Below, in pieces: positions 1 through 64,000 of a stretch of 64,000 bases of DNA (position 1 is the first letter of the stretch; the number at the start of each line of letters is the position of its first letter). Under the pieces are notes generated by a model. The model saw nothing but the letters and a program-made list of their open reading frames with translations. It ran no database searches and was not told where the DNA came from. The position numbers were made by a program, and so were the translations under genes. Source of the stretch: Plantibacter sp. Leaf314. Its GTDB lineage: Bacteria > Actinomycetota > Actinomycetes > Actinomycetales > Microbacteriaceae. The stretch lies in contig NZ_LMOB01000001.1 of the NCBI RefSeq assembly GCF_001423185.1, positions 310,001-374,000 of the forward strand, given 5' to 3'.

Positions 1-239
1 GTGGACCGATCCTCGGCACGGCGGGGAGCGGAGACGTCCTCGCCGGAGCGATCGCCGGACTCACGGCGAGAGGACTCTCCCCGCTGGCGGCGAGCTGTTG
101 GGGCACCGTGCTCCACGCCTCGTCCGGTGATCGGCTCGCCGAACGCATGGGGACGTCGGGTGCGCTCGCCCGCGAGTTCGCCGACGAGTTCCCGATGGTG
201 CTCCAGTCGCTCGAGCGCTCGGGCGACGAGACGCCCTAG
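1..239 (+). CDS. nnrD: ADP-dependent NAD(P)H-hydrate dehydratase, C-terminal end (5' partial)
   Basis: The frame starting at base 3 is open from the window edge to a TAG at 237-239 and encodes about 78 residues. It begins with [20 protein letters not shown], the glycine-rich ribokinase-fold signature near the C-terminus of ADP-dependent NAD(P)H-hydrate dehydratases. These enzymes repair hydrated NADH and NADPH in the cytoplasm. The rest of the gene lies left of the window. Its stop codon overlaps the stop codon of the convergent phosphoketolase gene in the tetranucleotide CTAG. Whether an epimerase domain is fused at the N-terminus cannot be seen. Confidence 0.8.
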
Positions 240-2662
240 GAGACCACCGGCCAGCGCCAGGAGGTGATCTCGGGCGCATCCTCACCGAACTCGCGCGTGT
301 GCTCCTGTGCACGATGCCGGGCGTCCTGCATCTCCTGGCGGAGTTCCGCGTACCGTTCGCCGAGCCCGGGAGTCCGGTCGATGGCGTCGCAGACGAGCGA
401 ATAACGGTCGATCCGGTTGAGCATGACCATGTCGAACGGCGTGGTCGTGGTCCCGTTCTCCAGGTAGCCGCGGACGTGCAACTGCTCGTGTCCGTGGCGT
501 TTGTAGGTCAGTCGATGGATGAGCCACGGGTACCCGTGGTACGCGAAGACGACGGGCCGGTCCGCGGTGAACACGCTGTCGTACTCGGCGTCCGAGATGC
601 CGTGGGGATGCTGGTCCTCACTCATGAGCCGCATGAGGTCGACGACGTTCACGACGCGGACGGCGAGACCGGGGATGCGCTCCCGAAGGATGCTGACGGC
701 GGCCAGGGTCTCGAGGGTGGGGACGTCCCCCGCGCAGGCCATCACGAGGTCCGGCTGCTCCCCCGGACGCTCCGAGCCGGCGAAGGGGAGGACGCCGAGC
801 CCGCGGGCGCAGTGATCACGCGCGTCGTCGACACCCACCCAGACCGGCTCGACGTCCTTCCCGGCGACGATCACGTTGATCTCGTCAGTGCTCCGCAGGC
901 AGTGCTCCGCGACGACGAGCAGGGTGTTCGCGTCGAACGGGAGGTAGACCCGGATGACACCGGGCTTCTTGTTGACGACGTGGTCGATGAACCCAGGATC
1001 CTGGTGGGAGAACCCGTTGTGGTCCTGACGCCAGACGTGGCTCGTGAGCAGGTAGTTCAAGCTCGCCACCGGGCGACGCCATTCGAGCGCGCGAGCGCCG
1101 TTCAACCACTTCGCGTGCTGGTTGAACATGGAGTCGACGATGTGGATGAAGGCCTCATAACAGGTGAAGAGACCGTGCCTGCCCGTCAGCAGGTAGCCCT
1201 CCAGCCAGCCCTCGCACTGGTGTTCGCTCAGCATCTCCATCACCCGTCCGACGCGGGCCAGATGTTCGTCACCCGGGACGGTCTCTGCGTTCCACTGGCG
1301 CTCGGTGACGCCGAACACGGCCTGGAGCCGGTTGCTGGCGAGCTCGTCGGGAGCGAAGATCCGGAAGGTGGAAGGGTTCCGTCGGATGACCTCGGCGAGC
1401 CAGTGGCCGAGGACACCCGTCGCGCCGGCATCGACACCTCCGGGCGCTGTGGAGACGACCGCGGCGTCGTCGATCGGCGGCAGGTCGAGGTCCGTGCGCA
1501 GCAGGCCGCCGTTGGCATGCGGTGTCGCGCTCATCCTGGCGTCCCCACGCGGGGCCAGGGCGCGCACCTCGGGGATCACCGCCCCGTGCTCGTCGAACAG
1601 CTCCTCGGGTCGGTAGCTCCGCATCCAGGCCTCGAGGATCGCCGTGTGCTCCTCGGTGTCGCGGGCGTTCGCGAGCGGGACCTGGTGCGCGTGGAAGGTC
1701 CCCTCGACCCGTGTCCCGTCGATCTCCTCGGGACAGGTCCACCCCTTCGGTGTGCGCAGGACGATCATCGGCCAGACGGGCCGCTCGGTCTCCCCCGCCG
1801 CGGCTCGCGCCTTGATCGCCGCGATGCGGTCGAGCACGAGGTCGAGGACCTCGGCCAGTCGCCGATGCACGTGCACGGGATCCTCGCCGTCGAACCCGCC
1901 CTCGACGAAGAACGGCTCGTGGCCGTACCCGCGGAGCAGGCTGTCGAGCTCGGCATGCGGGATGCGGGCCAGGAGTGTCGGGTTCGCGATCTTGTACCCG
2001 TTCAGGTGGAGGATCGGGAGGACCACGCCGTCCTGGAGCGGATCGATGAACTTGTTGGAATGCCAGCTCGTGGCGAGCGGACCGGTCTCCGCCTCCCCAT
2101 CACCGACGACCGCGGCGACGAGGAGGTCGGGGTTGTCGAAGGCGGCGCCGTAAGCGTGGCTGAGGACGTACCCCAGCTCGCCACCTTCATGGATGCTCCC
2201 CGGGGTCTCGGGCGCCGCATGACTCGGCACCCCGCCCGGGAAGCTGAACTGCCGGAAGAATTGGGTGAGGCCCGCCTCGGACTCGGCGACGTCGGGGTAG
2301 ATCTCGCTGTAGGTGCCCTCCAGATAGGCGCTCGCGAGGATCGCCGGACCACCGTGACCGGGTCCGGCGATGAACATCGTCGACTGCCCGCGTTCCGCGA
2401 TGACCCGGTTGAGGTGCGCGTAGGCGAGGTTCAGACCGGGGGCGGTCCCCCAGTGACCGAGCAGCCGGCGCTTGATGTGGCCCGCCTCGAGCGGGCGCCG
2501 GAGCAATGGGTTGTCGAGCAGGTAGATCTGCCCGACGGACAGGTAGTTCGCGGCTCGCCACCAGGCGTCGACCTGCTCGAGGGTCGCGTCCGACACCGGT
2601 GCTGCCCCCTCCCGCGACGGCCAGGAGTCGGTCGGCGATGCGTGCGGTTCATCAGGCGTCAT
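236..2662 (-). CDS. xfp: phosphoketolase (xylulose-5-phosphate/fructose-6-phosphate)
   Basis: A cytoplasmic thiamine-diphosphate enzyme that cleaves xylulose-5-P (often also fructose-6-P) with phosphate to acetyl-phosphate plus glyceraldehyde-3-P or erythrose-4-P. The 808-residue product matches the usual family length of about 800. The TPP-binding stretch [20 protein letters not shown] and the early [18 protein letters not shown] are typical. The open frame continues 47 codons further upstream, but the family similarity begins just after the ATG at 2662, so that start is preferred; no strong Shine-Dalgarno is visible. No acetate kinase gene is adjacent. The gene stands alone and converges on nnrD. 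Confidence 0.93.
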
Positions 2663-2908
2663 CGTCCAACCGTTCCAGAATCCCGGATCGGACGACAGGG
2701 GTGGCGCTCGCGCCGAAGGGCGTGCAGGGAGTCGTCTCGAAGGCACCGGTGCGATCCGGCGCTTCGTCGTCGGCATGTTGGTGCAGCGGGGGTGCCGCGT
2801 CAAGGGTCCAGGGCAGTCTGATCATCGGCCCTATCGTCGGATGACGGCGTGTTCATACGCCGGCATGTCCGTGCGCATCGCGCCCGCAGTCGAACAGGGG
2901 ATTCCGCC

Positions 2909-4045
2909 ATGCAGTCGATCGTGACGCCACATCCCGGCGCCCGAGTCGCCGAACCCTCGACCCGCCCGATCCGGGTCGTGTCGGTACCGGCGGCGCACCC
3001 CTACGTCCGCCGGATCTCCGCGTCGACCGAGATCGAGGTGCTGAGCGATCCCCCGGTCACCGGCGCGCCGGCCGGCGTCTGGTGGCCACCGGTCGCCCTC
3101 GACCCCGCCTGGATCCGAGCGAACGCCGCCGAGGCAGACCTCCTCCACATCCACTTCGGGACGGAATCCTTCCCACCCGGGTACCTCACCGCGTGCCTCG
3201 CGGCTGCACACGAGGCGGGATGGCCGGTCGTGTACACCGTGCACGACCTCGAGCACCCGCAGCTCGAGGAGCAGGCAGCCTACGACGACCAGCTCGACGA
3301 GCTCGTCCGCGGCGCCGACGCCCTGGTGACCCTCACGCAGGGAGCCGCTGACCGGATCCGTGAGCGCTGGGGTCGCGACGCGACCGTCATCCGGCACCCG
3401 TCGCTGCTCTCGGACGAGGTCCGTGTCCCAGCCGTCCTGGCCTCCGCTGAGATCCGCGTCGGCGTCCACCTGAAGGACCTCCGTCCCAACGTCGACGCGG
3501 TCGGCACCGTCACGACGCTGCTCGAGGCCGTCGGCCGACTCCGCGCAAAGGGCGCCGCCGTGGTCGCCGAGGTGCGCCTGCACCACTCCGTCCGCGATCC
3601 GGACGCCCGGGACACGGTCCGGCGGCTCGCAGCGGCGTCGGACGCCGCCCTCCTCATCGAGCACGAGCGTCTGGACGACGACGGACTCGCCATCGCCCTC
3701 AGTCGGCTCGACGTCTGCGTCCTCCCCTACCGCCACGGCACACACTCCGGCTGGCTCGAGCTCTGCTGGGACCTCGCCGTCCCCGTCGCGGTCCCCGACG
3801 GCGTCGGGCAGTACGCCGAGCAGCACGCTGACGACACCGTCGTCGCCTACCGCCCGGGAGACGCGGTCGCCCTCGAGCGCGCCCTCGACGACCTCGTCCA
3901 GGCGGCAGGCGCGACCCGTCCGGGTTCCCCCGACCGCCTCGCCGCCGTGGCCGAGCGTCGCTCCCGCCGCGCCACCACGGACGCCGACGGGGTAGCCGCC
4001 CACGTCGCGGTGTACCGCCGAGTCCTCGCCGAGCGGGCCTCATGA
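2909..4045 (+). CDS. GT-B fold glycosyltransferase, first gene of glycosyltransferase operon
   Basis: The 378-residue product has the two-Rossmann-domain layout of GT-B glycosyltransferases. An N-terminal acceptor domain contains DLLHIHFGTESFPP and PVVYTVHDLEHPQ, and a C-terminal domain has LSRLDVCVLPYRHGTHSGWLELCWDLAVPVAVPDG. The usual E-x7-E of GT4 enzymes is not obvious, so its donor is uncertain. The ATG at 2909 is preferred over in-frame starts from 2849 because the extra 20 residues are arginine-rich and family-unlike. It overlaps the next gene by 4 nt (ATGA), so the four glycosyltransferases are probably made together. No membrane segment or signal peptide is present. Substrate unknown. 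Confidence 0.75.
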   Translation: MQSIVTPHPGARVAEPSTRPIRVVSVPAAHPYVRRISASTEIEVLSDPPVTGAPAGVWWPPVALDPAWIRANAAEADLLHIHFGTESFPPGYLTACLAAAHEAGWPVVYTVHDLEHPQLEEQAAYDDQLDELVRGADALVTLTQGAADRIRERWGRDATVIRHPSLLSDEVRVPAVLASAEIRVGVHLKDLRPNVDAVGTVTTLLEAVGRLRAKGAAVVAEVRLHHSVRDPDARDTVRRLAAASDAALLIEHERLDDDGLAIALSRLDVCVLPYRHGTHSGWLELCWDLAVPVAVPDGVGQYAEQHADDTVVAYRPGDAVALERALDDLVQAAGATRPGSPDRLAAVAERRSRRATTDADGVAAHVAVYRRVLAERAS

Positions 4046-5184
4046 CGGCCGGTCGCCGACTGCGCGTCGTCGTCGTTGCCCCGCTGCGGTTCCCGATCCG
4101 GCGCCCGCACGCCGGTGGACTCGAATCCGCCGTCTGGTCGGAGGTGGCCGCGCTGCGGGCCAGGGGCCACGAGGTCACGTTCATCGGTGTCCGCGGATCC
4201 GACTTCGTCGAACGTGGCAGCGTCTTCGAGCTGCCCGAACTGCGGTGGCCGCGGTGGGCCTCGCCGGACGACGAGCGCTACCCGCCGAGCCACGCGACAC
4301 GCTCGATCCCGGCGCTCCGGCGCGCGCTCGAGGCGGTCTCCGCCCGACCGGGACGGTACGACGTCGTCTCGAACCATTGCCTGGACGCGCTGCCGGTGGA
4401 GTTGGCACCCCGGCTGGGCGTCCCGATGATCACCACGCTCCACACGCCGGTCGACGCCTCGGTGGCCACTGCGGCCAACCGTTCCGGTGCTGCGGGAAGC
4501 CGATTCCTGTCGGTGAGCGAGTACACCCGTCGGACCTGGGCGGACGCGGGTGTCGAGTCCGAGGTGTTGCTCAACGGCATCGATCCGACGGCATGGCCGG
4601 CAGGACGTGGTGGGGAGGACCTCGTCTGGTTCGGGCGGATCGTCGCGGAGAAGGCGCCGCACCTCGCGGTCGACGTCGCGCGGCGGCTGGGACGACGGCT
4701 CGTCATCGCCGGTCGGGTCGGCGACCCGGCCTACGCCGAGCGCGTCCTGGCACCTCTGCTCGGTCGCGACGTCCGCCACGTCGGGCCCCTCGAACCGACC
4801 CGGCTCGCCGCACTCGTCGGCCGCAGCGCCGCAGCCGTGTCGACGCCGGCTTGGGCGGAGCCGTTCGGGCTCGTGGCGCCGGAAGCACTCATGACGGGGA
4901 CGCCGGTCGTCAGCTTCGCCGTCGGTGGCGTCCCGGAGATCGCCCAGGCGAGCGTCGGCATGCAGGTCGTCGCCGCCGGTGATCTGGCCGCGATGGCGGA
5001 CCGGGTCGACGGGCTGATCCGCCAGTCGGAACTGGATCGCGGGTTCCGGGGCACGATTCGCGCCTCGGCCCTCGCTCGGTTCTCCCTCGAGGCCCGGGTG
5101 GCCCGACTCGAAGGCCACTTCGAGGCACTCCTGTCCGGCTCGCCCATGCTCGACACCGGCCGCGTCGACGAGTTGACGTCGTGA
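4042..5184 (+). CDS. glycosyltransferase family 4
   Basis: A 380-residue retaining GT-B glycosyltransferase. The N-terminal RRPHAGGLESAVWSEVAAL is the glycine-rich acceptor-domain loop, and EPFGLVAPEALMTGTPVV carries the E-x7-E nucleotide-sugar binding signature of GT4. It is translationally coupled to both neighbours: its ATG overlaps the stop of the upstream glycosyltransferase, and its TGA overlaps the GTG of the downstream one. It is cytoplasmic by sequence. A role in building a surface glycan, glycolipid or glycosylated small molecule is inferred from the cluster only. Confidence 0.85.
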   Translation: MTAGRRLRVVVVAPLRFPIRRPHAGGLESAVWSEVAALRARGHEVTFIGVRGSDFVERGSVFELPELRWPRWASPDDERYPPSHATRSIPALRRALEAVSARPGRYDVVSNHCLDALPVELAPRLGVPMITTLHTPVDASVATAANRSGAAGSRFLSVSEYTRRTWADAGVESEVLLNGIDPTAWPAGRGGEDLVWFGRIVAEKAPHLAVDVARRLGRRLVIAGRVGDPAYAERVLAPLLGRDVRHVGPLEPTRLAALVGRSAAAVSTPAWAEPFGLVAPEALMTGTPVVSFAVGGVPEIAQASVGMQVVAAGDLAAMADRVDGLIRQSELDRGFRGTIRASALARFSLEARVARLEGHFEALLSGSPMLDTGRVDELTS

Positions 5185-6215
5185 GGCCGCGGATCGGGTG
5201 GTACGTGCACCACCACGGTCGGGGTCATGTCACGCGGCTGCTCGCCATCGTCCCCCACCTCGACGCCGACGTCGTCTGTTTCAGCTCGCTACCGCACCCG
5301 GACGGTCTTCCGCCGCACTGCACGTGGGTGAGGCTCGACCGCGACGACGAGGTCCCGGAGGGTGGACCACTGCCGGACGAGTCCGACCCGACCGCCGACG
5401 GGCTGCTCCACTGGGCGCCACTCGGCCACGTCGGGCACCGAGCCCGCCTCGTGACCATCGCCGAGACGCTCGCGCGGCGACGCATCGACACGATGGTGGT
5501 CGACGTGTCGGCCGAGGTCGTGTTGCTCGCCCGACTCCTCGGCGTCGCGACCGTGGTGATGGCGCAGCCGGGCCGACGCGACGACACACCACACACCCTG
5601 GCGTTCCGCGCTGCGTCGCGGATCATCGCGCCGTGGCCGGCCGGAATGCTGGACCTGGACCACCTCCGAGCCGTCCAGGACAAGGTGGTCCATACCGGCG
5701 GGATCAGCCGGTTCGAGGGTCGCGACCGTCCGCGACCCGACGGCGGTCGGAGCGGGGTGCTGCTCCTCGGTGGGGCCGGCGGCACCGCGGTGTCCGTCGA
5801 GGCGATCGAAGCCGCGGCTCAAGCAAGCGGGCGTCGTTGGGCGTCCCTCGGTGCCGGTGCCGGATCCGTCTGGGCCGACGACCCGTGGGATGCGCTCTGC
5901 CGCGCCGAGGTGGTCGTGTCCTGGGCCGGTCAGAACGCCGTCGCCGACCTCGCCGCCGTCGGAGCCAAGGCCGTGGTCCTCCCGCAGGAACGGCCGTTCG
6001 AAGAACAGGTGACGACGGCTCTGGCCCTCCAGCGGGCCGGCCTGGCGATCGTCCCGGACGGCTGGCCGGATCCCGCCGAGTGGCCGGGCCTCCTCGACCG
6101 CGCAGCGACGCTCGAACCCGATTGGGACCGATGGCAGGTGGTCGGAGCGGCTCGCCGGGCGGCAGGGGTCATCGAGGCCGTCGCCGCCGATGCACCGCCC
6201 GGAGGAGACCGATGA
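5181..6215 (+). CDS. MurG/GT28-like glycosyltransferase
   Basis: The 344-residue product starts with a GTG and has IGWYVHHHGRGHVTRLLAI, the G-x-GH-x-x-R loop typical of MurG/GT28 and related GT-B enzymes. The C-terminal half has VVVSWAGQNAVADLAAVGAK followed by VLPQERPFEEQ, which fits the donor-binding domain (the S-x-AGxN version of the MurG signature). It overlaps both neighbours by 4 nt. It is not MurG itself, because the cell-wall cluster context is absent. The acceptor and donor are unknown. Confidence 0.72.
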   Translation: MRPRIGWYVHHHGRGHVTRLLAIVPHLDADVVCFSSLPHPDGLPPHCTWVRLDRDDEVPEGGPLPDESDPTADGLLHWAPLGHVGHRARLVTIAETLARRRIDTMVVDVSAEVVLLARLLGVATVVMAQPGRRDDTPHTLAFRAASRIIAPWPAGMLDLDHLRAVQDKVVHTGGISRFEGRDRPRPDGGRSGVLLLGGAGGTAVSVEAIEAAAQASGRRWASLGAGAGSVWADDPWDALCRAEVVVSWAGQNAVADLAAVGAKAVVLPQERPFEEQVTTALALQRAGLAIVPDGWPDPAEWPGLLDRAATLEPDWDRWQVVGAARRAAGVIEAVAADAPPGGDR

Positions 6216-7093
6216 GGATCGCCGTGGTCACGATGTGCTCGAGCCCGAGGCTGCAGCACCTCGAACGTCAGCTCGAGGCCGTCGGAGCATCGATCGGCAC
6301 GACGCCGGACGTCGTGGAACGCATCGTGGTCTGGATCGGCCACGATGAACCACCGGCCCTCGACGCCGAGCGGGTGATCCATGTCCCGCCCGGACCAGAC
6401 GGGTTGCGACTGGCCGCCGGTCGGAACGCCGGTGCGGCGCTCGCGGTCCAGCACGGGGCCGAGCTCCTGGTGTTCCTCGACGCGGACTGCGTCCCCGGAC
6501 CGGCACTGCTCCCCCGCTACCGTGAGGCGTCCGACCGGCACGTCGATGCCGTGCTCTGCGGGCCGGTGACCTACCTCCAGCCGGGGACGGACGTCTCCGA
6601 TGTGCGAGTACTGGCCGCCGCGACTGCGCCCCATCCGGCCCGGCCGAATCCCCCGGCGGACGACGAGCGTGTCGCGACGGCGGACGAGTACCCGCTGTTC
6701 TGGTCGCTGTCCTTCGCGACCAGCGCCACGACCTGGTCCGCGACCACCGGGTTCGACGAGGGGTACGAAGGGTACGGCGGCGAGGACACCGACTTCGCGT
6801 TCGCCCTCCGTGAGGCCGGTACACCGCTGGTGTGGGTCGGCGGCGCGCACGCCTATCACCAATACCACGAGACCCAACGCCCGCCGTGGCAGCACCTCGA
6901 CGACATCCTCCGGAACGGAGCCCGCTTCGCCGCGCGATGGGGCTCGTGGCCCATGACGGGGTGGCTGGAGGCGTTCGCCGAGGCCGGAGCCGTGCGGAAC
7001 GTCGACGCTGATTGGGTCCGTGTTCAGCCGACCGGGCCCAGCAGCTCGTCGACGGCGTCCACCAGATCCCTGGCGACGGGGTCGGGCGCGTAA
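6212..7093 (+). CDS. GT2/GT7-type glycosyltransferase with GGEDxD motif
   Basis: The 293-residue product has a GT-A fold. LVFLDADCVPGPALL supplies the metal-binding DxD, and GYEGYGGEDTDFAFALREAG resembles the W/Y-GGED-x-D motif of the galactosyltransferase (GT7 C-terminal) domain. The ATG at 6212 overlaps the previous stop and follows GGAGGAG at about 6201-6207. A serine/threonine-rich tail of about 25 residues ends the protein. It is the last gene of the operon and converges with a second GT2 gene 26 nt away. No terminator hairpin is obvious in that gap. Confidence 0.78.
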   Translation: MRIAVVTMCSSPRLQHLERQLEAVGASIGTTPDVVERIVVWIGHDEPPALDAERVIHVPPGPDGLRLAAGRNAGAALAVQHGAELLVFLDADCVPGPALLPRYREASDRHVDAVLCGPVTYLQPGTDVSDVRVLAAATAPHPARPNPPADDERVATADEYPLFWSLSFATSATTWSATTGFDEGYEGYGGEDTDFAFALREAGTPLVWVGGAHAYHQYHETQRPPWQHLDDILRNGARFAARWGSWPMTGWLEAFAEAGAVRNVDADWVRVQPTGPSSSSTASTRSLATGSGA

Positions 7094-7119
7094 GGGTCGA
7101 CGCCCACCCGTGTGGCTGG

Positions 7120-7968
7120 TCAGCCCCGCGTGCTCCGTCGTCGTCGCGACGAGCGAGCGGTGCTGACGCGGCCCGACGACCCGGTCGGGGCAGCCGTCAC
7201 CGCGGCATGCAACCGTGTGGTGTGATGCGCCCATCGGACGATCGGCAGCTCCTGCGGCCAGTGCACCCGCAACGTCGCCCACCCACGGCGGAGGCGGATC
7301 GCCAACGATCCGGCATCGCTGAACGGGCGCATCGACATCCCCATCCCGAGCTCGCGGTCGTAGCGGACGCGTCGGTCGAGGCCCAGATGGGCAGACACGT
7401 CCAGGTCGTCGTGCAGCTCGGCGTCGTGTCGGTGCACCGCGTGCGCGATCTCGTCCCAGGTCGTCCGACGGATCGCGCAGTTGGATCCGAAGATGGGCGT
7501 TTGCGCGAGGGCCGCGCCGACGAAAAGCCGGTATGCGCCGAGGTAGACGGCCGCGAGCGGCGCCCGGAGCGGGCGAGGACCGTCGATGAAGGTCGCCGGT
7601 CCCGTGAGCGCGTCGAGCTCGGGCTCCGCCTGGAAGGCCTCGGCGATGCGGGTCAGCCAGTCGGGCGGTGGCACGCAGTCCGCGTCGAGTCTCGCCACGA
7701 CGGTCGCCGTCGCCCGGTCGAACCCGGCGGCGTTGGCGGCCGGGATGCCGGGCACCGGCTCGTCGATGAGGACGGCTCCGTACCGCTCCGCGATCGCGGC
7801 GACCTCGTCCCGGTCCCGGCTGCCGTTGTCGACGACGATGATCGACGCCGGTCGGGTGTCCTGTGCCCGCAGCGAGCGCAGGCAGCGGCGCAGGAGCGCG
7901 GCGTCGTCCTTGACCGGTACGACCACGTCGACGGTCACGGTCTCGACGTCGGTGCTCTCGATCGTCAT
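7120..7968 (-). CDS. glycosyltransferase family 2
   Basis: A 282-residue inverting GT-A enzyme. VVVPVKDDAALLRRCLRSL is the N-terminal nucleotide-binding strand, VVARLDADCVPPPDW holds the DxD metal site, and FGSNCAIRRTTWDEI belongs to the acceptor region. The ATG at 7968 follows GGAGGAG at good spacing and overlaps the stop of the upstream lipase-like gene by 4 nt. No membrane helix follows the catalytic domain, unlike many GT2 polymer synthases. The acceptor is unknown, but its position facing the four-gene glycosyltransferase operon suggests a shared pathway (inference). Confidence 0.85.
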   Translation of the reverse strand: MTIESTDVETVTVDVVVPVKDDAALLRRCLRSLRAQDTRPASIIVVDNGSRDRDEVAAIAERYGAVLIDEPVPGIPAANAAGFDRATATVVARLDADCVPPPDWLTRIAEAFQAEPELDALTGPATFIDGPRPLRAPLAAVYLGAYRLFVGAALAQTPIFGSNCAIRRTTWDEIAHAVHRHDAELHDDLDVSAHLGLDRRVRYDRELGMGMSMRPFSDAGSLAIRLRRGWATLRVHWPQELPIVRWAHHTTRLHAAVTAAPTGSSGRVSTARSSRRRRSTRG

Positions 7969-8717
7969 GCGTCTCCTCCGTCGGCGAGGAGCCGGGCCTC
8001 GGCGAACACCCGAGGGTGCGCGAGGATCCGGAAGTGGCCGCCGGTGTCCAGCTGCACGTTCTTGGCGCCGTCGAGTCGGCTTCCTCCGGGGATGTGCGGG
8101 TCGAAGCGGCCGTACACGGACACGATCCTCGGGTTCACGGCTGCCTCGCGGGCCAAGGCGAGGATCGTCGGGTCGTTCGGGACGAAGATCCGAAGACTCG
8201 GGAGGAGCATGAGCCGCGCGTACCGCGATCCGGCGAACGGTGCGGCGACGGCCACCATCCCGGTGATCCGGTCTCCGCTTCCGCCGAGCGACATGACGTA
8301 CTTGCCCACGAGGCCGCCCTTGCTGTGTGCGAGGAGCACCGCGTCCTGGAGGTCGGTCGCCACCAGGTAGTCGGCGACCAGCCGGGCCGCGACCGGGACC
8401 GTCCGGTCGTTGCGCCCGAGCGGGTCGATCACGTGCACCGGGTGACCGTCGTCGTGGAGGCGGCGGATGAGCGGTTCGAGGAAGCGCCAGGTCTCGTAGA
8501 CGCCCGGGAGGACGACGACGGGTGATCGGTCGCCGGAGAGGAACCCGTGCGGGTCCGTCCGACTGGCGAACGCCCGCACCTGCCAGACGACGGCGTAGGC
8601 GTAGTCGCGGATCCACCAGCCGAGCGTCCGCAGTGCGGACCGGATCACCGTCGCACCGCCGTCCGCCTCAATCGTCTCCCCGCCGAAGGCCGGGGCGTGC
8701 ACCTGTTCCCATCCCAT
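7965..8717 (-). CDS. alpha/beta hydrolase, lipase-like
   Basis: The 250-residue product has an alpha/beta hydrolase core. VVLPGVYETWRFLEPL is the first strand and oxyanion region, LLAHSKGGLVGKYV carries the nucleophilic serine in a G/A-x-S-x-G-like elbow, YGRFDPHIPGG probably supplies the acid residue, and LDTGGHFRILAHP the histidine. It resembles small triacylglycerol-lipase/esterase proteins. The ATG at 8717 is chosen because the homologous part begins there; a GTG directly in front is also possible. It is coupled to the downstream GT2 gene. Acting on an acyl group of the glycan or lipid made by the cluster is a guess. Confidence 0.75.
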   Translation of the reverse strand: MGWEQVHAPAFGGETIEADGGATVIRSALRTLGWWIRDYAYAVVWQVRAFASRTDPHGFLSGDRSPVVVLPGVYETWRFLEPLIRRLHDDGHPVHVIDPLGRNDRTVPVAARLVADYLVATDLQDAVLLAHSKGGLVGKYVMSLGGSGDRITGMVAVAAPFAGSRYARLMLLPSLRIFVPNDPTILALAREAAVNPRIVSVYGRFDPHIPGGSRLDGAKNVQLDTGGHFRILAHPRVFAEARLLADGGDA

Positions 8718-8804
8718 CACCGTATCGGGGGCGCCCGGCACGGCCGCGGACCTTGACAGGAGGCCCTGCTCCACCCCGCCGGCCGTCGAGCGGGGCGCGA
8801 CGCT

Positions 8805-8810
8805 GATAAT
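8805..8810 (+). promoter_or_regulatory. candidate -10 box of the jetABC operon
   Basis: GATAAT at 8805-8810 is the best -10 hexamer in the 148-base divergent gap between the lipase-like gene and jetA. No good -35 stands 17 bp upstream (a TTGACA at 8753-8758 is too far away). It would give a leader of about 50 nt. Confidence 0.35.
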
Positions 8811-8865
8811 CTTGCTCCTGCAGTGGCCTCGGGGTGTTCGTGTGCCCGGACGATCGAGGAGTGCA

Positions 8866-10413
8866 GTGGGAGAGATCGACGGCGAGTTCGACCGTGTCCG
8901 GAACGCTCTGGAACGGCCGGCCATCCGGTTGCTGAGTCGTCCAACGGCGCCGGCCGTCGTCGCGATCTTCCGCACCACCTTCGGGCGGGACGTCCAGTTC
9001 GTCGCGGCCGATCGCTTCCACCTGCAGGTGGAGGAGTATCTCGCGGAGCTCGGAGCCCGTGGCGCCCGGATCCCGGCGGGCGGCGACGAGCGCGGTGGCG
9101 GGCGGACCCTCTGCCGGGAGTGGGTGCACGATCAGTGGCTCGTCCGGACCAGCACCGACGACGGCGAGGAGCAGTATTCGCTCACGTCCCACGCGCTGGA
9201 GGCGGTGTCGCTCGTCGACGGACTGGCGCACGACCGGGCGTTGATCAGCGAATCGCGGCTGACGATGATCCTCGACTCCGTCCGTCGCTGGGCGCTGCAG
9301 GCCGACCCCGATCGGGAGGAGCACCTGCGGCGCATCGACGCGCAACTCGCCGAACTCCAGGCGGAGCGGGAGCGTGTCGCGGCCGGCGGGACGGTCGTCG
9401 CAGCGAGTGACGACCGCATGCACGACGGCTACGCGAACATCGCCGACCTCATCCGCCAGCTGCCGAGCGACTTCCGCCGGGTCGAGGAGTCCGTGATCGC
9501 GATGCACCGGCGCATCGTCGAGGACTTCCGGAACGACACGCGGCCGATCGGTGAGATCCTCGACGACTACCTCCGGCGCACCGACGAACTAATGACGGCC
9601 ACCGCCGAGGGCCGTGCGTTCGAGGGCGCGTTCGAGCTGCTGCGGAACGACGAGCTGCTGCAGGACCTCAAACGCGACCTCTCGACGATCCTCGACCACC
9701 CCTTCTCCTCCCGCCTCGGCCCGGCGGAGCTCCGGGGCTTCCGCGGCGCCGTCGGCATCATCCGTCAGGGCATCGACGACGTCCTCGCGCAGCGGCGTCG
9801 GCTCACCGCGACGCTCCGCGACCACATCGTCCATCACGACGTCGTCCAGGACCGCGAGCTCGACACGACGCTGCGCGCGCTCAACCAGCGACTCGGCATC
9901 TGGATGCGGACCGCTGGTCCCCGCGCGACGGTGGACGTGCCGTTGCTCCCCGAGGCGATCGACGTCGAACACCTGCGTGAGCGCTTCTACGACCCCGACG
10001 TCGAGGCCGCTCCCCCGCCGATCACCACGGCGCCGGAACGGACGGACGTCGCGTCCATGTCACTCGACATCTTGCGTTCGCAGGGCGGCCCCCTGCTGGA
10101 CGAGCTCCGAGCCGGGTTGCTCGCGGCGGCGACGTCCGGAGCCTCGGACGCCCACACGGCGTTCACCGGGCTCGACCCCGAGCTGCGGCGCCCCGTCGAA
10201 CTGTTCGGTCTGGTCCACCTGATGACGCAGCTCGGCGCGTACGACGAGGCGGGTCCCCGACGCCGCTATGAGACGGTCCGCCCCGACGGGACGACGGCGG
10301 CCTTCGACCTTCCGGCTTTCCCCCTCGGCGAGACCGGCATCACCGGCTTGACCCGGGCCACGACGACCTCGACCACGGCGGCCCGCGATCGCGCGTCGCG
10401 CGGAACGGAATGA
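8866..10413 (+). CDS. jetA: Wadjet/MksF-type subunit JetA (DUF3375)
   Basis: The 515-residue product matches the DUF3375 family: kleisin-like subunits of Wadjet (JetA) or MksF of the MksBEF SMC complex. The N-terminal [19 protein letters not shown] and [11 protein letters not shown] resemble the family's first domain, and a long charged helical middle (about residues 150-330) follows. The GTG at 8866 is chosen because GAGGA stands 5 nt upstream at 8856-8860. In Wadjet, JetABC is a loop-extruding ATPase that recognises small circular DNA. It is followed after 1 nt by jetB and then jetC, so the three form one operon. No jetD follows. Confidence 0.88.
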
Positions 10414-10414
10414 C

Positions 10415-11263
10415 ATGAGCATCGAACCGGAACCCACCCACCGCGAATCGACCGAGGCGCCGACCGACGGCGCCCTCAGCGCTGCCCCGGTCGCGACGCC
10501 GGACCGTCCCTCGGACGCCGAGTCGTTCGCGCTCTTCGAGGGCGACGAGGGTCGACTCGACGCCGCTCAGCGCCGCGCGCTGGTCGCCCTGCTGAAGCAC
10601 CGGTACGTCAGCCCGGCACTGCAACCGGCCGAATGGCGGACCATCCTCGAGTCGGAGGCCCTGCTCGGCTCTCGGCTGAACGAGCTGTTCCTGGAACTCC
10701 AGGTCGATCGATCCGCCGAGGTCGCCTTCAAACGCCAGGCCGGCTCCGAGAGCGGGCGGCGGCCGTTCCCGACGCTGCTCCACGACACGAGCTACAGCCG
10801 TGAGGAGACGATCCTGCTCGTCTACCTGCGCACCCGGTTGCGCACCGAATTGGCGAACGGCGCCCGCGCCGCCATCGTCGAGCACGACGAACTCCTCGGC
10901 TTCGTCGCGAGCTTCCGACCCGAGCACGCCACCGACCGGGCCCGCGACGACGGCCGGGTGGAGCGCGCGATCGAGAAGCTGCTGACCGCCCGGGTGTTGC
11001 TCCGCACCAAGGACGCCCGTCGTCATCGCATCGCCTCCGTCGTCGAGACGCTCCTTCCGCTCGAACGCCTTCAGGAGCTGCTCGAGTGGTTGGAGACGCA
11101 GACGCCCACGGCCGATGCACTGCAACCCGAGCAGGAGCCGGACACGCCGTCCGGTCCGGGGGCAGCAGCCACCGATGGAGACGACGACGCCGAACCCGAC
11201 GACACCGAGCCGGACGACGTGGCATCGGACACCGCATCACGACCAGGAGAGGACGGACGATGA
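10415..11263 (+). CDS. jetB: Wadjet/MksE-type subunit JetB (DUF4194)
   Basis: The 282-residue product fits DUF4194, the MksE/JetB family of winged-helix accessory proteins that bridge the kleisin-like subunit. Core residues about 45-215 carry [39 protein letters not shown] and [16 protein letters not shown]. The core is flanked by a 40-residue polar N-terminal stretch and a long acidic proline-rich tail of about 55 residues, so it is longer than I expect for this family. The start is 1 nt after the jetA stop, and its stop overlaps the jetC ATG, which indicates tight co-translation. Confidence 0.86.
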
Positions 11264-14200
11264 GCCGCCCCACCGACACCGACACCCTGCTCGACCTCGT
11301 CGAGCAGTGGCGCATCGAGCGCATGCAGCTCATCAACTGGGGTGGGTTCGACGGGTACCGCTCGGTCGACTTCGCCTCGCGGGCGACGCTCATCTCCGGC
11401 GCGTCCGGCACCGGCAAGAGCTCACTCATGGACGCCTACCTCGCGGTCATGATGCCCTCGGACGTCCCGTTCAACGGGGCGTCGAACGATGCGGCCGTGG
11501 GACGAGCGCGCAACCCGGATCAGCGGAACCTGCTGACCTACCTGCGCGGCAAGGTCGACTCGGCCAGAGACCCCCAGACCGGCGCCATGCGCGACATCAA
11601 CCTCCGCGGATCGGAGCAACTCACCTGGGGCGCCGTGGCGGTCACCTTCGTCAACGACGACGACCGCCGGTTCACCGTCGTCCGCGCGTACCTCGTCCCT
11701 CGACGCGCGCTCCGCACCGGCGACCTGTCGATGACGATGGCGACCGTCGACGGACCCTTCGACCTCACCGAGCTCGAGGCCTTCGTCCCCAAGCGGTTCG
11801 ACGCCGGTGAGCTCCAGGGTCGGATCCCCGGGTTCGTCGTCCGCGACACGTACGCGGAGCTGTCATACACGCTGCACACCCGTCTCGGCATCGGAGCCGG
11901 CGGTGACGGCGGCCGCGCGATGCGGTTGTTGGCGCGCATCCAGGCCGGGCAGCACCTGCCGACGGTCGACGGACTGTACAAGTCGATGGTGCTGGAGCGA
12001 CCGAGCACCTATGAGGCGGCCGATCGCGCGCTCTCCCACTTCGAGGCGCTCGACGAGGCATACCTCGCCATGGAGACCGAGAGCCGCAAGGCGCGGGTCC
12101 TGGAACGGCTCGGCGAACTCCGACGGGACTACGAGGACGGACACCGGGCCGCAGCCGAACTCGAGCGGCTCGGCTTCGCTGAAGACGGCGAAACGCCCTT
12201 CGCCGTGTGGCGCAGTCGCGCGCACGAGGCATTGCTCGACGAGGCCGTCTCTCGGAACCGCCGTGAGAAACTCGCCGCCGGTGCGACCCTCGAGGCGGCT
12301 CGAGCCCGGGCGACCGCCGCCGGGGTCCGGGTGCGGGAACTCGAACGCCAGGTGTCCGAGCAGGGCGGCAGTGCGCTGCGCCGGGCGGAGGAACGTCGCG
12401 AGGCGGCGGAAGCGGCCCACGCCGAGGCCGTCCGGACACGAGCCCTGTTCGACGAGCGGACCGAACCCCTCGACGAACCACTCCACGATGAGGCCTCGTT
12501 CGTGGCGGCGCTCAGCCGCAGCGAGGAGTTCCTCGACGACGACGACGCGGCACTCGAGGCCATCGAGGCCGAACGCGCCGAGCTCCACCGCGAGGCGTTC
12601 CCGCTCGAGGAGCGGAACACCGAACTCCGGCTCGAGCTGCAGTCCCTCCGTGGTCGCGACGGCGCGGTCCCCGATCGGCTCCACCGGGCGAGACTCGCGC
12701 TGGCCGAAGCCGCCGGGCTCGATCCGGAGCAGCTGCCGTTCGTCGCGGAGCTCATCGACGTGGCGCCGACGCACGCCGCCTGGCGTCCGGCGATCGAGGT
12801 CACCCTGCACGGACTCGCCAGGACGGTACTGGTTGACGAGGAGCACCTCGACGCGTTCGGGCGGGCGATCGACGCGGTGCGGATCCCGGTCCGCCTGCAG
12901 TTCGAGGGGGTGCCGCTCGGCGCGACCACGGCTCCGGCGCCGGGTGATCCCGCCTTCGTCTCGGGCCGCATCACGTACAAGGCCTCCCCGTTCAGTGCCT
13001 GGGTCGAGCAGCGGGTGACGTCGGACCGCATCGATGCCCGATGCGTCGACTCGCCGTCCCAGCTCTCGGGAGGTGGCCGACGCGTCACGGCCAACGGCCA
13101 GCTGCGCGACGGACGTCGTGGCTCACACGGGGATCCCGGTGGGGCCCCCATCCTCGGCTTCACGAACGAGGCACGGATCGCGTCCATCGAGTCCGAGATG
13201 GCCGAGCTCCGCGGGCGACTCGAACTCATCGCCGGTCGCCAGGCCGCGGTCCAGCGGCGCCTGGCGGGCAGGGAGGCCGAGCGTGCGGCCCACCGCTACC
13301 GCCTCGACAGCGAGTGGTCGCGGATCGATGTCGACGGAGCCGCAGCGCGTCGGGATGCCGCCGCGGCGGACCTCGAACGCCTGCTGGACGCCAGCGACGT
13401 CCTGCAGGAGCTGCAGGGTTCGGTGACGGCCGCCCAGCGCGAACTCGACGCCGCGAACGCCGAGCGGTTCCCCGCCGAGGACCGCGTCCGACGCCTGGAT
13501 GAGGAACACGGTTCGCTCGTCGACCAGCAGGACGCGGCGACGACTGTGATCGACCGCTTCGAGCGTTCCGGCGTCGACGAGGTCTCCACCGACGACGTCG
13601 AACGCATCGAGGCCGCCCTCGCCGCCGTGGGAGGCGTCCCGTCCCTGGGCGGCTTCGCGGACGCGATGAAACGGCTCCGCACCCGTCTCGGTGACGAGCT
13701 GAGCGCCGCCGTCCGCCTGGCGGAACAGGCCGCCATCGCCCAGGTCCACGTGTTCGAGCACTACCAGTCGATCTGGCACGACCCCAACCTCGGCACGACG
13801 CTCGAGTCCTACGGGGACTACCGCGCGATCCTCGACGGCATCCTCGGCACCGGCCTGCCCGAGCGCCGCCAGGAGTGGCGCCGCCGGTTGTCCCAGTGGA
13901 GCGGCGAGGACCTGGTCCCCCTCAGCAGCGCGTTCGACAGCGCGGTCGAGGAGATCGAGGACCGGCTCGTCCCGGTCAACGACATCCTGCGCGACCTCCC
14001 GTTCGGGCCCGCCCACGACCGGCTGAAGATCGTCCTCCGCCGGGTGCACCGCGAGGAGGTCGCCGCCTTCCGACGGGAGCTCCGAGCGCTCTCGGGCGAG
14101 GTGACCGCCGAACTCGACGACGACGCCCTGGAGGGCCGGTTCCAGCGCTTGCGCCGCTTCATGGAGTCGATGCGGGACACCGCTGCCACGTCGACTTCGG

Positions 14201-14646
14201 CGTCCACCCGCGACCAGGTGCTCGACGTCCGTCGACACGTCGAGATCACCGCCGTGCGGTACGACACCTCCGGTCGCGATGTGAGCGTCTACTCCTCGCT
14301 CGGCGACAAGAGTGGTGGCGAGACCCAGGAGCTCGTCGCGTTCATCGTCGGAGCCGCCCTCCGCTACCAGCTCGGTGACGAGGACCGGCCTCGGCCGAGG
14401 TTCGCGCCCGTCCTGCTCGACGAAGGCTTCATCAAGGCGGACTCGGAGTTCGCCGGCCGGGCCGTGGTGGCCTGGCTCCGCCTCGGGTTCCAGCTCGTGA
14501 TCGGTGCCCCGCTCGACAAGGTGACGGCGCTCGAGCCGTACATGGACCGACTCCTGTCCATCCGGAAGGACCCGGAGACACGACACGCCTGGGTGGCGGA
14601 GATCGAGCGTGCCGAGCCCGTCGAGCCGCTCGAACGGATCGGGTGA
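11260..14646 (+). CDS. jetC: Wadjet/MksB-type SMC ATPase JetC
   Basis: A 1128-residue SMC-like ATPase of the SbcC/MukB-type Walker B family. Walker A is GASGTGKSS at about residues 47-55, after [14 protein letters not shown]. Long coiled-coil regions rich in Arg, Glu and Ala flank a central hinge-like part (about 480-660). The ABC signature [15 protein letters not shown] and Walker [14 protein letters not shown] are near the C-terminus, followed by [10 protein letters not shown]. All ATPase motifs are intact, so the motor is predicted to be active. The ATG overlaps the jetB stop. No jetD gene lies downstream; an SOS-controlled small gene begins 69 bases after its stop. Confidence 0.9.
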
Positions 14647-14680
14647 CCCGCGGGTAGGGCGGCGACCGTCTGCACTCGAC

Positions 14681-14712
14681 TTGACTCCGGGTGGAATCGA
14701 ACATATGTTCGA
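14681..14712 (+). promoter_or_regulatory. SOS (LexA) box overlapping a consensus promoter
   Basis: TTGACT (14681-14686), 17 bp, then TATGTT (14704-14709) form a near-consensus promoter. The perfect 16-bp palindrome TCGAACATATGTTCGA (14697-14712) covers the -10 and matches the mycobacterial/Bacillus-type LexA box TCGAAC-N4-GTTCGA exactly. LexA bound here would block RNA polymerase. The ATG at 14716 is 6 nt past the -10, so transcription should start at the start codon. Confidence 0.92.
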
Positions 14713-14715
14713 ATC

Positions 14716-15057
14716 ATGCCGGATCCGAGTGGTGCATCGCGTGTCGCGGCCCCGCCGATCCGCATCGGCGAGGCCGAATGGATCATCATGCGCGAAGAAC
14801 CGGACCGGCCTGCCGCGCTGGTGAAGTACTTCGCCCCCAGCGGAGCGCCCGCGTACTTCCGGTGCGTCTCATGGGCACCGCGTTCAGCGGATCGCCGACT
14901 GATCGGCCGCTTCGCGACGCTCGCCGAGGCAGAACGATCCGTGCCGGTCGGCAGACGGACGGCTCCGTCGCCGAAGGCGGCCACGGCGGAGGATCCGTGG
15001 GAACACGGTCAGGTGCCGTGGGACGCCGCGCCTCGGCGGAGCGACCGCTACGCCTGA
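14716..15057 (+). CDS. small SOS-regulated protein of unknown function
   Basis: A 113-residue protein of no family I recognise. The middle (about residues 15-70) is folded-looking, with IGEAEWIIMREEPDRPAA, LVKYFAPSGAPAYFRCVSWA and a final LIGRFATLAEAERSV. The last 35 residues are polar, with an EDPWEHGQVPWD segment. The gene is certain because a consensus promoter under a perfect LexA box places its ATG at the predicted transcription start, giving a leaderless mRNA induced by DNA damage. It lies just downstream of jetC, where jetD would be expected, but it is far too short and shows no JetD-like nuclease motifs. A SOS mutagenesis or repair accessory role is one possibility; nothing in the sequence decides it. 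Confidence 0.8.
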   Translation: MPDPSGASRVAAPPIRIGEAEWIIMREEPDRPAALVKYFAPSGAPAYFRCVSWAPRSADRRLIGRFATLAEAERSVPVGRRTAPSPKAATAEDPWEHGQVPWDAAPRRSDRYA

Positions 15058-15076
15058 GGCGTCCGGCTCGCGGTCG

Positions 15077-15643
15077 TCAGCGCCATCCGTATCGCACACG
15101 CAAGGCCGCGGCGACCCGGGTGAAGCGGTCGCGAGGGACCTGCGCCGCCTCTCGCCGCATCCCGTCGGGGTGGACGTGGAACACCCGGTCGAGGTTCGCC
15201 CAGCTCGGGCGGCCGGCACTGTCCCAAGCACCTGAGCCGAGCGGGACGAAGTCGCCCTCCTGCGAGTGGTCCTTGCTCGTCAACTGCACCGCGAGCACCC
15301 GGCCGCCGGTGGACCGGGCCACGATGAGGACCGGGCGGTCCTTGCCGCGCCCGTCGCGCTCCTCGTACGGGACCCAGGTCCAGACGATCTCCCCCGGGTC
15401 GGGATCTCCGTCGACGACCGGTGCGTACTCGAGCGACACGCCGCGGACAGCCCGCGGATCCACTTCGACCGTCGCGGTCGGACCGGTCCGTCCCGGCGTG
15501 GCGGTCGTGGTCGGGGTGGAGGCGTGCGTCGTGGTCGGGGCGGACGAGCGGCGAGCCGTGCGAGCGGCGCTCGAGGCGGCGCTCGTCGACGGGCCGAGGA
15601 GGGCACCCGCCACCCGGCGGAGGATCGAGACGAAGGTTGGCAC
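15077..15643 (-). CDS. PemK/MazF-family toxin-like protein with N-terminal extension
   Basis: The 188-residue product ends in a PemK/MazF-like domain (about residues 80-188): GEIVWTWVPYEERDGRGKDR followed by PVLIVARS, then VLAVQLTSKDHS and late SWANLDRVFHV. MazF toxins are sequence-specific endoribonucleases. The first 70 residues are a hydrophobic stretch (residues 1-18) and a Ser/Thr/Ala/Pro-rich linker, which could be a membrane or export anchor; this is not part of a normal MazF. No antitoxin ORF is adjacent on either strand, so it may be an orphan, possibly a DNA/RNA-binding relative that is not toxic. It starts with a GTG placed 6 nt after a TAGGGT -10 box. Confidence 0.75.
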   Translation of the reverse strand: MPTFVSILRRVAGALLGPSTSAASSAARTARRSSAPTTTHASTPTTTATPGRTGPTATVEVDPRAVRGVSLEYAPVVDGDPDPGEIVWTWVPYEERDGRGKDRPVLIVARSTGGRVLAVQLTSKDHSQEGDFVPLGSGAWDSAGRPSWANLDRVFHVHPDGMRREAAQVPRDRFTRVAAALRVRYGWR

Positions 15644-15649
15644 GCCGTC

Positions 15650-15655
15650 ACCCTA
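15650..15655 (-). promoter_or_regulatory. leaderless -10 box of the PemK-like gene
   Basis: On the minus strand TAGGGT is followed by 6 nt and the GTG start at 15643. No Shine-Dalgarno is present. This is the same arrangement as ten other genes in the window. Confidence 0.55.
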
Positions 15656-15699
15656 CCGTCCGCCACCTGACCGTCGGTCCTCGCCCACGGCATGCAACG

Positions 15700-15737
15700 C
15701 GGAGTGGGCGCCGTCCGGCTGGACGACGCCCACTCCG
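15700..15737 (-). terminator. amtB transcription terminator hairpin
   Basis: A 17-bp stem with one mismatch (15700-15716 with 15721-15737) and a 4-nt loop GGCT begins 20 nt past the amtB stop on the minus strand. No clear U-run follows. Confidence 0.6.
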
Positions 15738-15756
15738 TGGTGCACTGCAGTACGCG

Positions 15757-16986
15757 TCAGTCGACGAGGGCGTACCCCTCCTCGCCGTGCACGGAGGTGT
15801 CGACGCCGGCGATCTCGTCCTCGTTCTTGACGCGGAAGCCGATCGTCTTCTCGATCGCGAAGCCGATGATGAAGGCCACGACGAAGGAGTAGACGAGGAC
15901 GGCGAAGGCGGCGATGGCCTGGACCGCGAGCTGCTCGACACCGCCGCCGACGAAGAGGCCGGTCCCGGTGGCGAAGAGACCGAGGTAGAGCGTCCCGATG
16001 AGGCCGCCGACGAGGTGGATGCCGACGACGTCGAGCGAGTCGTCGAAGCCGAGCTTGAACTTCAGCTCGACGGCGATGGCGCAGACGGCGCCGGCCACGA
16101 TGCCGAGCAGCAGCGCCCAACCCGGAGTCAGGTTCGCGCACGCCGGGGTGATGGCGACGAGGCCCGCGACGGCGCCGGACGCGGCGCCCACCGAGGTCGC
16201 CTTGCCGTCCTTGACCTTCTCGACGACGATCCAACCGATGATGGCGGCCGCGGTCGCCCCGACGGTGTTGACGACGATGAGTCCGACGTTCGCGAGCTCG
16301 TTCAGCCACTCCGCACCGGCGTTGAAGCCGAACCAGCCGAACCACAGGATGGCCGCACCGAGGAGGGTGAGCGGCACGTTGTGCGGCTTCGTGATGCCCT
16401 TCTGGAAGCCGATGCGCTTGCCGAGGACCAGCGCGAGGGCGAGGGCGGCGGCTCCGGCGTTGATGTGTACCGCGGTTCCGCCCGCGTAGTCGATGACGCC
16501 GATGCCGGCGTCCTCGCCGAACAGCGTCGCGCCGAGGTTCATGATCCAGCCGCCGCCCCAGACCCAGGCGGCGATCGGGAAGTAGGCGATGGTCGCGAAG
16601 AGACCGGCGAAGATCATCCAGGAGCCGAACTTCGCACGGTCGGCGATGGCGCCGGAGATCAGCGCGATCGTGATGATGGCGAAGGTGGCACCGTAGGTCG
16701 CTCCCACCAGGTCGGTGTTCGCCGTCTCGCCGCTCGCGAGTGCGGTCATCCCGAAGTCGGAGAACGGGTTGCCCGCGAACTCGAGCGGGCTGCCGACGGC
16801 CGACATGTTGAAGCCGTAGAGGATCCACAGCACGCTGATGAGGCCCAGTGCGCCGAAACTCATCATCATCATGCTGACGACGCTCTTCGCCTTCACGAGG
16901 CCGCCGTAGAAGAATGCGACGCCGGGGGTCATGAACAGCACCAGAGCGGTTGCCGTGACTCCCCAGGCGATACTGCCTGTATCCAT
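15757..16986 (-). CDS. amtB: ammonium transporter AmtB
   Basis: A 409-residue integral membrane ammonium channel of the Amt/Rh family with about 11 predicted helices. The N-terminus has TPGVAFFYGGLVKAKSVVSM, a hallmark of Amt proteins; WGGGWIMNLGATLFG and FAGTAVHI-like AGGTAVHINAGAAALALAL include the pore histidine region; HLVGGLIGTLYLGLFATG holds the second pore histidine. The ATG at 16986 follows AGGAAG at 5-nt spacing and excludes 6 upstream residues of the open frame. No glnK/glnD follows, unlike the frequent amtB-glnK-glnD operon. A GlnR box lies about 135-150 bp upstream, so induction under nitrogen limitation is expected. Confidence 0.95.
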   Translation of the reverse strand: MDTGSIAWGVTATALVLFMTPGVAFFYGGLVKAKSVVSMMMMSFGALGLISVLWILYGFNMSAVGSPLEFAGNPFSDFGMTALASGETANTDLVGATYGATFAIITIALISGAIADRAKFGSWMIFAGLFATIAYFPIAAWVWGGGWIMNLGATLFGEDAGIGVIDYAGGTAVHINAGAAALALALVLGKRIGFQKGITKPHNVPLTLLGAAILWFGWFGFNAGAEWLNELANVGLIVVNTVGATAAAIIGWIVVEKVKDGKATSVGAASGAVAGLVAITPACANLTPGWALLLGIVAGAVCAIAVELKFKLGFDDSLDVVGIHLVGGLIGTLYLGLFATGTGLFVGGGVEQLAVQAIAAFAVLVYSFVVAFIIGFAIEKTIGFRVKNEDEIAGVDTSVHGEEGYALVD

Positions 16987-17119
16987 TGGATCTTCCTCAC
17001 ACATCGTGGTCTTGCAACGGGTGACCGAGATGGTGAGGACCGGCTGAGCCAGGTCTCGCCGTCCGACTCGGTACAGCGACCAGTCTGGGGAATGGAGGTT
17101 TCGGCGCGACGGTCAGCGT

Positions 17120-17135
17120 GTTTCCGATGTGTTAC
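17120..17135 (-). promoter_or_regulatory. GlnR box upstream of amtB
   Basis: On the minus strand GTAAC, 6 nt, GAAAC (plus strand GTTTC at 17120-17124 and GTTAC at 17131-17135) matches the actinobacterial GlnR consensus gTnAC-n6-GaAAC exactly. It stands 134 bp upstream of the amtB ATG. Only one good a/b pair is present, unlike the double site at glnA. Confidence 0.8.
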
Positions 17136-17184
17136 GCGAGTGCCGCCCAGGTAAACAGCGTGTTTCGTGACCCGGTGGGACCGG

Positions 17185-18219
17185 TCAGTCCATCGAGGTG
17201 AGGGCGATCATGCGCGACATCGCCCGCAGGTACTTCTTGCGGTAGCCACCGTTCAGCATGTCGCCGCCGAAGACCTCGTCCAGGGCGGTCCCGGTCGTGA
17301 CCATGGGGATCTGGGCGTCGTACACGCGGTCGATGAAAGCGACGAGGCGCAGCGCCTGGCCCTGGTCGGTGAGGACGTGCACCTCGCGGAGTGCGATGAC
17401 GTCGACCCCCTCGAGCAGTCCGATGAACCGGGAGGGGTGCACGGCCGCGAGATGGGTGATGAGCTCGTCGAAGCTGTCGACGGTGACGTGGCGGCCGGCG
17501 GCTGCGGCGTCGGCGACGCGTTCGTCGAACCGCTCGTCGGAACTCACGACGGCGTGTCCCTCGATGCTGCGGCGACGGTAGTCGGTCCCGTCGATGCGCA
17601 GGGTCTCGAAGTTGGCGCTGATGGCCTGGATCTCGCGGAGGAAGTCGGCTGCGGCGAAGCGGCCTTCGCCGAGGGCGTTCGGCGGCGTGTTGGAGGTCGC
17701 CGCGATCCGGGTGCCGGTCGACACGAGTTCGCCGAGCAGTCGGGTCATCACCATGGTGTCGCCCGGGTCGTCGAGCTCGAACTCGTCGATGCAGATGAGC
17801 GTGGCACCGCTGAGCTCGGCGACCGTCGCCGCGTACCCGAGCGCGCCGACGAGCGCGGTGTACTCGATAAAGGTGCCGAAGTACTTCTTCCGCCCGGGGG
17901 CGTCGTGCCAGAGCGCGGCGAGCAGGTGGGTCTTGCCGACGCCGAAGCCGCCGTCGAGGTAGACGCCGGGTTTGGCCTTCGGTTCCTTGGACTTCCGTCG
18001 GCCGAAGAAGCCGCCTCCGCCGCCGGCCTGCGGGGCGAAGAAGCCACGCAACTGCTCGACGGCGGCCGCCTGGCCCGGGAAGTCGGGATCCGGACGGTAC
18101 GAGTCGAAGCTCGCCTCATGGAACTGTCGCGGCGGCGTCAGGCTGGCGACGATCTCGGCTCCGCTGACCGCCGGATTGCGGTCCGTGAGGCTGCGGTTCC
18201 CGGTCGGGACGGAGGACAT
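17185..18219 (-). CDS. zapE: cell division protein ZapE (AFG1-like ATPase)
   Basis: A 344-residue AFG1/ZapE-type P-loop ATPase. Walker A is in VYLDGGFGVGKTHLLAALW (about residues 87-105) and Walker B in LICIDEFELDDPGDTMVMTR, followed by the sensor region RIAATSNTPPNALGEGRF. A glycine- and lysine-rich linker sits before Walker A. The family is linked to Z-ring function in Gammaproteobacteria and to mitochondrial protein turnover in eukaryotes; its actinobacterial role is less clear. The ATG at 18219 is chosen because the 50 upstream codons are unlike the family, and AGAGG precedes it at about 10 nt. It is divergent from the sulfurtransferase gene. Confidence 0.9.
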   Translation of the reverse strand: MSSVPTGNRSLTDRNPAVSGAEIVASLTPPRQFHEASFDSYRPDPDFPGQAAAVEQLRGFFAPQAGGGGGFFGRRKSKEPKAKPGVYLDGGFGVGKTHLLAALWHDAPGRKKYFGTFIEYTALVGALGYAATVAELSGATLICIDEFELDDPGDTMVMTRLLGELVSTGTRIAATSNTPPNALGEGRFAAADFLREIQAISANFETLRIDGTDYRRRSIEGHAVVSSDERFDERVADAAAAGRHVTVDSFDELITHLAAVHPSRFIGLLEGVDVIALREVHVLTDQGQALRLVAFIDRVYDAQIPMVTTGTALDEVFGGDMLNGGYRKKYLRAMSRMIALTSMD

Positions 18220-18383
18220 GGTCACGGCAAACCTCTGGCTCTGAGTCTGGTGCAGGGTTACGGCGTCTGACGGATCGGTGCGGGGCGACGGCCCGGACGG
18301 CGTACTGTCGAAGGGACAGGCTTCCAGCCTAGATGCACGACACCCGAGCCCCATCGCAGCCAGCTGCACGACCGGAGGTACCC

Positions 18384-19286
18384 ATGACCGTCGACGCCGA
18401 TTCGACCTCGACCAAGTTCGCCGCCTACGCCCACCCCGAGCGCCTCGTCACGGCGGATTGGCTGGAAGCGCACCTGGGCGAACCGGGGCTCGTCGTCGTC
18501 GAGTCCGACGAGGACGTGTTGCTGTACGAGGCCGGTCACATCCCGGGTGCGGTGAAGATCGACTGGCACACGGACCTCAACGACCCCGTCGAGCGCGACT
18601 ACATCGACGGGGCCGCCTTCGCGGACCTGCTCGGCTCCCGAGGGATCTCCCGCGACGACACGATCGTCGTCTACGGCGACAAGAACAACTGGTGGGCCGC
18701 GTACGCGCTCTGGGTGTTCAGCCTCTTCGGACACGAGGACGTCCGCCTGCTCGACGGCGGGCGCGACAAGTGGATCGCGGACGGCCGGGCGATCACCCGC
18801 GACGTCGCCGACCGCGAGGCGACCACGTACCCCGTCGTGGAGCGCGACGACTCGAAGCTCCGCGCCTACAAGGACGACGTGCTCGCGCACCTCGGGAAGC
18901 CGCTCATCGACGTGCGCTCCCCCGAGGAGTACAGCGGCGAGCGGACGACCGCTCCCGCCTACCCCGAGGAGGGTGCGCTGCGCGCCGGGCACATCCCCAG
19001 CGCCCAGAGTGTCCCGTGGGGCAAGGCCGTGGCCGAGGACGGCACGTTCCGGCCGGCCGAGGAACTCGACGCGATCTACCGGGACGGAGCCGGTCTGGCC
19101 GAGGGCGACGAGGTGATCGCCTACTGCCGCATCGGCGAGCGGTCGAGCCACACCTGGTTCGTGCTGCAGCACCTCCTGGGCTTCGACGACGTCCGCAACT
19201 ACGACGGCTCGTGGACGGAGTGGGGCAGCGCCGTCCGGGTGCCGATCACGCAGGGCTCCGAGCCCGGCGAGGTGCCGACGCGCTGA
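18384..19286 (+). CDS. sseA: thiosulfate sulfurtransferase (tandem rhodanese)
   Basis: A 300-residue protein of two rhodanese domains (about 15-140 and 160-300). The active-site loop is in the second domain: [15 protein letters not shown], with the catalytic cysteine at residue 248, the actinobacterial thiosulfate sulfurtransferase version. It moves the sulfane sulfur of thiosulfate to cyanide or, in the cell, to thiol acceptors. GGAGG at 18374-18378 fixes the ATG at 18384. SufE, another sulfur-transfer protein, follows 100 nt downstream, so a sulfur-relay connection is plausible. A strong hairpin separates the two genes. Confidence 0.92.
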
Positions 19287-19315
19287 GTGCTCGTCCACTG
19301 ACCGCGCGTTCCCTG

Positions 19316-19353
19316 ACCGCCCTCCGAGACCCGTCCGCGGCTCGGAGGGCGGT
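19316..19353 (+). terminator. hairpin after sseA
   Basis: A 13-bp perfect stem (19316-19328 with 19341-19353) and a 12-nt loop lie between sseA and sufE. It could end or attenuate sseA transcription, since sufE begins only 33 nt later. Confidence 0.55.
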
Positions 19354-19386
19354 TCCGCGTCCGGTGGCTGCGATACTGGAGGAACC

Positions 19387-19821
19387 ATGACCGATGCCCT
19401 CCTCGCCCCGAACCTCGCCGAGATCCGCGACGAATTCCTCGCCGTCGAGGAACGATCCCGGCTCCAACTGCTGCTCGAGTTCAGCGACGAGTTGCCGCCG
19501 CTGCCCGAGCGCTACCGCGACCACCCGGACCTCATGGAACGCGTGCTCGAGTGTCAGGCGCCCGTGTTCTTCTTCATCGAGGTCGACGAGGACGGGATCG
19601 TGCACCTGTTCGCCACGGCACCGGAGGAGGCACCGACGACACGCGGGTTCGCGAGCATCCTGGTCCAGGGGCTCGAGGGCTTGACGGTCGACGAGGTGCT
19701 CGCCGTCCCGGACGACTTCCCGCAGATGATCGGGCTGTCGCGCGCGGTCTCCCCGCTTCGACTGCGAGGGATGTCGGCCCTCCTCGGTCGCGCCAAGCGT
19801 CGCCTCCGCGAGTTCGCCTGA
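19387..19821 (+). CDS. sufE: SufE family sulfur-acceptor protein
   Basis: The 144-residue product matches SufE, which accepts the persulfide sulfur of the SufS cysteine desulfurase and passes it to the SUF Fe-S scaffold. LLEFSDELPPLPERYRDHP and VLECQAPVFFFIEVDEDG are family signatures; the sulfur-accepting cysteine is residue 56. GFASILVQGLEGLTVDEVLA and GLSRAVSPLRLRGMSALL complete the fold. GGAGGA stands 3 nt before the ATG. The suf operon itself is not in the window. The convergent alpha/beta hydrolase gene ends 66 bases away. Confidence 0.93.
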   Translation: MTDALLAPNLAEIRDEFLAVEERSRLQLLLEFSDELPPLPERYRDHPDLMERVLECQAPVFFFIEVDEDGIVHLFATAPEEAPTTRGFASILVQGLEGLTVDEVLAVPDDFPQMIGLSRAVSPLRLRGMSALLGRAKRRLREFA

Positions 19822-19887
19822 GCCACCGCCGCCGTCGCTCGTCCGTTGAGGCGGCGGGCGGTCGCCGGAACTCGCGCGAACGCCCGT

Positions 19888-21147
19888 TCAGTGGCCGGGT
19901 GGGAGCGGCACGATCTCGTCGAGCCAGTCCGAGACCGCCGCGGTCCAGCGCTCCGGGTCGTAGTTCCAGAGCTTCGTGTGTCTGGCGACGGTGAAGGGGA
20001 CGAAGGTCACGATGTCCGGGCGGGCGAGCGCGAGGGCCCTCGACGGTCCGGCGGGGACGTATCCGTCGTCGTCGCTGTGCATCAGGAGGATGGGTAGCGC
20101 GAGGTCGGCGGCGTTGGCGACGTAGTCGAGCCTGGCGAGGTCGATGCTCGTCGCCTGCCCGGTGAGGAGTCTCCCCCACCGACGGCTGATGGCGAGCAGC
20201 GCGACGCGCCCCACCACGCTCGGGATACGGTTCTCCCGTGCCTGGTGCTGCAGGACGTCCACCCAGTCGATGACCGGCGAGTCGAGCGCGACGGCACGGA
20301 TCAACTCGGGGTGCGTCGTCCGGCGTGAGGCCTGCAGCACGATGGCGCCGCCCATGGACCACCCCATGAGGACCACGTCCGCGGCACCCTGCTCGCGCAC
20401 CCAGCCGATCGCCGCGTCGACGTCCCGCCACTCCTCGTCGCCGAGGGCGTACCGGAAGTCGAGTGCCGGCGGTGCGTCCCCGTCGTTCCGGTAGGAGACG
20501 AGCAGGCAGGAGTACCCGGCGTTCCGGAAGCTGGGCACGGCCCGCAGGGCTTCGGACCGGGTCGTGCCCCGACCGTGTACGAGGACGGCCCAGCGCGTCG
20601 ACGGGCCCTCCTCCGGATGGATCGCCCACGCCGGGGCGGGACCGAGCGGTGTCGGCACGAGCACGTCCTCCGCGGCGAGTCCGAGCTCATCGGGCCGCCG
20701 GAAGAACCAGCCGCTGAACTCGGCCTCCTGACCGACCCGGAGCGCGTCCACGTCTCCGCCGAGCAGCGTGCGGACGACGGTGTGCGGGCGCATCTCGACG
20801 ATGTCCCCCAGTTGCACGTAGGCGGCCCGCCGGGTGACCCAGCTGCCGTACCGGCCGGGGACCACGGTGTCCGGGGTCGCGACCAGTTCGAGCGTCCCCG
20901 CCGCTCGATCGAGCGCGAGGATGCGCGCCTCGCTCGGTCGGTCGCGGGCCGGCACCACGACCTTCCGTGCGATGGTCGCCACGATCGCGAGTCCCAGGGC
21001 GCCGACAGCGGCCGTCGCCCCACCCGCGATGAGGACCGCATCGGTGGCCGGTGAACGTCGTCGACGGACCTCGCTGATCGTCGATCCAAGACCGCCCGCC
21101 AACGACCCGGGTCCGCGTCTCCGCCCGGCGTGCCTCTGCCCATTCAT
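19888..21147 (-). CDS. membrane-anchored alpha/beta hydrolase
   Basis: A 419-residue protein with one N-terminal hydrophobic segment (about residues 40-66, AVLIAGGATAAVGALGLAIV), a beta-rich region, then an alpha/beta hydrolase domain. The nucleophile elbow is VLMGWSMGGAIVLQ, the acid LLMHSDDDGYVP and the histidine VARHTKLWNYDPE, so all three catalytic residues are present. The domain resembles BAAT/dienelactone-hydrolase-like or acyl-peptidase-like enzymes; the substrate is unknown. Two ATGs (21147 and 21143) are in the start region, only the first being in frame. A TAGAGT on the minus strand at 21157-21162 may be its -10 box, 9 nt from the ATG. Confidence 0.8.
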   Translation of the reverse strand: MNGQRHAGRRRGPGSLAGGLGSTISEVRRRRSPATDAVLIAGGATAAVGALGLAIVATIARKVVVPARDRPSEARILALDRAAGTLELVATPDTVVPGRYGSWVTRRAAYVQLGDIVEMRPHTVVRTLLGGDVDALRVGQEAEFSGWFFRRPDELGLAAEDVLVPTPLGPAPAWAIHPEEGPSTRWAVLVHGRGTTRSEALRAVPSFRNAGYSCLLVSYRNDGDAPPALDFRYALGDEEWRDVDAAIGWVREQGAADVVLMGWSMGGAIVLQASRRTTHPELIRAVALDSPVIDWVDVLQHQARENRIPSVVGRVALLAISRRWGRLLTGQATSIDLARLDYVANAADLALPILLMHSDDDGYVPAGPSRALALARPDIVTFVPFTVARHTKLWNYDPERWTAAVSDWLDEIVPLPPGH

Positions 21148-21160
21148 CGGGATGTAACTC

Positions 21161-21166
21161 TAGTCT
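21161..21166 (+). promoter_or_regulatory. leaderless -10 box of the DUF3000 gene
   Basis: TAGTCT is followed by 6 nt and the GTG at 21173, with no Shine-Dalgarno. It partly overlaps a minus-strand TAGAGT (21157-21162) that may serve the divergent hydrolase. Confidence 0.55.
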
Positions 21167-21172
21167 TCAGTC

Positions 21173-21769
21173 GTGGTAGAGAGTCCGACGACGGCAAAGG
21201 TTCCCGAAGAGTTCGCCCGAGCGGTGGACGCTGTTCGCGCGGCTGCCGTCCGACCCGATCTGCGGGTCACGGAGATCCCCGCGCCGAGCAACCTCGCGCC
21301 CTTCGCGATCGCCCTCGCTGCGGATGTGTCGCCGAGTCGACACGACGCGGACTCGGACCTCGGCACGGGACGCTTCGTGCTCCTCTACGACCCCGAGGGC
21401 TCGGAGGCCTGGGGTGGCCGGTTCCGCGTGGTCTGCTTCGCGCAGGCGCCGCTGGAGACCGAGATCGGCCTCGACCCGTTCCTCGCCGACGTCGCATGGT
21501 CCTGGCTCGTCGACGCGCTGGACACCCGAGGTGCCGCCTATCAGGCCGCCTCCGGAACGGCGACGAAGATCATCTCGAGCGGCTTCGGTGAACTGGCTCG
21601 CCAGGGCGACGGCGCACAGATCGAGCTCCGGGCCTCGTGGACGCCGCTCGAGAGCGACGTCGCGGCGCACGTGGAAGGATGGGGAGAGCTGCTGTGCATG
21701 CTCGCCGGCTTGCCTCCGACCACCGAAGGGGTGTCCCTGTTGTCCGTCAAACGAGCTCACCGTGAGTGA
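21173..21769 (+). CDS. DUF3000 family protein
   Basis: A 198-residue actinobacterial protein of unknown function that matches DUF3000. Recognisable parts are FARAVDAVRAAAVRPDLRV, RFVLLYDPEGSEAWGGRFRV and DPFLADVAWSWLVDAL. There is no signal peptide or membrane segment. It starts with a GTG six bases after a TAGTCT box. The RNase D-like gene begins inside its last codons (8-nt overlap), so the two are translationally coupled. The DUF3000-RNase D-fadA-fadB order is conserved in other actinobacteria as far as I remember, but that does not reveal its job. Confidence 0.88.
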   Translation: MVESPTTAKVPEEFARAVDAVRAAAVRPDLRVTEIPAPSNLAPFAIALAADVSPSRHDADSDLGTGRFVLLYDPEGSEAWGGRFRVVCFAQAPLETEIGLDPFLADVAWSWLVDALDTRGAAYQAASGTATKIISSGFGELARQGDGAQIELRASWTPLESDVAAHVEGWGELLCMLAGLPPTTEGVSLLSVKRAHRE

Positions 21770-23009
21770 CGCGGCCCCCGAACCAGCACCGCTGCTCGAC
21801 CCACCCGCACCCACCGGACCACGGATCGTCACCGACACCCGCGAGGCCTACCTCGCCTCGCTCGAGGTCCTGGCAGCCGGGAACGGCCCGTTCGCACTCG
21901 ACGCCGAGCGTGCGTCCGGGTACCGCTACTCCCAGCGCGCCTATCTCATCCAGGTCTACCGCCGCGGCGCCGGTGTGTTCCTCTACGACCCGCCGGCGAT
22001 CGGCTCCATGGCCGAACTCGGCGAGCTGATCCAGGGCGAGCGGTCGATCCTCCACGCCGCGAGCCAAGACCTCGCCTGCCTCCGCGAGGTGGGTGTCGAT
22101 CCGAGTGAACTCTTCGACACCGAACTCGGTGCGCGGCTGCTCGGCCTGCCGCGGGTCGGGCTCGGAGCCGTGGTCGAGGAGCTGCTGGGTATCCACCTGG
22201 CCAAGGAGCACTCCGCGGCCGACTGGTCGACCCGTCCTCTGCCGGCCGCCTGGCTCGAATACGCGGCGCTCGACGTCGAACTCCTCGTGGACGCGGCGGA
22301 GGAACTGGCCGCCCGCATCGAGGAGGCCGGCAAGAGCGACATCGCCCGGCAGGAGTTCGAGGCGACCCTCGCGCGCGAGGCCAAAGCGCCCCGAGCCGAA
22401 CCGTGGCGTCGGCTCTCCGGACTCCATGCCGTCCGCGGGCAGCGGAACCTCGCGGTCGCCCGAGAGCTGTGGCTCGCCCGCGACGCCCTCGCGCAGCGCC
22501 GCGACACCGCGCCGGGTCGCCTCATCCCCGATGCGTCGATCACCGCGGCAGCCAAGGCGAACCCGGCGTCGAAACGCGACCTCGCGGCACTCTCCGACTT
22601 CCGCGGCCGTGCGAGCCGCACGGAGCTCGACCTCTGGTGGAGTGCGATCCACACGGGCCAGACCACCGAGGACCTGCCGGGAGCCCGCCCGAGCTCCGAC
22701 ACGCTCCCTCCCCCGCGCAGCTGGACCGACAAGAACCCCGAGGCGCACGCCAGGTACACCGCGGCACGGACGCGCATCCTCGCGACGGCGGAGTTCCTGA
22801 CGATGCCCGTCGAGAACCTGCTCACCCCAGAGACGCTGCGCCGCCTGGCGTGGTCGCCGCCCGAGCCGCTCACCGTCGAGGCGGTCGCGGCAGCCCTCTC
22901 CGAGCACGATGCGCGGCCCTGGCAGATCGACGCGACCGCTCGCGCGATCACCGACGCCTTTGTGGAGTCGGCCCAATCCCTCGAGGAGCCTGACCCGGAC
23001 GCTTCGTAG
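21762..23009 (+). CDS. rnd: RNase D-like 3'-5' exonuclease with HRDC domain
   Basis: The 415-residue product carries a DEDD-type 3'-5' exonuclease domain (about residues 25-210) and an HRDC domain (about 230-310). Exo I is FALDAERASGYRYSQRAYLI, Exo II HAASQDLACLREVG with the aspartate, and Exo III YAALDVELLVDAAEEL. The HRDC part has WRRLSGLHAVRGQRNLAVAR and ARDTAPGRLIPDASI-like sequence. It probably trims structured RNA 3' ends. The GTG at 21762 overlaps the DUF3000 stop; the frame is open much further upstream, but that part is the DUF3000 gene read in another frame. Confidence 0.9.
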   Translation: MSDAAPEPAPLLDPPAPTGPRIVTDTREAYLASLEVLAAGNGPFALDAERASGYRYSQRAYLIQVYRRGAGVFLYDPPAIGSMAELGELIQGERSILHAASQDLACLREVGVDPSELFDTELGARLLGLPRVGLGAVVEELLGIHLAKEHSAADWSTRPLPAAWLEYAALDVELLVDAAEELAARIEEAGKSDIARQEFEATLAREAKAPRAEPWRRLSGLHAVRGQRNLAVARELWLARDALAQRRDTAPGRLIPDASITAAAKANPASKRDLAALSDFRGRASRTELDLWWSAIHTGQTTEDLPGARPSSDTLPPPRSWTDKNPEAHARYTAARTRILATAEFLTMPVENLLTPETLRRLAWSPPEPLTVEAVAAALSEHDARPWQIDATARAITDAFVESAQSLEEPDPDAS

Positions 23010-23082
23010 GAAGCGTTGCACCAGGACGCCGGCACGCGTCCGCCGCCTAGGATCGGGGCGTACCCGAGAATGAGGAGGCAAC

Positions 23083-24288
23083 GTGGCCGAACAAGCCGAC
23101 GTCGTATTCGTTGATGGAGTCCGGACACCGTTCGGACGAGCCGGCGAGAAGGGCATGTACTGGAACACCAGGGCCGACGATCTGATCGTCAAGGCGATCA
23201 TCGGATTGCTCGAACGTCACCCTGGTCTGCCACTCGACCGGATCGACGAGGTGGCCATCGCCGCCACGACCCAGCAGGGTGACCAGGGACTCACGCTCGG
23301 CCGGACCGCTGCGCTGCTCGCGGGCCTGCCGAAGTCCGTCCCCGGCTTCGCGATCGACCGCATGTGCGCTGGGGCGATGACCTCGGTCACCACCCTGGGC
23401 AGCGGCATCGCGTTCGGTGCCTACGACCTGGTCCTCGCCGGCGGTGTCGAGCACATGGGTCGCCACCCGATGGGGCTCGACGCCGACCCGAACCCCCGCT
23501 TCCTCGCCGAGCGCCTCGTGAGCGAGGACGCACTGAACATGGGTAAGACGGCGGAACGCATCCACGACCGGTTCCCGCACCTGACGAAGGAACGCTCCGA
23601 CCGCTTCGGCATGCGGAGCCAGCAGAAGGTCGCGGCGGCCTATGAAGCGGGACGCCTCCAGCCTGACCTCATCCCGGTCGCCCTCCGGAGCGACAGCGGT
23701 TGGGGACTCGCCACGAGCGACGAGGGGCTGCGGCCAGAGACCACCATGGAGGGTCTCGCTGGACTGAAGACGCCGTTCCGGCCCCACGGCCGCGTGACGG
23801 CCGGCAACGCCTCGCCGTTGACCGACGGGGCGACCGTGAGCATGCTCGCGAGCGCCGACACGGCCAAGGAGCTGGGACTCACGTCGAAGATGCGGCTCGT
23901 CAGCTTCGCCTTCGCCGGTGTCGAACCGGAGATCATGGGCATCGGCCCCGTCCCGTCCACCGAGAAGGCCCTGCGCAAGGCGGGGCTCTCCATCGACGAC
24001 ATCGGTCTGTTCGAACTGAACGAGGCGTTCGCCGTCCAGGTGCTCTCCTTCCTCGACCACTTCGGTATCGACGACGAAGACCCGCGCGTGAACCCGTGGG
24101 GTGGCGCGATCGCCGTCGGGCACCCGCTCGCGGCATCCGGCGTCCGGCTCATGATCCAGCTCGCCGCGCAGTTCGCCGAGCACCCCGAGGTCCGCTACGG
24201 ACTCACCGCCATGTGCGTCGGCCTCGGCCAGGGTGGCACCGTGATTTGGGAGAACCCGCACTTCACCGGCAAGAAGGGACGCAAGTAG
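23083..24288 (+). CDS. fadA: acetyl-CoA C-acyltransferase (thiolase)
   Basis: A 401-residue thiolase, the beta subunit of the fatty-acid oxidation complex, that cleaves 3-ketoacyl-CoA with CoA to acetyl-CoA and a shortened acyl-CoA. The nucleophilic cysteine is in FAIDRMCAGAMTSV (residue 95), the substrate-loop histidine in AIAVGHPLAASGVRLM, and the acid/base cysteine in LTAMCVGLGQGGT. GAGGAGG at 23072-23078 fixes the GTG at 23083. The fadB ATG directly follows its stop codon with no gap, so the two subunits are co-translated. Confidence 0.95.
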   Translation: MAEQADVVFVDGVRTPFGRAGEKGMYWNTRADDLIVKAIIGLLERHPGLPLDRIDEVAIAATTQQGDQGLTLGRTAALLAGLPKSVPGFAIDRMCAGAMTSVTTLGSGIAFGAYDLVLAGGVEHMGRHPMGLDADPNPRFLAERLVSEDALNMGKTAERIHDRFPHLTKERSDRFGMRSQQKVAAAYEAGRLQPDLIPVALRSDSGWGLATSDEGLRPETTMEGLAGLKTPFRPHGRVTAGNASPLTDGATVSMLASADTAKELGLTSKMRLVSFAFAGVEPEIMGIGPVPSTEKALRKAGLSIDDIGLFELNEAFAVQVLSFLDHFGIDDEDPRVNPWGGAIAVGHPLAASGVRLMIQLAAQFAEHPEVRYGLTAMCVGLGQGGTVIWENPHFTGKKGRK

Positions 24289-27507
<3,219 letters not shown>

Positions 27508-27511
<4 letters not shown>

Positions 27512-27891
27512 CGTGTTGCCACCTGTTCTGTGTAGAGTTCGATCTTGCGATCGATGACCTCCAGCGACTGCTGCATCTCCTCGAGGCGGGCCAGGAACGA
27601 GATCCGATGCCGCAGCAGCAGCTCGAGCCTCGCCTCGGCGGTGTCGTCACCGCGCTGAGCCAACTCCGTGTACTCGCGGAGCGTCGCGATCGGCATGCCC
27701 GTCGATCGGAGCCTCGTCAGGAACACGACCCAGGACACGTCGCCCTCGCTGTAGCGGCGGTGCGTCGATGAGCTGCGGCCGATCGGACGTGGCATGAGCC
27801 CTGCGCGCTCGTAGTACCGGAGCGTGTGGACGCTCAGTCCGGTTCGTTCAGCGACGTCGGAGATGGCGTAGCCCTCGTGGAGAGTGGTCAT
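27508..27891 (-). CDS. MerR family transcriptional regulator
   Basis: A 127-residue activator/repressor. The N-terminal winged helix is [20 protein letters not shown] followed by [20 protein letters not shown], and a C-terminal coiled coil for dimerisation follows. No cysteine is present, so it is not a metal or SoxR-type sensor; it resembles the small MerR proteins that control aldo/keto reductases. The ATG at 27891 is chosen over one 27 nt upstream because it sits exactly at the predicted transcription start, 6 nt after the -10 box. It forms an operon with the aldo/keto reductase and very probably regulates itself through the palindrome at 27905-27926. Confidence 0.93.
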
Positions 27892-27897
27892 GTCCAC

Positions 27898-27928
27898 ACG
27901 ATACGACTTCGAGTGCACTCGAAGTCAA
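27898..27928 (-). promoter_or_regulatory. MerR-type operator within a 19-bp-spacer promoter
   Basis: On the minus strand TTGACT (27923-27928) and TATCGT (27898-27903) are separated by 19 bp, the overlong spacer that MerR proteins act on. A perfect 22-bp palindrome (27905-27926, half-site GACTTCGAGTG) fills the spacer. The ATG lies 6 nt past the -10, so the mRNA should be leaderless. Confidence 0.9.
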
Positions 27929-27946
27929 GCGCGCCACAGCCCGCGG

Positions 27947-29911
27947 TCAGGCGCCGTGCGGCCTCGTCGTGCTCCGCTCCGAAGACGTGTCCTGCTCGAC
28001 GCGGTCGTCAGGCAGTGGGCGGGCGACGGGGATCCGACTGCCGAGGACCTGTGCCACGACGTCGCGGGCGATCTGCTGCGCCGTGAGGCCCGCATCCTCG
28101 AGGATCTGCTCGCGGGACGCGTGGTCGATGAACTCGTCCGGCACGCCCAGTTCGTCGACGGCCGTGTCGACACCGGCCTCGCGGAGGGTCTGCCTGATGC
28201 GGGTGCCGATGCCTCCGACGCGGATACCGTCCTCGATGGTGATCACGAGCCGATGTGCCGCGGCGAGCTCGACGAGCGATTCGGCGACGGGGACCACCCA
28301 GCGAGGGTCGACGACGGTCGCACCGATGCCCTGCTGGGCGAGCCGGTCCGCCACGTCGATCGCGATGGGCGCCATCGGGCCGACGGCGACGATGAGGACG
28401 TCCGGCTGCTCGGTCGTCCGGAGGACGTCGACACCGTCGTGGAGACGCTCGACGGCCGGGAGCTCGGCGGGGGCGCTGCCCTTCGGGAACCGGATGACGG
28501 TCGGGGCGTCGTCGATCGAGACGGCCTCACGCAGTTCCTCGCGCAGCCGCTCACCATCACGCGGTGCCGCGATCCGGATACCCGGGACGACCTGCAGGAT
28601 CGCGAGGTCCCAGATGCCGTGGTGGCTCGGTCCGTCGGGGCCGGTCACGCCGGCGCGGTCGAGGACGATCGTGACCCCCGCGCGGTGCAGCGCGACGTCC
28701 ATGAGCAGTTGGTCGAAGGCGCGGTTCACGAACGTCGCGTACACGGCCACCACCGGGTGCAGTCCACCGAAGGCGAGCCCGGCCGCTGAAGTGAAGGCGT
28801 GCTGCTCGGCGATGCCGACGTCGTGCACCCGCTCGGGGAAGCGTTCGGCGAAGGCGTGGAGCCCGACCGGTCGCAGCATGGCGGCCGTGATGGCCACGAC
28901 GCGGTCGTCGGCCTCGGCCACCGCGAGCATCTCCTCGCTGAACACGGCCGTCCAGGACGGTCGGGACGCTGCCCCGACCGGTTCCCCGGTCTCGGGATCG
29001 ATCACGCCGACGGCATGGAACTGATCCGCGTCGTCGTCCCGTGCCGGCTGGAACCCGCGACCCTTCTCGGTGATCGCGTGGACGATCACCGGTGCGCCGT
29101 AGTGCTTCGCCTGGGTCAGTGCCTCCTCCATCGCGTGGATGTCGTGTCCGTCGACCGGCCCGATGTACTTGATGTCGAGGTTGGAGTAGAGCGCCTCGTT
29201 GTTCGTGAGCCGGGACAGGAACCCGTGGGCGCCTCCGCGGACACCCCGGTAGATGGCGCGACCGGGTGCACCGAGCAGGTTGAACGCACGCTGGCTGCGC
29301 TCACGCAGGTCGCGGTACGTCCGCCGGGTGCGGACGCCGCTCAGGAAGCGTGCCATGCCACCGATCGTCGGCGCGTAGGAGCGCCCGTTGTCGTTCACGA
29401 TGATGACCAGCCGACGCGTGTTGTCGTCGCTGATGTTGTTGAGCGCCTCCCACGTCATCCCACCGGTGAGGGCTCCATCGCCGACGACGGCGACGACGTG
29501 TCGTTCGTCCTGCCCGGTCATCTGGAAGGCGCGGGAGATGCCGTCAGCCCAGCTGAGGGAACTCGACGCGTGGGAACTCTCGACGATGTCGTGCTCGGAC
29601 TCGGAACGCTGCGGGTAGCCGGCGAGGCCACCACGGGTCCGGAGACCGGAGAACTCCTGGCGGCCGGTCAGGAGTTTGTGCACGTACGACTGGTGACCGG
29701 TGTCGAACACCATCGGGTCCGTCGGGGAGTCGAACACCCGGTGCATCGCGATCGTGAGTTCGACGACACCGAGGTTCGGCCCGAGGTGCCCGCCGGTCTT
29801 GGAGACGTTGGCGATGAGGAAGGCACGGATGTCTCCGGCGAGTTCGACGAGTTCCGCCTCCGTGAGGCGGTCGAGGTCCCGTGGGCCGTTCACCTGATCG
29901 AGCACTGTCAC
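27947..29911 (-). CDS. dxs: 1-deoxy-D-xylulose-5-phosphate synthase
   Basis: The 654-residue thiamine-diphosphate enzyme that condenses pyruvate and glyceraldehyde-3-P in the first step of the MEP isoprenoid pathway. The TPP motif is VVAVVGDGALTGGMTWEALN with IVNDNGRSYAP, the glutamate domain has VHDVGIAEQHAFTSAAGLA, and DRAGVTGPDGPSHHGIWD is a DXS signature. The start is a GTG (29911) preceded by GGAGGG. The C-terminus is extended by about 20 polar residues. The gene stands alone between the MerR operon and aconitase. Confidence 0.96.
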   Translation of the reverse strand: MTVLDQVNGPRDLDRLTEAELVELAGDIRAFLIANVSKTGGHLGPNLGVVELTIAMHRVFDSPTDPMVFDTGHQSYVHKLLTGRQEFSGLRTRGGLAGYPQRSESEHDIVESSHASSSLSWADGISRAFQMTGQDERHVVAVVGDGALTGGMTWEALNNISDDNTRRLVIIVNDNGRSYAPTIGGMARFLSGVRTRRTYRDLRERSQRAFNLLGAPGRAIYRGVRGGAHGFLSRLTNNEALYSNLDIKYIGPVDGHDIHAMEEALTQAKHYGAPVIVHAITEKGRGFQPARDDDADQFHAVGVIDPETGEPVGAASRPSWTAVFSEEMLAVAEADDRVVAITAAMLRPVGLHAFAERFPERVHDVGIAEQHAFTSAAGLAFGGLHPVVAVYATFVNRAFDQLLMDVALHRAGVTIVLDRAGVTGPDGPSHHGIWDLAILQVVPGIRIAAPRDGERLREELREAVSIDDAPTVIRFPKGSAPAELPAVERLHDGVDVLRTTEQPDVLIVAVGPMAPIAIDVADRLAQQGIGATVVDPRWVVPVAESLVELAAAHRLVITIEDGIRVGGIGTRIRQTLREAGVDTAVDELGVPDEFIDHASREQILEDAGLTAQQIARDVVAQVLGSRIPVARPLPDDRVEQDTSSERSTTRPHGA

Positions 29912-30000
29912 GCTGTCGTCCCTCCACCGTGGGCCTCCCGATCGCTCGGAGCCCTTCTTTCGAGTGTACGCGTCGTGGACGGGGTGGGCGGCGAACGCCG

Positions 30001-30037
30001 CAGGCCGGCCCCGACGGTTGCTGTCGGGACCGGCCTG
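30001..30037 (-). terminator. terminator hairpin after aconitase
   Basis: An 8-bp outer stem (30001-30008 with 30030-30037) and a 6-bp inner stem (30010-30015 with 30023-30028), broken by one mismatch, form a stable hairpin 18 nt past the acnA stop. Confidence 0.6.
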
Positions 30038-30054
30038 GTGGTAGAACCTCGGCG

Positions 30055-32868
<2,814 letters not shown>

Positions 32869-32945
32869 AACGTCTTCTCCTTCATTGGCGGCGGCGAGTA
32901 CTCACGTGCGTTGCGACCAATCTTGCTTCGGCCGGGGTCTCCGGG

Positions 32946-32964
32946 GCTAGCAAGGCTTGCCTAA
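32946..32964. promoter_or_regulatory. candidate DtxR/IdeR-type iron box upstream of acnA
   Basis: A 19-bp site centred on G32955 has arms GCAAG and CTTGC. It matches the DtxR/IdeR consensus TTAGGTTAGGCTAACCTAA at about 11 of 19 positions, mostly in the right half (CCTAA end). It lies about 80-95 bp upstream of the acnA ATG. Iron control of an Fe-S enzyme gene is plausible but unproven. Confidence 0.35.
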
Positions 32965-33008
32965 CTACAGGGTCGGAGTCGTCGTGTCATCTCGGCACCG
33001 CGCATATA

Positions 33009-33022
33009 TCTTGATGTCGAGA
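33009..33022. promoter_or_regulatory. palindrome TCTTGA-N2-TCGAGA upstream of acnA
   Basis: TCTTGATGTCGAGA is an inverted repeat with one mismatch in a locally AT-rich patch (33003-33030) about 150 bp upstream of acnA. It looks like an operator for a winged-helix or TetR-like regulator; I cannot name the regulator. Confidence 0.4.
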
Positions 33023-33060
33023 CAATTCTAGCACCGCGCCGTCAGGATCCCGGACAGCAC

Positions 33061-33104
33061 GAGAGCCCGGTGCCGAACGCACGACGGCGTCGGTCCGGGC
33101 TCTC
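33061..33104 (-). terminator. terminator of the dut-DUF3710-DUF3159 operon
   Basis: GAGAGCCCGG (33061-33070) pairs perfectly with CCGGGCTCTC (33095-33104), 8 nt beyond the DUF3159 stop on the minus strand. The 24-nt loop contains further complementarity. Confidence 0.6.
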
Positions 33105-33112
33105 GGTCGTGG

Positions 33113-33901
33113 TCATGCGACGGTGGACGCCGGCGCTTTCGGGAACACGGCCCGCACGACGAGCCAGCTGAGCACGAGCAGCGGAGCGTAGAGCGGGATC
33201 CCCATCAGGAGGCGGAGGGTTCCGAGCAGTTCGACGTTCCCGCTGAAGTACAGCGGGAGCTGGACGAGGAGACGGGCGGCGAACATCGCCACCCACACGA
33301 GCGTGAGCCAGCGCATGGCGCGGCGCTGTCCTGGGTGGGTGCGCCAGCTGGTGCCACTCCCCATGAGATACCCGGCGACGAGTCCGACGGCCGGCCATCC
33401 GACGAGCACGGAGACGAGCAGGGCCACCGCGTACGCCCCGTTCGTCCAGAATCCGAGCACGTAGAAGTCTTCGGCGCGTCCGGAGAGCAGCGCGAGGGCG
33501 GCGGAGAGCGCGATCCCGAGCAGTCCACCGACAGCCTGGGTCACCGGCTGGCGCTGTACGAGTCTCGCGATGGCGAACAGGACGCCGAGGGCGACGGGAG
33601 CCACGATCGACGGCACGAGGTCGAAGGTGAGGGTGTAGACGATGAGGAAGACGAGTCCGGGCAGGATCGCCTCGGCGATGCCCCGGATGCCGCCCATGGC
33701 CGCGAGGAGGGCCTTCCCCGTAGGGGCGTCACCCTCCGCCATGGCTCCGAGGCCCGACTTGCGGGCTGCCGCACCGAACGCGGCGCTCATCGACGGACCC
33801 GCCTGCGGGCGACCGCCATCGGCCACCGGATCGGCGCCCTCGGCCGAGGCCGCGGCGTGCCGCTCGGGGTCGTGCGGCCCGGTTCCTGCTGCTCCCGACA
33901 T
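33113..33901 (-). CDS. DUF3159 family membrane protein
   Basis: The 262-residue product has a polar N-terminus of about 75 residues and then five or six membrane helices, among them AILPGLVFLIVYTLTFDLVP, IVAPVALGVLFAIARLV and AVGGLLGIALSAALALLSG. This matches DUF3159, an actinobacterial inner-membrane family of unknown role. It is the last gene of an operon with dut and a DUF3710 gene, 3 nt after the latter. That order is widely kept in actinobacteria, but it does not suggest a clear function. Confidence 0.9.
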   Translation of the reverse strand: MSGAAGTGPHDPERHAAASAEGADPVADGGRPQAGPSMSAAFGAAARKSGLGAMAEGDAPTGKALLAAMGGIRGIAEAILPGLVFLIVYTLTFDLVPSIVAPVALGVLFAIARLVQRQPVTQAVGGLLGIALSAALALLSGRAEDFYVLGFWTNGAYAVALLVSVLVGWPAVGLVAGYLMGSGTSWRTHPGQRRAMRWLTLVWVAMFAARLLVQLPLYFSGNVELLGTLRLLMGIPLYAPLLVLSWLVVRAVFPKAPASTVA

Positions 33902-33904
33902 GCT

Positions 33905-34525
33905 CTAGGCGCTCGTGGCCGTCGGCATGCGCAGCGGGATGAGGTCGCGCGGCGGCATCGGCGAGTTTCCCCGGACGACGACGAGGCTGCGGAAGAGGTC
34001 GTCGACGAGCGCTGCGGCGTCCGGCTTGGAGGCACCCTCGCCGGCGACCACGCCACGGAGGAACCAGCGCGGGCCGTCGACCCCGATGAACCGTGCGAGG
34101 TGGGTGGCTTCGGCACCGGCGGCTCCGCCGGTCGGGACCTCGGCGACGAGTTCCGGGCCGAACTCCCCTTCGCGCTCGGTGACCGTCCCACCCTGCTGCG
34201 CGATCTGCTCGGCGATCTGGGCGCGGGTCTCGTTCCACAGTCCGGTGGACCGCGGGGCGGCGAAGGGCTGGACCTGCAGGGTCGAACCGGCGTAGTCGAG
34301 GCCGACGGCGACGACACGCTTGGTGGCCTCCTCGACCTCGAGACGGAGGTTCAGACCCTCGCGCGGCAACACCTTGACGCCGCCGAGGTCGATGTACGGA
34401 CGGACCGGGTTGGCCTCGCTCTCGTCGAACGGGCCGGCGCTGTCGCGGTCCTCCGGCGCGGACTTCGCGTCGTCGGGCAGCTCGGCGTCGACGTCGAGGT
34501 CGGGAAGGTCTTCGAGTTCGCTCAT
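33905..34525 (-). CDS. DUF3710 family protein
   Basis: A 206-residue cytoplasmic protein of the DUF3710 family, unknown function. The N-terminus is acidic (SELEDLPDLDVDAELPDD), followed by VRPYIDLGGVKVLPREGLNL, ALRLEVEE-like core and LQVQPFAAPRSTGLWNETRA. RWFLRGVVAGEGA and LVVVRGNSPMPPRDLIPLRM are the family's C-terminal motifs. Its ATG overlaps the dut stop codon by 4 nt and the DUF3159 gene follows after 3 nt, so the three are co-translated. Confidence 0.9.
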   Translation of the reverse strand: MSELEDLPDLDVDAELPDDAKSAPEDRDSAGPFDESEANPVRPYIDLGGVKVLPREGLNLRLEVEEATKRVVAVGLDYAGSTLQVQPFAAPRSTGLWNETRAQIAEQIAQQGGTVTEREGEFGPELVAEVPTGGAAGAEATHLARFIGVDGPRWFLRGVVAGEGASKPDAAALVDDLFRSLVVVRGNSPMPPRDLIPLRMPTATSA

Positions 34526-35025
34526 GCGAGGGTTCCTGTCTGCGCGGCACCGTGGGTGCTGGTGGATGAGTCGGCGGGTGCGTGTGCGAGGGCGCCGCGG
34601 CCCGTCGAGCCGAACCCACCCGTTCCGCGTGCGCTCCCCGGCAGGCGGTCCACCGGGATGAAGTTGGCACGGGCCACCGGCATCACGATGAGCTGGGCGA
34701 TCCGGTCGCCGGGCTCGATCGTGAACGCGGCGTCGCGGTCCGTGTTGAGGAGGGTGACCTTGACCTCGCCCCGGTAGCCGGCGTCGACGGTGCCCGGCGC
34801 GTTGACGACCGTGATGCCGTGCTTGGCTGCGAGGCCGCTCCGGGGGACGACGAAGGCGGCGAACCCGTCGGGCAGGGCGATGGACACCCCGGTTCCGACG
34901 AGGGCACGCTCCCCCGGTCGGAGGACGACGTGTTCGGCGGAGACGAGATCGGCTCCCGCATCGCCCGGGTGTGCGTAGCCGGGCAGATCCGGCGCGATAA
35001 TGAGTACGTCAACGCTTTCGGTCAC
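34522..35025 (-). CDS. dut: deoxyuridine 5'-triphosphate nucleotidohydrolase
   Basis: The 167-residue trimeric dUTPase that hydrolyses dUTP to dUMP and pyrophosphate. All five motifs are visible: PGDAGADLVSAEHVVL, VPRSGLAAKHGITVVN (PRSG), GTVDAGYRGEVKVTLLN, GDRIAQLIVMPV and the C-terminal RGTGGFGSTGR lid. The start is a GTG (35025) placed 6 nt after a TACCCT box, so the mRNA should be leaderless. It heads the operon with the DUF3710 and DUF3159 genes and is divergent from the DUF3093 gene, only 38 bp away. Confidence 0.96.
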   Translation of the reverse strand: MTESVDVLIIAPDLPGYAHPGDAGADLVSAEHVVLRPGERALVGTGVSIALPDGFAAFVVPRSGLAAKHGITVVNAPGTVDAGYRGEVKVTLLNTDRDAAFTIEPGDRIAQLIVMPVARANFIPVDRLPGSARGTGGFGSTGRGALAHAPADSSTSTHGAAQTGTLA

Positions 35026-35031
35026 GAATCG

Positions 35032-35037
35032 AGGGTA
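35032..35037 (-). promoter_or_regulatory. leaderless -10 box of dut
   Basis: On the minus strand TACCCT is followed by 6 nt and the GTG of dut. The whole divergent promoter region to the DUF3093 gene is only 38 bp. Confidence 0.55.
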
Positions 35038-35063
35038 GTGCAGTTCTCTGAGACAAGGCAGAC

Positions 35064-35510
35064 ATGCAGCCGTACCGTGAAACCCTCTGGCCCAGTCCCT
35101 GGGTCATCATCGCCCTCGCCCTCGTGGTGCCGGCGACCATGCTCGTCCTCGCACCGGTGTCGCTTCCGGCCGGGGTCATCGGGGCGGTGGTCCTCTACGG
35201 CGGGTGTCTCGCCTTCGCCTTCGGGTCGGCGCCGAGGATCGAGGTCTCCGGTACGACCCTGTCGGTCGGCAAGGCGTCCATCCCGCTCGCGCAGGTGGGT
35301 GAGGTCGTCGTGTACACCGGAGCGGAGGCGACCGCACAGCTCCGCACCAAGCTGGACGCCAGGGCGTGGCTGATGATCCGCGGGTGGGTCCACAGCCTCG
35401 TCAAGGTGGAGATCACCGACCCGGCCGACCCGACGCCGTACTGGTTGTTGTCGTCCCGGCGGCCGCAGCTGCTCGCCGACGCGATCGCCGCCGCGCGCTC
35501 GACCGTCTGA
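35064..35510 (+). CDS. DUF3093 family membrane protein
   Basis: A 148-residue actinobacterial protein of unknown function with two close N-terminal membrane helices (about residues 12-55: WVIIALALVVPATMLVLAPV and GVIGAVVLYGGCLAFAFG). A cytoplasmic beta-rich domain with LDARAWLMIRGWVHSLVKVE and DPTPYWLLSSRRP follows, the latter being the family's signature. AAGG stands 5 nt before the ATG at 35064. It is divergent from dut and ends at a strong hairpin shared with the DUF4193 gene. Confidence 0.9.
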   Translation: MQPYRETLWPSPWVIIALALVVPATMLVLAPVSLPAGVIGAVVLYGGCLAFAFGSAPRIEVSGTTLSVGKASIPLAQVGEVVVYTGAEATAQLRTKLDARAWLMIRGWVHSLVKVEITDPADPTPYWLLSSRRPQLLADAIAAARSTV

Positions 35511-35545
35511 ACCCGACCGAACCGCACCCGGCGGGAGCGGGAACG

Positions 35546-35585
35546 ACGGAACCCCTCCGGATCGAGATCCGGAGGGGTTCCGTCT
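35546..35585. terminator. strong bidirectional terminator
   Basis: A perfect 19-bp stem (35546-35564 with 35567-35585) with a 2-nt apparent loop lies between the convergent DUF3093 and DUF4193 genes. No long T-run is present on either side. Confidence 0.8.
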
Positions 35586-35606
35586 ACCGCTGATGCGGTG
35601 GTGTCG

Positions 35607-35900
35607 TCAGGCTGCGCACTCCGCGCAGATCGGGCCGAACTTGCCCTCGTGGTCCAGCTGCGAGCGGTGCTTCACGAGGAAGCACTCCATGCAGGTGAAC
35701 TCGTCCGCCTGAGGCGGGAGCACGACGACGTCGAGGTCGAGGTCGGAGAGATCGGATCCGCCCAGGTTGTAATCGCCCGGGTTGTCGGCGTCTTCGGAGT
35801 CGACGACTCCCGACAGCTTGTCTGGAACGCGCTCCTTCAGGGCCTCGATCGACTCGGAATCGTCGTCGGTCTTGCGGGGAGCGTCGTAATCAGTTGCCAT
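35607..35900 (-). CDS. DUF4193 family small zinc-ribbon-like protein
   Basis: The 97-residue product matches DUF4193, a very conserved actinobacterial family of unknown role. It has an acidic N-terminal half, the GSDLSDLDLDVVVLPPQADE core and a C-terminal four-cysteine ribbon: FTCMECFLVKHRSQL and GPICAECAA. Zinc binding is inferred from the two C-x2-C pairs. The ATG at 35900 begins the family-like MATDYDAPRKTDDDSES; the 18 codons before it are unlike the family. It is divergent from sepH across 200 bases that hold both promoters; no other gene is visible there. Confidence 0.9.
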   Translation of the reverse strand: MATDYDAPRKTDDDSESIEALKERVPDKLSGVVDSEDADNPGDYNLGGSDLSDLDLDVVVLPPQADEFTCMECFLVKHRSQLDHEGKFGPICAECAA

Positions 35901-36100
35901 GCCTATCCACTTCTCGATGCCGTCGGATACAAAATCGGCGGGCACAGTTTGCATCAGTTCCGCGTGAATAGCAAACCGTGTTCAGGAGGGGGTGCGGAAC
36001 CTTCCCGTGCAACTGACGGCACGCCCGGTGTATTCCCCGGATCACCCGGTGATCCGTGAGAACGTGGGTCAATCACGTGGCGCGCTGAGAGGCATTCATC

Positions 36101-37222
36101 ATGCAGGAATTGAAGGTAGTCGGGGCGGAGCTCGGAGCTCTGATCGTTGCTGATCGGAACGAGGAGGAGTACCGCCTCATCGTCGACGACGCATTCCACG
36201 TCAACCTCCGGCGGGCGAAACCGGCCGGGGCCCCCATCGGCGGCGCCACCAAGATCAGCCCGCGCGAAGTGCAGGCGCACATCCGCAGCGGTCTGTCCGC
36301 CGAGGACGTCGCCGCGGTCACGGGAGCGTCCCTGGAGTACGTCCAGCGGTTCGAGGGTCCGGTGATGGCGGAACGCGAACACATCGTCGGCACCGCCCTC
36401 GGGGTCGCCGTGCTCCCGACGACGGACACCACCGCCGACGACATCGAGGCGACGTTCGGGAACGTCATCCGGGCCCGGCTCGAGAAGCTCGGAGCCACCG
36501 ACGAACGTTGGACCAGCTGGAAGGAACCGGAGGGTGGTTGGATCGTCAAGCTCTCCTTCACGGCTGAACAGGTCGACCACGACGCGCGTTGGGCGTTCGA
36601 GCCGAAGAAGCTCGCGCTCACCCCCATCGGCAGTGAAGCCACCACGCTCTCCCGGCAGGGCGACCTCCCAGCCGCGCTGATCCCACGCCTGCGTGCGGTC
36701 GACACCGACGACTCCCCCGACACCTCCCGCTTCGACAGCGGAGCGTTCTCCCTCGACCGGGCGTCCACGGAACCGCCCGCCGAGGTGACGCGAGCGGCGG
36801 AGACCCGTCCGATCGATCCGCTGCCGTTCGCGGCCGACACCGGCTTCGGCCGCGCGCCCTCCTCGAAGGCGGCGACCCAGGCGGCCATCAACCGTGAGGC
36901 CTCCAGCCCCGATCAGCACAACCAGACCGCGGACCTCCTCGAGGCGCTCCGGAAGCGTCGAGGTGAGCGGGAGTCCGCGCCCAGCGAACCCGAACCCGCC
37001 GAACGGCCGTCGACGCCGCATGCCGTGCCGGACCAGCAGACGCCCCTGGCGGTGTTCGACACCGGTGAGTTCGAGGCGGCGCAGCAGCGACGCTCGGGCG
37101 ACACCGATCCCCATGGGGACGGTGCTACACCGGCCGGTGCGAAGGCACGACGCGGACGCGCGTCGATGCCGTCCTGGGACGAGATCGTGTTCGGTGCGAA
37201 GTCCGACGACGACCCCGTCTGA
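36101..37222 (+). CDS. sepH: septation protein SepH
   Basis: A 373-residue actinobacterial cell-division protein. The N-terminal DUF3071 domain (about 1-170) starts MQELKVVGAELGALIVADRN and contains the helix-turn-helix ISPREVQAHIRSGLSAEDVA. In Streptomyces and mycobacteria SepH binds FtsZ and promotes Z-ring assembly. The C-terminal half is a long disordered stretch ending in the conserved RGRASMPSWDEIVFG motif. GAGAGG lies about 10 nt before the ATG. The convergent phosphatase gene ends 12 nt after its stop with no hairpin seen. Confidence 0.93.
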   Translation: MQELKVVGAELGALIVADRNEEEYRLIVDDAFHVNLRRAKPAGAPIGGATKISPREVQAHIRSGLSAEDVAAVTGASLEYVQRFEGPVMAEREHIVGTALGVAVLPTTDTTADDIEATFGNVIRARLEKLGATDERWTSWKEPEGGWIVKLSFTAEQVDHDARWAFEPKKLALTPIGSEATTLSRQGDLPAALIPRLRAVDTDDSPDTSRFDSGAFSLDRASTEPPAEVTRAAETRPIDPLPFAADTGFGRAPSSKAATQAAINREASSPDQHNQTADLLEALRKRRGERESAPSEPEPAERPSTPHAVPDQQTPLAVFDTGEFEAAQQRRSGDTDPHGDGATPAGAKARRGRASMPSWDEIVFGAKSDDDPV

Positions 37223-37234
37223 TCGGCGGAGCCG

Positions 37235-38377
37235 TCAGGGCTCGTAGCGCCCGAGGCCGAGAAGCGGGATCCGACGTTCGTCGTCGGTGAGTGACCCGTG
37301 CTGGCCGATCATCCCGCGCGCACTCTGATCGGTCGGCCGGGAGTCGTAGTAGGCGATGCGTTTGCGGGTGGCCACGATGACGTCCCCGATACGCGGCAGC
37401 ACCTCCGGATCGACCTCGCCGTACCAGCCGTGCTCGATCGCCTCGGCTCGCGTCGCGACCCAGGACCGAGCGCCCTCCTCGGACCTCCAGGACGCCGCCA
37501 GCCGCTCGTGGTCCGCGGCGTCCGCGGCGGCGTCGAGATAGAGGTGCAGGCATCGCGGCTCGCCACCGACGTGTCGTACACCGTCCACGAGCGCCGGGGC
37601 CTGATCGAACAGGACGTGCTGGTGGGCCGGGACGTCGACGACGCCGTGGTCGGCGGTGACGAGGGCTCCCGCCGTGGCCGGTAGCCGGGCCGACCACCGT
37701 CTCAGGTCGCCGTCGAGCTCTTCGAGCAGCGCCGTCCAGCGGGCTGACTCCCACCCGTACTCGTGCGCCGCCTGGTCGAGTTCCGGGACGTACACGTAGC
37801 TCAGGGTCCGTCCGGAGCTCGCGGCGACGACGTCGAGCGCCGCGTCGAGACGGTCGGCCATCGAGCGTCCCGCCCGGTAGTCCGCGCCACGGAGGACCGC
37901 TCGGGTGAAGCCCGAACCGCGGTACCGCTCCTGGCCGATGACCGTGGTGGTGACGCCCTCGGCACGTGCCCGTTCGAACACGGTGGGCAGACGCTGCCAG
38001 GTCTCGGGGACCATGCCGGGGTCCCAGCCGCTCAGCTGGTTGACGACCCGGTCTCCGGCGAGGTCCCTGGCTCGATAGCTGACGAGTCCGTGACGGCCGG
38101 GGAGTGCCCCGGTGGTCAGCGTCGCGATCCCGGCGGCGGTCGTCGACGGGAACGCGGAGGTCGTCGTCGACCGAGGGCCGAGACGGGGGGCGAGGAAGCG
38201 GGCGTGAGCGGCGGCTCCGCGGAGGTTCGCAGCGCCGAGGCCGTCGACGAGGACGACGATGGCATGGTCCGCCGACGGCAGCGATCCACCGCTCGAGGTC
38301 AGGGATGCGAGGCAATCCGGGAGGACATCGGCAAGGCTGCGCGAGTCAGGATCGACCGTCGGTAGCATGGAGGTCAT
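37235..38377 (-). CDS. alkaline phosphatase-superfamily (nucleotide pyrophosphatase-like) protein
   Basis: A 380-residue metalloenzyme of the phosphodiesterase/nucleotide pyrophosphatase branch. [16 protein letters not shown] gives the first metal aspartate, [20 protein letters not shown] the nucleophilic threonine, [18 protein letters not shown] an Asp-x-x-x-His metal site, and [13 protein letters not shown] the Asp-His pair. All metal ligands seem present. It lacks a signal peptide, so it is cytoplasmic. Two ATGs (38377 and 38368) are possible; the first is given. It is conserved between sepH and parC in actinobacteria. The substrate is unknown. Confidence 0.9.
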
Positions 38378-38464
38378 CGGGCTCAGTCTCGCACACCGCA
38401 TGGTCGAGCGAGCCCCGCCATCGCCGCCGAGCATCGGCTCGGTGTCCCTCAGCAGAGACACGGA

Positions 38465-40975
38465 ATGACCCGCCAACAGCAGACCCCGCCGACGGAGCCC
38501 AGTGGCGAGCGCATCGAGGACATCGATGTCTCGTCGGAGATGCAGACCTCCTTCCTGGAGTACGCCTATTCGGTCATCTACGCCCGCGCCCTCCCGGATG
38601 CCCGCGACGGGCTGAAGCCCGTCCAGCGCCGCATCCTCTATCAGATGACCGAGATGGGTCTCCGCCCGGATCGCGGTCACGTGAAGTCGGCGCGGGTCGT
38701 CGGTGAGGTGATGGGCAAGCTGCACCCGCACGGCGACACGGCGATCTACGACGCGCTCGTCCGCCTCGCGCAGCCGTTCACCCTGCGTGTGCCGCTGATC
38801 GACGGCCACGGCAACTTCGGATCGCTCGACGACGGACCAGCCGCCCCCCGGTACACGGAGGCCCGGCTGGACGCCGCTGCCCTCGCGCTCACCGCCGACC
38901 TCGACGAGGACGTCGTCGACTTCGTCCCGAACTACGACAATCAGTTCATGCAGCCGGAGGTGCTGCCGGCGGCGTTCCCCAACCTGCTCGTGAACGGTGC
39001 CAGCGGCATCGCGGTCGGTATGGCGACGAACATGGCGCCGCACAACCTCGTCGAGGTCATCGGCGCCGCCCGGCACCTCATCGCGCACCCGCAGGCGACC
39101 CTCGAGGACCTCATGGAGTTCGTGCCCGGACCGGACCTGCCGTCCGGCGGGACGATCGTGGGGCTCGACGGGATCAAGGACGCATACGCGACGGGCCGTG
39201 GTTCCTTCAAGACCCGCGCGAAGGTGTCCGTCGAACCGGTGACCGCCCGGAAGACCGGCCTCGTCATCACGGAACTCCCGTACCTGGTCGGGCCCGAGAA
39301 GATCATCGAGAAGATCAAGGACGGCGTCACCTCCAAGAAGCTCAACGGCATCTCGGACGTCACCGACCTCACCGACCGGATGCACGGACTTCGGCTCGTG
39401 ATCGGGATCAAGACCGGCTTCTCCCCCGAAGCCGTCCTCGAGCAGCTCTACCGGTACACCCCCCTCGAGGACTCGTTCAGCATCAACAACGTCGCCCTCG
39501 TGGACGGCGGCCCGCAGACGCTCGGTCTCCGCGAGCTGCTCCAGGTGTACGTCGACCACCGCATCAGTGTGGTCACCCGCCGGAGCCGGTTCCGGCTGGC
39601 GAGGCGGAAGGAACGCCTGCACCTCGTCGAGGGTCTCCTCATCGCGATCCTCGACATCGACGAGGTCATCCAGGTCATCCGGGCGAGCGACGACTCGGAG
39701 CAGGCCCGCGCGAGACTGATCGAGGTCTTCGACCTGTCCCAGCTGCAGGCCGAGTACATCCTCGAGCTCCGGCTACGACGGCTCACGAAGTTCTCGCGGA
39801 TCGAACTCGAGGCGGAGCGCGACAAGCTGCTCGCGGAGATCGCCGAACTCGAGCGCCTGCTCGGGAGCCAGCGACTGATCCGGGCGGCGGTCTCGGCGGA
39901 ACTCGCCGCCGCAGCCGAGCAGTTCGGCACCCCACGACGGACGATGCTGACGAACGCCAAGCCGAGCGTCGCGACGACCGGGCGCGGCAAGAGCGCCCCG
40001 ATCCTCGAACTGGCCGACACCCCGTGCCGTGTCTACCTCAGCGCGACGGGACGGGCGCTCCGCGTCGACCTCGACCCGGACGCTCAGGCGCCCCGGCCAG
40101 GACGTCGGAGCAAGCACGATGCGATCCTGAGCGTCGTCGAGACCACCAGCCGCACCGAGCTCGGCGCCGTCACGAGCAAGGGACGGCTCATCCGGTTCAC
40201 GCCGCTCGACCTCCCCGCGGTGCCCGCGGCGTCCATCCAGCTCGCGGCCGGCGTCCGGATCGGTGAGTACCTCTCCCTGCCCGACCGCGATGAGCGGGTG
40301 CTGGCCATCGTCTCCCTCTCCAGCGAGCAGCCGATCGTGCTCGGCACCGAGACCGGCGTGGTCAAACGCGTCATCCCGGGCGATCTGCCCGCGAAGCCCG
40401 ACTTCGAGGTCATCACGCTGAAGCCGCGCGACCGCGTCATCGGTGCGGCGCAGGTCGGTGACGACGCCGAGCTCGTGTTCGTCGCCTCCGACGCGCAGCT
40501 CCTCCGCTTCGCCGCGTCGTCCGTCCGGCCGCAGGGTCGTGCCGCGGGTGGCATGGCCGGCATCAACCTCGCCGCCGGTGCGAAGGTCATCTCCTTCACC
40601 GCCGTCCTCCCGGACGACGAGGTCGTCGTCGTCACCGTCGCGACGAACTCACTCACGCTGGCCGGGACGGACACCGGCAGCGCGAAGGTGTCCGAGTTCT
40701 CGGAGTTCCCCGCCAAGGGTCGGGCGACGGGCGGGGTCCGGTCGCAACGCTTCCTGAAGGGTGAGGATCAGCTGGCCGTCGCCTGGGTCGGCGCCGCTCC
40801 GGCACACGCCGTCGGCACGGACGGGACGCCTCGGACGCTCCCGGAGGTCGGGGCCAAGCGTGACGCATCCGGCACGCCGCTCGACGCTCCCATCGGGTTC
40901 ATCGGCGGCGCGATCACACCGCCGGTCGCTCCGCCGACCACGGATGACGCGACCGCCGGCGACGAATCCGACTGA
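38465..40975 (+). CDS. parC: DNA topoisomerase IV subunit A
   Basis: An 836-residue type IIA topoisomerase breakage-reunion subunit. The active-site tyrosine is residue 130 in [12 protein letters not shown], after [13 protein letters not shown] coiled-coil region (about 370-490) and a C-terminal beta-pinwheel (about 530-820) follow. No canonical GyrA box (QRRGGKG) is present, only degenerate blades such as [11 protein letters not shown], which favours a decatenase (ParC) over gyrase. It is convergent with parE, a hairpin between them, so the two subunits are not in one operon. parC and sepH neighbourhood matches other actinobacteria. Confidence 0.93.
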
Positions 40976-40992
40976 ATCCTGTCCTGCGCCGA

Positions 40993-41030
40993 CGAGGCCC
41001 GGTCCGAGCATCCGCTCGCACCGGGCCTCG
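40993..41030. terminator. bidirectional terminator between parC and parE
   Basis: CGAGGCCCGGT (40993-41003) pairs perfectly with ACCGGGCCTCG (41020-41030); a 16-nt loop with a smaller internal GAGC pairing separates them. It lies in the 107-base gap between the convergent stops. Confidence 0.7.
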
Positions 41031-41082
41031 ATCGTTCCCGAACCAGAGGGGTCGTCCTCGGGCCTCGTGAACCCCGCGAGGA

Positions 41083-43161
41083 TCAGACGTCGATGCTCTC
41101 GCGGGACAGTCGGTCGGAGCTGTCCACGATGAACTCCTTCCTCGGGGCGACGTCGTTGCCCATGAGGAGTTCGAAGATACGTCCGGCCGACTCGGCGTCC
41201 TCGACGCGCACGCGGCGGAGCGTGCGGTGGCGTCGATCCATCGTGGTCGTCGCCAACTGGTCGGCGTCCATCTCGCCGAGTCCCTTGTACCGCTGGATCG
41301 GTTCCTGATGCTTCTTGCCGGTGCGCTTGAGGTCGGCGAGCACGGCGTGCAGCTCGGCTTCGGAGTAGGTGTAGATCGTCTCGTTCGGCTTCGAACCGGG
41401 GTTGATGACGATGACCCGATGGAGCGGTGGCACCGCAGCGAAGACGCGGCCCGCCTCGATGAGCGGCCGCATGTAGCGGAAGAAGAGCGTGAGCAGGAGC
41501 GTGCGGATGTGCGCACCGTCGACGTCCGCGTCGCTCATCAGGATGATCTTCCCGTACCGGGCGGCGTCGAGGTCGAAGGATCGACCTGACCCGGCTCCGA
41601 TGACCTGGATGATGGACGCGCACTCGGCGTTCGACAGCATGTCGGAGACGGAGGCCTTCTGCACGTTCAGGATCTTGCCGCGGATCGGGAGGAGCGCCTG
41701 GTACGAGCTGTCGCGCGCCAGCTTCGCCGTCCCGAGGGCGGAGTCCCCCTCGACGATGAACAGTTCACTCGACTCGAGGTTGCCCGAGCGGCAGTCGACC
41801 AACTTGGCCGGCAGTGACGAGTTCTCGAGGGCGTTCTTCCGGCGCTGCGTCTCCTTGTGGGTCCGGGCGGAGATCCGGGACTTCATCTCGGACACGATCT
41901 TCTCGAGCACGAGCGCCGTCTGCGCCTTGTCATCCCGTTTCGTCGAAGCGAACCGCTCCTTGAGTTCCTTGGCGACGACGTTCGCCACGATGGCCCGCAC
42001 GGCAGGCGTCCCGAGGATCTCCTTCGTCTGGCCCTCGAACTGCGGCTCCGCGAGCCGGACCGTCAGCACGGCGGTCAGGCCGGCGAGGACGTCGTCCTTC
42101 TCGAGCTTGTCCGAGCCGACCTTCAGGCGGCGGGCGTTCTGCTCCACCTGGGCCCGGAGGAACTTCAGCAGCCCCTGATCGAACCCCAGCTGGTGCGTGC
42201 CGCCCTTCGGCGTGGCGATGATGTTGACGAAGCTCCGCATGACCGTCTCGTACCCGGTCCCCCAGCGAAGGGCGATGTCGACCTCCGCCTCCCGTTCCAC
42301 CTCGGTCGCGACCATGGTGCCCGACGGCGACAGGACGGGCACCGTCTCGGTGAACGTGCCGCTTCCGGTGAGACGCCAGGTGTCGGTGAGGGCGGTGTCG
42401 CCCGCCAGGTAGTCGACGAACTCCGAGATGCCGCCCTCATAGCGGTACATCGCCTCGGTCGGTTCCTCGACGGTCTCGTCGCGGATGTGGATGCCGAGCC
42501 CCTTGATGAGGAAGGCCGTCTGACGGGCTCGGCCCAACAGCTCCTCAGCCTGGAACTGTGCACCCTTCGTGAAGATCTGGCGGTCGGCCCAGTAGCGGAT
42601 CCGCGTGCCCGTCACGCCGCGCTTGGTCTTCCCGATGACCCGGAGTTCGCTCTGCTTCTCGAAGGGGGTGAACGGCGCGTCCGGCGTGGGCTCACCGGTG
42701 TCGGCGAAGATGCCGGGCTCGCCACGGTGGAAGGACATCGCGTAGGTCTTGCCACCGCGGTCCACCTCGACATCGAGCCGTTCCGAGAGCGCATTGACGA
42801 CGGAGGCGCCGACGCCGTGCAGCCCGCCCGACGCGGCGTAGGACCCACCGCCGAACTTGCCGCCGGCGTGCAGCTTCGTGAACACGACCTCGACGCCCGA
42901 CAGGCCGGTCTTCGGCTCGATGTCGACCGGGATGCCGCGCGCGTGGTCTCGGACCTCGACGCTCTGGTCGGCGTGCAGGATGATCTCGATCTCGTCGCCG
43001 TGCCCGCCGAGGGCCTCGTCGACCGAGTTGTCGATGATCTCCCAGAGGCAGTGCATGAGGCCCCGCGAGTCCGTCGATCCGATGTACATGCCGGGTCGCT
43101 TGCGCACCGCCTCGAGGCCTTCGAGGACGGAGAGATGCCGGGCGGAGTAGTCGCTGCTCAC
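41083..43161 (-). CDS. parE: DNA topoisomerase IV subunit B
   Basis: The 692-residue ATPase subunit. The GHKL site is LWEIIDNSVDEALGGHGDEI with the catalytic glutamate and DHARGIPVDIEPKTG, GGLHGVGASVVNALS the lid, and the TOPRIM acidic motifs are LFIVEGDSALGTAKLA and ILMSDADVDGAHIRT. The start is a GTG (43161), six bases after a TACTCT box and without a Shine-Dalgarno, so it is probably leaderless. It is divergent from a DUF7455 gene over 215 bases, in which nothing else codes. It is assigned to topoisomerase IV by its pairing with parC. Confidence 0.95.
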   Translation of the reverse strand: MSSDYSARHLSVLEGLEAVRKRPGMYIGSTDSRGLMHCLWEIIDNSVDEALGGHGDEIEIILHADQSVEVRDHARGIPVDIEPKTGLSGVEVVFTKLHAGGKFGGGSYAASGGLHGVGASVVNALSERLDVEVDRGGKTYAMSFHRGEPGIFADTGEPTPDAPFTPFEKQSELRVIGKTKRGVTGTRIRYWADRQIFTKGAQFQAEELLGRARQTAFLIKGLGIHIRDETVEEPTEAMYRYEGGISEFVDYLAGDTALTDTWRLTGSGTFTETVPVLSPSGTMVATEVEREAEVDIALRWGTGYETVMRSFVNIIATPKGGTHQLGFDQGLLKFLRAQVEQNARRLKVGSDKLEKDDVLAGLTAVLTVRLAEPQFEGQTKEILGTPAVRAIVANVVAKELKERFASTKRDDKAQTALVLEKIVSEMKSRISARTHKETQRRKNALENSSLPAKLVDCRSGNLESSELFIVEGDSALGTAKLARDSSYQALLPIRGKILNVQKASVSDMLSNAECASIIQVIGAGSGRSFDLDAARYGKIILMSDADVDGAHIRTLLLTLFFRYMRPLIEAGRVFAAVPPLHRVIVINPGSKPNETIYTYSEAELHAVLADLKRTGKKHQEPIQRYKGLGEMDADQLATTTMDRRHRTLRRVRVEDAESAGRIFELLMGNDVAPRKEFIVDSSDRLSRESIDV

Positions 43162-43167
43162 CTCTCA

Positions 43168-43173
43168 AGAGTA
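43168..43173 (-). promoter_or_regulatory. leaderless -10 box of parE
   Basis: On the minus strand TACTCT is followed by 6 nt and the GTG start of parE. The -35 region (43191-43196) is weak. Confidence 0.5.
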
Positions 43174-43339
43174 GTCTCCGCGTCCGACACGCCGATGGTG
43201 ACACTCGGCGGCGATCCCGCCATCCTGCATTCCGGCCGGCCACCCATCCGGCTGAGGGTCTGGTCCGAATGATCTACGCGCAGAGCGAAACGAACGCGCA
43301 AAGGCACACCGTTGCGGCGAACGCGTGCTTTCATGAGTA

Positions 43340-43354
43340 CTACGAGTTTCGTAG
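43340..43354. repeat. inverted repeat in the DUF7455 leader
   Basis: CTACGA (43340-43345) and TCGTAG (43349-43354) form a perfect 6-bp inverted repeat around GTT, 22 bp upstream of the DUF7455 start codon. It could be an operator or a small leader hairpin. Confidence 0.4.
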
Positions 43355-43376
43355 CCGCCCGAGTCAGGAGGAGCAC

Positions 43377-43607
43377 ATGTCACAGACTGCTACCGAGAGC
43401 ACGCCGAGTGACCTCGACGCCCAGCAACTGACTGCCGCCGATCGTTGCGATCTGTGCGGAGCACAGGCCTACATCCGCGTGCAGATGAACAGCGGTGAGC
43501 TGCTGTTCTGCGCGCACCACGGCAAGAAGTACCAGGAGAAGCTGACGCAGGTCGCGACCGACTGGCACGACGAGTCTGCGCGGCTCTTCACCGAGCAGCG
43601 CGCGTAG
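43377..43607 (+). CDS. DUF7455 small zinc-ribbon protein
   Basis: A 76-residue protein with a single zinc-ribbon-like domain: ADRCDLCGAQAYIRVQM and LLFCAHHGKKYQEKL supply a C-x2-C and a C-x2-H pair. The family is actinobacterial, found near parE and sigA, and of unknown function. AGGAGGA (43364-43370) stands 6 nt before the ATG, which makes this start certain although the frame is open 108 nt further upstream. A strong hairpin follows at once. Confidence 0.9.
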   Translation: MSQTATESTPSDLDAQQLTAADRCDLCGAQAYIRVQMNSGELLFCAHHGKKYQEKLTQVATDWHDESARLFTEQRA

Positions 43608-43624
43608 CCTCCCCAGTCATGACG

Positions 43625-43655
43625 AAGGGCCCCGGATCCGAGATCCGGGGCCCTT
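43625..43655. terminator. bidirectional terminator between the DUF7455 and gatD-like genes
   Basis: A perfect 14-bp stem (43625-43638 with 43642-43655), a 3-nt loop and a short T-run lie 17 nt after the DUF7455 stop and 10 nt after the convergent gatD-like stop. Confidence 0.85.
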
Positions 43656-43665
43656 TGTCATGGGT

Positions 43666-44415
43666 TCAGCCGATGGATGTGACGATCTGTGCCCGTGCCT
43701 GCTCGGCGATGTGGTCGAGCGCCCGCAGTTCCGGCGACTCGTCGAGCATCGACGTCCCACCCGCGACGGCGATGGCCTGACGGAGCAGACGGTCGGCCAG
43801 TTCGGGGTTCTTCGCCAGCACCGGTCCGTGCAGATGGGTGCCGATGAACGGACCGACCATCGCCCCCTCGGTGCCGTCTCCGTTGCCGCGGCCGTGGCGC
43901 ACCGCGCCGACCGCCTGGACGCCCGTACCGGCGCGGAAGTCCCTCGCGTGGTTCTCGTAGCCTACGAGGACGGGCGACTCCAGCTCGAGGTCGCCGGCCG
44001 GCACGACGAGCAGGTCGTCGCTGGCCCGAGCGCTGCGGAGCGGGGCGTCCCCCTCGATGATCGCGAGTCCGTCCACCCAGCTGCCCGGTGTCAGTTCGAG
44101 ACGACGGGTGAGGAGCTTCCATCCGTTCGCCACGGCGAGGACCGGCACCCCAGCCTCCACCCAGGCGATGAAGGCGTCGCGGAACGGTCGGAGCGCTTCG
44201 AGGACGACCGGGGCGGACGGGTCGTCGCAGGAGCCGAGCACGACGGCGTGGACCGCGTCGGGCAGATCGGACACCGACTCGACGGGGACCAGCTCGACGG
44301 TGAGCCCGCGAGCGCGACCGCGGCGGGCGAGGACCGATCCGTTCTCGGCGTCGCCGTTGACGTTGCAGCTCGATGGCAGCAGGACGGCGATGGTGATCGT
44401 CGGCTCGGTCGTCAT
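43666..44415 (-). CDS. GatD-like class I glutamine amidotransferase homologue lacking the catalytic cysteine
   Basis: The 249-residue product has the GatD (CobB/CobQ-type amidotransferase) fold. ITIAVLLPSSCNVNGDAENG, VVLGSCDDPSAPVV, YENHARDFRAG and FIGTHLHGPVLAKNPELAD (histidine 196) align with the GatD family. At the nucleophile elbow, where GatD reads LAVCGGYQLL, it reads LAVANGWKLL: the cysteine is alanine 96. Such a protein cannot hydrolyse glutamine by the known mechanism. In GatD-MurT, GatD supplies ammonia so that MurT can amidate the D-Glu alpha-carboxyl of lipid II. The ATG overlaps the MurT-like stop by 4 nt. It may be a structural partner of a MurT that uses another amine; this is inference. 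Confidence 0.85.
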   Translation of the reverse strand: MTTEPTITIAVLLPSSCNVNGDAENGSVLARRGRARGLTVELVPVESVSDLPDAVHAVVLGSCDDPSAPVVLEALRPFRDAFIAWVEAGVPVLAVANGWKLLTRRLELTPGSWVDGLAIIEGDAPLRSARASDDLLVVPAGDLELESPVLVGYENHARDFRAGTGVQAVGAVRHGRGNGDGTEGAMVGPFIGTHLHGPVLAKNPELADRLLRQAIAVAGGTSMLDESPELRALDHIAEQARAQIVTSIG

Positions 44416-45674
44416 GCGTCGTCCTGATCGTTCGAGGCGAGCCCGAGGTGCGCACGCGTGCGACGCATCGAGTCGGCGGTGAAGATGACGGTCTTACGGC
44501 CGACACCAGGGGCGGGGAGCGCCAGGAACGCGTCGAGGGCCGCACCGAGATCCGGCTCGATGCGATCGATCTCGACGCCGTCGTACCCGAGCTGGAGCGC
44601 CGCCTCCCAGGCCTTCGACCCGGAGACGACGGCGACACGACCGAGACGGGCCGTGTCGACCGGCCACAGGTAGGACGGGTCGCGGACGTCGCTGCCGACG
44701 GCCACCAGGATCTGTTCCGTGTCCGGGGCGAGACTGTCGATGTTCAGTTGGAAGCTCGCCGGGTTCTGGACGAGCACGAACTCCACTTCGACGCCACGCA
44801 CGGTGGTCACCTCTCCGCGGCCGAAGACCGGGGTCAGGGCCTCGAACGAGGCCGCCGCCGTCGCGAGTCGGAACTCCGGCCCGAGGACGGCCGCAGCACC
44901 GGAGATGGCTGCAGCCGCGTCGACGGCGTAGTGCACGCCGCGAGCAGGGAGACGGAACCGCGCGGTCTCGCCCTTGTGCGCGATGACCACCTCATCGCCG
45001 GCCAGCGACTGCACCACCGTGCCGGCGTCCGCGTCCACACGATCCGGAGCGGTCGAGCTGTAACCGAGACCACGTGGGCTGGCTTCCAGGACCGAGGCCG
45101 AGACGCCGTACCGCCACCGGGTCGCGGCACTGCCCGAGGCAACCGCGTCGACCAGCGCGTCGTCGCCGTTCAGCACCAGCGAACCGGTCGATCGTCCGGC
45201 GATCGCGTCGAGCATCCGGGACACCATGGCGGCATCGTGGAAGCGGTCGATCTGGTCGACGGACACGTTCGTCAGGATGACATGCGCTGGACGGAGCCGC
45301 GGGGCGATCAGGGCGCCGTGGCCCTCGTCCATCTCGAGCACGCCCAGGTCCGCGTCGATCCGACCTCGCAGGTCGGCACGTTCGAGTAATGCCGAGGTGA
45401 GGCCCTGTGAGATGTTCGCCGTGGACGGGTTCGTGAACACCGAGACCTGATGCGCGCGCAGGATACCTACGAGCATCTTGGTCGTGGTGGACTTCCCGCT
45501 CGATCCGCTCACGATGACGAGGCCACGCGGGAAGCTGTTCAGCGTGTCTGGCAGAAACCCGGGCGCGACCCGGTTGACCACGAGGCCGGGAACGGCAGAT
45601 CCCCCGCCCGGCTTACGCAGCCTGGCGAGGAATCGGACGGCTCGACCCGCGAGGATGGCGGGGGCGTAGCGCAT
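44412..45674 (-). CDS. MurT-like Mur ligase lacking the zinc ribbon
   Basis: A 420-residue Mur ligase-fold protein. The P-loop is VIVSGSSGKSTTTKML (residues about 53-68), LTNVSVDQIDRFHD is the conserved DQxDR strand (135-147), and LVQNPASFQLN (301-311) corresponds to the MurT KNPAG-N segment. GSDVRDPSYLWPVD (327-340) corresponds to the DGRDVSW-LWD segment but is altered. MurT normally inserts a four-cysteine ribbon in the central domain; this protein has no cysteine anywhere. MurT activates the alpha-carboxyl of D-Glu in lipid II with ATP. The ATG at 45674 lies 4 nt after the sigA stop, so it is probably transcribed with sigA, and it is coupled to the GatD-like gene. Confidence 0.85.
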   Translation of the reverse strand: MRYAPAILAGRAVRFLARLRKPGGGSAVPGLVVNRVAPGFLPDTLNSFPRGLVIVSGSSGKSTTTKMLVGILRAHQVSVFTNPSTANISQGLTSALLERADLRGRIDADLGVLEMDEGHGALIAPRLRPAHVILTNVSVDQIDRFHDAAMVSRMLDAIAGRSTGSLVLNGDDALVDAVASGSAATRWRYGVSASVLEASPRGLGYSSTAPDRVDADAGTVVQSLAGDEVVIAHKGETARFRLPARGVHYAVDAAAAISGAAAVLGPEFRLATAAASFEALTPVFGRGEVTTVRGVEVEFVLVQNPASFQLNIDSLAPDTEQILVAVGSDVRDPSYLWPVDTARLGRVAVVSGSKAWEAALQLGYDGVEIDRIEPDLGAALDAFLALPAPGVGRKTVIFTADSMRRTRAHLGLASNDQDDA

Positions 45675-45678
45675 GCTC

Positions 45679-46965
45679 CTACTCGAGGTAGTCGCGGAGC
45701 GACTGGGATCGGCTCGGGTGACGCAGCTTCGCCATGGTCTTCGACTCGATCTGTCGGATCCGCTCGCGCGTGACGCCGAACGTGTCACCGATCTGGTCGA
45801 GCGTCTTCGGCATGCCGTCTCCGAGGCCGAAGCGCATCCGGATGACCCCGGCTTCACGCTCGGACAGTGAATCGAGCAGCGACTCCAACTGCTTCTGCAG
45901 CATGGTGAAGCTCACCGCATCGGCGGGGACGACCGCCTCGGTGTCCTCGATCAGGTCGCCGAACTCGCTGTCGCCGTCCTCGCCCAGCGGGGTGTGCAGC
46001 GAGATGGGCTCGCGGCCGTACTTCTGGACCTCGATGACCTTCTCAGGCGTCATGTCGAGCTCACGGCTCAGTTCCTCAGGCGTGGGTTCGCGACCGAGGT
46101 CCTGGAGCATCTGGCGCTGCACGCGGGCGAGCTTGTTGATGACCTCGACCATGTGCACGGGGATGCGGATGGTCCGCGCCTGGTCGGCCATGGCTCGCGT
46201 GATGGCCTGACGGATCCACCAGGTCGCGTAGGTGGAGAACTTGAAGCCCTTCGTGTAGTCGAACTTCTCGACGGCACGGATGAGACCGAGGTTCCCCTCC
46301 TGGATGAGGTCGAGGAACTGCATGCCTCGTCCGGTGTAGCGCTTGGCGAGGCTCACGACGAGTCGGAGGTTGGCACCGAGCAGGTGGCTCTTCGCCCGGG
46401 CTCCGTCCTTCGCGACCCACTGGAGTTCTCGGCCGACCCGCGAACGCTTCTCGAGGTCGGACAGCTGCGAGAGCTTGTCCTCCGCGAAGAGTCCGGCCTC
46501 GATGCGCATGGCGAGTTCGACCTCCTCTGCTGCGTTGAGGAGGGCGACCTTACCGATCTGCTTGAGGTAGTCCTTCACCGGGTCGGCGGTCGCGCCGGTG
46601 ATCGCGGCGGAGTAGACCGGGATCTCGTCGTCGTCGCTGTTGGAGAGCACGAGTGCGTCGGTGGGGAGGGTGATCTCGGGGACGGACTTGTCGTCCTCCT
46701 CCTCGACCGTCTCCGTCGCTTCGCCGGCGGGTGCGTCGACCACGGCGTCGTCGGCGACGACCTCGACGACGACGTCCTCGTCGTCGGCAGCCTCATCGGC
46801 CTCCGAGTTCGTCTTCGGGGCGGCCTTGGCACGCGTGGCCTTCGCCTTGGGAGCGGCTTTCGTGCGCGGCGTTGCGGGCTTGGTGGTCCGAGCCTTCGCT
46901 GCGGGAGCCTCCGTGGCCTCGTCTGCCGGCGCTGCTTCGTCTGCGCGAGCGGTCTTGGTGGCCAT
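45679..46965 (-). CDS. sigA: principal RNA polymerase sigma factor SigA (HrdB-type)
   Basis: The 428-residue primary sigma-70 factor. After a long Ala/Lys-rich N-terminal tail (about 1-60) and an acidic stretch come region 1.2 ([16 protein letters not shown]), region 2 ([40 protein letters not shown]), region 3 and region 4 ([21 protein letters not shown] [19 protein letters not shown]). The ATG at 46965 follows AGGAAGG; an alternative ATG at 47031 would add 22 residues but has no Shine-Dalgarno. The gene is followed directly by the murT/gatD-like pair. It directs the TANNNT promoters noted here. Confidence 0.96.
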
Positions 46966-47114
46966 AGCTGCACCTTCCTGTTCGGACCCGGCTTCGAGAG
47001 TCAACGCCGGATCGTCCGTGATTTCGGACATTACGAGGACCCATGTCAAGTCTTGGTGCAGTGCAACCCGAAAAGGGCCGCCGACATTCCGAGAGGTGAA
47101 CGGGTCCGAGTTCC

Positions 47115-47120
47115 ATTATA
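47115..47120 (-). promoter_or_regulatory. consensus -10 box upstream of sigA
   Basis: TATAAT on the minus strand is the only full-consensus -10 in the 224-base gap upstream of sigA and would give a leader of about 140 nt. No matching -35 is found at 16-19 bp. Nothing else is evident in the gap. Confidence 0.5.
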
Positions 47121-47189
47121 GCGCGCTACGGAAGGCCGCAGAGCCACCGGCGGTTTGTCAAGAGCTGGTCCGGCGCACGGGGCGAACGC

Positions 47190-48497
47190 TCAGCGACGGC
47201 GACCGAGTCGGGCGCGGACGGCGATCCACAGCGGGCCGACCGCGATCCCCTCCTCCTCGACGAAGCGCTTCCGTGTGCGCGACCTGGCCACGAGCAGCAT
47301 GGCGACGCCGAAGCCGATCACGAGGTACTGCACCGAGAACGCGATCCTGAAGCTGTCCATCGAGTAGTCGGCGCGCGAGCCGCCACTGACCGCGTCGATG
47401 ATGAGGCCGATCAGGAACATGATGACGAAGCTCGCGAGGAACCCGCCGACGTTGACGATGCCGTTCGCACCGCCGAGCGCACGGATGGGGTTGAAGGTCC
47501 TGGCGAAGTCGAACCCGATCAGCGACCCCGGTCCGCCGACCCCCACGACGACGAACAGGACGATGACGAGCCACATCGGTGGCACGCCGGGCCACAGGAG
47601 CAGCGCCGCCCACGCAAGGCCCATGACGGTCACGATGCAGAGCACCAGGTTGCTGCGCCGATACGGGAACCGAGCGGTGAGCACGCCGATGATCGGTCCC
47701 GCGATCATGCCGGAGACGACGATCACGATGAGGAGCGACGCCGCAAGCGGCTGCGAGTACCCGAGCGCGTAGACCATGAACGGGAAGCCCCAGAGGAGGG
47801 TGAGGACGGTCCCGGAGGACTGGGTCACGAAGTGCGACCAGAACCCGAGACGGGTGCCGGGCCGCCGCAGGCTGACCACCACCTCGCGGACGACGTGGCC
47901 CCAGCTCTCCGGCCGGGGTGCCTCGTCGGACCCCGTCGGGCGGTCGCGGACGACGATCAACACGCCGACCAGGGCGAGCAGGACGAGGCCCGCCGCGCCG
48001 AGGAACGCCGGCGACCACCCGAGGGCGTGCAGGACGAACGAGAAGGGGACCGCCGACAGGACCTGCCCGATCTGCCCGATGTTGCCCACCCACTGCGAGA
48101 CGATCGGGACCCGGTGCGTCGGGAACCAGGAGTTCACGAGCCGGAGGACCGAGGTGAACACGGCGGCGTCGCCGAGTCCGACGAGCATCCGCCCGATGAT
48201 GGCGCCTCCCAGTTCGGTCGTGAGCCCCAACCAGATCTGACCGATCATGACGACCGACAAGCCCGCTGCGATGAGGATCCGTGGACCGAGGCGGTCGATG
48301 AGGACGCCGACGGGGACCTGCATCGCGGCGTAGACGATCAGCTGCGCGACCGCCAGCGTCGACAGGGCGGCGGCGTCGATGTGGAATCGGCCGGTGGCGT
48401 CGACGGCTGCGACACCGAGCGTCGACCGCTGCATGACGGTGATGAGGTAGGCGAACACCCCGACGCCGAACACCCACCAGACGCGTCGAGATCCCAC
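47190..48497 (-). CDS. major facilitator superfamily transporter
   Basis: The 435-residue product has about 12 membrane helices, with LIDRLGPRILIAAGL between helices 2 and 3 (the MFS D-R-x-G-R/P motif) and IGRMLVGLGDAAVFTSVLRL in helix 4. A central loop of about 40 polar residues separates the two halves. The substrate is not evident; the nearest resemblance is to nitrate/sugar-phosphate-like MFS permeases, a weak guess. It starts with a GTG (48497) 6 nt after a TAAGCT box that overlaps the end of the PAC2 gene, so it is probably transcribed on its own, without a leader. Confidence 0.88.
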   Translation of the reverse strand: MGSRRVWWVFGVGVFAYLITVMQRSTLGVAAVDATGRFHIDAAALSTLAVAQLIVYAAMQVPVGVLIDRLGPRILIAAGLSVVMIGQIWLGLTTELGGAIIGRMLVGLGDAAVFTSVLRLVNSWFPTHRVPIVSQWVGNIGQIGQVLSAVPFSFVLHALGWSPAFLGAAGLVLLALVGVLIVVRDRPTGSDEAPRPESWGHVVREVVVSLRRPGTRLGFWSHFVTQSSGTVLTLLWGFPFMVYALGYSQPLAASLLIVIVVSGMIAGPIIGVLTARFPYRRSNLVLCIVTVMGLAWAALLLWPGVPPMWLVIVLFVVVGVGGPGSLIGFDFARTFNPIRALGGANGIVNVGGFLASFVIMFLIGLIIDAVSGGSRADYSMDSFRIAFSVQYLVIGFGVAMLLVARSRTRKRFVEEEGIAVGPLWIAVRARLGRRR

Positions 48498-48503
48498 CGA
48501 TCC

Positions 48504-48509
48504 AGCTTA
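48504..48509 (-). promoter_or_regulatory. leaderless -10 box of the MFS gene
   Basis: On the minus strand TAAGCT, overlapping the PAC2 stop codon, is followed by 6 nt and the GTG of the MFS gene. Confidence 0.5.
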
Positions 48510-49430
48510 GGTGCTCGAACGGTCCTCGTCGCCGTGCCGCCTGCTGGCGAGGAACTTCTCGAGTTCGGCCGCGATCTCGTCGGCGGTCGGCAGGGCACCG
48601 TCGATGTCGGTGAGCGGCGACTTCGGGGAGTTGTCCGCCATGTAGGCGTCGTAACGCTCTTCGAGCGTCGTGACCAGCTGACCGAGTTCGTGGTTCGTGC
48701 CGACCTGTTCGTCGATCTTGGCGAGGAAGTCACGGCCGTCCTCACGGAGCCGGTCCGTGGGGAAGATCAAACCGGTCGCGGCACTCAGGCTCTCGATGGC
48801 CATGATCGCCGCGGCGGGGAACTCCGTGTCCGCCAGGTAGTGCGGGACGAGGAGGACGAACGCCGCGATGCTGTCGCCGCGCTCATAGAGGCGGTGTTCG
48901 AGCAGGTGCAGCACGTTGGACGGCACCTGAGTCCGCGGGCGCCAGACCGAGAGCGACTCGATGAGATCGAAGCGGTTGCCGCTCACGGTCACGCCGATGG
49001 GTCGGGTGTGCGGGACCGGCATGGGGATCGCGTGGACCCACGTCGTGTCGCTCACCCGGAACCGGTCGACGAGTTCCAGCACCGCGGCGACGAACCGTCC
49101 CCACAGGAAGTCCGGCTCGAAGCCGGTGAGGAGGAGGAACGGCGATCCGAGCTCGTCATGCGCGAGCGAGAGCGTCAACCGCGGCGGACGGTATTCCGTC
49201 AGGTGGTCCTGGTCGAAGGAGATGATCGGTCGGCGCGCGCGGTAGTCGAGCAGCACGTCGGCGTCGAACTCGGCGACGACCGTCGTGTCGAGCACGTCGT
49301 CGAGGTAGGAGTTCAGCTGCCCGACCGCTCCCCCGGCGTCGGAGAAACCGGTGAGCCCCGCGACCAGGTGCAGGCCGGCCGGCACGTCGATCTCTGCGTG
49401 CACCTCGTAGAGGTCGTCTGGCGTAGGCAT
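48507..49430 (-). CDS. PAC2 family protein
   Basis: The 307-residue product matches the PAC2 (proteasome assembly chaperone) family found in most actinobacteria. GLHLVAGLTGFSDAGGAVGQ, FDQDHLTEYRPPRLTLS and LVPHYLADTEFPAAAIMAIE (the HYL motif) are visible. The C-terminal 60 residues are charged and helical. Its precise role in bacteria is not established. It starts with an ATG 6 nt after TAGAGT, so the mRNA should be leaderless. It is divergent from pepA over 120 bases and followed by the MFS gene 9 nt downstream. Confidence 0.9.
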   Translation of the reverse strand: MPTPDDLYEVHAEIDVPAGLHLVAGLTGFSDAGGAVGQLNSYLDDVLDTTVVAEFDADVLLDYRARRPIISFDQDHLTEYRPPRLTLSLAHDELGSPFLLLTGFEPDFLWGRFVAAVLELVDRFRVSDTTWVHAIPMPVPHTRPIGVTVSGNRFDLIESLSVWRPRTQVPSNVLHLLEHRLYERGDSIAAFVLLVPHYLADTEFPAAAIMAIESLSAATGLIFPTDRLREDGRDFLAKIDEQVGTNHELGQLVTTLEERYDAYMADNSPKSPLTDIDGALPTADEIAAELEKFLASRRHGDEDRSST

Positions 49431-49436
49431 GGTCCA

Positions 49437-49442
49437 ACTCTA
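49437..49442 (-). promoter_or_regulatory. leaderless -10 box of the PAC2 gene
   Basis: On the minus strand TAGAGT is followed by 6 nt and the ATG at 49430; no Shine-Dalgarno is present. Confidence 0.55.
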
Positions 49443-49538
49443 AACGGGGGTGTCCGAGGGCTCCGCCCCTCTGGCCCCTCCGGGTACCGCCGAGAGCGAA
49501 CAGGGGCGGCGTCGCGTCCGGCCCGCGGGGCGCGTGCC

Positions 49539-49544
49539 TACGAT
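49539..49544 (+). promoter_or_regulatory. leaderless -10 box of pepA
   Basis: TACGAT is followed by 6 nt and the ATG at 49551. GGAG lies only 2 nt from the ATG, too close for a normal Shine-Dalgarno. Confidence 0.5.
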
Positions 49545-49550
49545 GGAGAC

Positions 49551-51053
49551 ATGACGATCCCCGCACTGTCCGTCGTGTCCGCCACCGTGGAGCAGCTCGA
49601 GGGCGAGTTACTCGTCCTCGCAGTGAGGCAGGGCCAGGACGGCCCGGAACTGCTCGCTCCCGAGCCGTACACGGCACTGACCGCAGTACTTCGCGCCTCT
49701 GGTGTCTCCGGGGCCGAAGACCAGGTGCGTCGGCTCCCCGACCACTTCGGGACCGCGGCGGGTCTCGTCCTCATGGGACTCGGCGCCGACACGGACCCTG
49801 CGGCCTTCCGTCGCGCCGCAGGCGCGGTGACCCGAGGGCTGGACGGCCACGCCTCCATCACGTTCGCGCTGACGGAGGAGACGGCGGAGGCAGCGGAAGC
49901 CGTCCTCGAGGGCGCGGCCATCGGCGCGTACCGCTACGCCGCGTCCCGTGGCACGGGAACGCCGTCGGCGCCCGACCCCCTCGAGCGCGTCACCGTCGTC
50001 GTCCCGCCCGCCCTCGACGCCCCTGGTGTCGACGTCGCCGAGCACGCTGCGGCGGTCGCCGAAGCCATCGGGCTCGTCAAGGACCTCGTCAACACCCCAC
50101 CGAACGAGCTCTACCCGGCGACCTTCGCCGACGCCGCGCGGGCCGCCGTCGACGGCCTCGACGTCGAGGTCGAGGAATGGGACGAGACCCGCCTGGCCGA
50201 GGACGGCTTCGGCGGCATCCTCGGGGTCGGGCAGGGATCCTCACGGCCCCCGCGTCTCGTGAAGCTGAGCTACCACCCGGAGGCGGCTCGAACGCACCTC
50301 GCGCTCGTCGGCAAGGGCATCACCTTCGACAGCGGTGGGCTGTCGTTGAAGCCGCCGGTGTCGATGGTCGGCATGAAGTACGACATGACCGGGGCGGCCA
50401 CCGTCCTCGCCGTCCTGGCCGCCGCTGCGCGCCTCGGCGTGCCGACGAGACTCACCGCCTGGTTGTGTCTCGCCGAGAACCTCCCCTCCGGGACCGCGAT
50501 CCGACCGAACGACGTCCTCACCATCCGTGGTGGACGCACGGTCGAGGTCACCAACACCGACGCCGAGGGCCGTCTGGTCCTGGCGGACGGTCTGGTCGCC
50601 GCCGGCGAGGAGGAGCCGGACGCGATCATCGACGTCGCGACCCTCACCGGCGCCGCCGTGGTGGCGCTGGGCAACCGCTACACCGGGGTCATGGGCGACG
50701 CCGCGTTCGTGACCGACCTCATCGCGACCGGGTCCGGCGCCGACGAGCTCTTCTGGCCGATGCCGTTCCCAGCGGAACTCCGCAAGGTGCTCGACTCGGA
50801 CGTGGCCGACCTCGCGAACGCGAAGCCTGGCACCACCGCGGGCGGCATGCTCGTCGCCGGGACCTTCCTGCAGGAGTTCATCCCCGAACGCACCGATGCC
50901 GAGGGCGTGGCGACCCGCATCCCGTGGGCGCACCTGGACATCGCCGGCAGCGCCATGAACGGCGACGCCGCATACGGCTTCACCGCCAAGGGACCGACCG
51001 GTGTCGCGGTCCGTACCCTCCTCGCAATGGCCGAGGAGATTAGCCACCCGTAG
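49551..51053 (+). CDS. pepA: leucyl aminopeptidase (M17)
   Basis: A 500-residue cytosolic metallo-aminopeptidase that removes N-terminal leucine and other residues. The metal- and substrate-binding parts are LVGKGITFDSGGLSLKP, MKYDMTGAATVLAVL and the signature NTDAEGRLVLADGL, followed by IIDVATLTGAAVVALG. An N-terminal regulatory domain covers about residues 1-160. The ATG at 49551 is chosen because it lies 6 nt past a -10 box; the frame stays open far upstream only because of GC bias. It precedes lpdA and sucB, an order common in actinobacteria. Confidence 0.95.
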   Translation: MTIPALSVVSATVEQLEGELLVLAVRQGQDGPELLAPEPYTALTAVLRASGVSGAEDQVRRLPDHFGTAAGLVLMGLGADTDPAAFRRAAGAVTRGLDGHASITFALTEETAEAAEAVLEGAAIGAYRYAASRGTGTPSAPDPLERVTVVVPPALDAPGVDVAEHAAAVAEAIGLVKDLVNTPPNELYPATFADAARAAVDGLDVEVEEWDETRLAEDGFGGILGVGQGSSRPPRLVKLSYHPEAARTHLALVGKGITFDSGGLSLKPPVSMVGMKYDMTGAATVLAVLAAAARLGVPTRLTAWLCLAENLPSGTAIRPNDVLTIRGGRTVEVTNTDAEGRLVLADGLVAAGEEEPDAIIDVATLTGAAVVALGNRYTGVMGDAAFVTDLIATGSGADELFWPMPFPAELRKVLDSDVADLANAKPGTTAGGMLVAGTFLQEFIPERTDAEGVATRIPWAHLDIAGSAMNGDAAYGFTAKGPTGVAVRTLLAMAEEISHP

Positions 51054-51148
51054 TAAGGTCGACGGGGGCGGTTCGACCTGCCTCGACACCGCCGAACACA
51101 CCACGACGGTTTCCGATCGACCACGAAGCACACACAAGGAGCAACGGA

Positions 51149-52522
51149 GTGTCCGAGCAGAATTTTGACCTGGTAGTCCTGGGAGGCGGAAGCGGCGGAT
51201 ACGCTGCGGCGCTGCGCGCTTCGCAGCTCGGCCTCACCGTCGGCATGATCGAGAAGGACAAGGTCGGCGGCACCTGCTTGCACCGCGGCTGCATCCCGAC
51301 CAAGGCGCTGCTGCACTCCGCCGAGGTCGCCGACGCGTCCCGCGAGTCCGAGAAGTTCGGCGTCAAGTCGACCTTCGAGGGCATCGACATCGAGGGTGTC
51401 ACGAAGTACCGCGAGGGCATCGTCGCGAAGAAGTACAAGGGGCTCCAAGGCCTCGTGAAGGCTCGTGGCATCACCACGATCGAGGGTGAGGGCCGTCTGG
51501 TCTCCCCGACGAGCGTGCAGGTCGGCGACGACCTCATCACGGGCAAGAACGTCATCCTCGCGACGGGTTCGTACAGCCGCTCGCTCCCCGGCCTCGAGAT
51601 CGGTGGCCGTGTCATCACGAGCGAGCAGGCGCTGCAGCTCGACTTCGTCCCCAAGAAGGTCGCCGTGCTCGGCGGCGGCGTGATCGGCGTCGAGTTCGCC
51701 AGCGTGTGGAAGTCCTTCGGCACCGAGGTGACGATCATCGAGGCGCTCCCCCACCTCGTCCCCAACGAGGACGAGGCCATCAGCAAGGCCCTCGAGCGCG
51801 CGTTCCGCAAGCGCGGGATCGAGTACTCGCTCGGCGTCCGGTTCCAGGGCGTCACCCAGGACGACCAGGGTGTGCAGATCACGCTCGAGGACGGCAAGAC
51901 CATCGACGCCGAGCTCCTGCTCGTCGCCGTCGGCCGTGGCCCGTCGACCGCCGGACTCGGTTTCGAGGAGGTCGGTGTCACCATCGACCGCGGCTTCGTC
52001 ATCACCAACGACCGCCTCGAGACGAACATCCCCGGCCTCTACGCCGTCGGCGACATCGTGCCCGGCCTCCAGCTCGCGCACCGCGGCTTCCAGCAGGGCA
52101 TCTTCGTCGCCGAGGAGATCGCCGGTCTCAAGCCGGTCGTCATCGAGGACATCAACATCCCGAAGGTCACCTACAGCGACCCCGAGATCGCGTCGGTCGG
52201 TCTGAGCGAGGCGAAGGCGGCTGAGCAGTACGGCGCCGACAACATCACGAGCTACGACTTCAACCTCGCCGGCAACGGTAAGAGCGAGATCATCGGCACG
52301 AGCGGCAACGTCAAGGTCATCCGCGTGAACGACGGCCCGGTGATCGGCGTCCACATGATCGGTGCCCGGGTAGGCGAGCTCATCGCCGAAGGCCAGCTCG
52401 CCGTCAACTGGGAGGCATACCCGGAGGACATCGCGCCGCTCATCCACGCACACCCCACGCAGAACGAGGCGCTCGGCGAAGCATTCCTCGCGCTCGCAGG
52501 CAAGCCCCTGCACGCGCTGTGA
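51149..52522 (+). CDS. lpdA: dihydrolipoyl dehydrogenase (E3)
   Basis: The 457-residue FAD- and NAD-binding E3 component shared by pyruvate and 2-oxoglutarate dehydrogenase complexes. FAD binding LVVLGGGSGGYAAALRASQL, the redox disulfide GGTCLHRGCIPTKALL, NAD-binding VAVLGGGVIGVEFASVWKSF and the C-terminal active-site IHAHPTQNEALGEAFLA are all present. AAGGAG at about 51136-51142 precedes the GTG at 51149. sucB follows 61 nt later with its own Shine-Dalgarno; the two are probably one transcription unit. Confidence 0.96.
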   Translation: MSEQNFDLVVLGGGSGGYAAALRASQLGLTVGMIEKDKVGGTCLHRGCIPTKALLHSAEVADASRESEKFGVKSTFEGIDIEGVTKYREGIVAKKYKGLQGLVKARGITTIEGEGRLVSPTSVQVGDDLITGKNVILATGSYSRSLPGLEIGGRVITSEQALQLDFVPKKVAVLGGGVIGVEFASVWKSFGTEVTIIEALPHLVPNEDEAISKALERAFRKRGIEYSLGVRFQGVTQDDQGVQITLEDGKTIDAELLLVAVGRGPSTAGLGFEEVGVTIDRGFVITNDRLETNIPGLYAVGDIVPGLQLAHRGFQQGIFVAEEIAGLKPVVIEDINIPKVTYSDPEIASVGLSEAKAAEQYGADNITSYDFNLAGNGKSEIIGTSGNVKVIRVNDGPVIGVHMIGARVGELIAEGQLAVNWEAYPEDIAPLIHAHPTQNEALGEAFLALAGKPLHAL

Positions 52523-52583
52523 CGCGGCCCGAACACCCCAATAAGCTAAAGCACACACAACAGGTTTCAAAGGAGACAAGGTC

Positions 52584-53993
52584 ATGAGCGAATCCGTCAG
52601 CCTCCCGGCACTCGGCGAGAGTGTCACCGAGGGTACGGTCACCCGCTGGCTGAAGAATGTCGGCGACACCGTGGAGGTCGACGAGCCGTTGCTCGAAGTT
52701 TCGACCGACAAGGTCGACACCGAGATCCCTTCGCCCGTCGCGGGTGTCATCGAAGCGATCCTCGTCCAGGAAGACGAGACCGTCGAGGTCGGTACCGCCC
52801 TCGTGACCATCGGTGATGGTTCGGGCGCTGCCGCAGCCGAAGAGCCCGCCCCCGCGGCGGAGCCGGCAGCTGAAGCACCCGCCCCTGCCGCCGAGCCCGA
52901 GCCGGCCCCGGCAGCCGAGCCTGCTCCGGCTCCCGCCGCTGCTCCGGCTCCGGCTGCTGCTCCGGCTCCGGCTGCTGCTCCGGCACCGGCCGCTGCTCCG
53001 GCTCCCGCGCCTGCTGCTCCGGCTCCCGCGCCTGCTGCTCCGGCTCCGGCCGCTGCTCCGGCACCTGCTGCTTCCGAGCAGCCTTCCGGTGTCGTCAACT
53101 CCGGCTATGTCACGCCGCTCGTCCGCCGCCTGGCGAACCAGCACGGGGTCGACCTCAACACCGTCACCGGCACCGGTGTCGGTGGACGCATCCGCAAGGA
53201 GGACGTCCTCCAGGCACAGCGTGCCGGCAGCACGACCGACACCGAGACCGCAGCGGCACCCGCCGTCCAGGTCTCGGAACTCCGCGGCACGAGCAAGGCC
53301 ATGTCGCGTCTCCGCAAGGTCGTCGCCGAGCGCGCCGTCGCTTCGATGCAGGGCACCGCCCAGCTCACGAGCGTGGTCGAGGTCGACGTCACGAAGGTCG
53401 CCGCCCTGCGCACGGCCGTCAAGGACGAGTTCCTGGCCAAGACCGGCAACAAGCTCTCCTTCCTGCCGTTCTTCGCCCTCGCAGCCAGCGAGGCGCTCCA
53501 GACGTACCCGATCATCAACGCCACGGTCGACGGCGATCAGATCGTCTACCCGGAGACCGAGAACCTCGCGATCGCGGTCGACACCGAGCGTGGTCTCCTC
53601 ACCCCGGTCATCCGCGACTCCGGCTCCAAGTCGATCGCGGAGCTCGGCGCGGAGATCGCCGACCTCGCTCAGCGGACGCGCGACAACAAGCTGCAGCCCG
53701 ACGAGCTCTCCGGCGGGACGTTCACGCTGACCAACACCGGCTCGCGGGGTGCGCTGTTCGACACCCCGATCGTGTTCCTGCCGCAGTCGGCGATCCTCGG
53801 AACCGGCATCGTGACCAAGAAGCCGGTCGTCGTGACGGTCGACGGGGCTGACGCCATCGCCATCCGCTCGACGGTCTACCTCGCCCTGAGCTACGACCAC
53901 CGGATCATCGACGGCGCGGACGCTGCACGCTTCCTCGTCCAGGTGAAGAACCGCCTCGAAGCAGGCGACTTCCGCGGCTCGCTCGGGATCTGA
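52584..53993 (+). CDS. sucB: dihydrolipoamide acyltransferase (E2), 2-oxo acid dehydrogenase complex
   Basis: A 469-residue E2 core protein. One lipoyl domain (1-75) carries the modified lysine 43 in [15 protein letters not shown] long Ala-Pro linker (about 85-165), a peripheral-subunit-binding domain ([19 protein letters not shown], about 172-205) and the catalytic domain follow, with the active-site [19 protein letters not shown]. In actinobacteria this protein is the E2 of pyruvate and sometimes 2-oxoglutarate dehydrogenase; sequence alone does not settle which acyl group. AAAGGAG precedes the ATG. The lipB-lipA genes expected next to it are not in the window. Confidence 0.93.
52925..53070 (+). 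repeat. low-complexity Ala-Pro coding repeat in sucB
   Basis: Imperfect 12-18-bp tandem units of the type GCTCCGGCTCCGGCTGCT encode the flexible Ala-Pro linker between the lipoyl and binding domains. Such runs tend to vary in length between strains. Confidence 0.85.
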
Positions 53994-54023
53994 TCGCAGC
54001 ACGACCACCCGGGGATCTCCGCC

Positions 54024-55550
54024 TCATCCGGCGGTGAAGACCTCCCGCAGACGCCAGCCCGTCTCGCCCCTCACCACGAGGAGCGTGACGGGCTGGCGTC
54101 GTTTCGTCGCACCGTCGTCCGTGGCCACTCCTTCGCCGGTGCCACGGAGGACCGCCGCGTCGCCCTGGCGGTCGACGAGCTCCAGCGTCGCCGCCTCGAT
54201 CGATCCGATCCCGTCGCCCACCTGCTCCTCGTCGCCGAACGGCGATCCCGGTTCGACAGCCTCCCAGAGGCACGTTGCATCCGAACTCGAACGACACTGG
54301 TCGCGTCTGAGCACGAGTGCGCGGGCGGCTGCGAGCGGATCATCGCCCTCGACGGCCTCATCGCCCTCGCCGGCCTCGGCGGATGCGGCGGCATCGGGCT
54401 GCACGGAGGGGACGGGCGCAGGAACGGAGGACGGGGGCTGCGACGTCGAGGGCCGCTGCCCGCTCGATCCGGCGTCTGCGGTGCTCGGCGCCTCCGGCGG
54501 CAGGAGCACCATCGCGGTCGACGCCAGTACCACCGCCATGCCCGCTCCCCCGAGGATCAGGCGCCGGCGCGGTGGGCCGCTCCGCCGCACCGCAGGGCGG
54601 TCGGCGCTCGCCTCACGGGAGCGGCGACCCCCACGAACGTCGATGCACTGACGCAGCCTCGTGGTCAGGGGCGTGCGGCGCCTCGCCTCGGCGACAGCAC
54701 GTCTCGTCGGCGGCGCGGTCGACCGCATCGCCCGGTCGTGTTCGACGGCAGCGCGGATCTCGTCGGCTGCGGTACCCGTCGGAGGATCGATGCGGTCCAG
54801 GAGGACAGGCAGGGGTCGTGCGAGGGCATGGATCCGCTGCTGCAGGCGGTTGGCGATCTCATGGTCGGCGAGTCCGGGCGCGACTTCCGCGACCCACGGC
54901 TCAGTCTCGGGCTGATCGGCGGACGGCGTCGATCGCAGCACTCCGTCCATGAGTCTGGAGAACGCCGACCAATCCTCGACGAACGCCGGGTCGGGTTGGC
55001 CGGTGCCGCCGCTGAGACCGGGACGGTCGACGGCGACGGCCTGGGACCAACCGGCGAGGACCGGTCGACCGTCGGCGGCGAAGGACACCGCCGTGGCCGC
55101 GATGCCACCGTGACTGATGCCCGCGAGATGCGCCGCTCGGACGGCGTCGACGAGCGGCGCCAGGATGGTGACGGCTTCGCCAGGAGCGATCGACTCGCGG
55201 CGTCGTAACAACTCCCCCAGCGTGCCACCGGCGAGCCGCTCGACCAGCAGGCACGGAAGGCCACCTGGGTCCTCTGCGACGTCGATGAGTCTCACGATGT
55301 GCGGATGATCGAGACGCGACAGGATGGCCGCCCGCCGCCAGAGGCTCCGTTCAGCGGCGTCCGCCCTGGCGCGGAGCAGGACGGCGTCGGCGACGGTCGG
55401 CGCAAGGACTCCTCCGCCGCGTCCGCCGGGCTGGACCTCGACCGGGACCGTCGAGTAGGCCGTCCACTCCTGGCCGGTACCCAGGCGCCTGACGAGGCGA
55501 CGGCCTGCCACGGTGACTGCTGCATCGGACGGATCGATCGTCGTTTCCAT
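54024..55550 (-). CDS. membrane-anchored protein-kinase-like protein, probable pseudokinase
   Basis: The 508-residue product has an N-terminal kinase-like domain (about 15-270), one membrane helix (331-350, after RRSGPPRRR) and an outside domain of about 155 residues with a Pro/Ser linker. Kinase landmarks are recognisable but broken: the ATP lysine of the VAIK motif is arginine 60, the HRD motif reads HGG (147-149), the catalytic-loop lysine and asparagine are alanines, and DFG reads AGW. RLDHPHIVRLIDVAEDPG and LLVERLAGGTLGELL keep the fold. It is therefore expected to bind rather than phosphorylate. The topology recalls PknB-type and MviN-associated pseudokinases. It is convergent with sucB and divergent from the DUF4191 gene. 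Confidence 0.72.
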   Translation of the reverse strand: METTIDPSDAAVTVAGRRLVRRLGTGQEWTAYSTVPVEVQPGGRGGGVLAPTVADAVLLRARADAAERSLWRRAAILSRLDHPHIVRLIDVAEDPGGLPCLLVERLAGGTLGELLRRRESIAPGEAVTILAPLVDAVRAAHLAGISHGGIAATAVSFAADGRPVLAGWSQAVAVDRPGLSGGTGQPDPAFVEDWSAFSRLMDGVLRSTPSADQPETEPWVAEVAPGLADHEIANRLQQRIHALARPLPVLLDRIDPPTGTAADEIRAAVEHDRAMRSTAPPTRRAVAEARRRTPLTTRLRQCIDVRGGRRSREASADRPAVRRSGPPRRRLILGGAGMAVVLASTAMVLLPPEAPSTADAGSSGQRPSTSQPPSSVPAPVPSVQPDAAASAEAGEGDEAVEGDDPLAAARALVLRRDQCRSSSDATCLWEAVEPGSPFGDEEQVGDGIGSIEAATLELVDRQGDAAVLRGTGEGVATDDGATKRRQPVTLLVVRGETGWRLREVFTAG

Positions 55551-55669
55551 ATCCCGATCCTGTGACGTCGAGGGTCCGGTGCGTCCCTCCGCTCACATCG
55601 TTGTGGACAAGGAACCGGCGGGGCGCTCCTGTGGAGCACATCTCAGCATCACGACCCTCCGGCACCGGC

Positions 55670-55675
55670 TATCCT
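55670..55675 (+). promoter_or_regulatory. leaderless -10 box of the DUF4191 gene
   Basis: TATCCT is followed by 6 nt and the ATG at 55682. A GGGAG lies 1 nt from the ATG, too close to act as a normal ribosome site. Confidence 0.55.
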
Positions 55676-55681
55676 GGGAGC

Positions 55682-56386
55682 ATGGCTCAGAAGGACGCGC
55701 CCCCGGCGGCGCAGAAGGAACCAGGGCGGATCAAGCAGCTCTGGCAGGTGTTCCAGCTCACCCGTCGCCACGACAAGGCGGCGCAGTGGTTGATGCTCGG
55801 TGGGTTCATCCTGCCGGTCCTCATCGGCATCGCCGTGGCGCTGCTGTTCTCCGCCGGAAACATCTTCGCGCTCGTCATGTGGATTATCGCGGGCGTGCTC
55901 GCGGGTATCCTGGCTGCGCTGTTCATCCTCACGCGTCGCGCGGACAAGGTCGTCTACACGCAGATCGAGGGTCGGCCCGGCGCTGTCGGACAGGTCCTCC
56001 GTGCGGCTCCGCGCTCGTGGCAGACCAGCGAGATGCCCGTCGCCGTGAACCCCAAGACCCAGGACGCGATCTACCGCGCCGTCGGTCGCGGGGGCGTCGC
56101 CCTCATCGCCGAGGGACCACGTTCGCGCACCTCACGCCTGCTCGAGGACGAGAAGCGCAAGGTCACCCGTATCCTCCCGAACGTCCCCATCACGGTCTTC
56201 CACGTCGGCCCCGACGCCGACTCCGTGCAGCTCCGTCAGCTCTCCGGTGCCCTCCGGAAGGTCAAGAAGTCCTTGACCAACCCAGAGGTGCTCGCCGTGA
56301 GCAACCGCCTGTCGTCGTTCGGCACCCAGCTCCCGATCCCGAAGGGCGTCGACCCGATGCGGGTCCGCCCGCAGCGCGCACGCTGA
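55682..56386 (+). CDS. DUF4191 family membrane protein
   Basis: A 234-residue actinobacterial protein of unknown function. After a polar N-terminus come two helices (about 37-60 and 64-86: GGFILPVLIGIAVALLFSAG, IFALVMWIIAGVLAGILAAL), then a cytoplasmic domain with TQIEGRPGAVGQVLRAAPRS and VGRGGVALIAEGPRSRTSRL, the family signatures. The ATG at 55682 begins the protein-like part and sits 6 nt after TATCCT. In other actinobacteria this gene lies between lipA and glnA; here the pseudokinase gene takes the lipA side. Confidence 0.92.
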   Translation: MAQKDAPPAAQKEPGRIKQLWQVFQLTRRHDKAAQWLMLGGFILPVLIGIAVALLFSAGNIFALVMWIIAGVLAGILAALFILTRRADKVVYTQIEGRPGAVGQVLRAAPRSWQTSEMPVAVNPKTQDAIYRAVGRGGVALIAEGPRSRTSRLLEDEKRKVTRILPNVPITVFHVGPDADSVQLRQLSGALRKVKKSLTNPEVLAVSNRLSSFGTQLPIPKGVDPMRVRPQRAR

Positions 56387-56422
56387 TCACCTGACGTCGC
56401 GCAACGTCTCCCGCGCAACCGC

Positions 56423-56452
56423 AACGGCCGCCCTCTCCGGAGGGCGGCCGTT
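56423..56452. terminator. bidirectional terminator between the DUF4191 and RDD genes
   Basis: A 13-bp stem (AACGGCCGCCCT at 56423-56434, extended by C-G) pairs with 56440-56452 around a tight loop, 36 nt past the DUF4191 stop and 27 nt beyond the convergent RDD stop. It ends in TTG. Confidence 0.75.
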
Positions 56453-56478
56453 GTCGCGTTCCGATCGTCAGCGCGGAT

Positions 56479-56910
56479 TCAGCGCACGCGGAGGAGCACC
56501 GTGCCGGCGACCTTGTCGTGGAAGCCGCGCTGGTCCGAGTCCCAGACGAGCGCCGGCACGACGACGCACAGGAGCACCGTCCGGACCACCGGACGCCACA
56601 GCCCGACCCAACCGCCGGTCAGTGGCATCAACCGCATGCCGCATAGGCGGTGACCGATGCTGCCACCGATCGTCGGGATGAACACGAGCTGCATGATCGC
56701 GAAGATGACGAGCGTCGCCGTGGCGTCGTAGGCGAAGAAGGCGACGGAGAGCACGACGGCGAGAGTCCAGTCGATCACGAGGGCGGTGATACGCCGACCG
56801 ACCCGCGCGACCGAACGGACGCCGCTCTCGGGAAGTCCGAGCCGTTCGCCAGGGAAGGCACTGGGAGGAAGCTCACCGAAGGTCCGTGGATTCTGCGGGG
56901 TCTGGGGCAC
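56479..56910 (-). CDS. RDD family membrane protein
   Basis: A 143-residue protein with the RDD domain: [20 protein letters not shown] has the Arg/Asp positions in helix 1, followed by a second helix ([19 protein letters not shown]) and the [14 protein letters not shown] segment, then a third helix. The family's function is mostly unknown; some members are ion exchangers. It starts with a GTG (56910) placed 6 nt after TAGAAT. Its -35 region coincides with the first half-site of the GlnR operator of the divergent glnA gene, so it could also respond to nitrogen supply. Confidence 0.88.
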
Positions 56911-56916
56911 TGTGCC

Positions 56917-56922
56917 ATTCTA
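56917..56922 (-). promoter_or_regulatory. leaderless -10 box of the RDD gene
   Basis: On the minus strand TAGAAT is followed by 6 nt and the GTG at 56910. The matching -35 position (56940-56945) falls in the GlnR operator. Confidence 0.6.
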
Positions 56923-56939
56923 TTCGGGCGGGGATTCTC

Positions 56940-56977
56940 GTAACATCCACGAAACATGGGTGTCATGGCGGGGTAAC
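56940..56977 (+). promoter_or_regulatory. GlnR operator of glnA, four half-sites
   Basis: GTAAC (56940), GAAAC (56951), GTCAT (56962) and GTAAC (56973) are spaced exactly 11 bp apart with 6-nt gaps. The first pair is a perfect GlnR box and the second a weaker one, the classical double a/b-box layout of actinobacterial glnA promoters. A TAGTCT -10 candidate follows at 56988-56993. Confidence 0.88.
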
Positions 56978-57049
56978 CCCCTCCCCGTAGTCTCACAGGT
57001 GGCTGCGCTGTGCAGCCTCCCTGTACCAACCCCATTTGGAGCCATTCAC

Positions 57050-58474
57050 ATGTTCAGTGATTCTTCCGAAGTGCTCAAGTTCATCAAGGACACCGATGTC
57101 AAGTTCCTCGACATCCGCTTCACGGACCTTCCCGGCGTGCAGCAGCACTTCAACATCCCGGCCAGCACCGTCGACGAGGAGTTCTTCACCGTCGGCCAGC
57201 TCTTCGATGGCTCGTCCATCCGTGGCTTCGCCAACATCCACGAGTCCGACATGCAGCTGATCCCGGATGTCTCCACCGCCTACATCGACGCCTTCCGTGC
57301 CGAGCGCACGCTCATCATGGTGTTCGACATCTACAACCCCCGCAACGGCGAGATCTACTCGAAGGACCCGCGTCAGGTCGCCAAGAAGGCTGAGAAGTAC
57401 CTCGCCTCGACCGGCATCGCCGACACCGCCTTCTTCGCCCCCGAAGCAGAGTTCTACATCTTCGACGACGTCCGCTACGAGGTGAACCAGCACTCGAGCT
57501 TCTACTCGGTGGACTCCGAAGAGGGAGCTTGGAACACCGGTCGCGCCGAAGAGGGCGGCAACCTCGGTAACAAGACGCCGTACAAGGGTGGCTACTTCCC
57601 CGTCAGCCCCGTCGACAAGCAGGCCGACCTCCGCGACGACATCAGCCTCAAGCTGATCGACGCCGGCCTCATCCTCGAGCGCGCTCACCACGAGGTGGGC
57701 ACCGGCGGCCAGGCCGAGATCAACTACCGCTTCGACACCATGGTCGCCGCGGCGGACGACATCCTGAAGTTCAAGTACATCGTCAAGAACACGGCTGAGC
57801 TGTGGGGCAAGACCGCGACCTTCATGCCGAAGCCGCTCTTCGGCGACAACGGTTCGGGCATGCACACGCACCAGTCGCTCTGGAGCGACGGCAAGCCGCT
57901 CTTCTACGACGAGAACGGCTACGGCGGTCTCTCCGACCTCGCCCGCTGGTACATCGGTGGTCTGCTGAAGCACGCCCCCGCGGTCCTCGCCTTCACGAAC
58001 CCGACGGTGAACTCCTACCACCGCCTCGTCCCCGGCTTCGAAGCTCCGGTCAACCTGGTCTACTCGGCCGGCAACCGCTCAGCGTCGATCCGTATCCCGA
58101 TCACGGGCACGAACCCGAAGGCCAAGCGCATCGAGTTCCGCGCGCCCGACGCCTCCGGCAACCCGTACCTGGCGTTCGCCGCGCAGCTGATGGCGGGCCT
58201 CGACGGCATCAAGAACCGTATCGAGCCGCACGAGCCCGTCGACAAGGACCTCTACGAGCTTCCCCCCGAGGAGGCCAAGAACATCCCGCAGGTGCCCGCA
58301 TCGCTCGGTGCCGCACTCGAGGCACTCGAGGCGGACCACGAGTTCCTCCTCGCCGGCAACGTCTTCACGCCGGAGCTCATCGAGACCTGGATCCAGTACA
58401 AGCGCGAGAACGAGATCAAGCCGCTGGCCCAGCGCCCGCACCCGTTCGAGTTCGAGCTGTACTACGGCGTCTGA
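57050..58474 (+). CDS. glnA: glutamine synthetase type I
   Basis: The 474-residue GSI-beta enzyme that makes glutamine from glutamate, ammonia and ATP; it works as a cytosolic dodecamer. [54 protein letters not shown] and [10 protein letters not shown] are active-site signatures. [16 protein letters not shown] carries the adenylylation tyrosine (residue 402), so GlnE encoded nearby can switch it off. GGAG at 57038-57041 fixes the ATG at 57050. A GlnR operator lies 73-110 bp upstream. A strong hairpin ends the transcript. Confidence 0.97.
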
Positions 58475-58490
58475 GTCCCTTCAGCACCAC

Positions 58491-58528
58491 GAACCGCCCC
58501 GTCATCCCTCCGGATGGCGGGGCGGTTC
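58491..58528. terminator. bidirectional terminator between glnA and glnE
   Basis: A 17-bp stem (58491-58507 with 58512-58528) containing one G-T pair and a 4-nt CTCC loop lies 17 nt past the glnA stop and 21 nt from the convergent glnE stop. Confidence 0.85.
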
Positions 58529-58549
58529 CGCGTGATCGGTGAGCCGGGC

Positions 58550-61500
58550 TCAGAGCCCGTAGAACCCGTGCTCGAAGACGGTGCGGGCCCGACGGGTGGC
58601 GGCGAGGTAGTCCTGTTCCAGGAGGCTCGCCGATCCGGTCGGGTACTCCAACAGCCGTGCGACGCCCTCGAGCTGCAGTCGGTCGCTGGGCAGCACGTCC
58701 TGGGTCTTGTTCAACCACAGGGTCATGGCCGAGCGGATCCGCGACGCCAGGATCCACGCGTCGCGCAGACGGTCGGCGGACTCCCGATCGACGAAGTCCG
58801 CCTCCACCGCCGCGTCGAGCGCCCGCAGCGTCGACGTCGTCCGGAGCGCAGGCACATCCGCACCACGCTCGAGCTGCAGCAGCTGCACGAACCACTCGAC
58901 GTCGCTCAGTGATCCGCGTCCGAGTTTGAGGTGTCGGGTCGGATCGGCGCCCTGCGGCAGTCGTTCGTTCTCGACCCGCGCCTTGATCCGCTTCACCTCA
59001 CGGACGGACTGCTCGCTGATCTCCGCCGGGTAGCGGACGGTGTCCGCCACCTCGGTGAAGGCGGCGATCAGGTCGGGGTCGCCGACGACGCCGGCAGCCC
59101 GCAGGAGCGCCTGCGCCTCCCAGGTGAGCGACCAGCGCGCGTAGTAGTTCCGGTAGGAGTCGAGGGACCGCACGAGTGGCCCGTTCTTGCCCTCCGGGCG
59201 CAGGTCGAGGTCGAGGTCGAGCGGAAGTCGTGCGTCCTCGCTCAGCCGGTTGAGCTCGGCGGCGATCGCAGCCGCCTGCCGTTGCGCGAGCTGTGGCTCG
59301 ACGTCCGGAAGCGCCCGGAACACGTAGAGGACGTCCAGGTCCGAGCCGAGGCCCAGCTCGGCTCCGCCGTACCGACCCATGGCGATGATGGCGAACTCGA
59401 TGTCGGCTCCGAGCCCGCCGATGCGGCGGACGGCACCGAGGAGTCCGGCGAGCGTGGCCGTCGAGACGTCGGTGAGACCTGCGGCCAGCCCCTGGACGTC
59501 GAGCATGCCGACCGTGGAGGACATCGCGAGGCGCAGGACCTCGCGGCGCCGTACCGCCCGGATGGCTGCGGCCGCGGAGTCGGGAGAGTCGTGTCGTCGG
59601 AGGATCGCAGCGATCTCCTCGCCGAGCGCTGCCGACGACCGGGGGCGGAGGTCCTCATCGCCGGCGAGCCAGGCAGCGGACTCCGGGATCCGGTCCATGA
59701 GCTCGCCGATGAACCGCGAGCCGGACAGCACGCGGGTGAGGCGCTCGGCCGCACCCGAGGAGTCGCGCAGCATCCGGAGGAACCAGTGCGACTCGCCGAG
59801 CGCTTCGCTGAGTCGTCGGAACGCGAGCAGGCCGTAGTCGGGGTCGGCGCCGTCCGCGAACCACCCCAGCATGACGGGGAGGAGGTGCCGTTGGATGTTC
59901 GCGCGACGGGACACCCCGGCGGTGAGCGCTCCGATGTGGGCCAGCGCACCGCGGGGGTCGACGAAGCCGATCGCCGCGAGTCGGGCCTCAGCCTGCCCGC
60001 TGGTCAGACTCAGTCCGCTCTCGGGCAGGGCGGCGACCGCCGAGAGCAACGGACGGTAGAACAGCCGCTCGTGCAGTTGCCGGACGCCGTGCTTCGTCGT
60101 CTCCCACCGGGAGACGAGTGCCTGGGCGGTCGTCGCGAGCGTGCTCGACCGTGCCAGCGACCGGAGCGACGGCTCGTCGCGCGGCATCATATGGGTGCGT
60201 TGCAGTCGCGTCAGCTGGAGACGGTGTTCGAGGACGCGGAGCAGGCGGTAGTCGTGCGCGAACTCCTGCGCCTCGGCGCGACCGATGTATCCGGCCGTGG
60301 CGAGGCCGTCGAGCGCCGCGAGCGTGCCGCGCTGGTGCACGGAGTCGTCGAGCTGGCCGTGCACCAGCTGCAGGAGCTGGACGGTGAACTCGATGTCGCG
60401 GAGGCCACCCGGGCCGAGCTTCAACTGATAGTGGACGTCCTCCGCGGGGATGTTCTCGGTGACGCGCTCGCGCATGCGCTGCACGGACTCGACGAAGCCC
60501 TCACGTGACGCACTCCCCCACACCTTCGGCTGCACCGCCTCGATGTAGCGCGCCCCGAGCTCCTGATCGCCGGCGAGAGCCCTGGCCTTGAGGAGGGCCT
60601 GGAACTCCCAGCTCTTCGCCCACCGGTCGTAGTAGACCAGGTGTGACTCGAGGGTGCGCACCAGGGCGCCCGCCTTTCCCTCCGGGCGCAGGTTCGGGTC
60701 GACCTCCCAGAGGCTCGGCTCGAGACCGGCCTGGCCGAGGCCCCGCATGGTGAGGACGGCGAGTCGGGTGGCGATCTCGACGGCACGACCGTTGTCGAGG
60801 CCGCCCTCGTCATCCCCCGAGCCCTCACCGACGAAGATGACATCCACGTCCGAGACGTAGTTCAGCTCTCGCGCGCCGGCCTTGCCCATACCGATGATGG
60901 CGAACCGTGTCGCCGCGACCTCCTCGCGCGGATAGACGCCGGGACCGCGTGAGCCGCTCGTCTGCGTCCTGGCGACCGCGATCGACGCCTCCAAGGCGCC
61001 GGCAGCGAGATCGGAGAGGGCGCTCGCGACGCGGTCGAGGACGACGATGGGATCGGGTGCGCAGAGGTCGAAGAGCGCGACCTCCGCGAGCAGACGCCGG
61101 TAGACGACGCGGATCGCGTCCCAGGCCGGTTCCTCGACGACCTCGGCGAAGCCGTCCACGGCACCGACGCTCGCGAGCAGCTCGTCGCGGGCTTCGTCGA
61201 GGGTCGGGACCCTCGTGACCGGCAACTCGAAGACCGACAACTGGTCGGGGTGCCGCAGGAAGAAGTCGATGAACCCCTGCGATGCCCCCAACAGCCGGAA
61301 CAAGCGTTCGGTCGACGCCTGGTCGGCGAGGAGCGCGGCGAGCTCGTCGGGCGACTTCCGGCCGATCATGAGCACACCGACGAGCGCCGCGTCCGGATCC
61401 GCCGCGACGGCGAATGACGGCGTGATGACCGCCGGGTCGACCGGGACGAGCGCCGCGAGTTCCTGCAACCGATCCCGGGCCTCACCGAGACCGGTGAAGC

Positions 61501-61552
61501 CGAGCCTCGCGAGGGTGCTGAGCGAGATGTTCTCCCGGACCATACGAGCCAC
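58550..61552 (-). CDS. glnE: bifunctional glutamine synthetase adenylyltransferase/deadenylase
   Basis: A 1000-residue protein with two nucleotidyltransferase domains: the N-terminal deadenylase domain has FAIIGMGKAGARELNYVSDV followed by DVIFVGEG, and the C-terminal adenylyltransferase domain has FAIIAMGRYGGAELGLGSDL followed by DVLYVF. HYQLKLGPGGLRDIEFTVQL and RHLKLGRGSLSDVEWFVQLL are the helical motifs after each. It modifies the GlnA tyrosine according to nitrogen status. The GTG at 61552 lies just after GAGGGGG; an ATG nine bases inside is an alternative. It is 12 nt downstream of the second glutamine synthetase gene, in one operon. Confidence 0.95.
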   Translation of the reverse strand: MARMVRENISLSTLARLGFTGLGEARDRLQELAALVPVDPAVITPSFAVAADPDAALVGVLMIGRKSPDELAALLADQASTERLFRLLGASQGFIDFFLRHPDQLSVFELPVTRVPTLDEARDELLASVGAVDGFAEVVEEPAWDAIRVVYRRLLAEVALFDLCAPDPIVVLDRVASALSDLAAGALEASIAVARTQTSGSRGPGVYPREEVAATRFAIIGMGKAGARELNYVSDVDVIFVGEGSGDDEGGLDNGRAVEIATRLAVLTMRGLGQAGLEPSLWEVDPNLRPEGKAGALVRTLESHLVYYDRWAKSWEFQALLKARALAGDQELGARYIEAVQPKVWGSASREGFVESVQRMRERVTENIPAEDVHYQLKLGPGGLRDIEFTVQLLQLVHGQLDDSVHQRGTLAALDGLATAGYIGRAEAQEFAHDYRLLRVLEHRLQLTRLQRTHMMPRDEPSLRSLARSSTLATTAQALVSRWETTKHGVRQLHERLFYRPLLSAVAALPESGLSLTSGQAEARLAAIGFVDPRGALAHIGALTAGVSRRANIQRHLLPVMLGWFADGADPDYGLLAFRRLSEALGESHWFLRMLRDSSGAAERLTRVLSGSRFIGELMDRIPESAAWLAGDEDLRPRSSAALGEEIAAILRRHDSPDSAAAAIRAVRRREVLRLAMSSTVGMLDVQGLAAGLTDVSTATLAGLLGAVRRIGGLGADIEFAIIAMGRYGGAELGLGSDLDVLYVFRALPDVEPQLAQRQAAAIAAELNRLSEDARLPLDLDLDLRPEGKNGPLVRSLDSYRNYYARWSLTWEAQALLRAAGVVGDPDLIAAFTEVADTVRYPAEISEQSVREVKRIKARVENERLPQGADPTRHLKLGRGSLSDVEWFVQLLQLERGADVPALRTTSTLRALDAAVEADFVDRESADRLRDAWILASRIRSAMTLWLNKTQDVLPSDRLQLEGVARLLEYPTGSASLLEQDYLAATRRARTVFEHGFYGL

Positions 61553-61564
61553 CGGCCCCCTCGG

Positions 61565-62920
61565 TTAGAGCATCTCCAGGTTGCTGGCCAATTCGAACGG
61601 GGTCACCTGGGCGCGGTACTCCTGCCACTCCTGACGCTTGTTCAGCAGGACGTAGTTGAAGACCTGCTCACCGAGCGTCTCCGCGACGAGTTCTGATCCC
61701 TCCATGAGGCTCACGGCACGATCGAGGCTGGCGGGCAGGGCGTTGTACCCGAGGGCACGCCGCTCCGTGTCGGAGAGGGTCCAGACGTTGTCCTCGGCCT
61801 CGGGTGGGAGCTCGTAGCCCTCCTCGATGCCCTTGAGGCCGGCCGCGAGCATGAGCGAGAACGCGAGGTACGGGTTCGCCGCCGAATCGATGGCACGGTA
61901 CTCGACCCGGGCGCTCTGGCCCTTGTTGGGCTTGTAGAGCGGGACCCGGACGAGCGCCGAACGGTTGTTGTGACCCCAGCAGACGAAGCTCGGCGCCTCG
62001 GAGAGCTTGTTCGGCCCGACGCCACCCCACAGTCGCTTGTAGGAGTTCACGAACTGGTTGGTGACCGCGGTGATCTCCGGAGCGTGCGTGAGGAGCCCGG
62101 CGATGAACTGCCGGCCCGTCTTCGAGAGCTGGTACTGCGCACCGGCCTCGTAGAACGCGTTGGAATCGCCTTCGAACAGCGACATGTGCGTGTGCATGCC
62201 GCTCCCCGGCTGGTGGACGAGGGGCTTCGGCATGAAGGTCGCGTAGACGCCCTGCTCGATCGCCACCTCCTTCACGACGGTGCGGAAGGTCATGATGTTG
62301 TCCGCCGTGGTGAGGGCGTCCGCGTACCGGAGGTCGATCTCGTTCTGACCCGGCCCGGCCTCATGGTGGCTGAACTCGACGGAGATGCCCAGGTCTTCCA
62401 GCATCCGGACGGAGCGACGACGGAAGTCGTGCGCGGTCCCGCCGGGGACGTTGTCGAAGTAGCCGGCGGAGTCCACGGGCTCCGGGCCGTCGACGCCGTA
62501 CTGCGAGGACTTCAGGAGGTAGAACTCGATCTCGGGGTGCGTGTAGAAGGTGAACCCCATGTCGGCCGCCTTGGCCAGGGTGCGCTTCAGGACGTTCCGC
62601 GGGTCGGCCACGGCCGGCTGGCCGTCGGGCGTCGTGATGTCGCAGAACATGCGCGCGGTCGGGTCGATCTCGCCGCGCCACGGGAGGATCTGGAACGTCG
62701 TCGGGTCCGGGTGCGCCAGCAGGTCCGACTCGTAGGAACGGCTGAGCCCCTCGATCGCGGAGCCGTCGAAACCGAGGCCCTCGGAGAAGGCGCCTTCGAC
62801 CTCGGCCGGAGCGATCGCGACGGACTTGAGGGTGCCGACGACGTCGGTGAACCACAGCCGGACGAACTTGACGCCCCGCTCCTCGATCGTGCGGAGAACG
62901 AAGTCGCGCTGCTTATCCAT
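61565..62920 (-). CDS. glnA2: glutamine synthetase, GlnA2-type
   Basis: A 451-residue type I glutamine synthetase of the GlnA2 branch. EGLGFDGSAIEGLSRSYESD, THPEIEFYLLKSSQYG, GSGMHTHMSLFEGDSNAFYE and NRSALVRVPLYKPNKG align with the active site. The adenylylation segment is changed: EGYELPPEAEDNVW replaces the LYELPPEE of GlnA. It is usually a poorly expressed, non-essential paralogue in mycobacteria; a polyamine or D-amino-acid role has been suggested for some paralogues. The ATG at 62920 follows GGAAGAGGGGC; 24 upstream codons are not family-like. It heads the glnA2-glnE operon. Confidence 0.93.
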   Translation of the reverse strand: MDKQRDFVLRTIEERGVKFVRLWFTDVVGTLKSVAIAPAEVEGAFSEGLGFDGSAIEGLSRSYESDLLAHPDPTTFQILPWRGEIDPTARMFCDITTPDGQPAVADPRNVLKRTLAKAADMGFTFYTHPEIEFYLLKSSQYGVDGPEPVDSAGYFDNVPGGTAHDFRRRSVRMLEDLGISVEFSHHEAGPGQNEIDLRYADALTTADNIMTFRTVVKEVAIEQGVYATFMPKPLVHQPGSGMHTHMSLFEGDSNAFYEAGAQYQLSKTGRQFIAGLLTHAPEITAVTNQFVNSYKRLWGGVGPNKLSEAPSFVCWGHNNRSALVRVPLYKPNKGQSARVEYRAIDSAANPYLAFSLMLAAGLKGIEEGYELPPEAEDNVWTLSDTERRALGYNALPASLDRAVSLMEGSELVAETLGEQVFNYVLLNKRQEWQEYRAQVTPFELASNLEML

Positions 62921-63019
62921 CTGCCCCTCTTCCTTCGGCCGGCGGCCCGTGTCTAGGCTACTGGCTCCGTCCGTCTTCGTGCTCATCAGCACGCCAGGCG
63001 GAGGCGTTCGACAGGTCCG

Positions 63020-64000
63020 TCACCACCAGGCGAGCACGTAGACCGCCGTCCACAGCGCGGTCGCCGCCCAGAGCGTGGAGATCGCCGCGATCCGGACCCG
63101 TGAACCGCGGTGCGCCCCCTCCCAGACCGGTACGAGGCCGAGGCAACTGACGAGGAGCGCGATCGACAGCCATGGCAGGGCCGCGGGGACGCCGATCACG
63201 CCGACCGCCGGGTTCGTCAGGCCGTCCCGCAAGAGCAGAGCCACCGCGCCCACGGCCCAACTCGCGCCGAACACCGGCGCGATCCCCAGGCGGAGACCGT
63301 CCTGCACCGGTTCGCGCCGGAGTGCCTGGGCGATCAGTCGGTAGGCCCAGGCGATGGACCATCCGATCGCGACCAGGGCGAACAGCATCGGGAGCGCCAG
63401 GACGAGCCACGGTCCGCCGCCACCGGTCGTGTCCGTCACCCACCTGGCGCTCGGGGATACGGCTGCTGCGTCGATGACGGGGATCGCGGCGTCGTCACCG
63501 GCACACAGTGCCGCTCGGTAGCTCGACGGTTCACTCAGCCAGGAGCGGACCGCAACCGACGCACAGGAGCTTTCCGCCGTGGGGATCGCGCCGGAGCCGG
63601 GGAAGACCGCGGCGATGGCGGAGGCCGACCAGGTGCTCGGCGGGGACGCCCAGGCGGCGTCCTGTTCGGGCGCACTGACGACGAGGAGCGGGCGGTCGAG
63701 CGGTGATGGCGCGGGGCTCGCCGCCACGCCGAACGTGGTGCAGGCCGCCGCGGCGACGTCCTCGAGGAGGGTCGTCGTCGGGGTCCCGGGATCGGTCCGT
63801 TCGGCAGCTCCAGGCCAGGCGGCCGTCGAGCACCCGAGCACGCGCCCGAGCACGCCGCCCCGTGAGAGGTCGTCGACCGCCGCCGCGGCCAGCGGGTCGA
63901 GCGCGGCACGGTGCCCCTCCGCCACGGTCTCCAGCAGGACGGGCAGCGCCGCCTGGGTCGTCGGGTCGGTCAGGGCGTGCGAGACGAGCGTGAGCAGCGC
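63020..64000 (-). CDS. unknown membrane protein, 5' end beyond the window
   Basis: The frame is open from the stop at 63020 to the right edge, about 327 codons, so the N-terminus is missing. The visible N-terminal part has VSHALTDPTTQAALPVLLE and DDLSRGGVLGRVLGCS, with several cysteines, and may lie outside the membrane. The C-terminal 150 residues hold about four helices (LVLALPMLFALVAIGWSIAW, FGASWAVGAVALLL, LPWLSIALLVSCLGLVPVW, ISTLWAATALWTAVYVLAW). I do not recognise the family. A GTG at 63925 could be read as a start, but the upstream reading frame looks protein-like. It is 99 nt upstream of glnA2 in the same direction. Confidence 0.65.
   Translation of the reverse strand, partial: ALLTLVSHALTDPTTQAALPVLLETVAEGHRAALDPLAAAAVDDLSRGGVLGRVLGCSTAAWPGAAERTDPGTPTTTLLEDVAAAACTTFGVAASPAPSPLDRPLLVVSAPEQDAAWASPPSTWSASAIAAVFPGSGAIPTAESSCASVAVRSWLSEPSSYRAALCAGDDAAIPVIDAAAVSPSARWVTDTTGGGGPWLVLALPMLFALVAIGWSIAWAYRLIAQALRREPVQDGLRLGIAPVFGASWAVGAVALLLRDGLTNPAVGVIGVPAALPWLSIALLVSCLGLVPVWEGAHRGSRVRIAAISTLWAATALWTAVYVLAWW

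Follow-up and report, generated by a model that had tools for sequence, protein, structure and literature searches.

MurT shares its fold with MurE and MurF, which use acyl-phosphate chemistry with the amine of an amino acid as the nucleophile, and differs from both in lacking the UDP-binding N-terminal domain and in having GatD. Interpeptide bridges are also built by FemXAB, MurM and the other tRNA-dependent enzymes of group A walls, which act from aminoacyl-tRNA onto the side chain at position 3 and not onto the D-Glu alpha-carboxyl. Group B walls are found in the Firmicute genera Erysipelothrix and Eubacterium, and the wall of Micrococcus luteus carries Gly on D-Glu. The Microbacteriaceae are described as having B-type walls (PMC10978784 and PMC11206981, in excerpt). 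For the enzyme that starts the group B cross-link, no paper was found among the matches listed in openly licensed (CC0, CC BY or CC BY-SA) PubMed Central.

The closest described system is the lipid II isoglutaminyl synthase MurT/GatD of S. aureus, S. pneumoniae, S. pyogenes and M. tuberculosis, whose MurT has been likened to the Mur ligases (PMC6085368, in excerpt). In S. aureus, MurT alone is inactive and MurT with GatD C94G keeps NH3-dependent activity (PMC3266927, in excerpt), so a dead GatD may still be needed. This synthase gives the best PDB matches by sequence, and for MurT also by fold, to a gene pair from Plantibacter sp. Leaf314 that we analysed within a 64,000-nucleotide stretch of DNA (the window). 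The two systems have in common the gene pair, the Mur ligase middle and C-terminal domains and the GatD family. They differ in that the pair described here, which we call type I, is placed behind rpoD and departs from the synthase at several functional residues.

Table 1. Features of the type I locus and its boundaries in the window.
Feature	Coordinates	Strand	Remarks
Type I MurT-like Mur-ligase-fold protein, 420 aa	44412..45674	(-)	Sequence, profiles, predicted structure
Type I GatD-like pseudo-glutaminase, 249 aa	43666..44415	(-)	Ala96 in place of the catalytic Cys; His196 retained
rpoD/sigA, bounding the slot upstream	45679..47049	(-)	The murT ATG follows 4 nt after the stop codon
ORF with small Cys-rich protein, which we take to be DUF7455-like; downstream boundary of the slot	43269..43607	(+)	
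parE/gyrB-type topoisomerase subunit, locus anchor	41083..43161	(-)	Named from sequence

The murT and gatD ORFs share 4 nt in the window and the pair is cotranslated behind rpoD. In six window-versus-genus comparisons, dN/dS was 0.03-0.10 for murT and 0.11-0.19 for gatD. The pair is under purifying selection, strongest on murT. The coupling of the two genes noted in the sequence-only reading is borne out. Pfam MurT_C, Mur_ligase_M and GATase_3 were all passed by the pair, with Mur_ligase_M (39.5 bits versus a cut-off of 24) placing MurT in the Mur ligase superfamily. In contrast, the scores fell below the curated NCBIfam cut-offs for true MurT (90.7 versus 800 bits) and for the GatD equivalog NF052463 (73.4 versus 450 bits). 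The window MurT was modelled with confidence as a Mur ligase (mean pLDDT 85.7), and Foldseek matches of the model include MurT and MurF, with TM-scores of 0.66-0.68 to several MurF proteins at 15-22% identity. A second, intact gatD/murT elsewhere would have spoken against a changed function for this pair; searches of the window genome with MurT_C and P0001 returned one MurT match each and none further.

The window GatD has the sequence VPVLAVANGWKLL, in which Ala96 aligns with S. aureus Cys94; the catalytic histidine (S. aureus His189) is retained as His196 within THLHGP. Both residues had been read correctly from the single sequence. Among 101 non-redundant type I GatDs, drawn from best-hit and named loci and therefore not a random sample, the cysteine was absent from every one (80 Gly, 19 Ala, 2 Ser), and the histidine was kept in 83 and gone in 18. 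The commonest natural substitution is thus the change made in S. aureus C94G. Cysteine and histidine were both retained in 29/29 MurT/GatD pairs from outside the Microbacteriaceae (8 and 21 in two samples). Types II-IV form a separate clade of MurT/GatD in which the glutaminase residues are likewise gone. The glutaminase nucleophile has therefore been lost in type I GatD, and was lost separately a second time in the clade of types II-IV. Since the same changes recur through the Microbacteriaceae, those of the window lie far beyond chance; a single-strain mutation or sequencing error was ruled out as their source, the change being family-wide. As a separate, clade-bound lead, the residue at the GatD histidine position varies alongside the diamino acid, being K in Frondihabitans/Frigoribacterium, H in most Dab genera and G in Clavibacter.

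Type I MurT combines retained, lost and gained residues (alignments with short and duplicate sequences left out). The window protein retains K61, E114, R286, N304 and D332, and K61, E114, D116, D140, R144, R286 and D332 were conserved in 90/90 type I MurTs. These include the P-loop lysine and Mg-binding glutamate (S. aureus K59 and E108; here K61 and E114) and the glutaminase-triad aspartate that faces GatD (Asp349 numbered along the S. aureus chain; here D332), all three shared with the isoglutaminyl synthase. The sequence-only reading had pointed to a P-loop of GSSGKST, an altered segment and no cysteine in MurT. All hold: the window protein has 0 Cys and carries VGSDVRDPSYLWP in place of the intact NDxYADGRDxSWLWD, a segment three residues shorter. 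This three-residue deletion removes the DNAAD motif (342-346) in 90/90 type I MurTs and in 0/17 Cys-intact MurTs; stem-peptide binding has been proposed for DNAAD (PMC6113224, in excerpt). Type I MurTs have gained an S-x-Q-x-N-x-D motif (S307 in 89/90, Q309 in 86/90, N311 in 90/90 and D313 in 83/90), and the 17 Cys-intact MurTs carry other residues at these positions, except for Asp at position 313 in two.

The adenine-site asparagine pair is also replaced, with S. aureus Asn264 corresponding to Tyr249 and Asn267 to Asp252 in the window; Tyr and Asp occupy these positions in 82/90 and 87/90 type I MurTs, respectively. Nucleotide use by type I MurT is uncertain because both asparagines are replaced. 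While S. aureus MurT N267Y is an inactive enzyme, the natural change at this position is to Asp and so is not the same mutation. The Cys4 zinc ribbon (CxxC..CxxC), which is present in only a subset of bacteria (PMC6113224, in excerpt), is absent from the window MurT, and its loss had been offered as an argument for a new function. That argument fails, and the ribbon is not a defining feature, because 15/17 Cys-intact comparators from the Microbacteriaceae and their order lack it too.

Two kinds of gene content take turns in the slot between rpoD and parE, the dead MurT/GatD pair and a CofE-like amide ligase. In most cases an ATP-grasp protein is encoded alongside, and amino-acid racemases or a diaminobutyrate transaminase are frequent companions. 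In profile terms, the genes that alternate with the pair encode F420_ligase, ATPgrasp_ST, alanine-racemase-fold and EctB proteins. The slot CofE is a divergent member of the F420-0:gamma-glutamyl ligase family of amide ligases (PF01996, 47.9 bits versus a cut-off of 25), and it differs from true CofE in its NCBIfam score (30.3 versus 180.65 bits) and in adjoining rpoD and amino-acid genes. Among 299 Microbacteriaceae genomes, which fell into four classes (168, 54, 21 and 56), MurT was absent from 46/46 with strong CofE, and of 80 named loci 52 held type I, 19 CofE and none both. Slot sharing and mutual exclusion of MurT and CofE are thus observed in this sample; in G164, a type I genome, CofE was matched as well, though more weakly (3.4e-38). 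Hypergeometric values take no account of how genomes are related and are not read as significance here. The type II lineage uses the same slot. At least 12 exchanges of slot content were counted on a single-gene ParE tree, which has 114 tips from 128 loci (10 without readable ParE and four short ones left out) and includes four duplicate genomes (L125/L196, L127/L197, L129/L201 and L138/L178).

For most of 24 genomes examined without a type I match, simple gene loss was ruled out. CofE lay between rpoD and parE in 18 of the 19 loci L122-L140 (L124 among them), and L140 carries amino-acid ABC transporter genes instead. In L107, L110, L113 and L114, rpoD adjoins the DUF7455-like gene and parE; in G072 the slot is cut by a contig end, and CofE is found elsewhere in the genome. 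Two further slots have contents of their own: a 1.6-kb gap with a short type II-like match in L246 (G168), and an unlabelled 276-aa ORF in L168. Racemase genes lie within the slot in 9/52 named type I loci. None was found in the slot of the window genome, which has one alanine-racemase match elsewhere.

At the family level, loss of the cysteine may accompany group B walls, as had been anticipated, with type I confined to the Microbacteriaceae in a class-wide sample. Nine genomes of the family have a GatD sequence-checked as Cys-intact, and in 9/9 the slot is empty, with no cassette; should these nine prove to be group B with their D-Glu amidated, the wall-type correlation would be weaker. Eight type I genera whose wall type is given in papers have Dab, Orn or D-Lys, and a link with glycine (B1) walls was accordingly dropped. 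The D-configuration of the bridge residue is not established, because the window slot lacks racemase genes and the Agromyces bridge is written 'D-Glu-L-Dab' (PMC5217419).

Several other readings of the pair have to be weighed. The complex might still amidate D-Glu, with free ammonia replacing glutamine, as S. aureus MurT does with GatD C94G at pH 8.5. The in vitro activity of that variant, which carries the residue of 80/101 GatDs here, and the conserved MurT aspartate facing GatD fit such a reaction. However, the S. aureus complex makes no use of ammonia at pH 7.5 (PMC3266927, in excerpt), the loss of DNAAD and gain of S-x-Q-x-N-x-D are not obviously needed for a reaction with ammonia, the pair shares its slot in alternation with CofE, ATP-grasp, racemase and EctB genes, and a group B bridge could not form on amidated D-Glu, so we consider this unlikely. 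It is also improbable that type I MurT is a wall amino-acid ligase acting at another step (the second bridge residue or another carboxyl) while another enzyme makes the D-Glu alpha-linkage. CofE exclusion and racemase co-location indicate a common pathway and not the exact step, and the ten of 299 genomes with neither MurT nor strong CofE are gaps; if these are group B, other routes must exist. Yet MurT (any type, intact included) or CofE is present in 289/299 genomes and strong ATP-grasp in only 49, and the known MurT/GatD acts on exactly the D-Glu alpha-carboxyl (PMC3266927, in excerpt).

The changes at the cysteine, the histidine (18/101), DNAAD and both adenine-site asparagines could instead mark a catalytically dead relic, or a protein whose role is regulation or scaffolding alone. 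This is very unlikely in view of the purifying selection, to which murT is the more strongly subject, the P-loop lysine and Mg-binding glutamate in 90/90, new clade-specific conserved residues and the confident Mur ligase model. As for the slot, the ABC transporter genes of L140 and the 276-aa ORF of L168 show that other genes can be present too, as they would be at a permissive insertion site behind rpoD that reflects no single pathway. Against this, exclusion of MurT by CofE holds genome-wide, beyond the slot itself, the recurrent genes are amide ligases, amino-acid racemases or a transaminase, and a scan of 22 loci from other families turned up no cassette gene at 1.5 kb or less from rpoD; we give a permissive site hardly any credence.

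Taken together, the loss of the ammonia-making part and a slot common to amide-bond and amino-acid genes suggest that the pair probably starts the group B cross-link. Type I MurT/GatD is thus probably a repurposed lipid II amidotransferase that joins the D-Glu alpha-carboxyl to the first amino acid of the bridge, which is probably a diamino acid, with dead GatD kept and CofE and type II as alternative first ligases. MurT would still bind nucleotide and, at position 2 of the stem, activate the D-Glu (or 3-hydroxy-Glu) alpha-carboxyl. An amino acid would take the place of ammonia: the first residue of the cross-bridge would supply the attacking amino group, and it may be bound where S307-Q309-N311-D313 mark a rebuilt pocket of the C domain. 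This residue would most likely be Dab in Plantibacter and similar genera, and Orn or D-Lys in others. GatD would produce no ammonia and be kept as an obligatory structural subunit. At the same slot, type II MurT/GatD and the CofE-like proteins of the F420_ligase family may serve as alternative first ligases, and where bridges are longer the ATP-grasp protein may act as an additional, optional ligase. Bridge attachment, as proposed in the sequence-only reading, is strengthened by the dead glutaminase, by selection on the retained pair, by finding no second MurT in the genome, by the restriction of type I to the family in the class-wide sample and by the presence of amide-ligase, racemase and diaminobutyrate-transaminase genes at the slot; it loses the zinc ribbon as support. 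We infer a narrower form of it, in which the first bridge residue is a diamino acid that differs by genus (Dab, Orn or Lys) and CofE is added as an alternative first ligase.

A broader proposal, to which we give an even chance, is that the first committed step of group B walls is served by three unrelated or separately derived ligases (type I and type II MurT, each with a dead GatD of its own, and CofE-like proteins) that swap at one rpoD slot, each fitted to the bridge amino acid from neighbouring racemase or transaminase genes. Taxonomists have long used group B walls as a marker. If these readings are correct, one small locus would help to predict bridge type from genome sequence and would supply candidate enzymes for ligation at the D-Glu alpha-carboxyl. 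A glutamine amidotransferase would then have gone back to amino-acid ligation, its glutaminase becoming a scaffold, at least twice.

The GatD-like and MurT-like genes of the window remain coupled, in agreement with the sequence-only reading: gatD overlaps murT by 4 nt, and the murT ATG lies 4 nt downstream of the rpoD stop codon. Comparison with S. aureus bore out Ala96 at the GatD nucleophile position and the retention of His196. The altered P-loop, the lack of cysteine and the changed DGRDVSW-LWD segment were likewise read in the window MurT, where VGSDVRDPSYLWP stands in place of the NDxYADGRDxSWLWD of intact MurT (partner of a GatD that keeps its cysteine). The zinc ribbon, which had been called lost, is indeed missing from this protein; its absence is uninformative, however, because 15 of the 17 Cys-intact MurTs compared also lack it. 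A second MurT, one of the cases that would have spoken against the proposal, is absent, the genome encoding a single MurT_C protein. The GatD of Plantibacter sp. VKM Ac-1784 (locus L162) is 86% identical to that of the window, and the pair is under selection (dN/dS against six genomes of the genus, 0.03-0.10 for murT and 0.11-0.19 for gatD).

Coordinates and diagnostic residues of the gene pair in the window
Feature	Position	Strand	Features of the product
GatD-like gene	43666-44415	-	LAVANGWKLL; Ala96 at S. aureus Cys94 position; His196 kept
MurT-like gene	44412-45674	-	P-loop GSSGKST; zero cysteines

Of 60 relatives, 40 gave a match; in this first set, most of the Microbacteriaceae GatDs read lacked the cysteine and those of other families carried it. 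A MurT profile (A1) built from 13 type I proteins, which pair with a Cys-less GatD of the window kind, was run over 299 Microbacteriaceae genomes. By scripted recount the best E-value was below 1e-152 in 168 genomes; 54 formed a middle class, partly intact and partly divergent type I, 21, of which 12 were read, gave 1e-25 to 1e-42 and represent MurTs of other types, and MurT was absent from 56. Among 393 genomes of the class, values below 1e-150 occurred only in family members (n=13), the best value among the remaining genomes being 1.6e-118. The nucleophile position of 101 non-redundant type I GatDs holds Gly (80), Ala (19) or Ser (2) and never Cys, with the catalytic His retained in 83. Both residues are present in 17/17 intact comparators and, outside the family, in 8/8 pairs of one set and 21/21 of another. 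Where His196 is exchanged, Curtobacterium and Microbacterium have Gln, Frondihabitans and Frigoribacterium have Lys, and Clavibacter and Okibacterium have Gly; a link with the bridge amino acid is possible. A strongly reduced 0.9 Mb genome (G021, locus L076) retains murT/gatD, with Ser at the nucleophile position. At locus L072 (genome G272, contig C1, 1394203-1395443) the type I murT match is split into two pieces in different frames, possibly a frameshift or sequencing error.

Changes within MurT were assessed on 90 type I sequences set against 17 intact ones. K61, E114, D116, D140, R144 and R286 are retained in every type I protein and N304 in 89. Newly conserved C-domain residues are S307 (89/90), Q309 (86/90), N311 (90/90) and D313 (83/90). 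This domain is where Mur ligases take up the amino acid to be added. Asp349 of S. aureus MurT, described in excerpts of PMC6113224 as completing the GatD triad, corresponds to D332 (numbering checked along the S. aureus chain), present in 90/90. Just before it, the DNAAD motif, proposed in the same excerpts to bind the stem peptide, is lost through a deletion of three residues in 90/90. S. pneumoniae Arg135 closes a gate in a modelled MurT loop (PMC6085368, excerpt); the corresponding Arg has been lost, position 139 being Arg in 17/17 intact proteins and Val in 49/90 or Ile in 28/90 of type I. The adenine-site Asn pair (S. aureus 264/267, S. pneumoniae 270/273) is replaced by Tyr249 in 82/90 and Asp252 in 87/90, the first Asn also being missing from some intact MurTs of another family. 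S. aureus MurT N267Y is described as inactive in a source excerpt; since type I carries Asp at the 267 position, this is not the same mutation, though nucleotide use may be affected. An AlphaFold2 model of MurT (mean pLDDT 85.7, pTM 0.88) had S. aureus MurT as its top PDB matches by E-value and gave TM-scores of 0.66-0.68 with several MurF structures.

The pair shares its slot, the interval from rpoD to parE with a DUF7455-like gene beside parE, with other genes. We inspected rpoD in 24 Microbacteriaceae genomes that lack type I MurT and followed 19 of these further: a CofE-like gene lies in the slot in 18/19 (17 labelled directly, L124 via other searches) and ABC transporter genes in one. rpoD adjoins the DUF7455-like gene and parE in 4/24, and 1/24 is cut. 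As cassette members, F420_ligase, ATPgrasp_ST, Ala_racemase and EctB diaminobutyrate transaminase proteins were confirmed on examples. A scan of named loci anchored on the DUF7455-like gene gave a best 80, almost all from Microbacteriaceae. Type I occupies 52 of them, on its own in 43 and accompanied by racemase genes in 9. CofE occupies 19, joined by ATP-grasp in 11, by both ATP-grasp and racemase in 5 and by racemase in 3. One holds type II with ATP-grasp, and 8 have no assigned cassette, 7 of these on loci below 20 kb. Type I and CofE never occurred together among these 80, and the 22 rpoD loci scanned in other families showed no cassette gene within 1.5 kb of rpoD. Among the type I genera are Plantibacter, Curtobacterium, Clavibacter, Rathayibacter, Leifsonia, Agromyces, Cryobacterium, Subtercola, Herbiconiux, Frigoribacterium, Frondihabitans and Okibacterium; loci of both kinds, type I and CofE, occur in Microbacterium.

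An adjacent alanine-racemase-fold pair recurs in the slot (L122:2127-3793, L139:6343-8051), one member with only the C-domain recognised and its neighbour two-domain; together they may form a diamino-acid racemase of two subunits. EctB-type genes beside CofE-like and ATP-grasp genes (L134:245-1564, by family scan; L136:6105-7370, by similarity) suggest local Dab supply. The fetched stretches of Amnibacterium flavum and Naasia (L145, L177) show neither slot genes nor rpoD near parE, the locus being either rearranged or cut by a contig end.

Exclusion extends to whole genomes. All 46 strong CofE holders among the 299 fall within the 56 genomes without MurT, leaving 10, from four genera, with neither. 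Three weaker CofE matches lie in type III genomes G080 and G142 and in G164, of the strong MurT class; in G080 (L257) a divergent CofE-like match is found directly upstream of type III murT/gatD. ATP-grasp is strong in 49/299: 41/46 CofE genomes, six type II-class genomes (G061, G138 and G146 were read; G128, G188 and G192 were assigned from score and genus), the type I genome G024, which was read, and G230 of the middle class, by score. MurT and CofE are thus mutually exclusive and ATP-grasp is optional. With 87 tips scored, a ParE tree requires at least 12 type I/CofE changes.

MurT types II, III and IV group apart from type I in a clade of their own (support 0.996 and 0.879). Type II GatD lacks both Cys and His (FTHNA, SLIGP), so glutaminase function was lost at least twice within Microbacteriaceae. 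In L141 and L174, the loci read at this position, the type II pair lies in the rpoD-parE slot. GatDs lacking both residues belong to L081, L085 and L174 (type II), L089-L090 (type III) and L091 (type IV). Type II MurT retains a zinc ribbon and the adenine-site Asn pair. At L246 (G168), a 1.6 kb rpoD-parE gap contains a short stretch that matches type II MurT. Nine family genomes are Cys-intact by sequence check (G009, G020, G022, G030, G075, G095, G112 and the zinc-type G086 and G107); all nine carry the pair elsewhere and have no rpoD-parE cassette. On the ParE tree G009, G020, G030, G075 and G112 fall with other deep branches, G095 with an outgroup and G022 with Amnibacterium; G086 and G107 pair near Rathayibacter, unsupported.

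The wall diamino acid of Plantibacter is Dab. Excerpts of published descriptions give, for type I genera, Dab in Glaciihabitans and Cryobacterium, D-Lys in Frigoribacterium and Orn in Frondihabitans (PMC7033078), Dab in Clavibacter (PMC9190974), and B2gamma walls in Subtercola (Dab; PMC5945732), Herbiconiux (D- and L-Dab; PMC10011130) and Agromyces (given as D-Glu-L-Dab; PMC5217419). They give Lys and Orn for Salinibacterium, a CofE genus (PMC7033078), and D-Orn, L-Lys or Dab in Microbacterium (PMC10757982). No group B bridge ligase is named among the matches listed in the openly licensed PubMed Central literature.

Less probably, the pair would still amidate D-Glu, with free ammonia instead of glutamine. 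In favour of this, S. aureus MurT/GatD C94G retains NH3-dependent activity at pH 8.5; in the same excerpts MurT alone is inactive (PMC3266927), and a dead GatD can therefore be retained. The gene context ties the window pair, a repurposed MurT/GatD, to cross-bridge construction. The data show the loss of the glutaminase nucleophile, the selection, the shared slot and the exclusion; with substrate and chemistry as we infer them, the pair most probably joins the first amino acid of the bridge to the D-Glu alpha-carboxyl, a step in which GatD would serve as scaffold.
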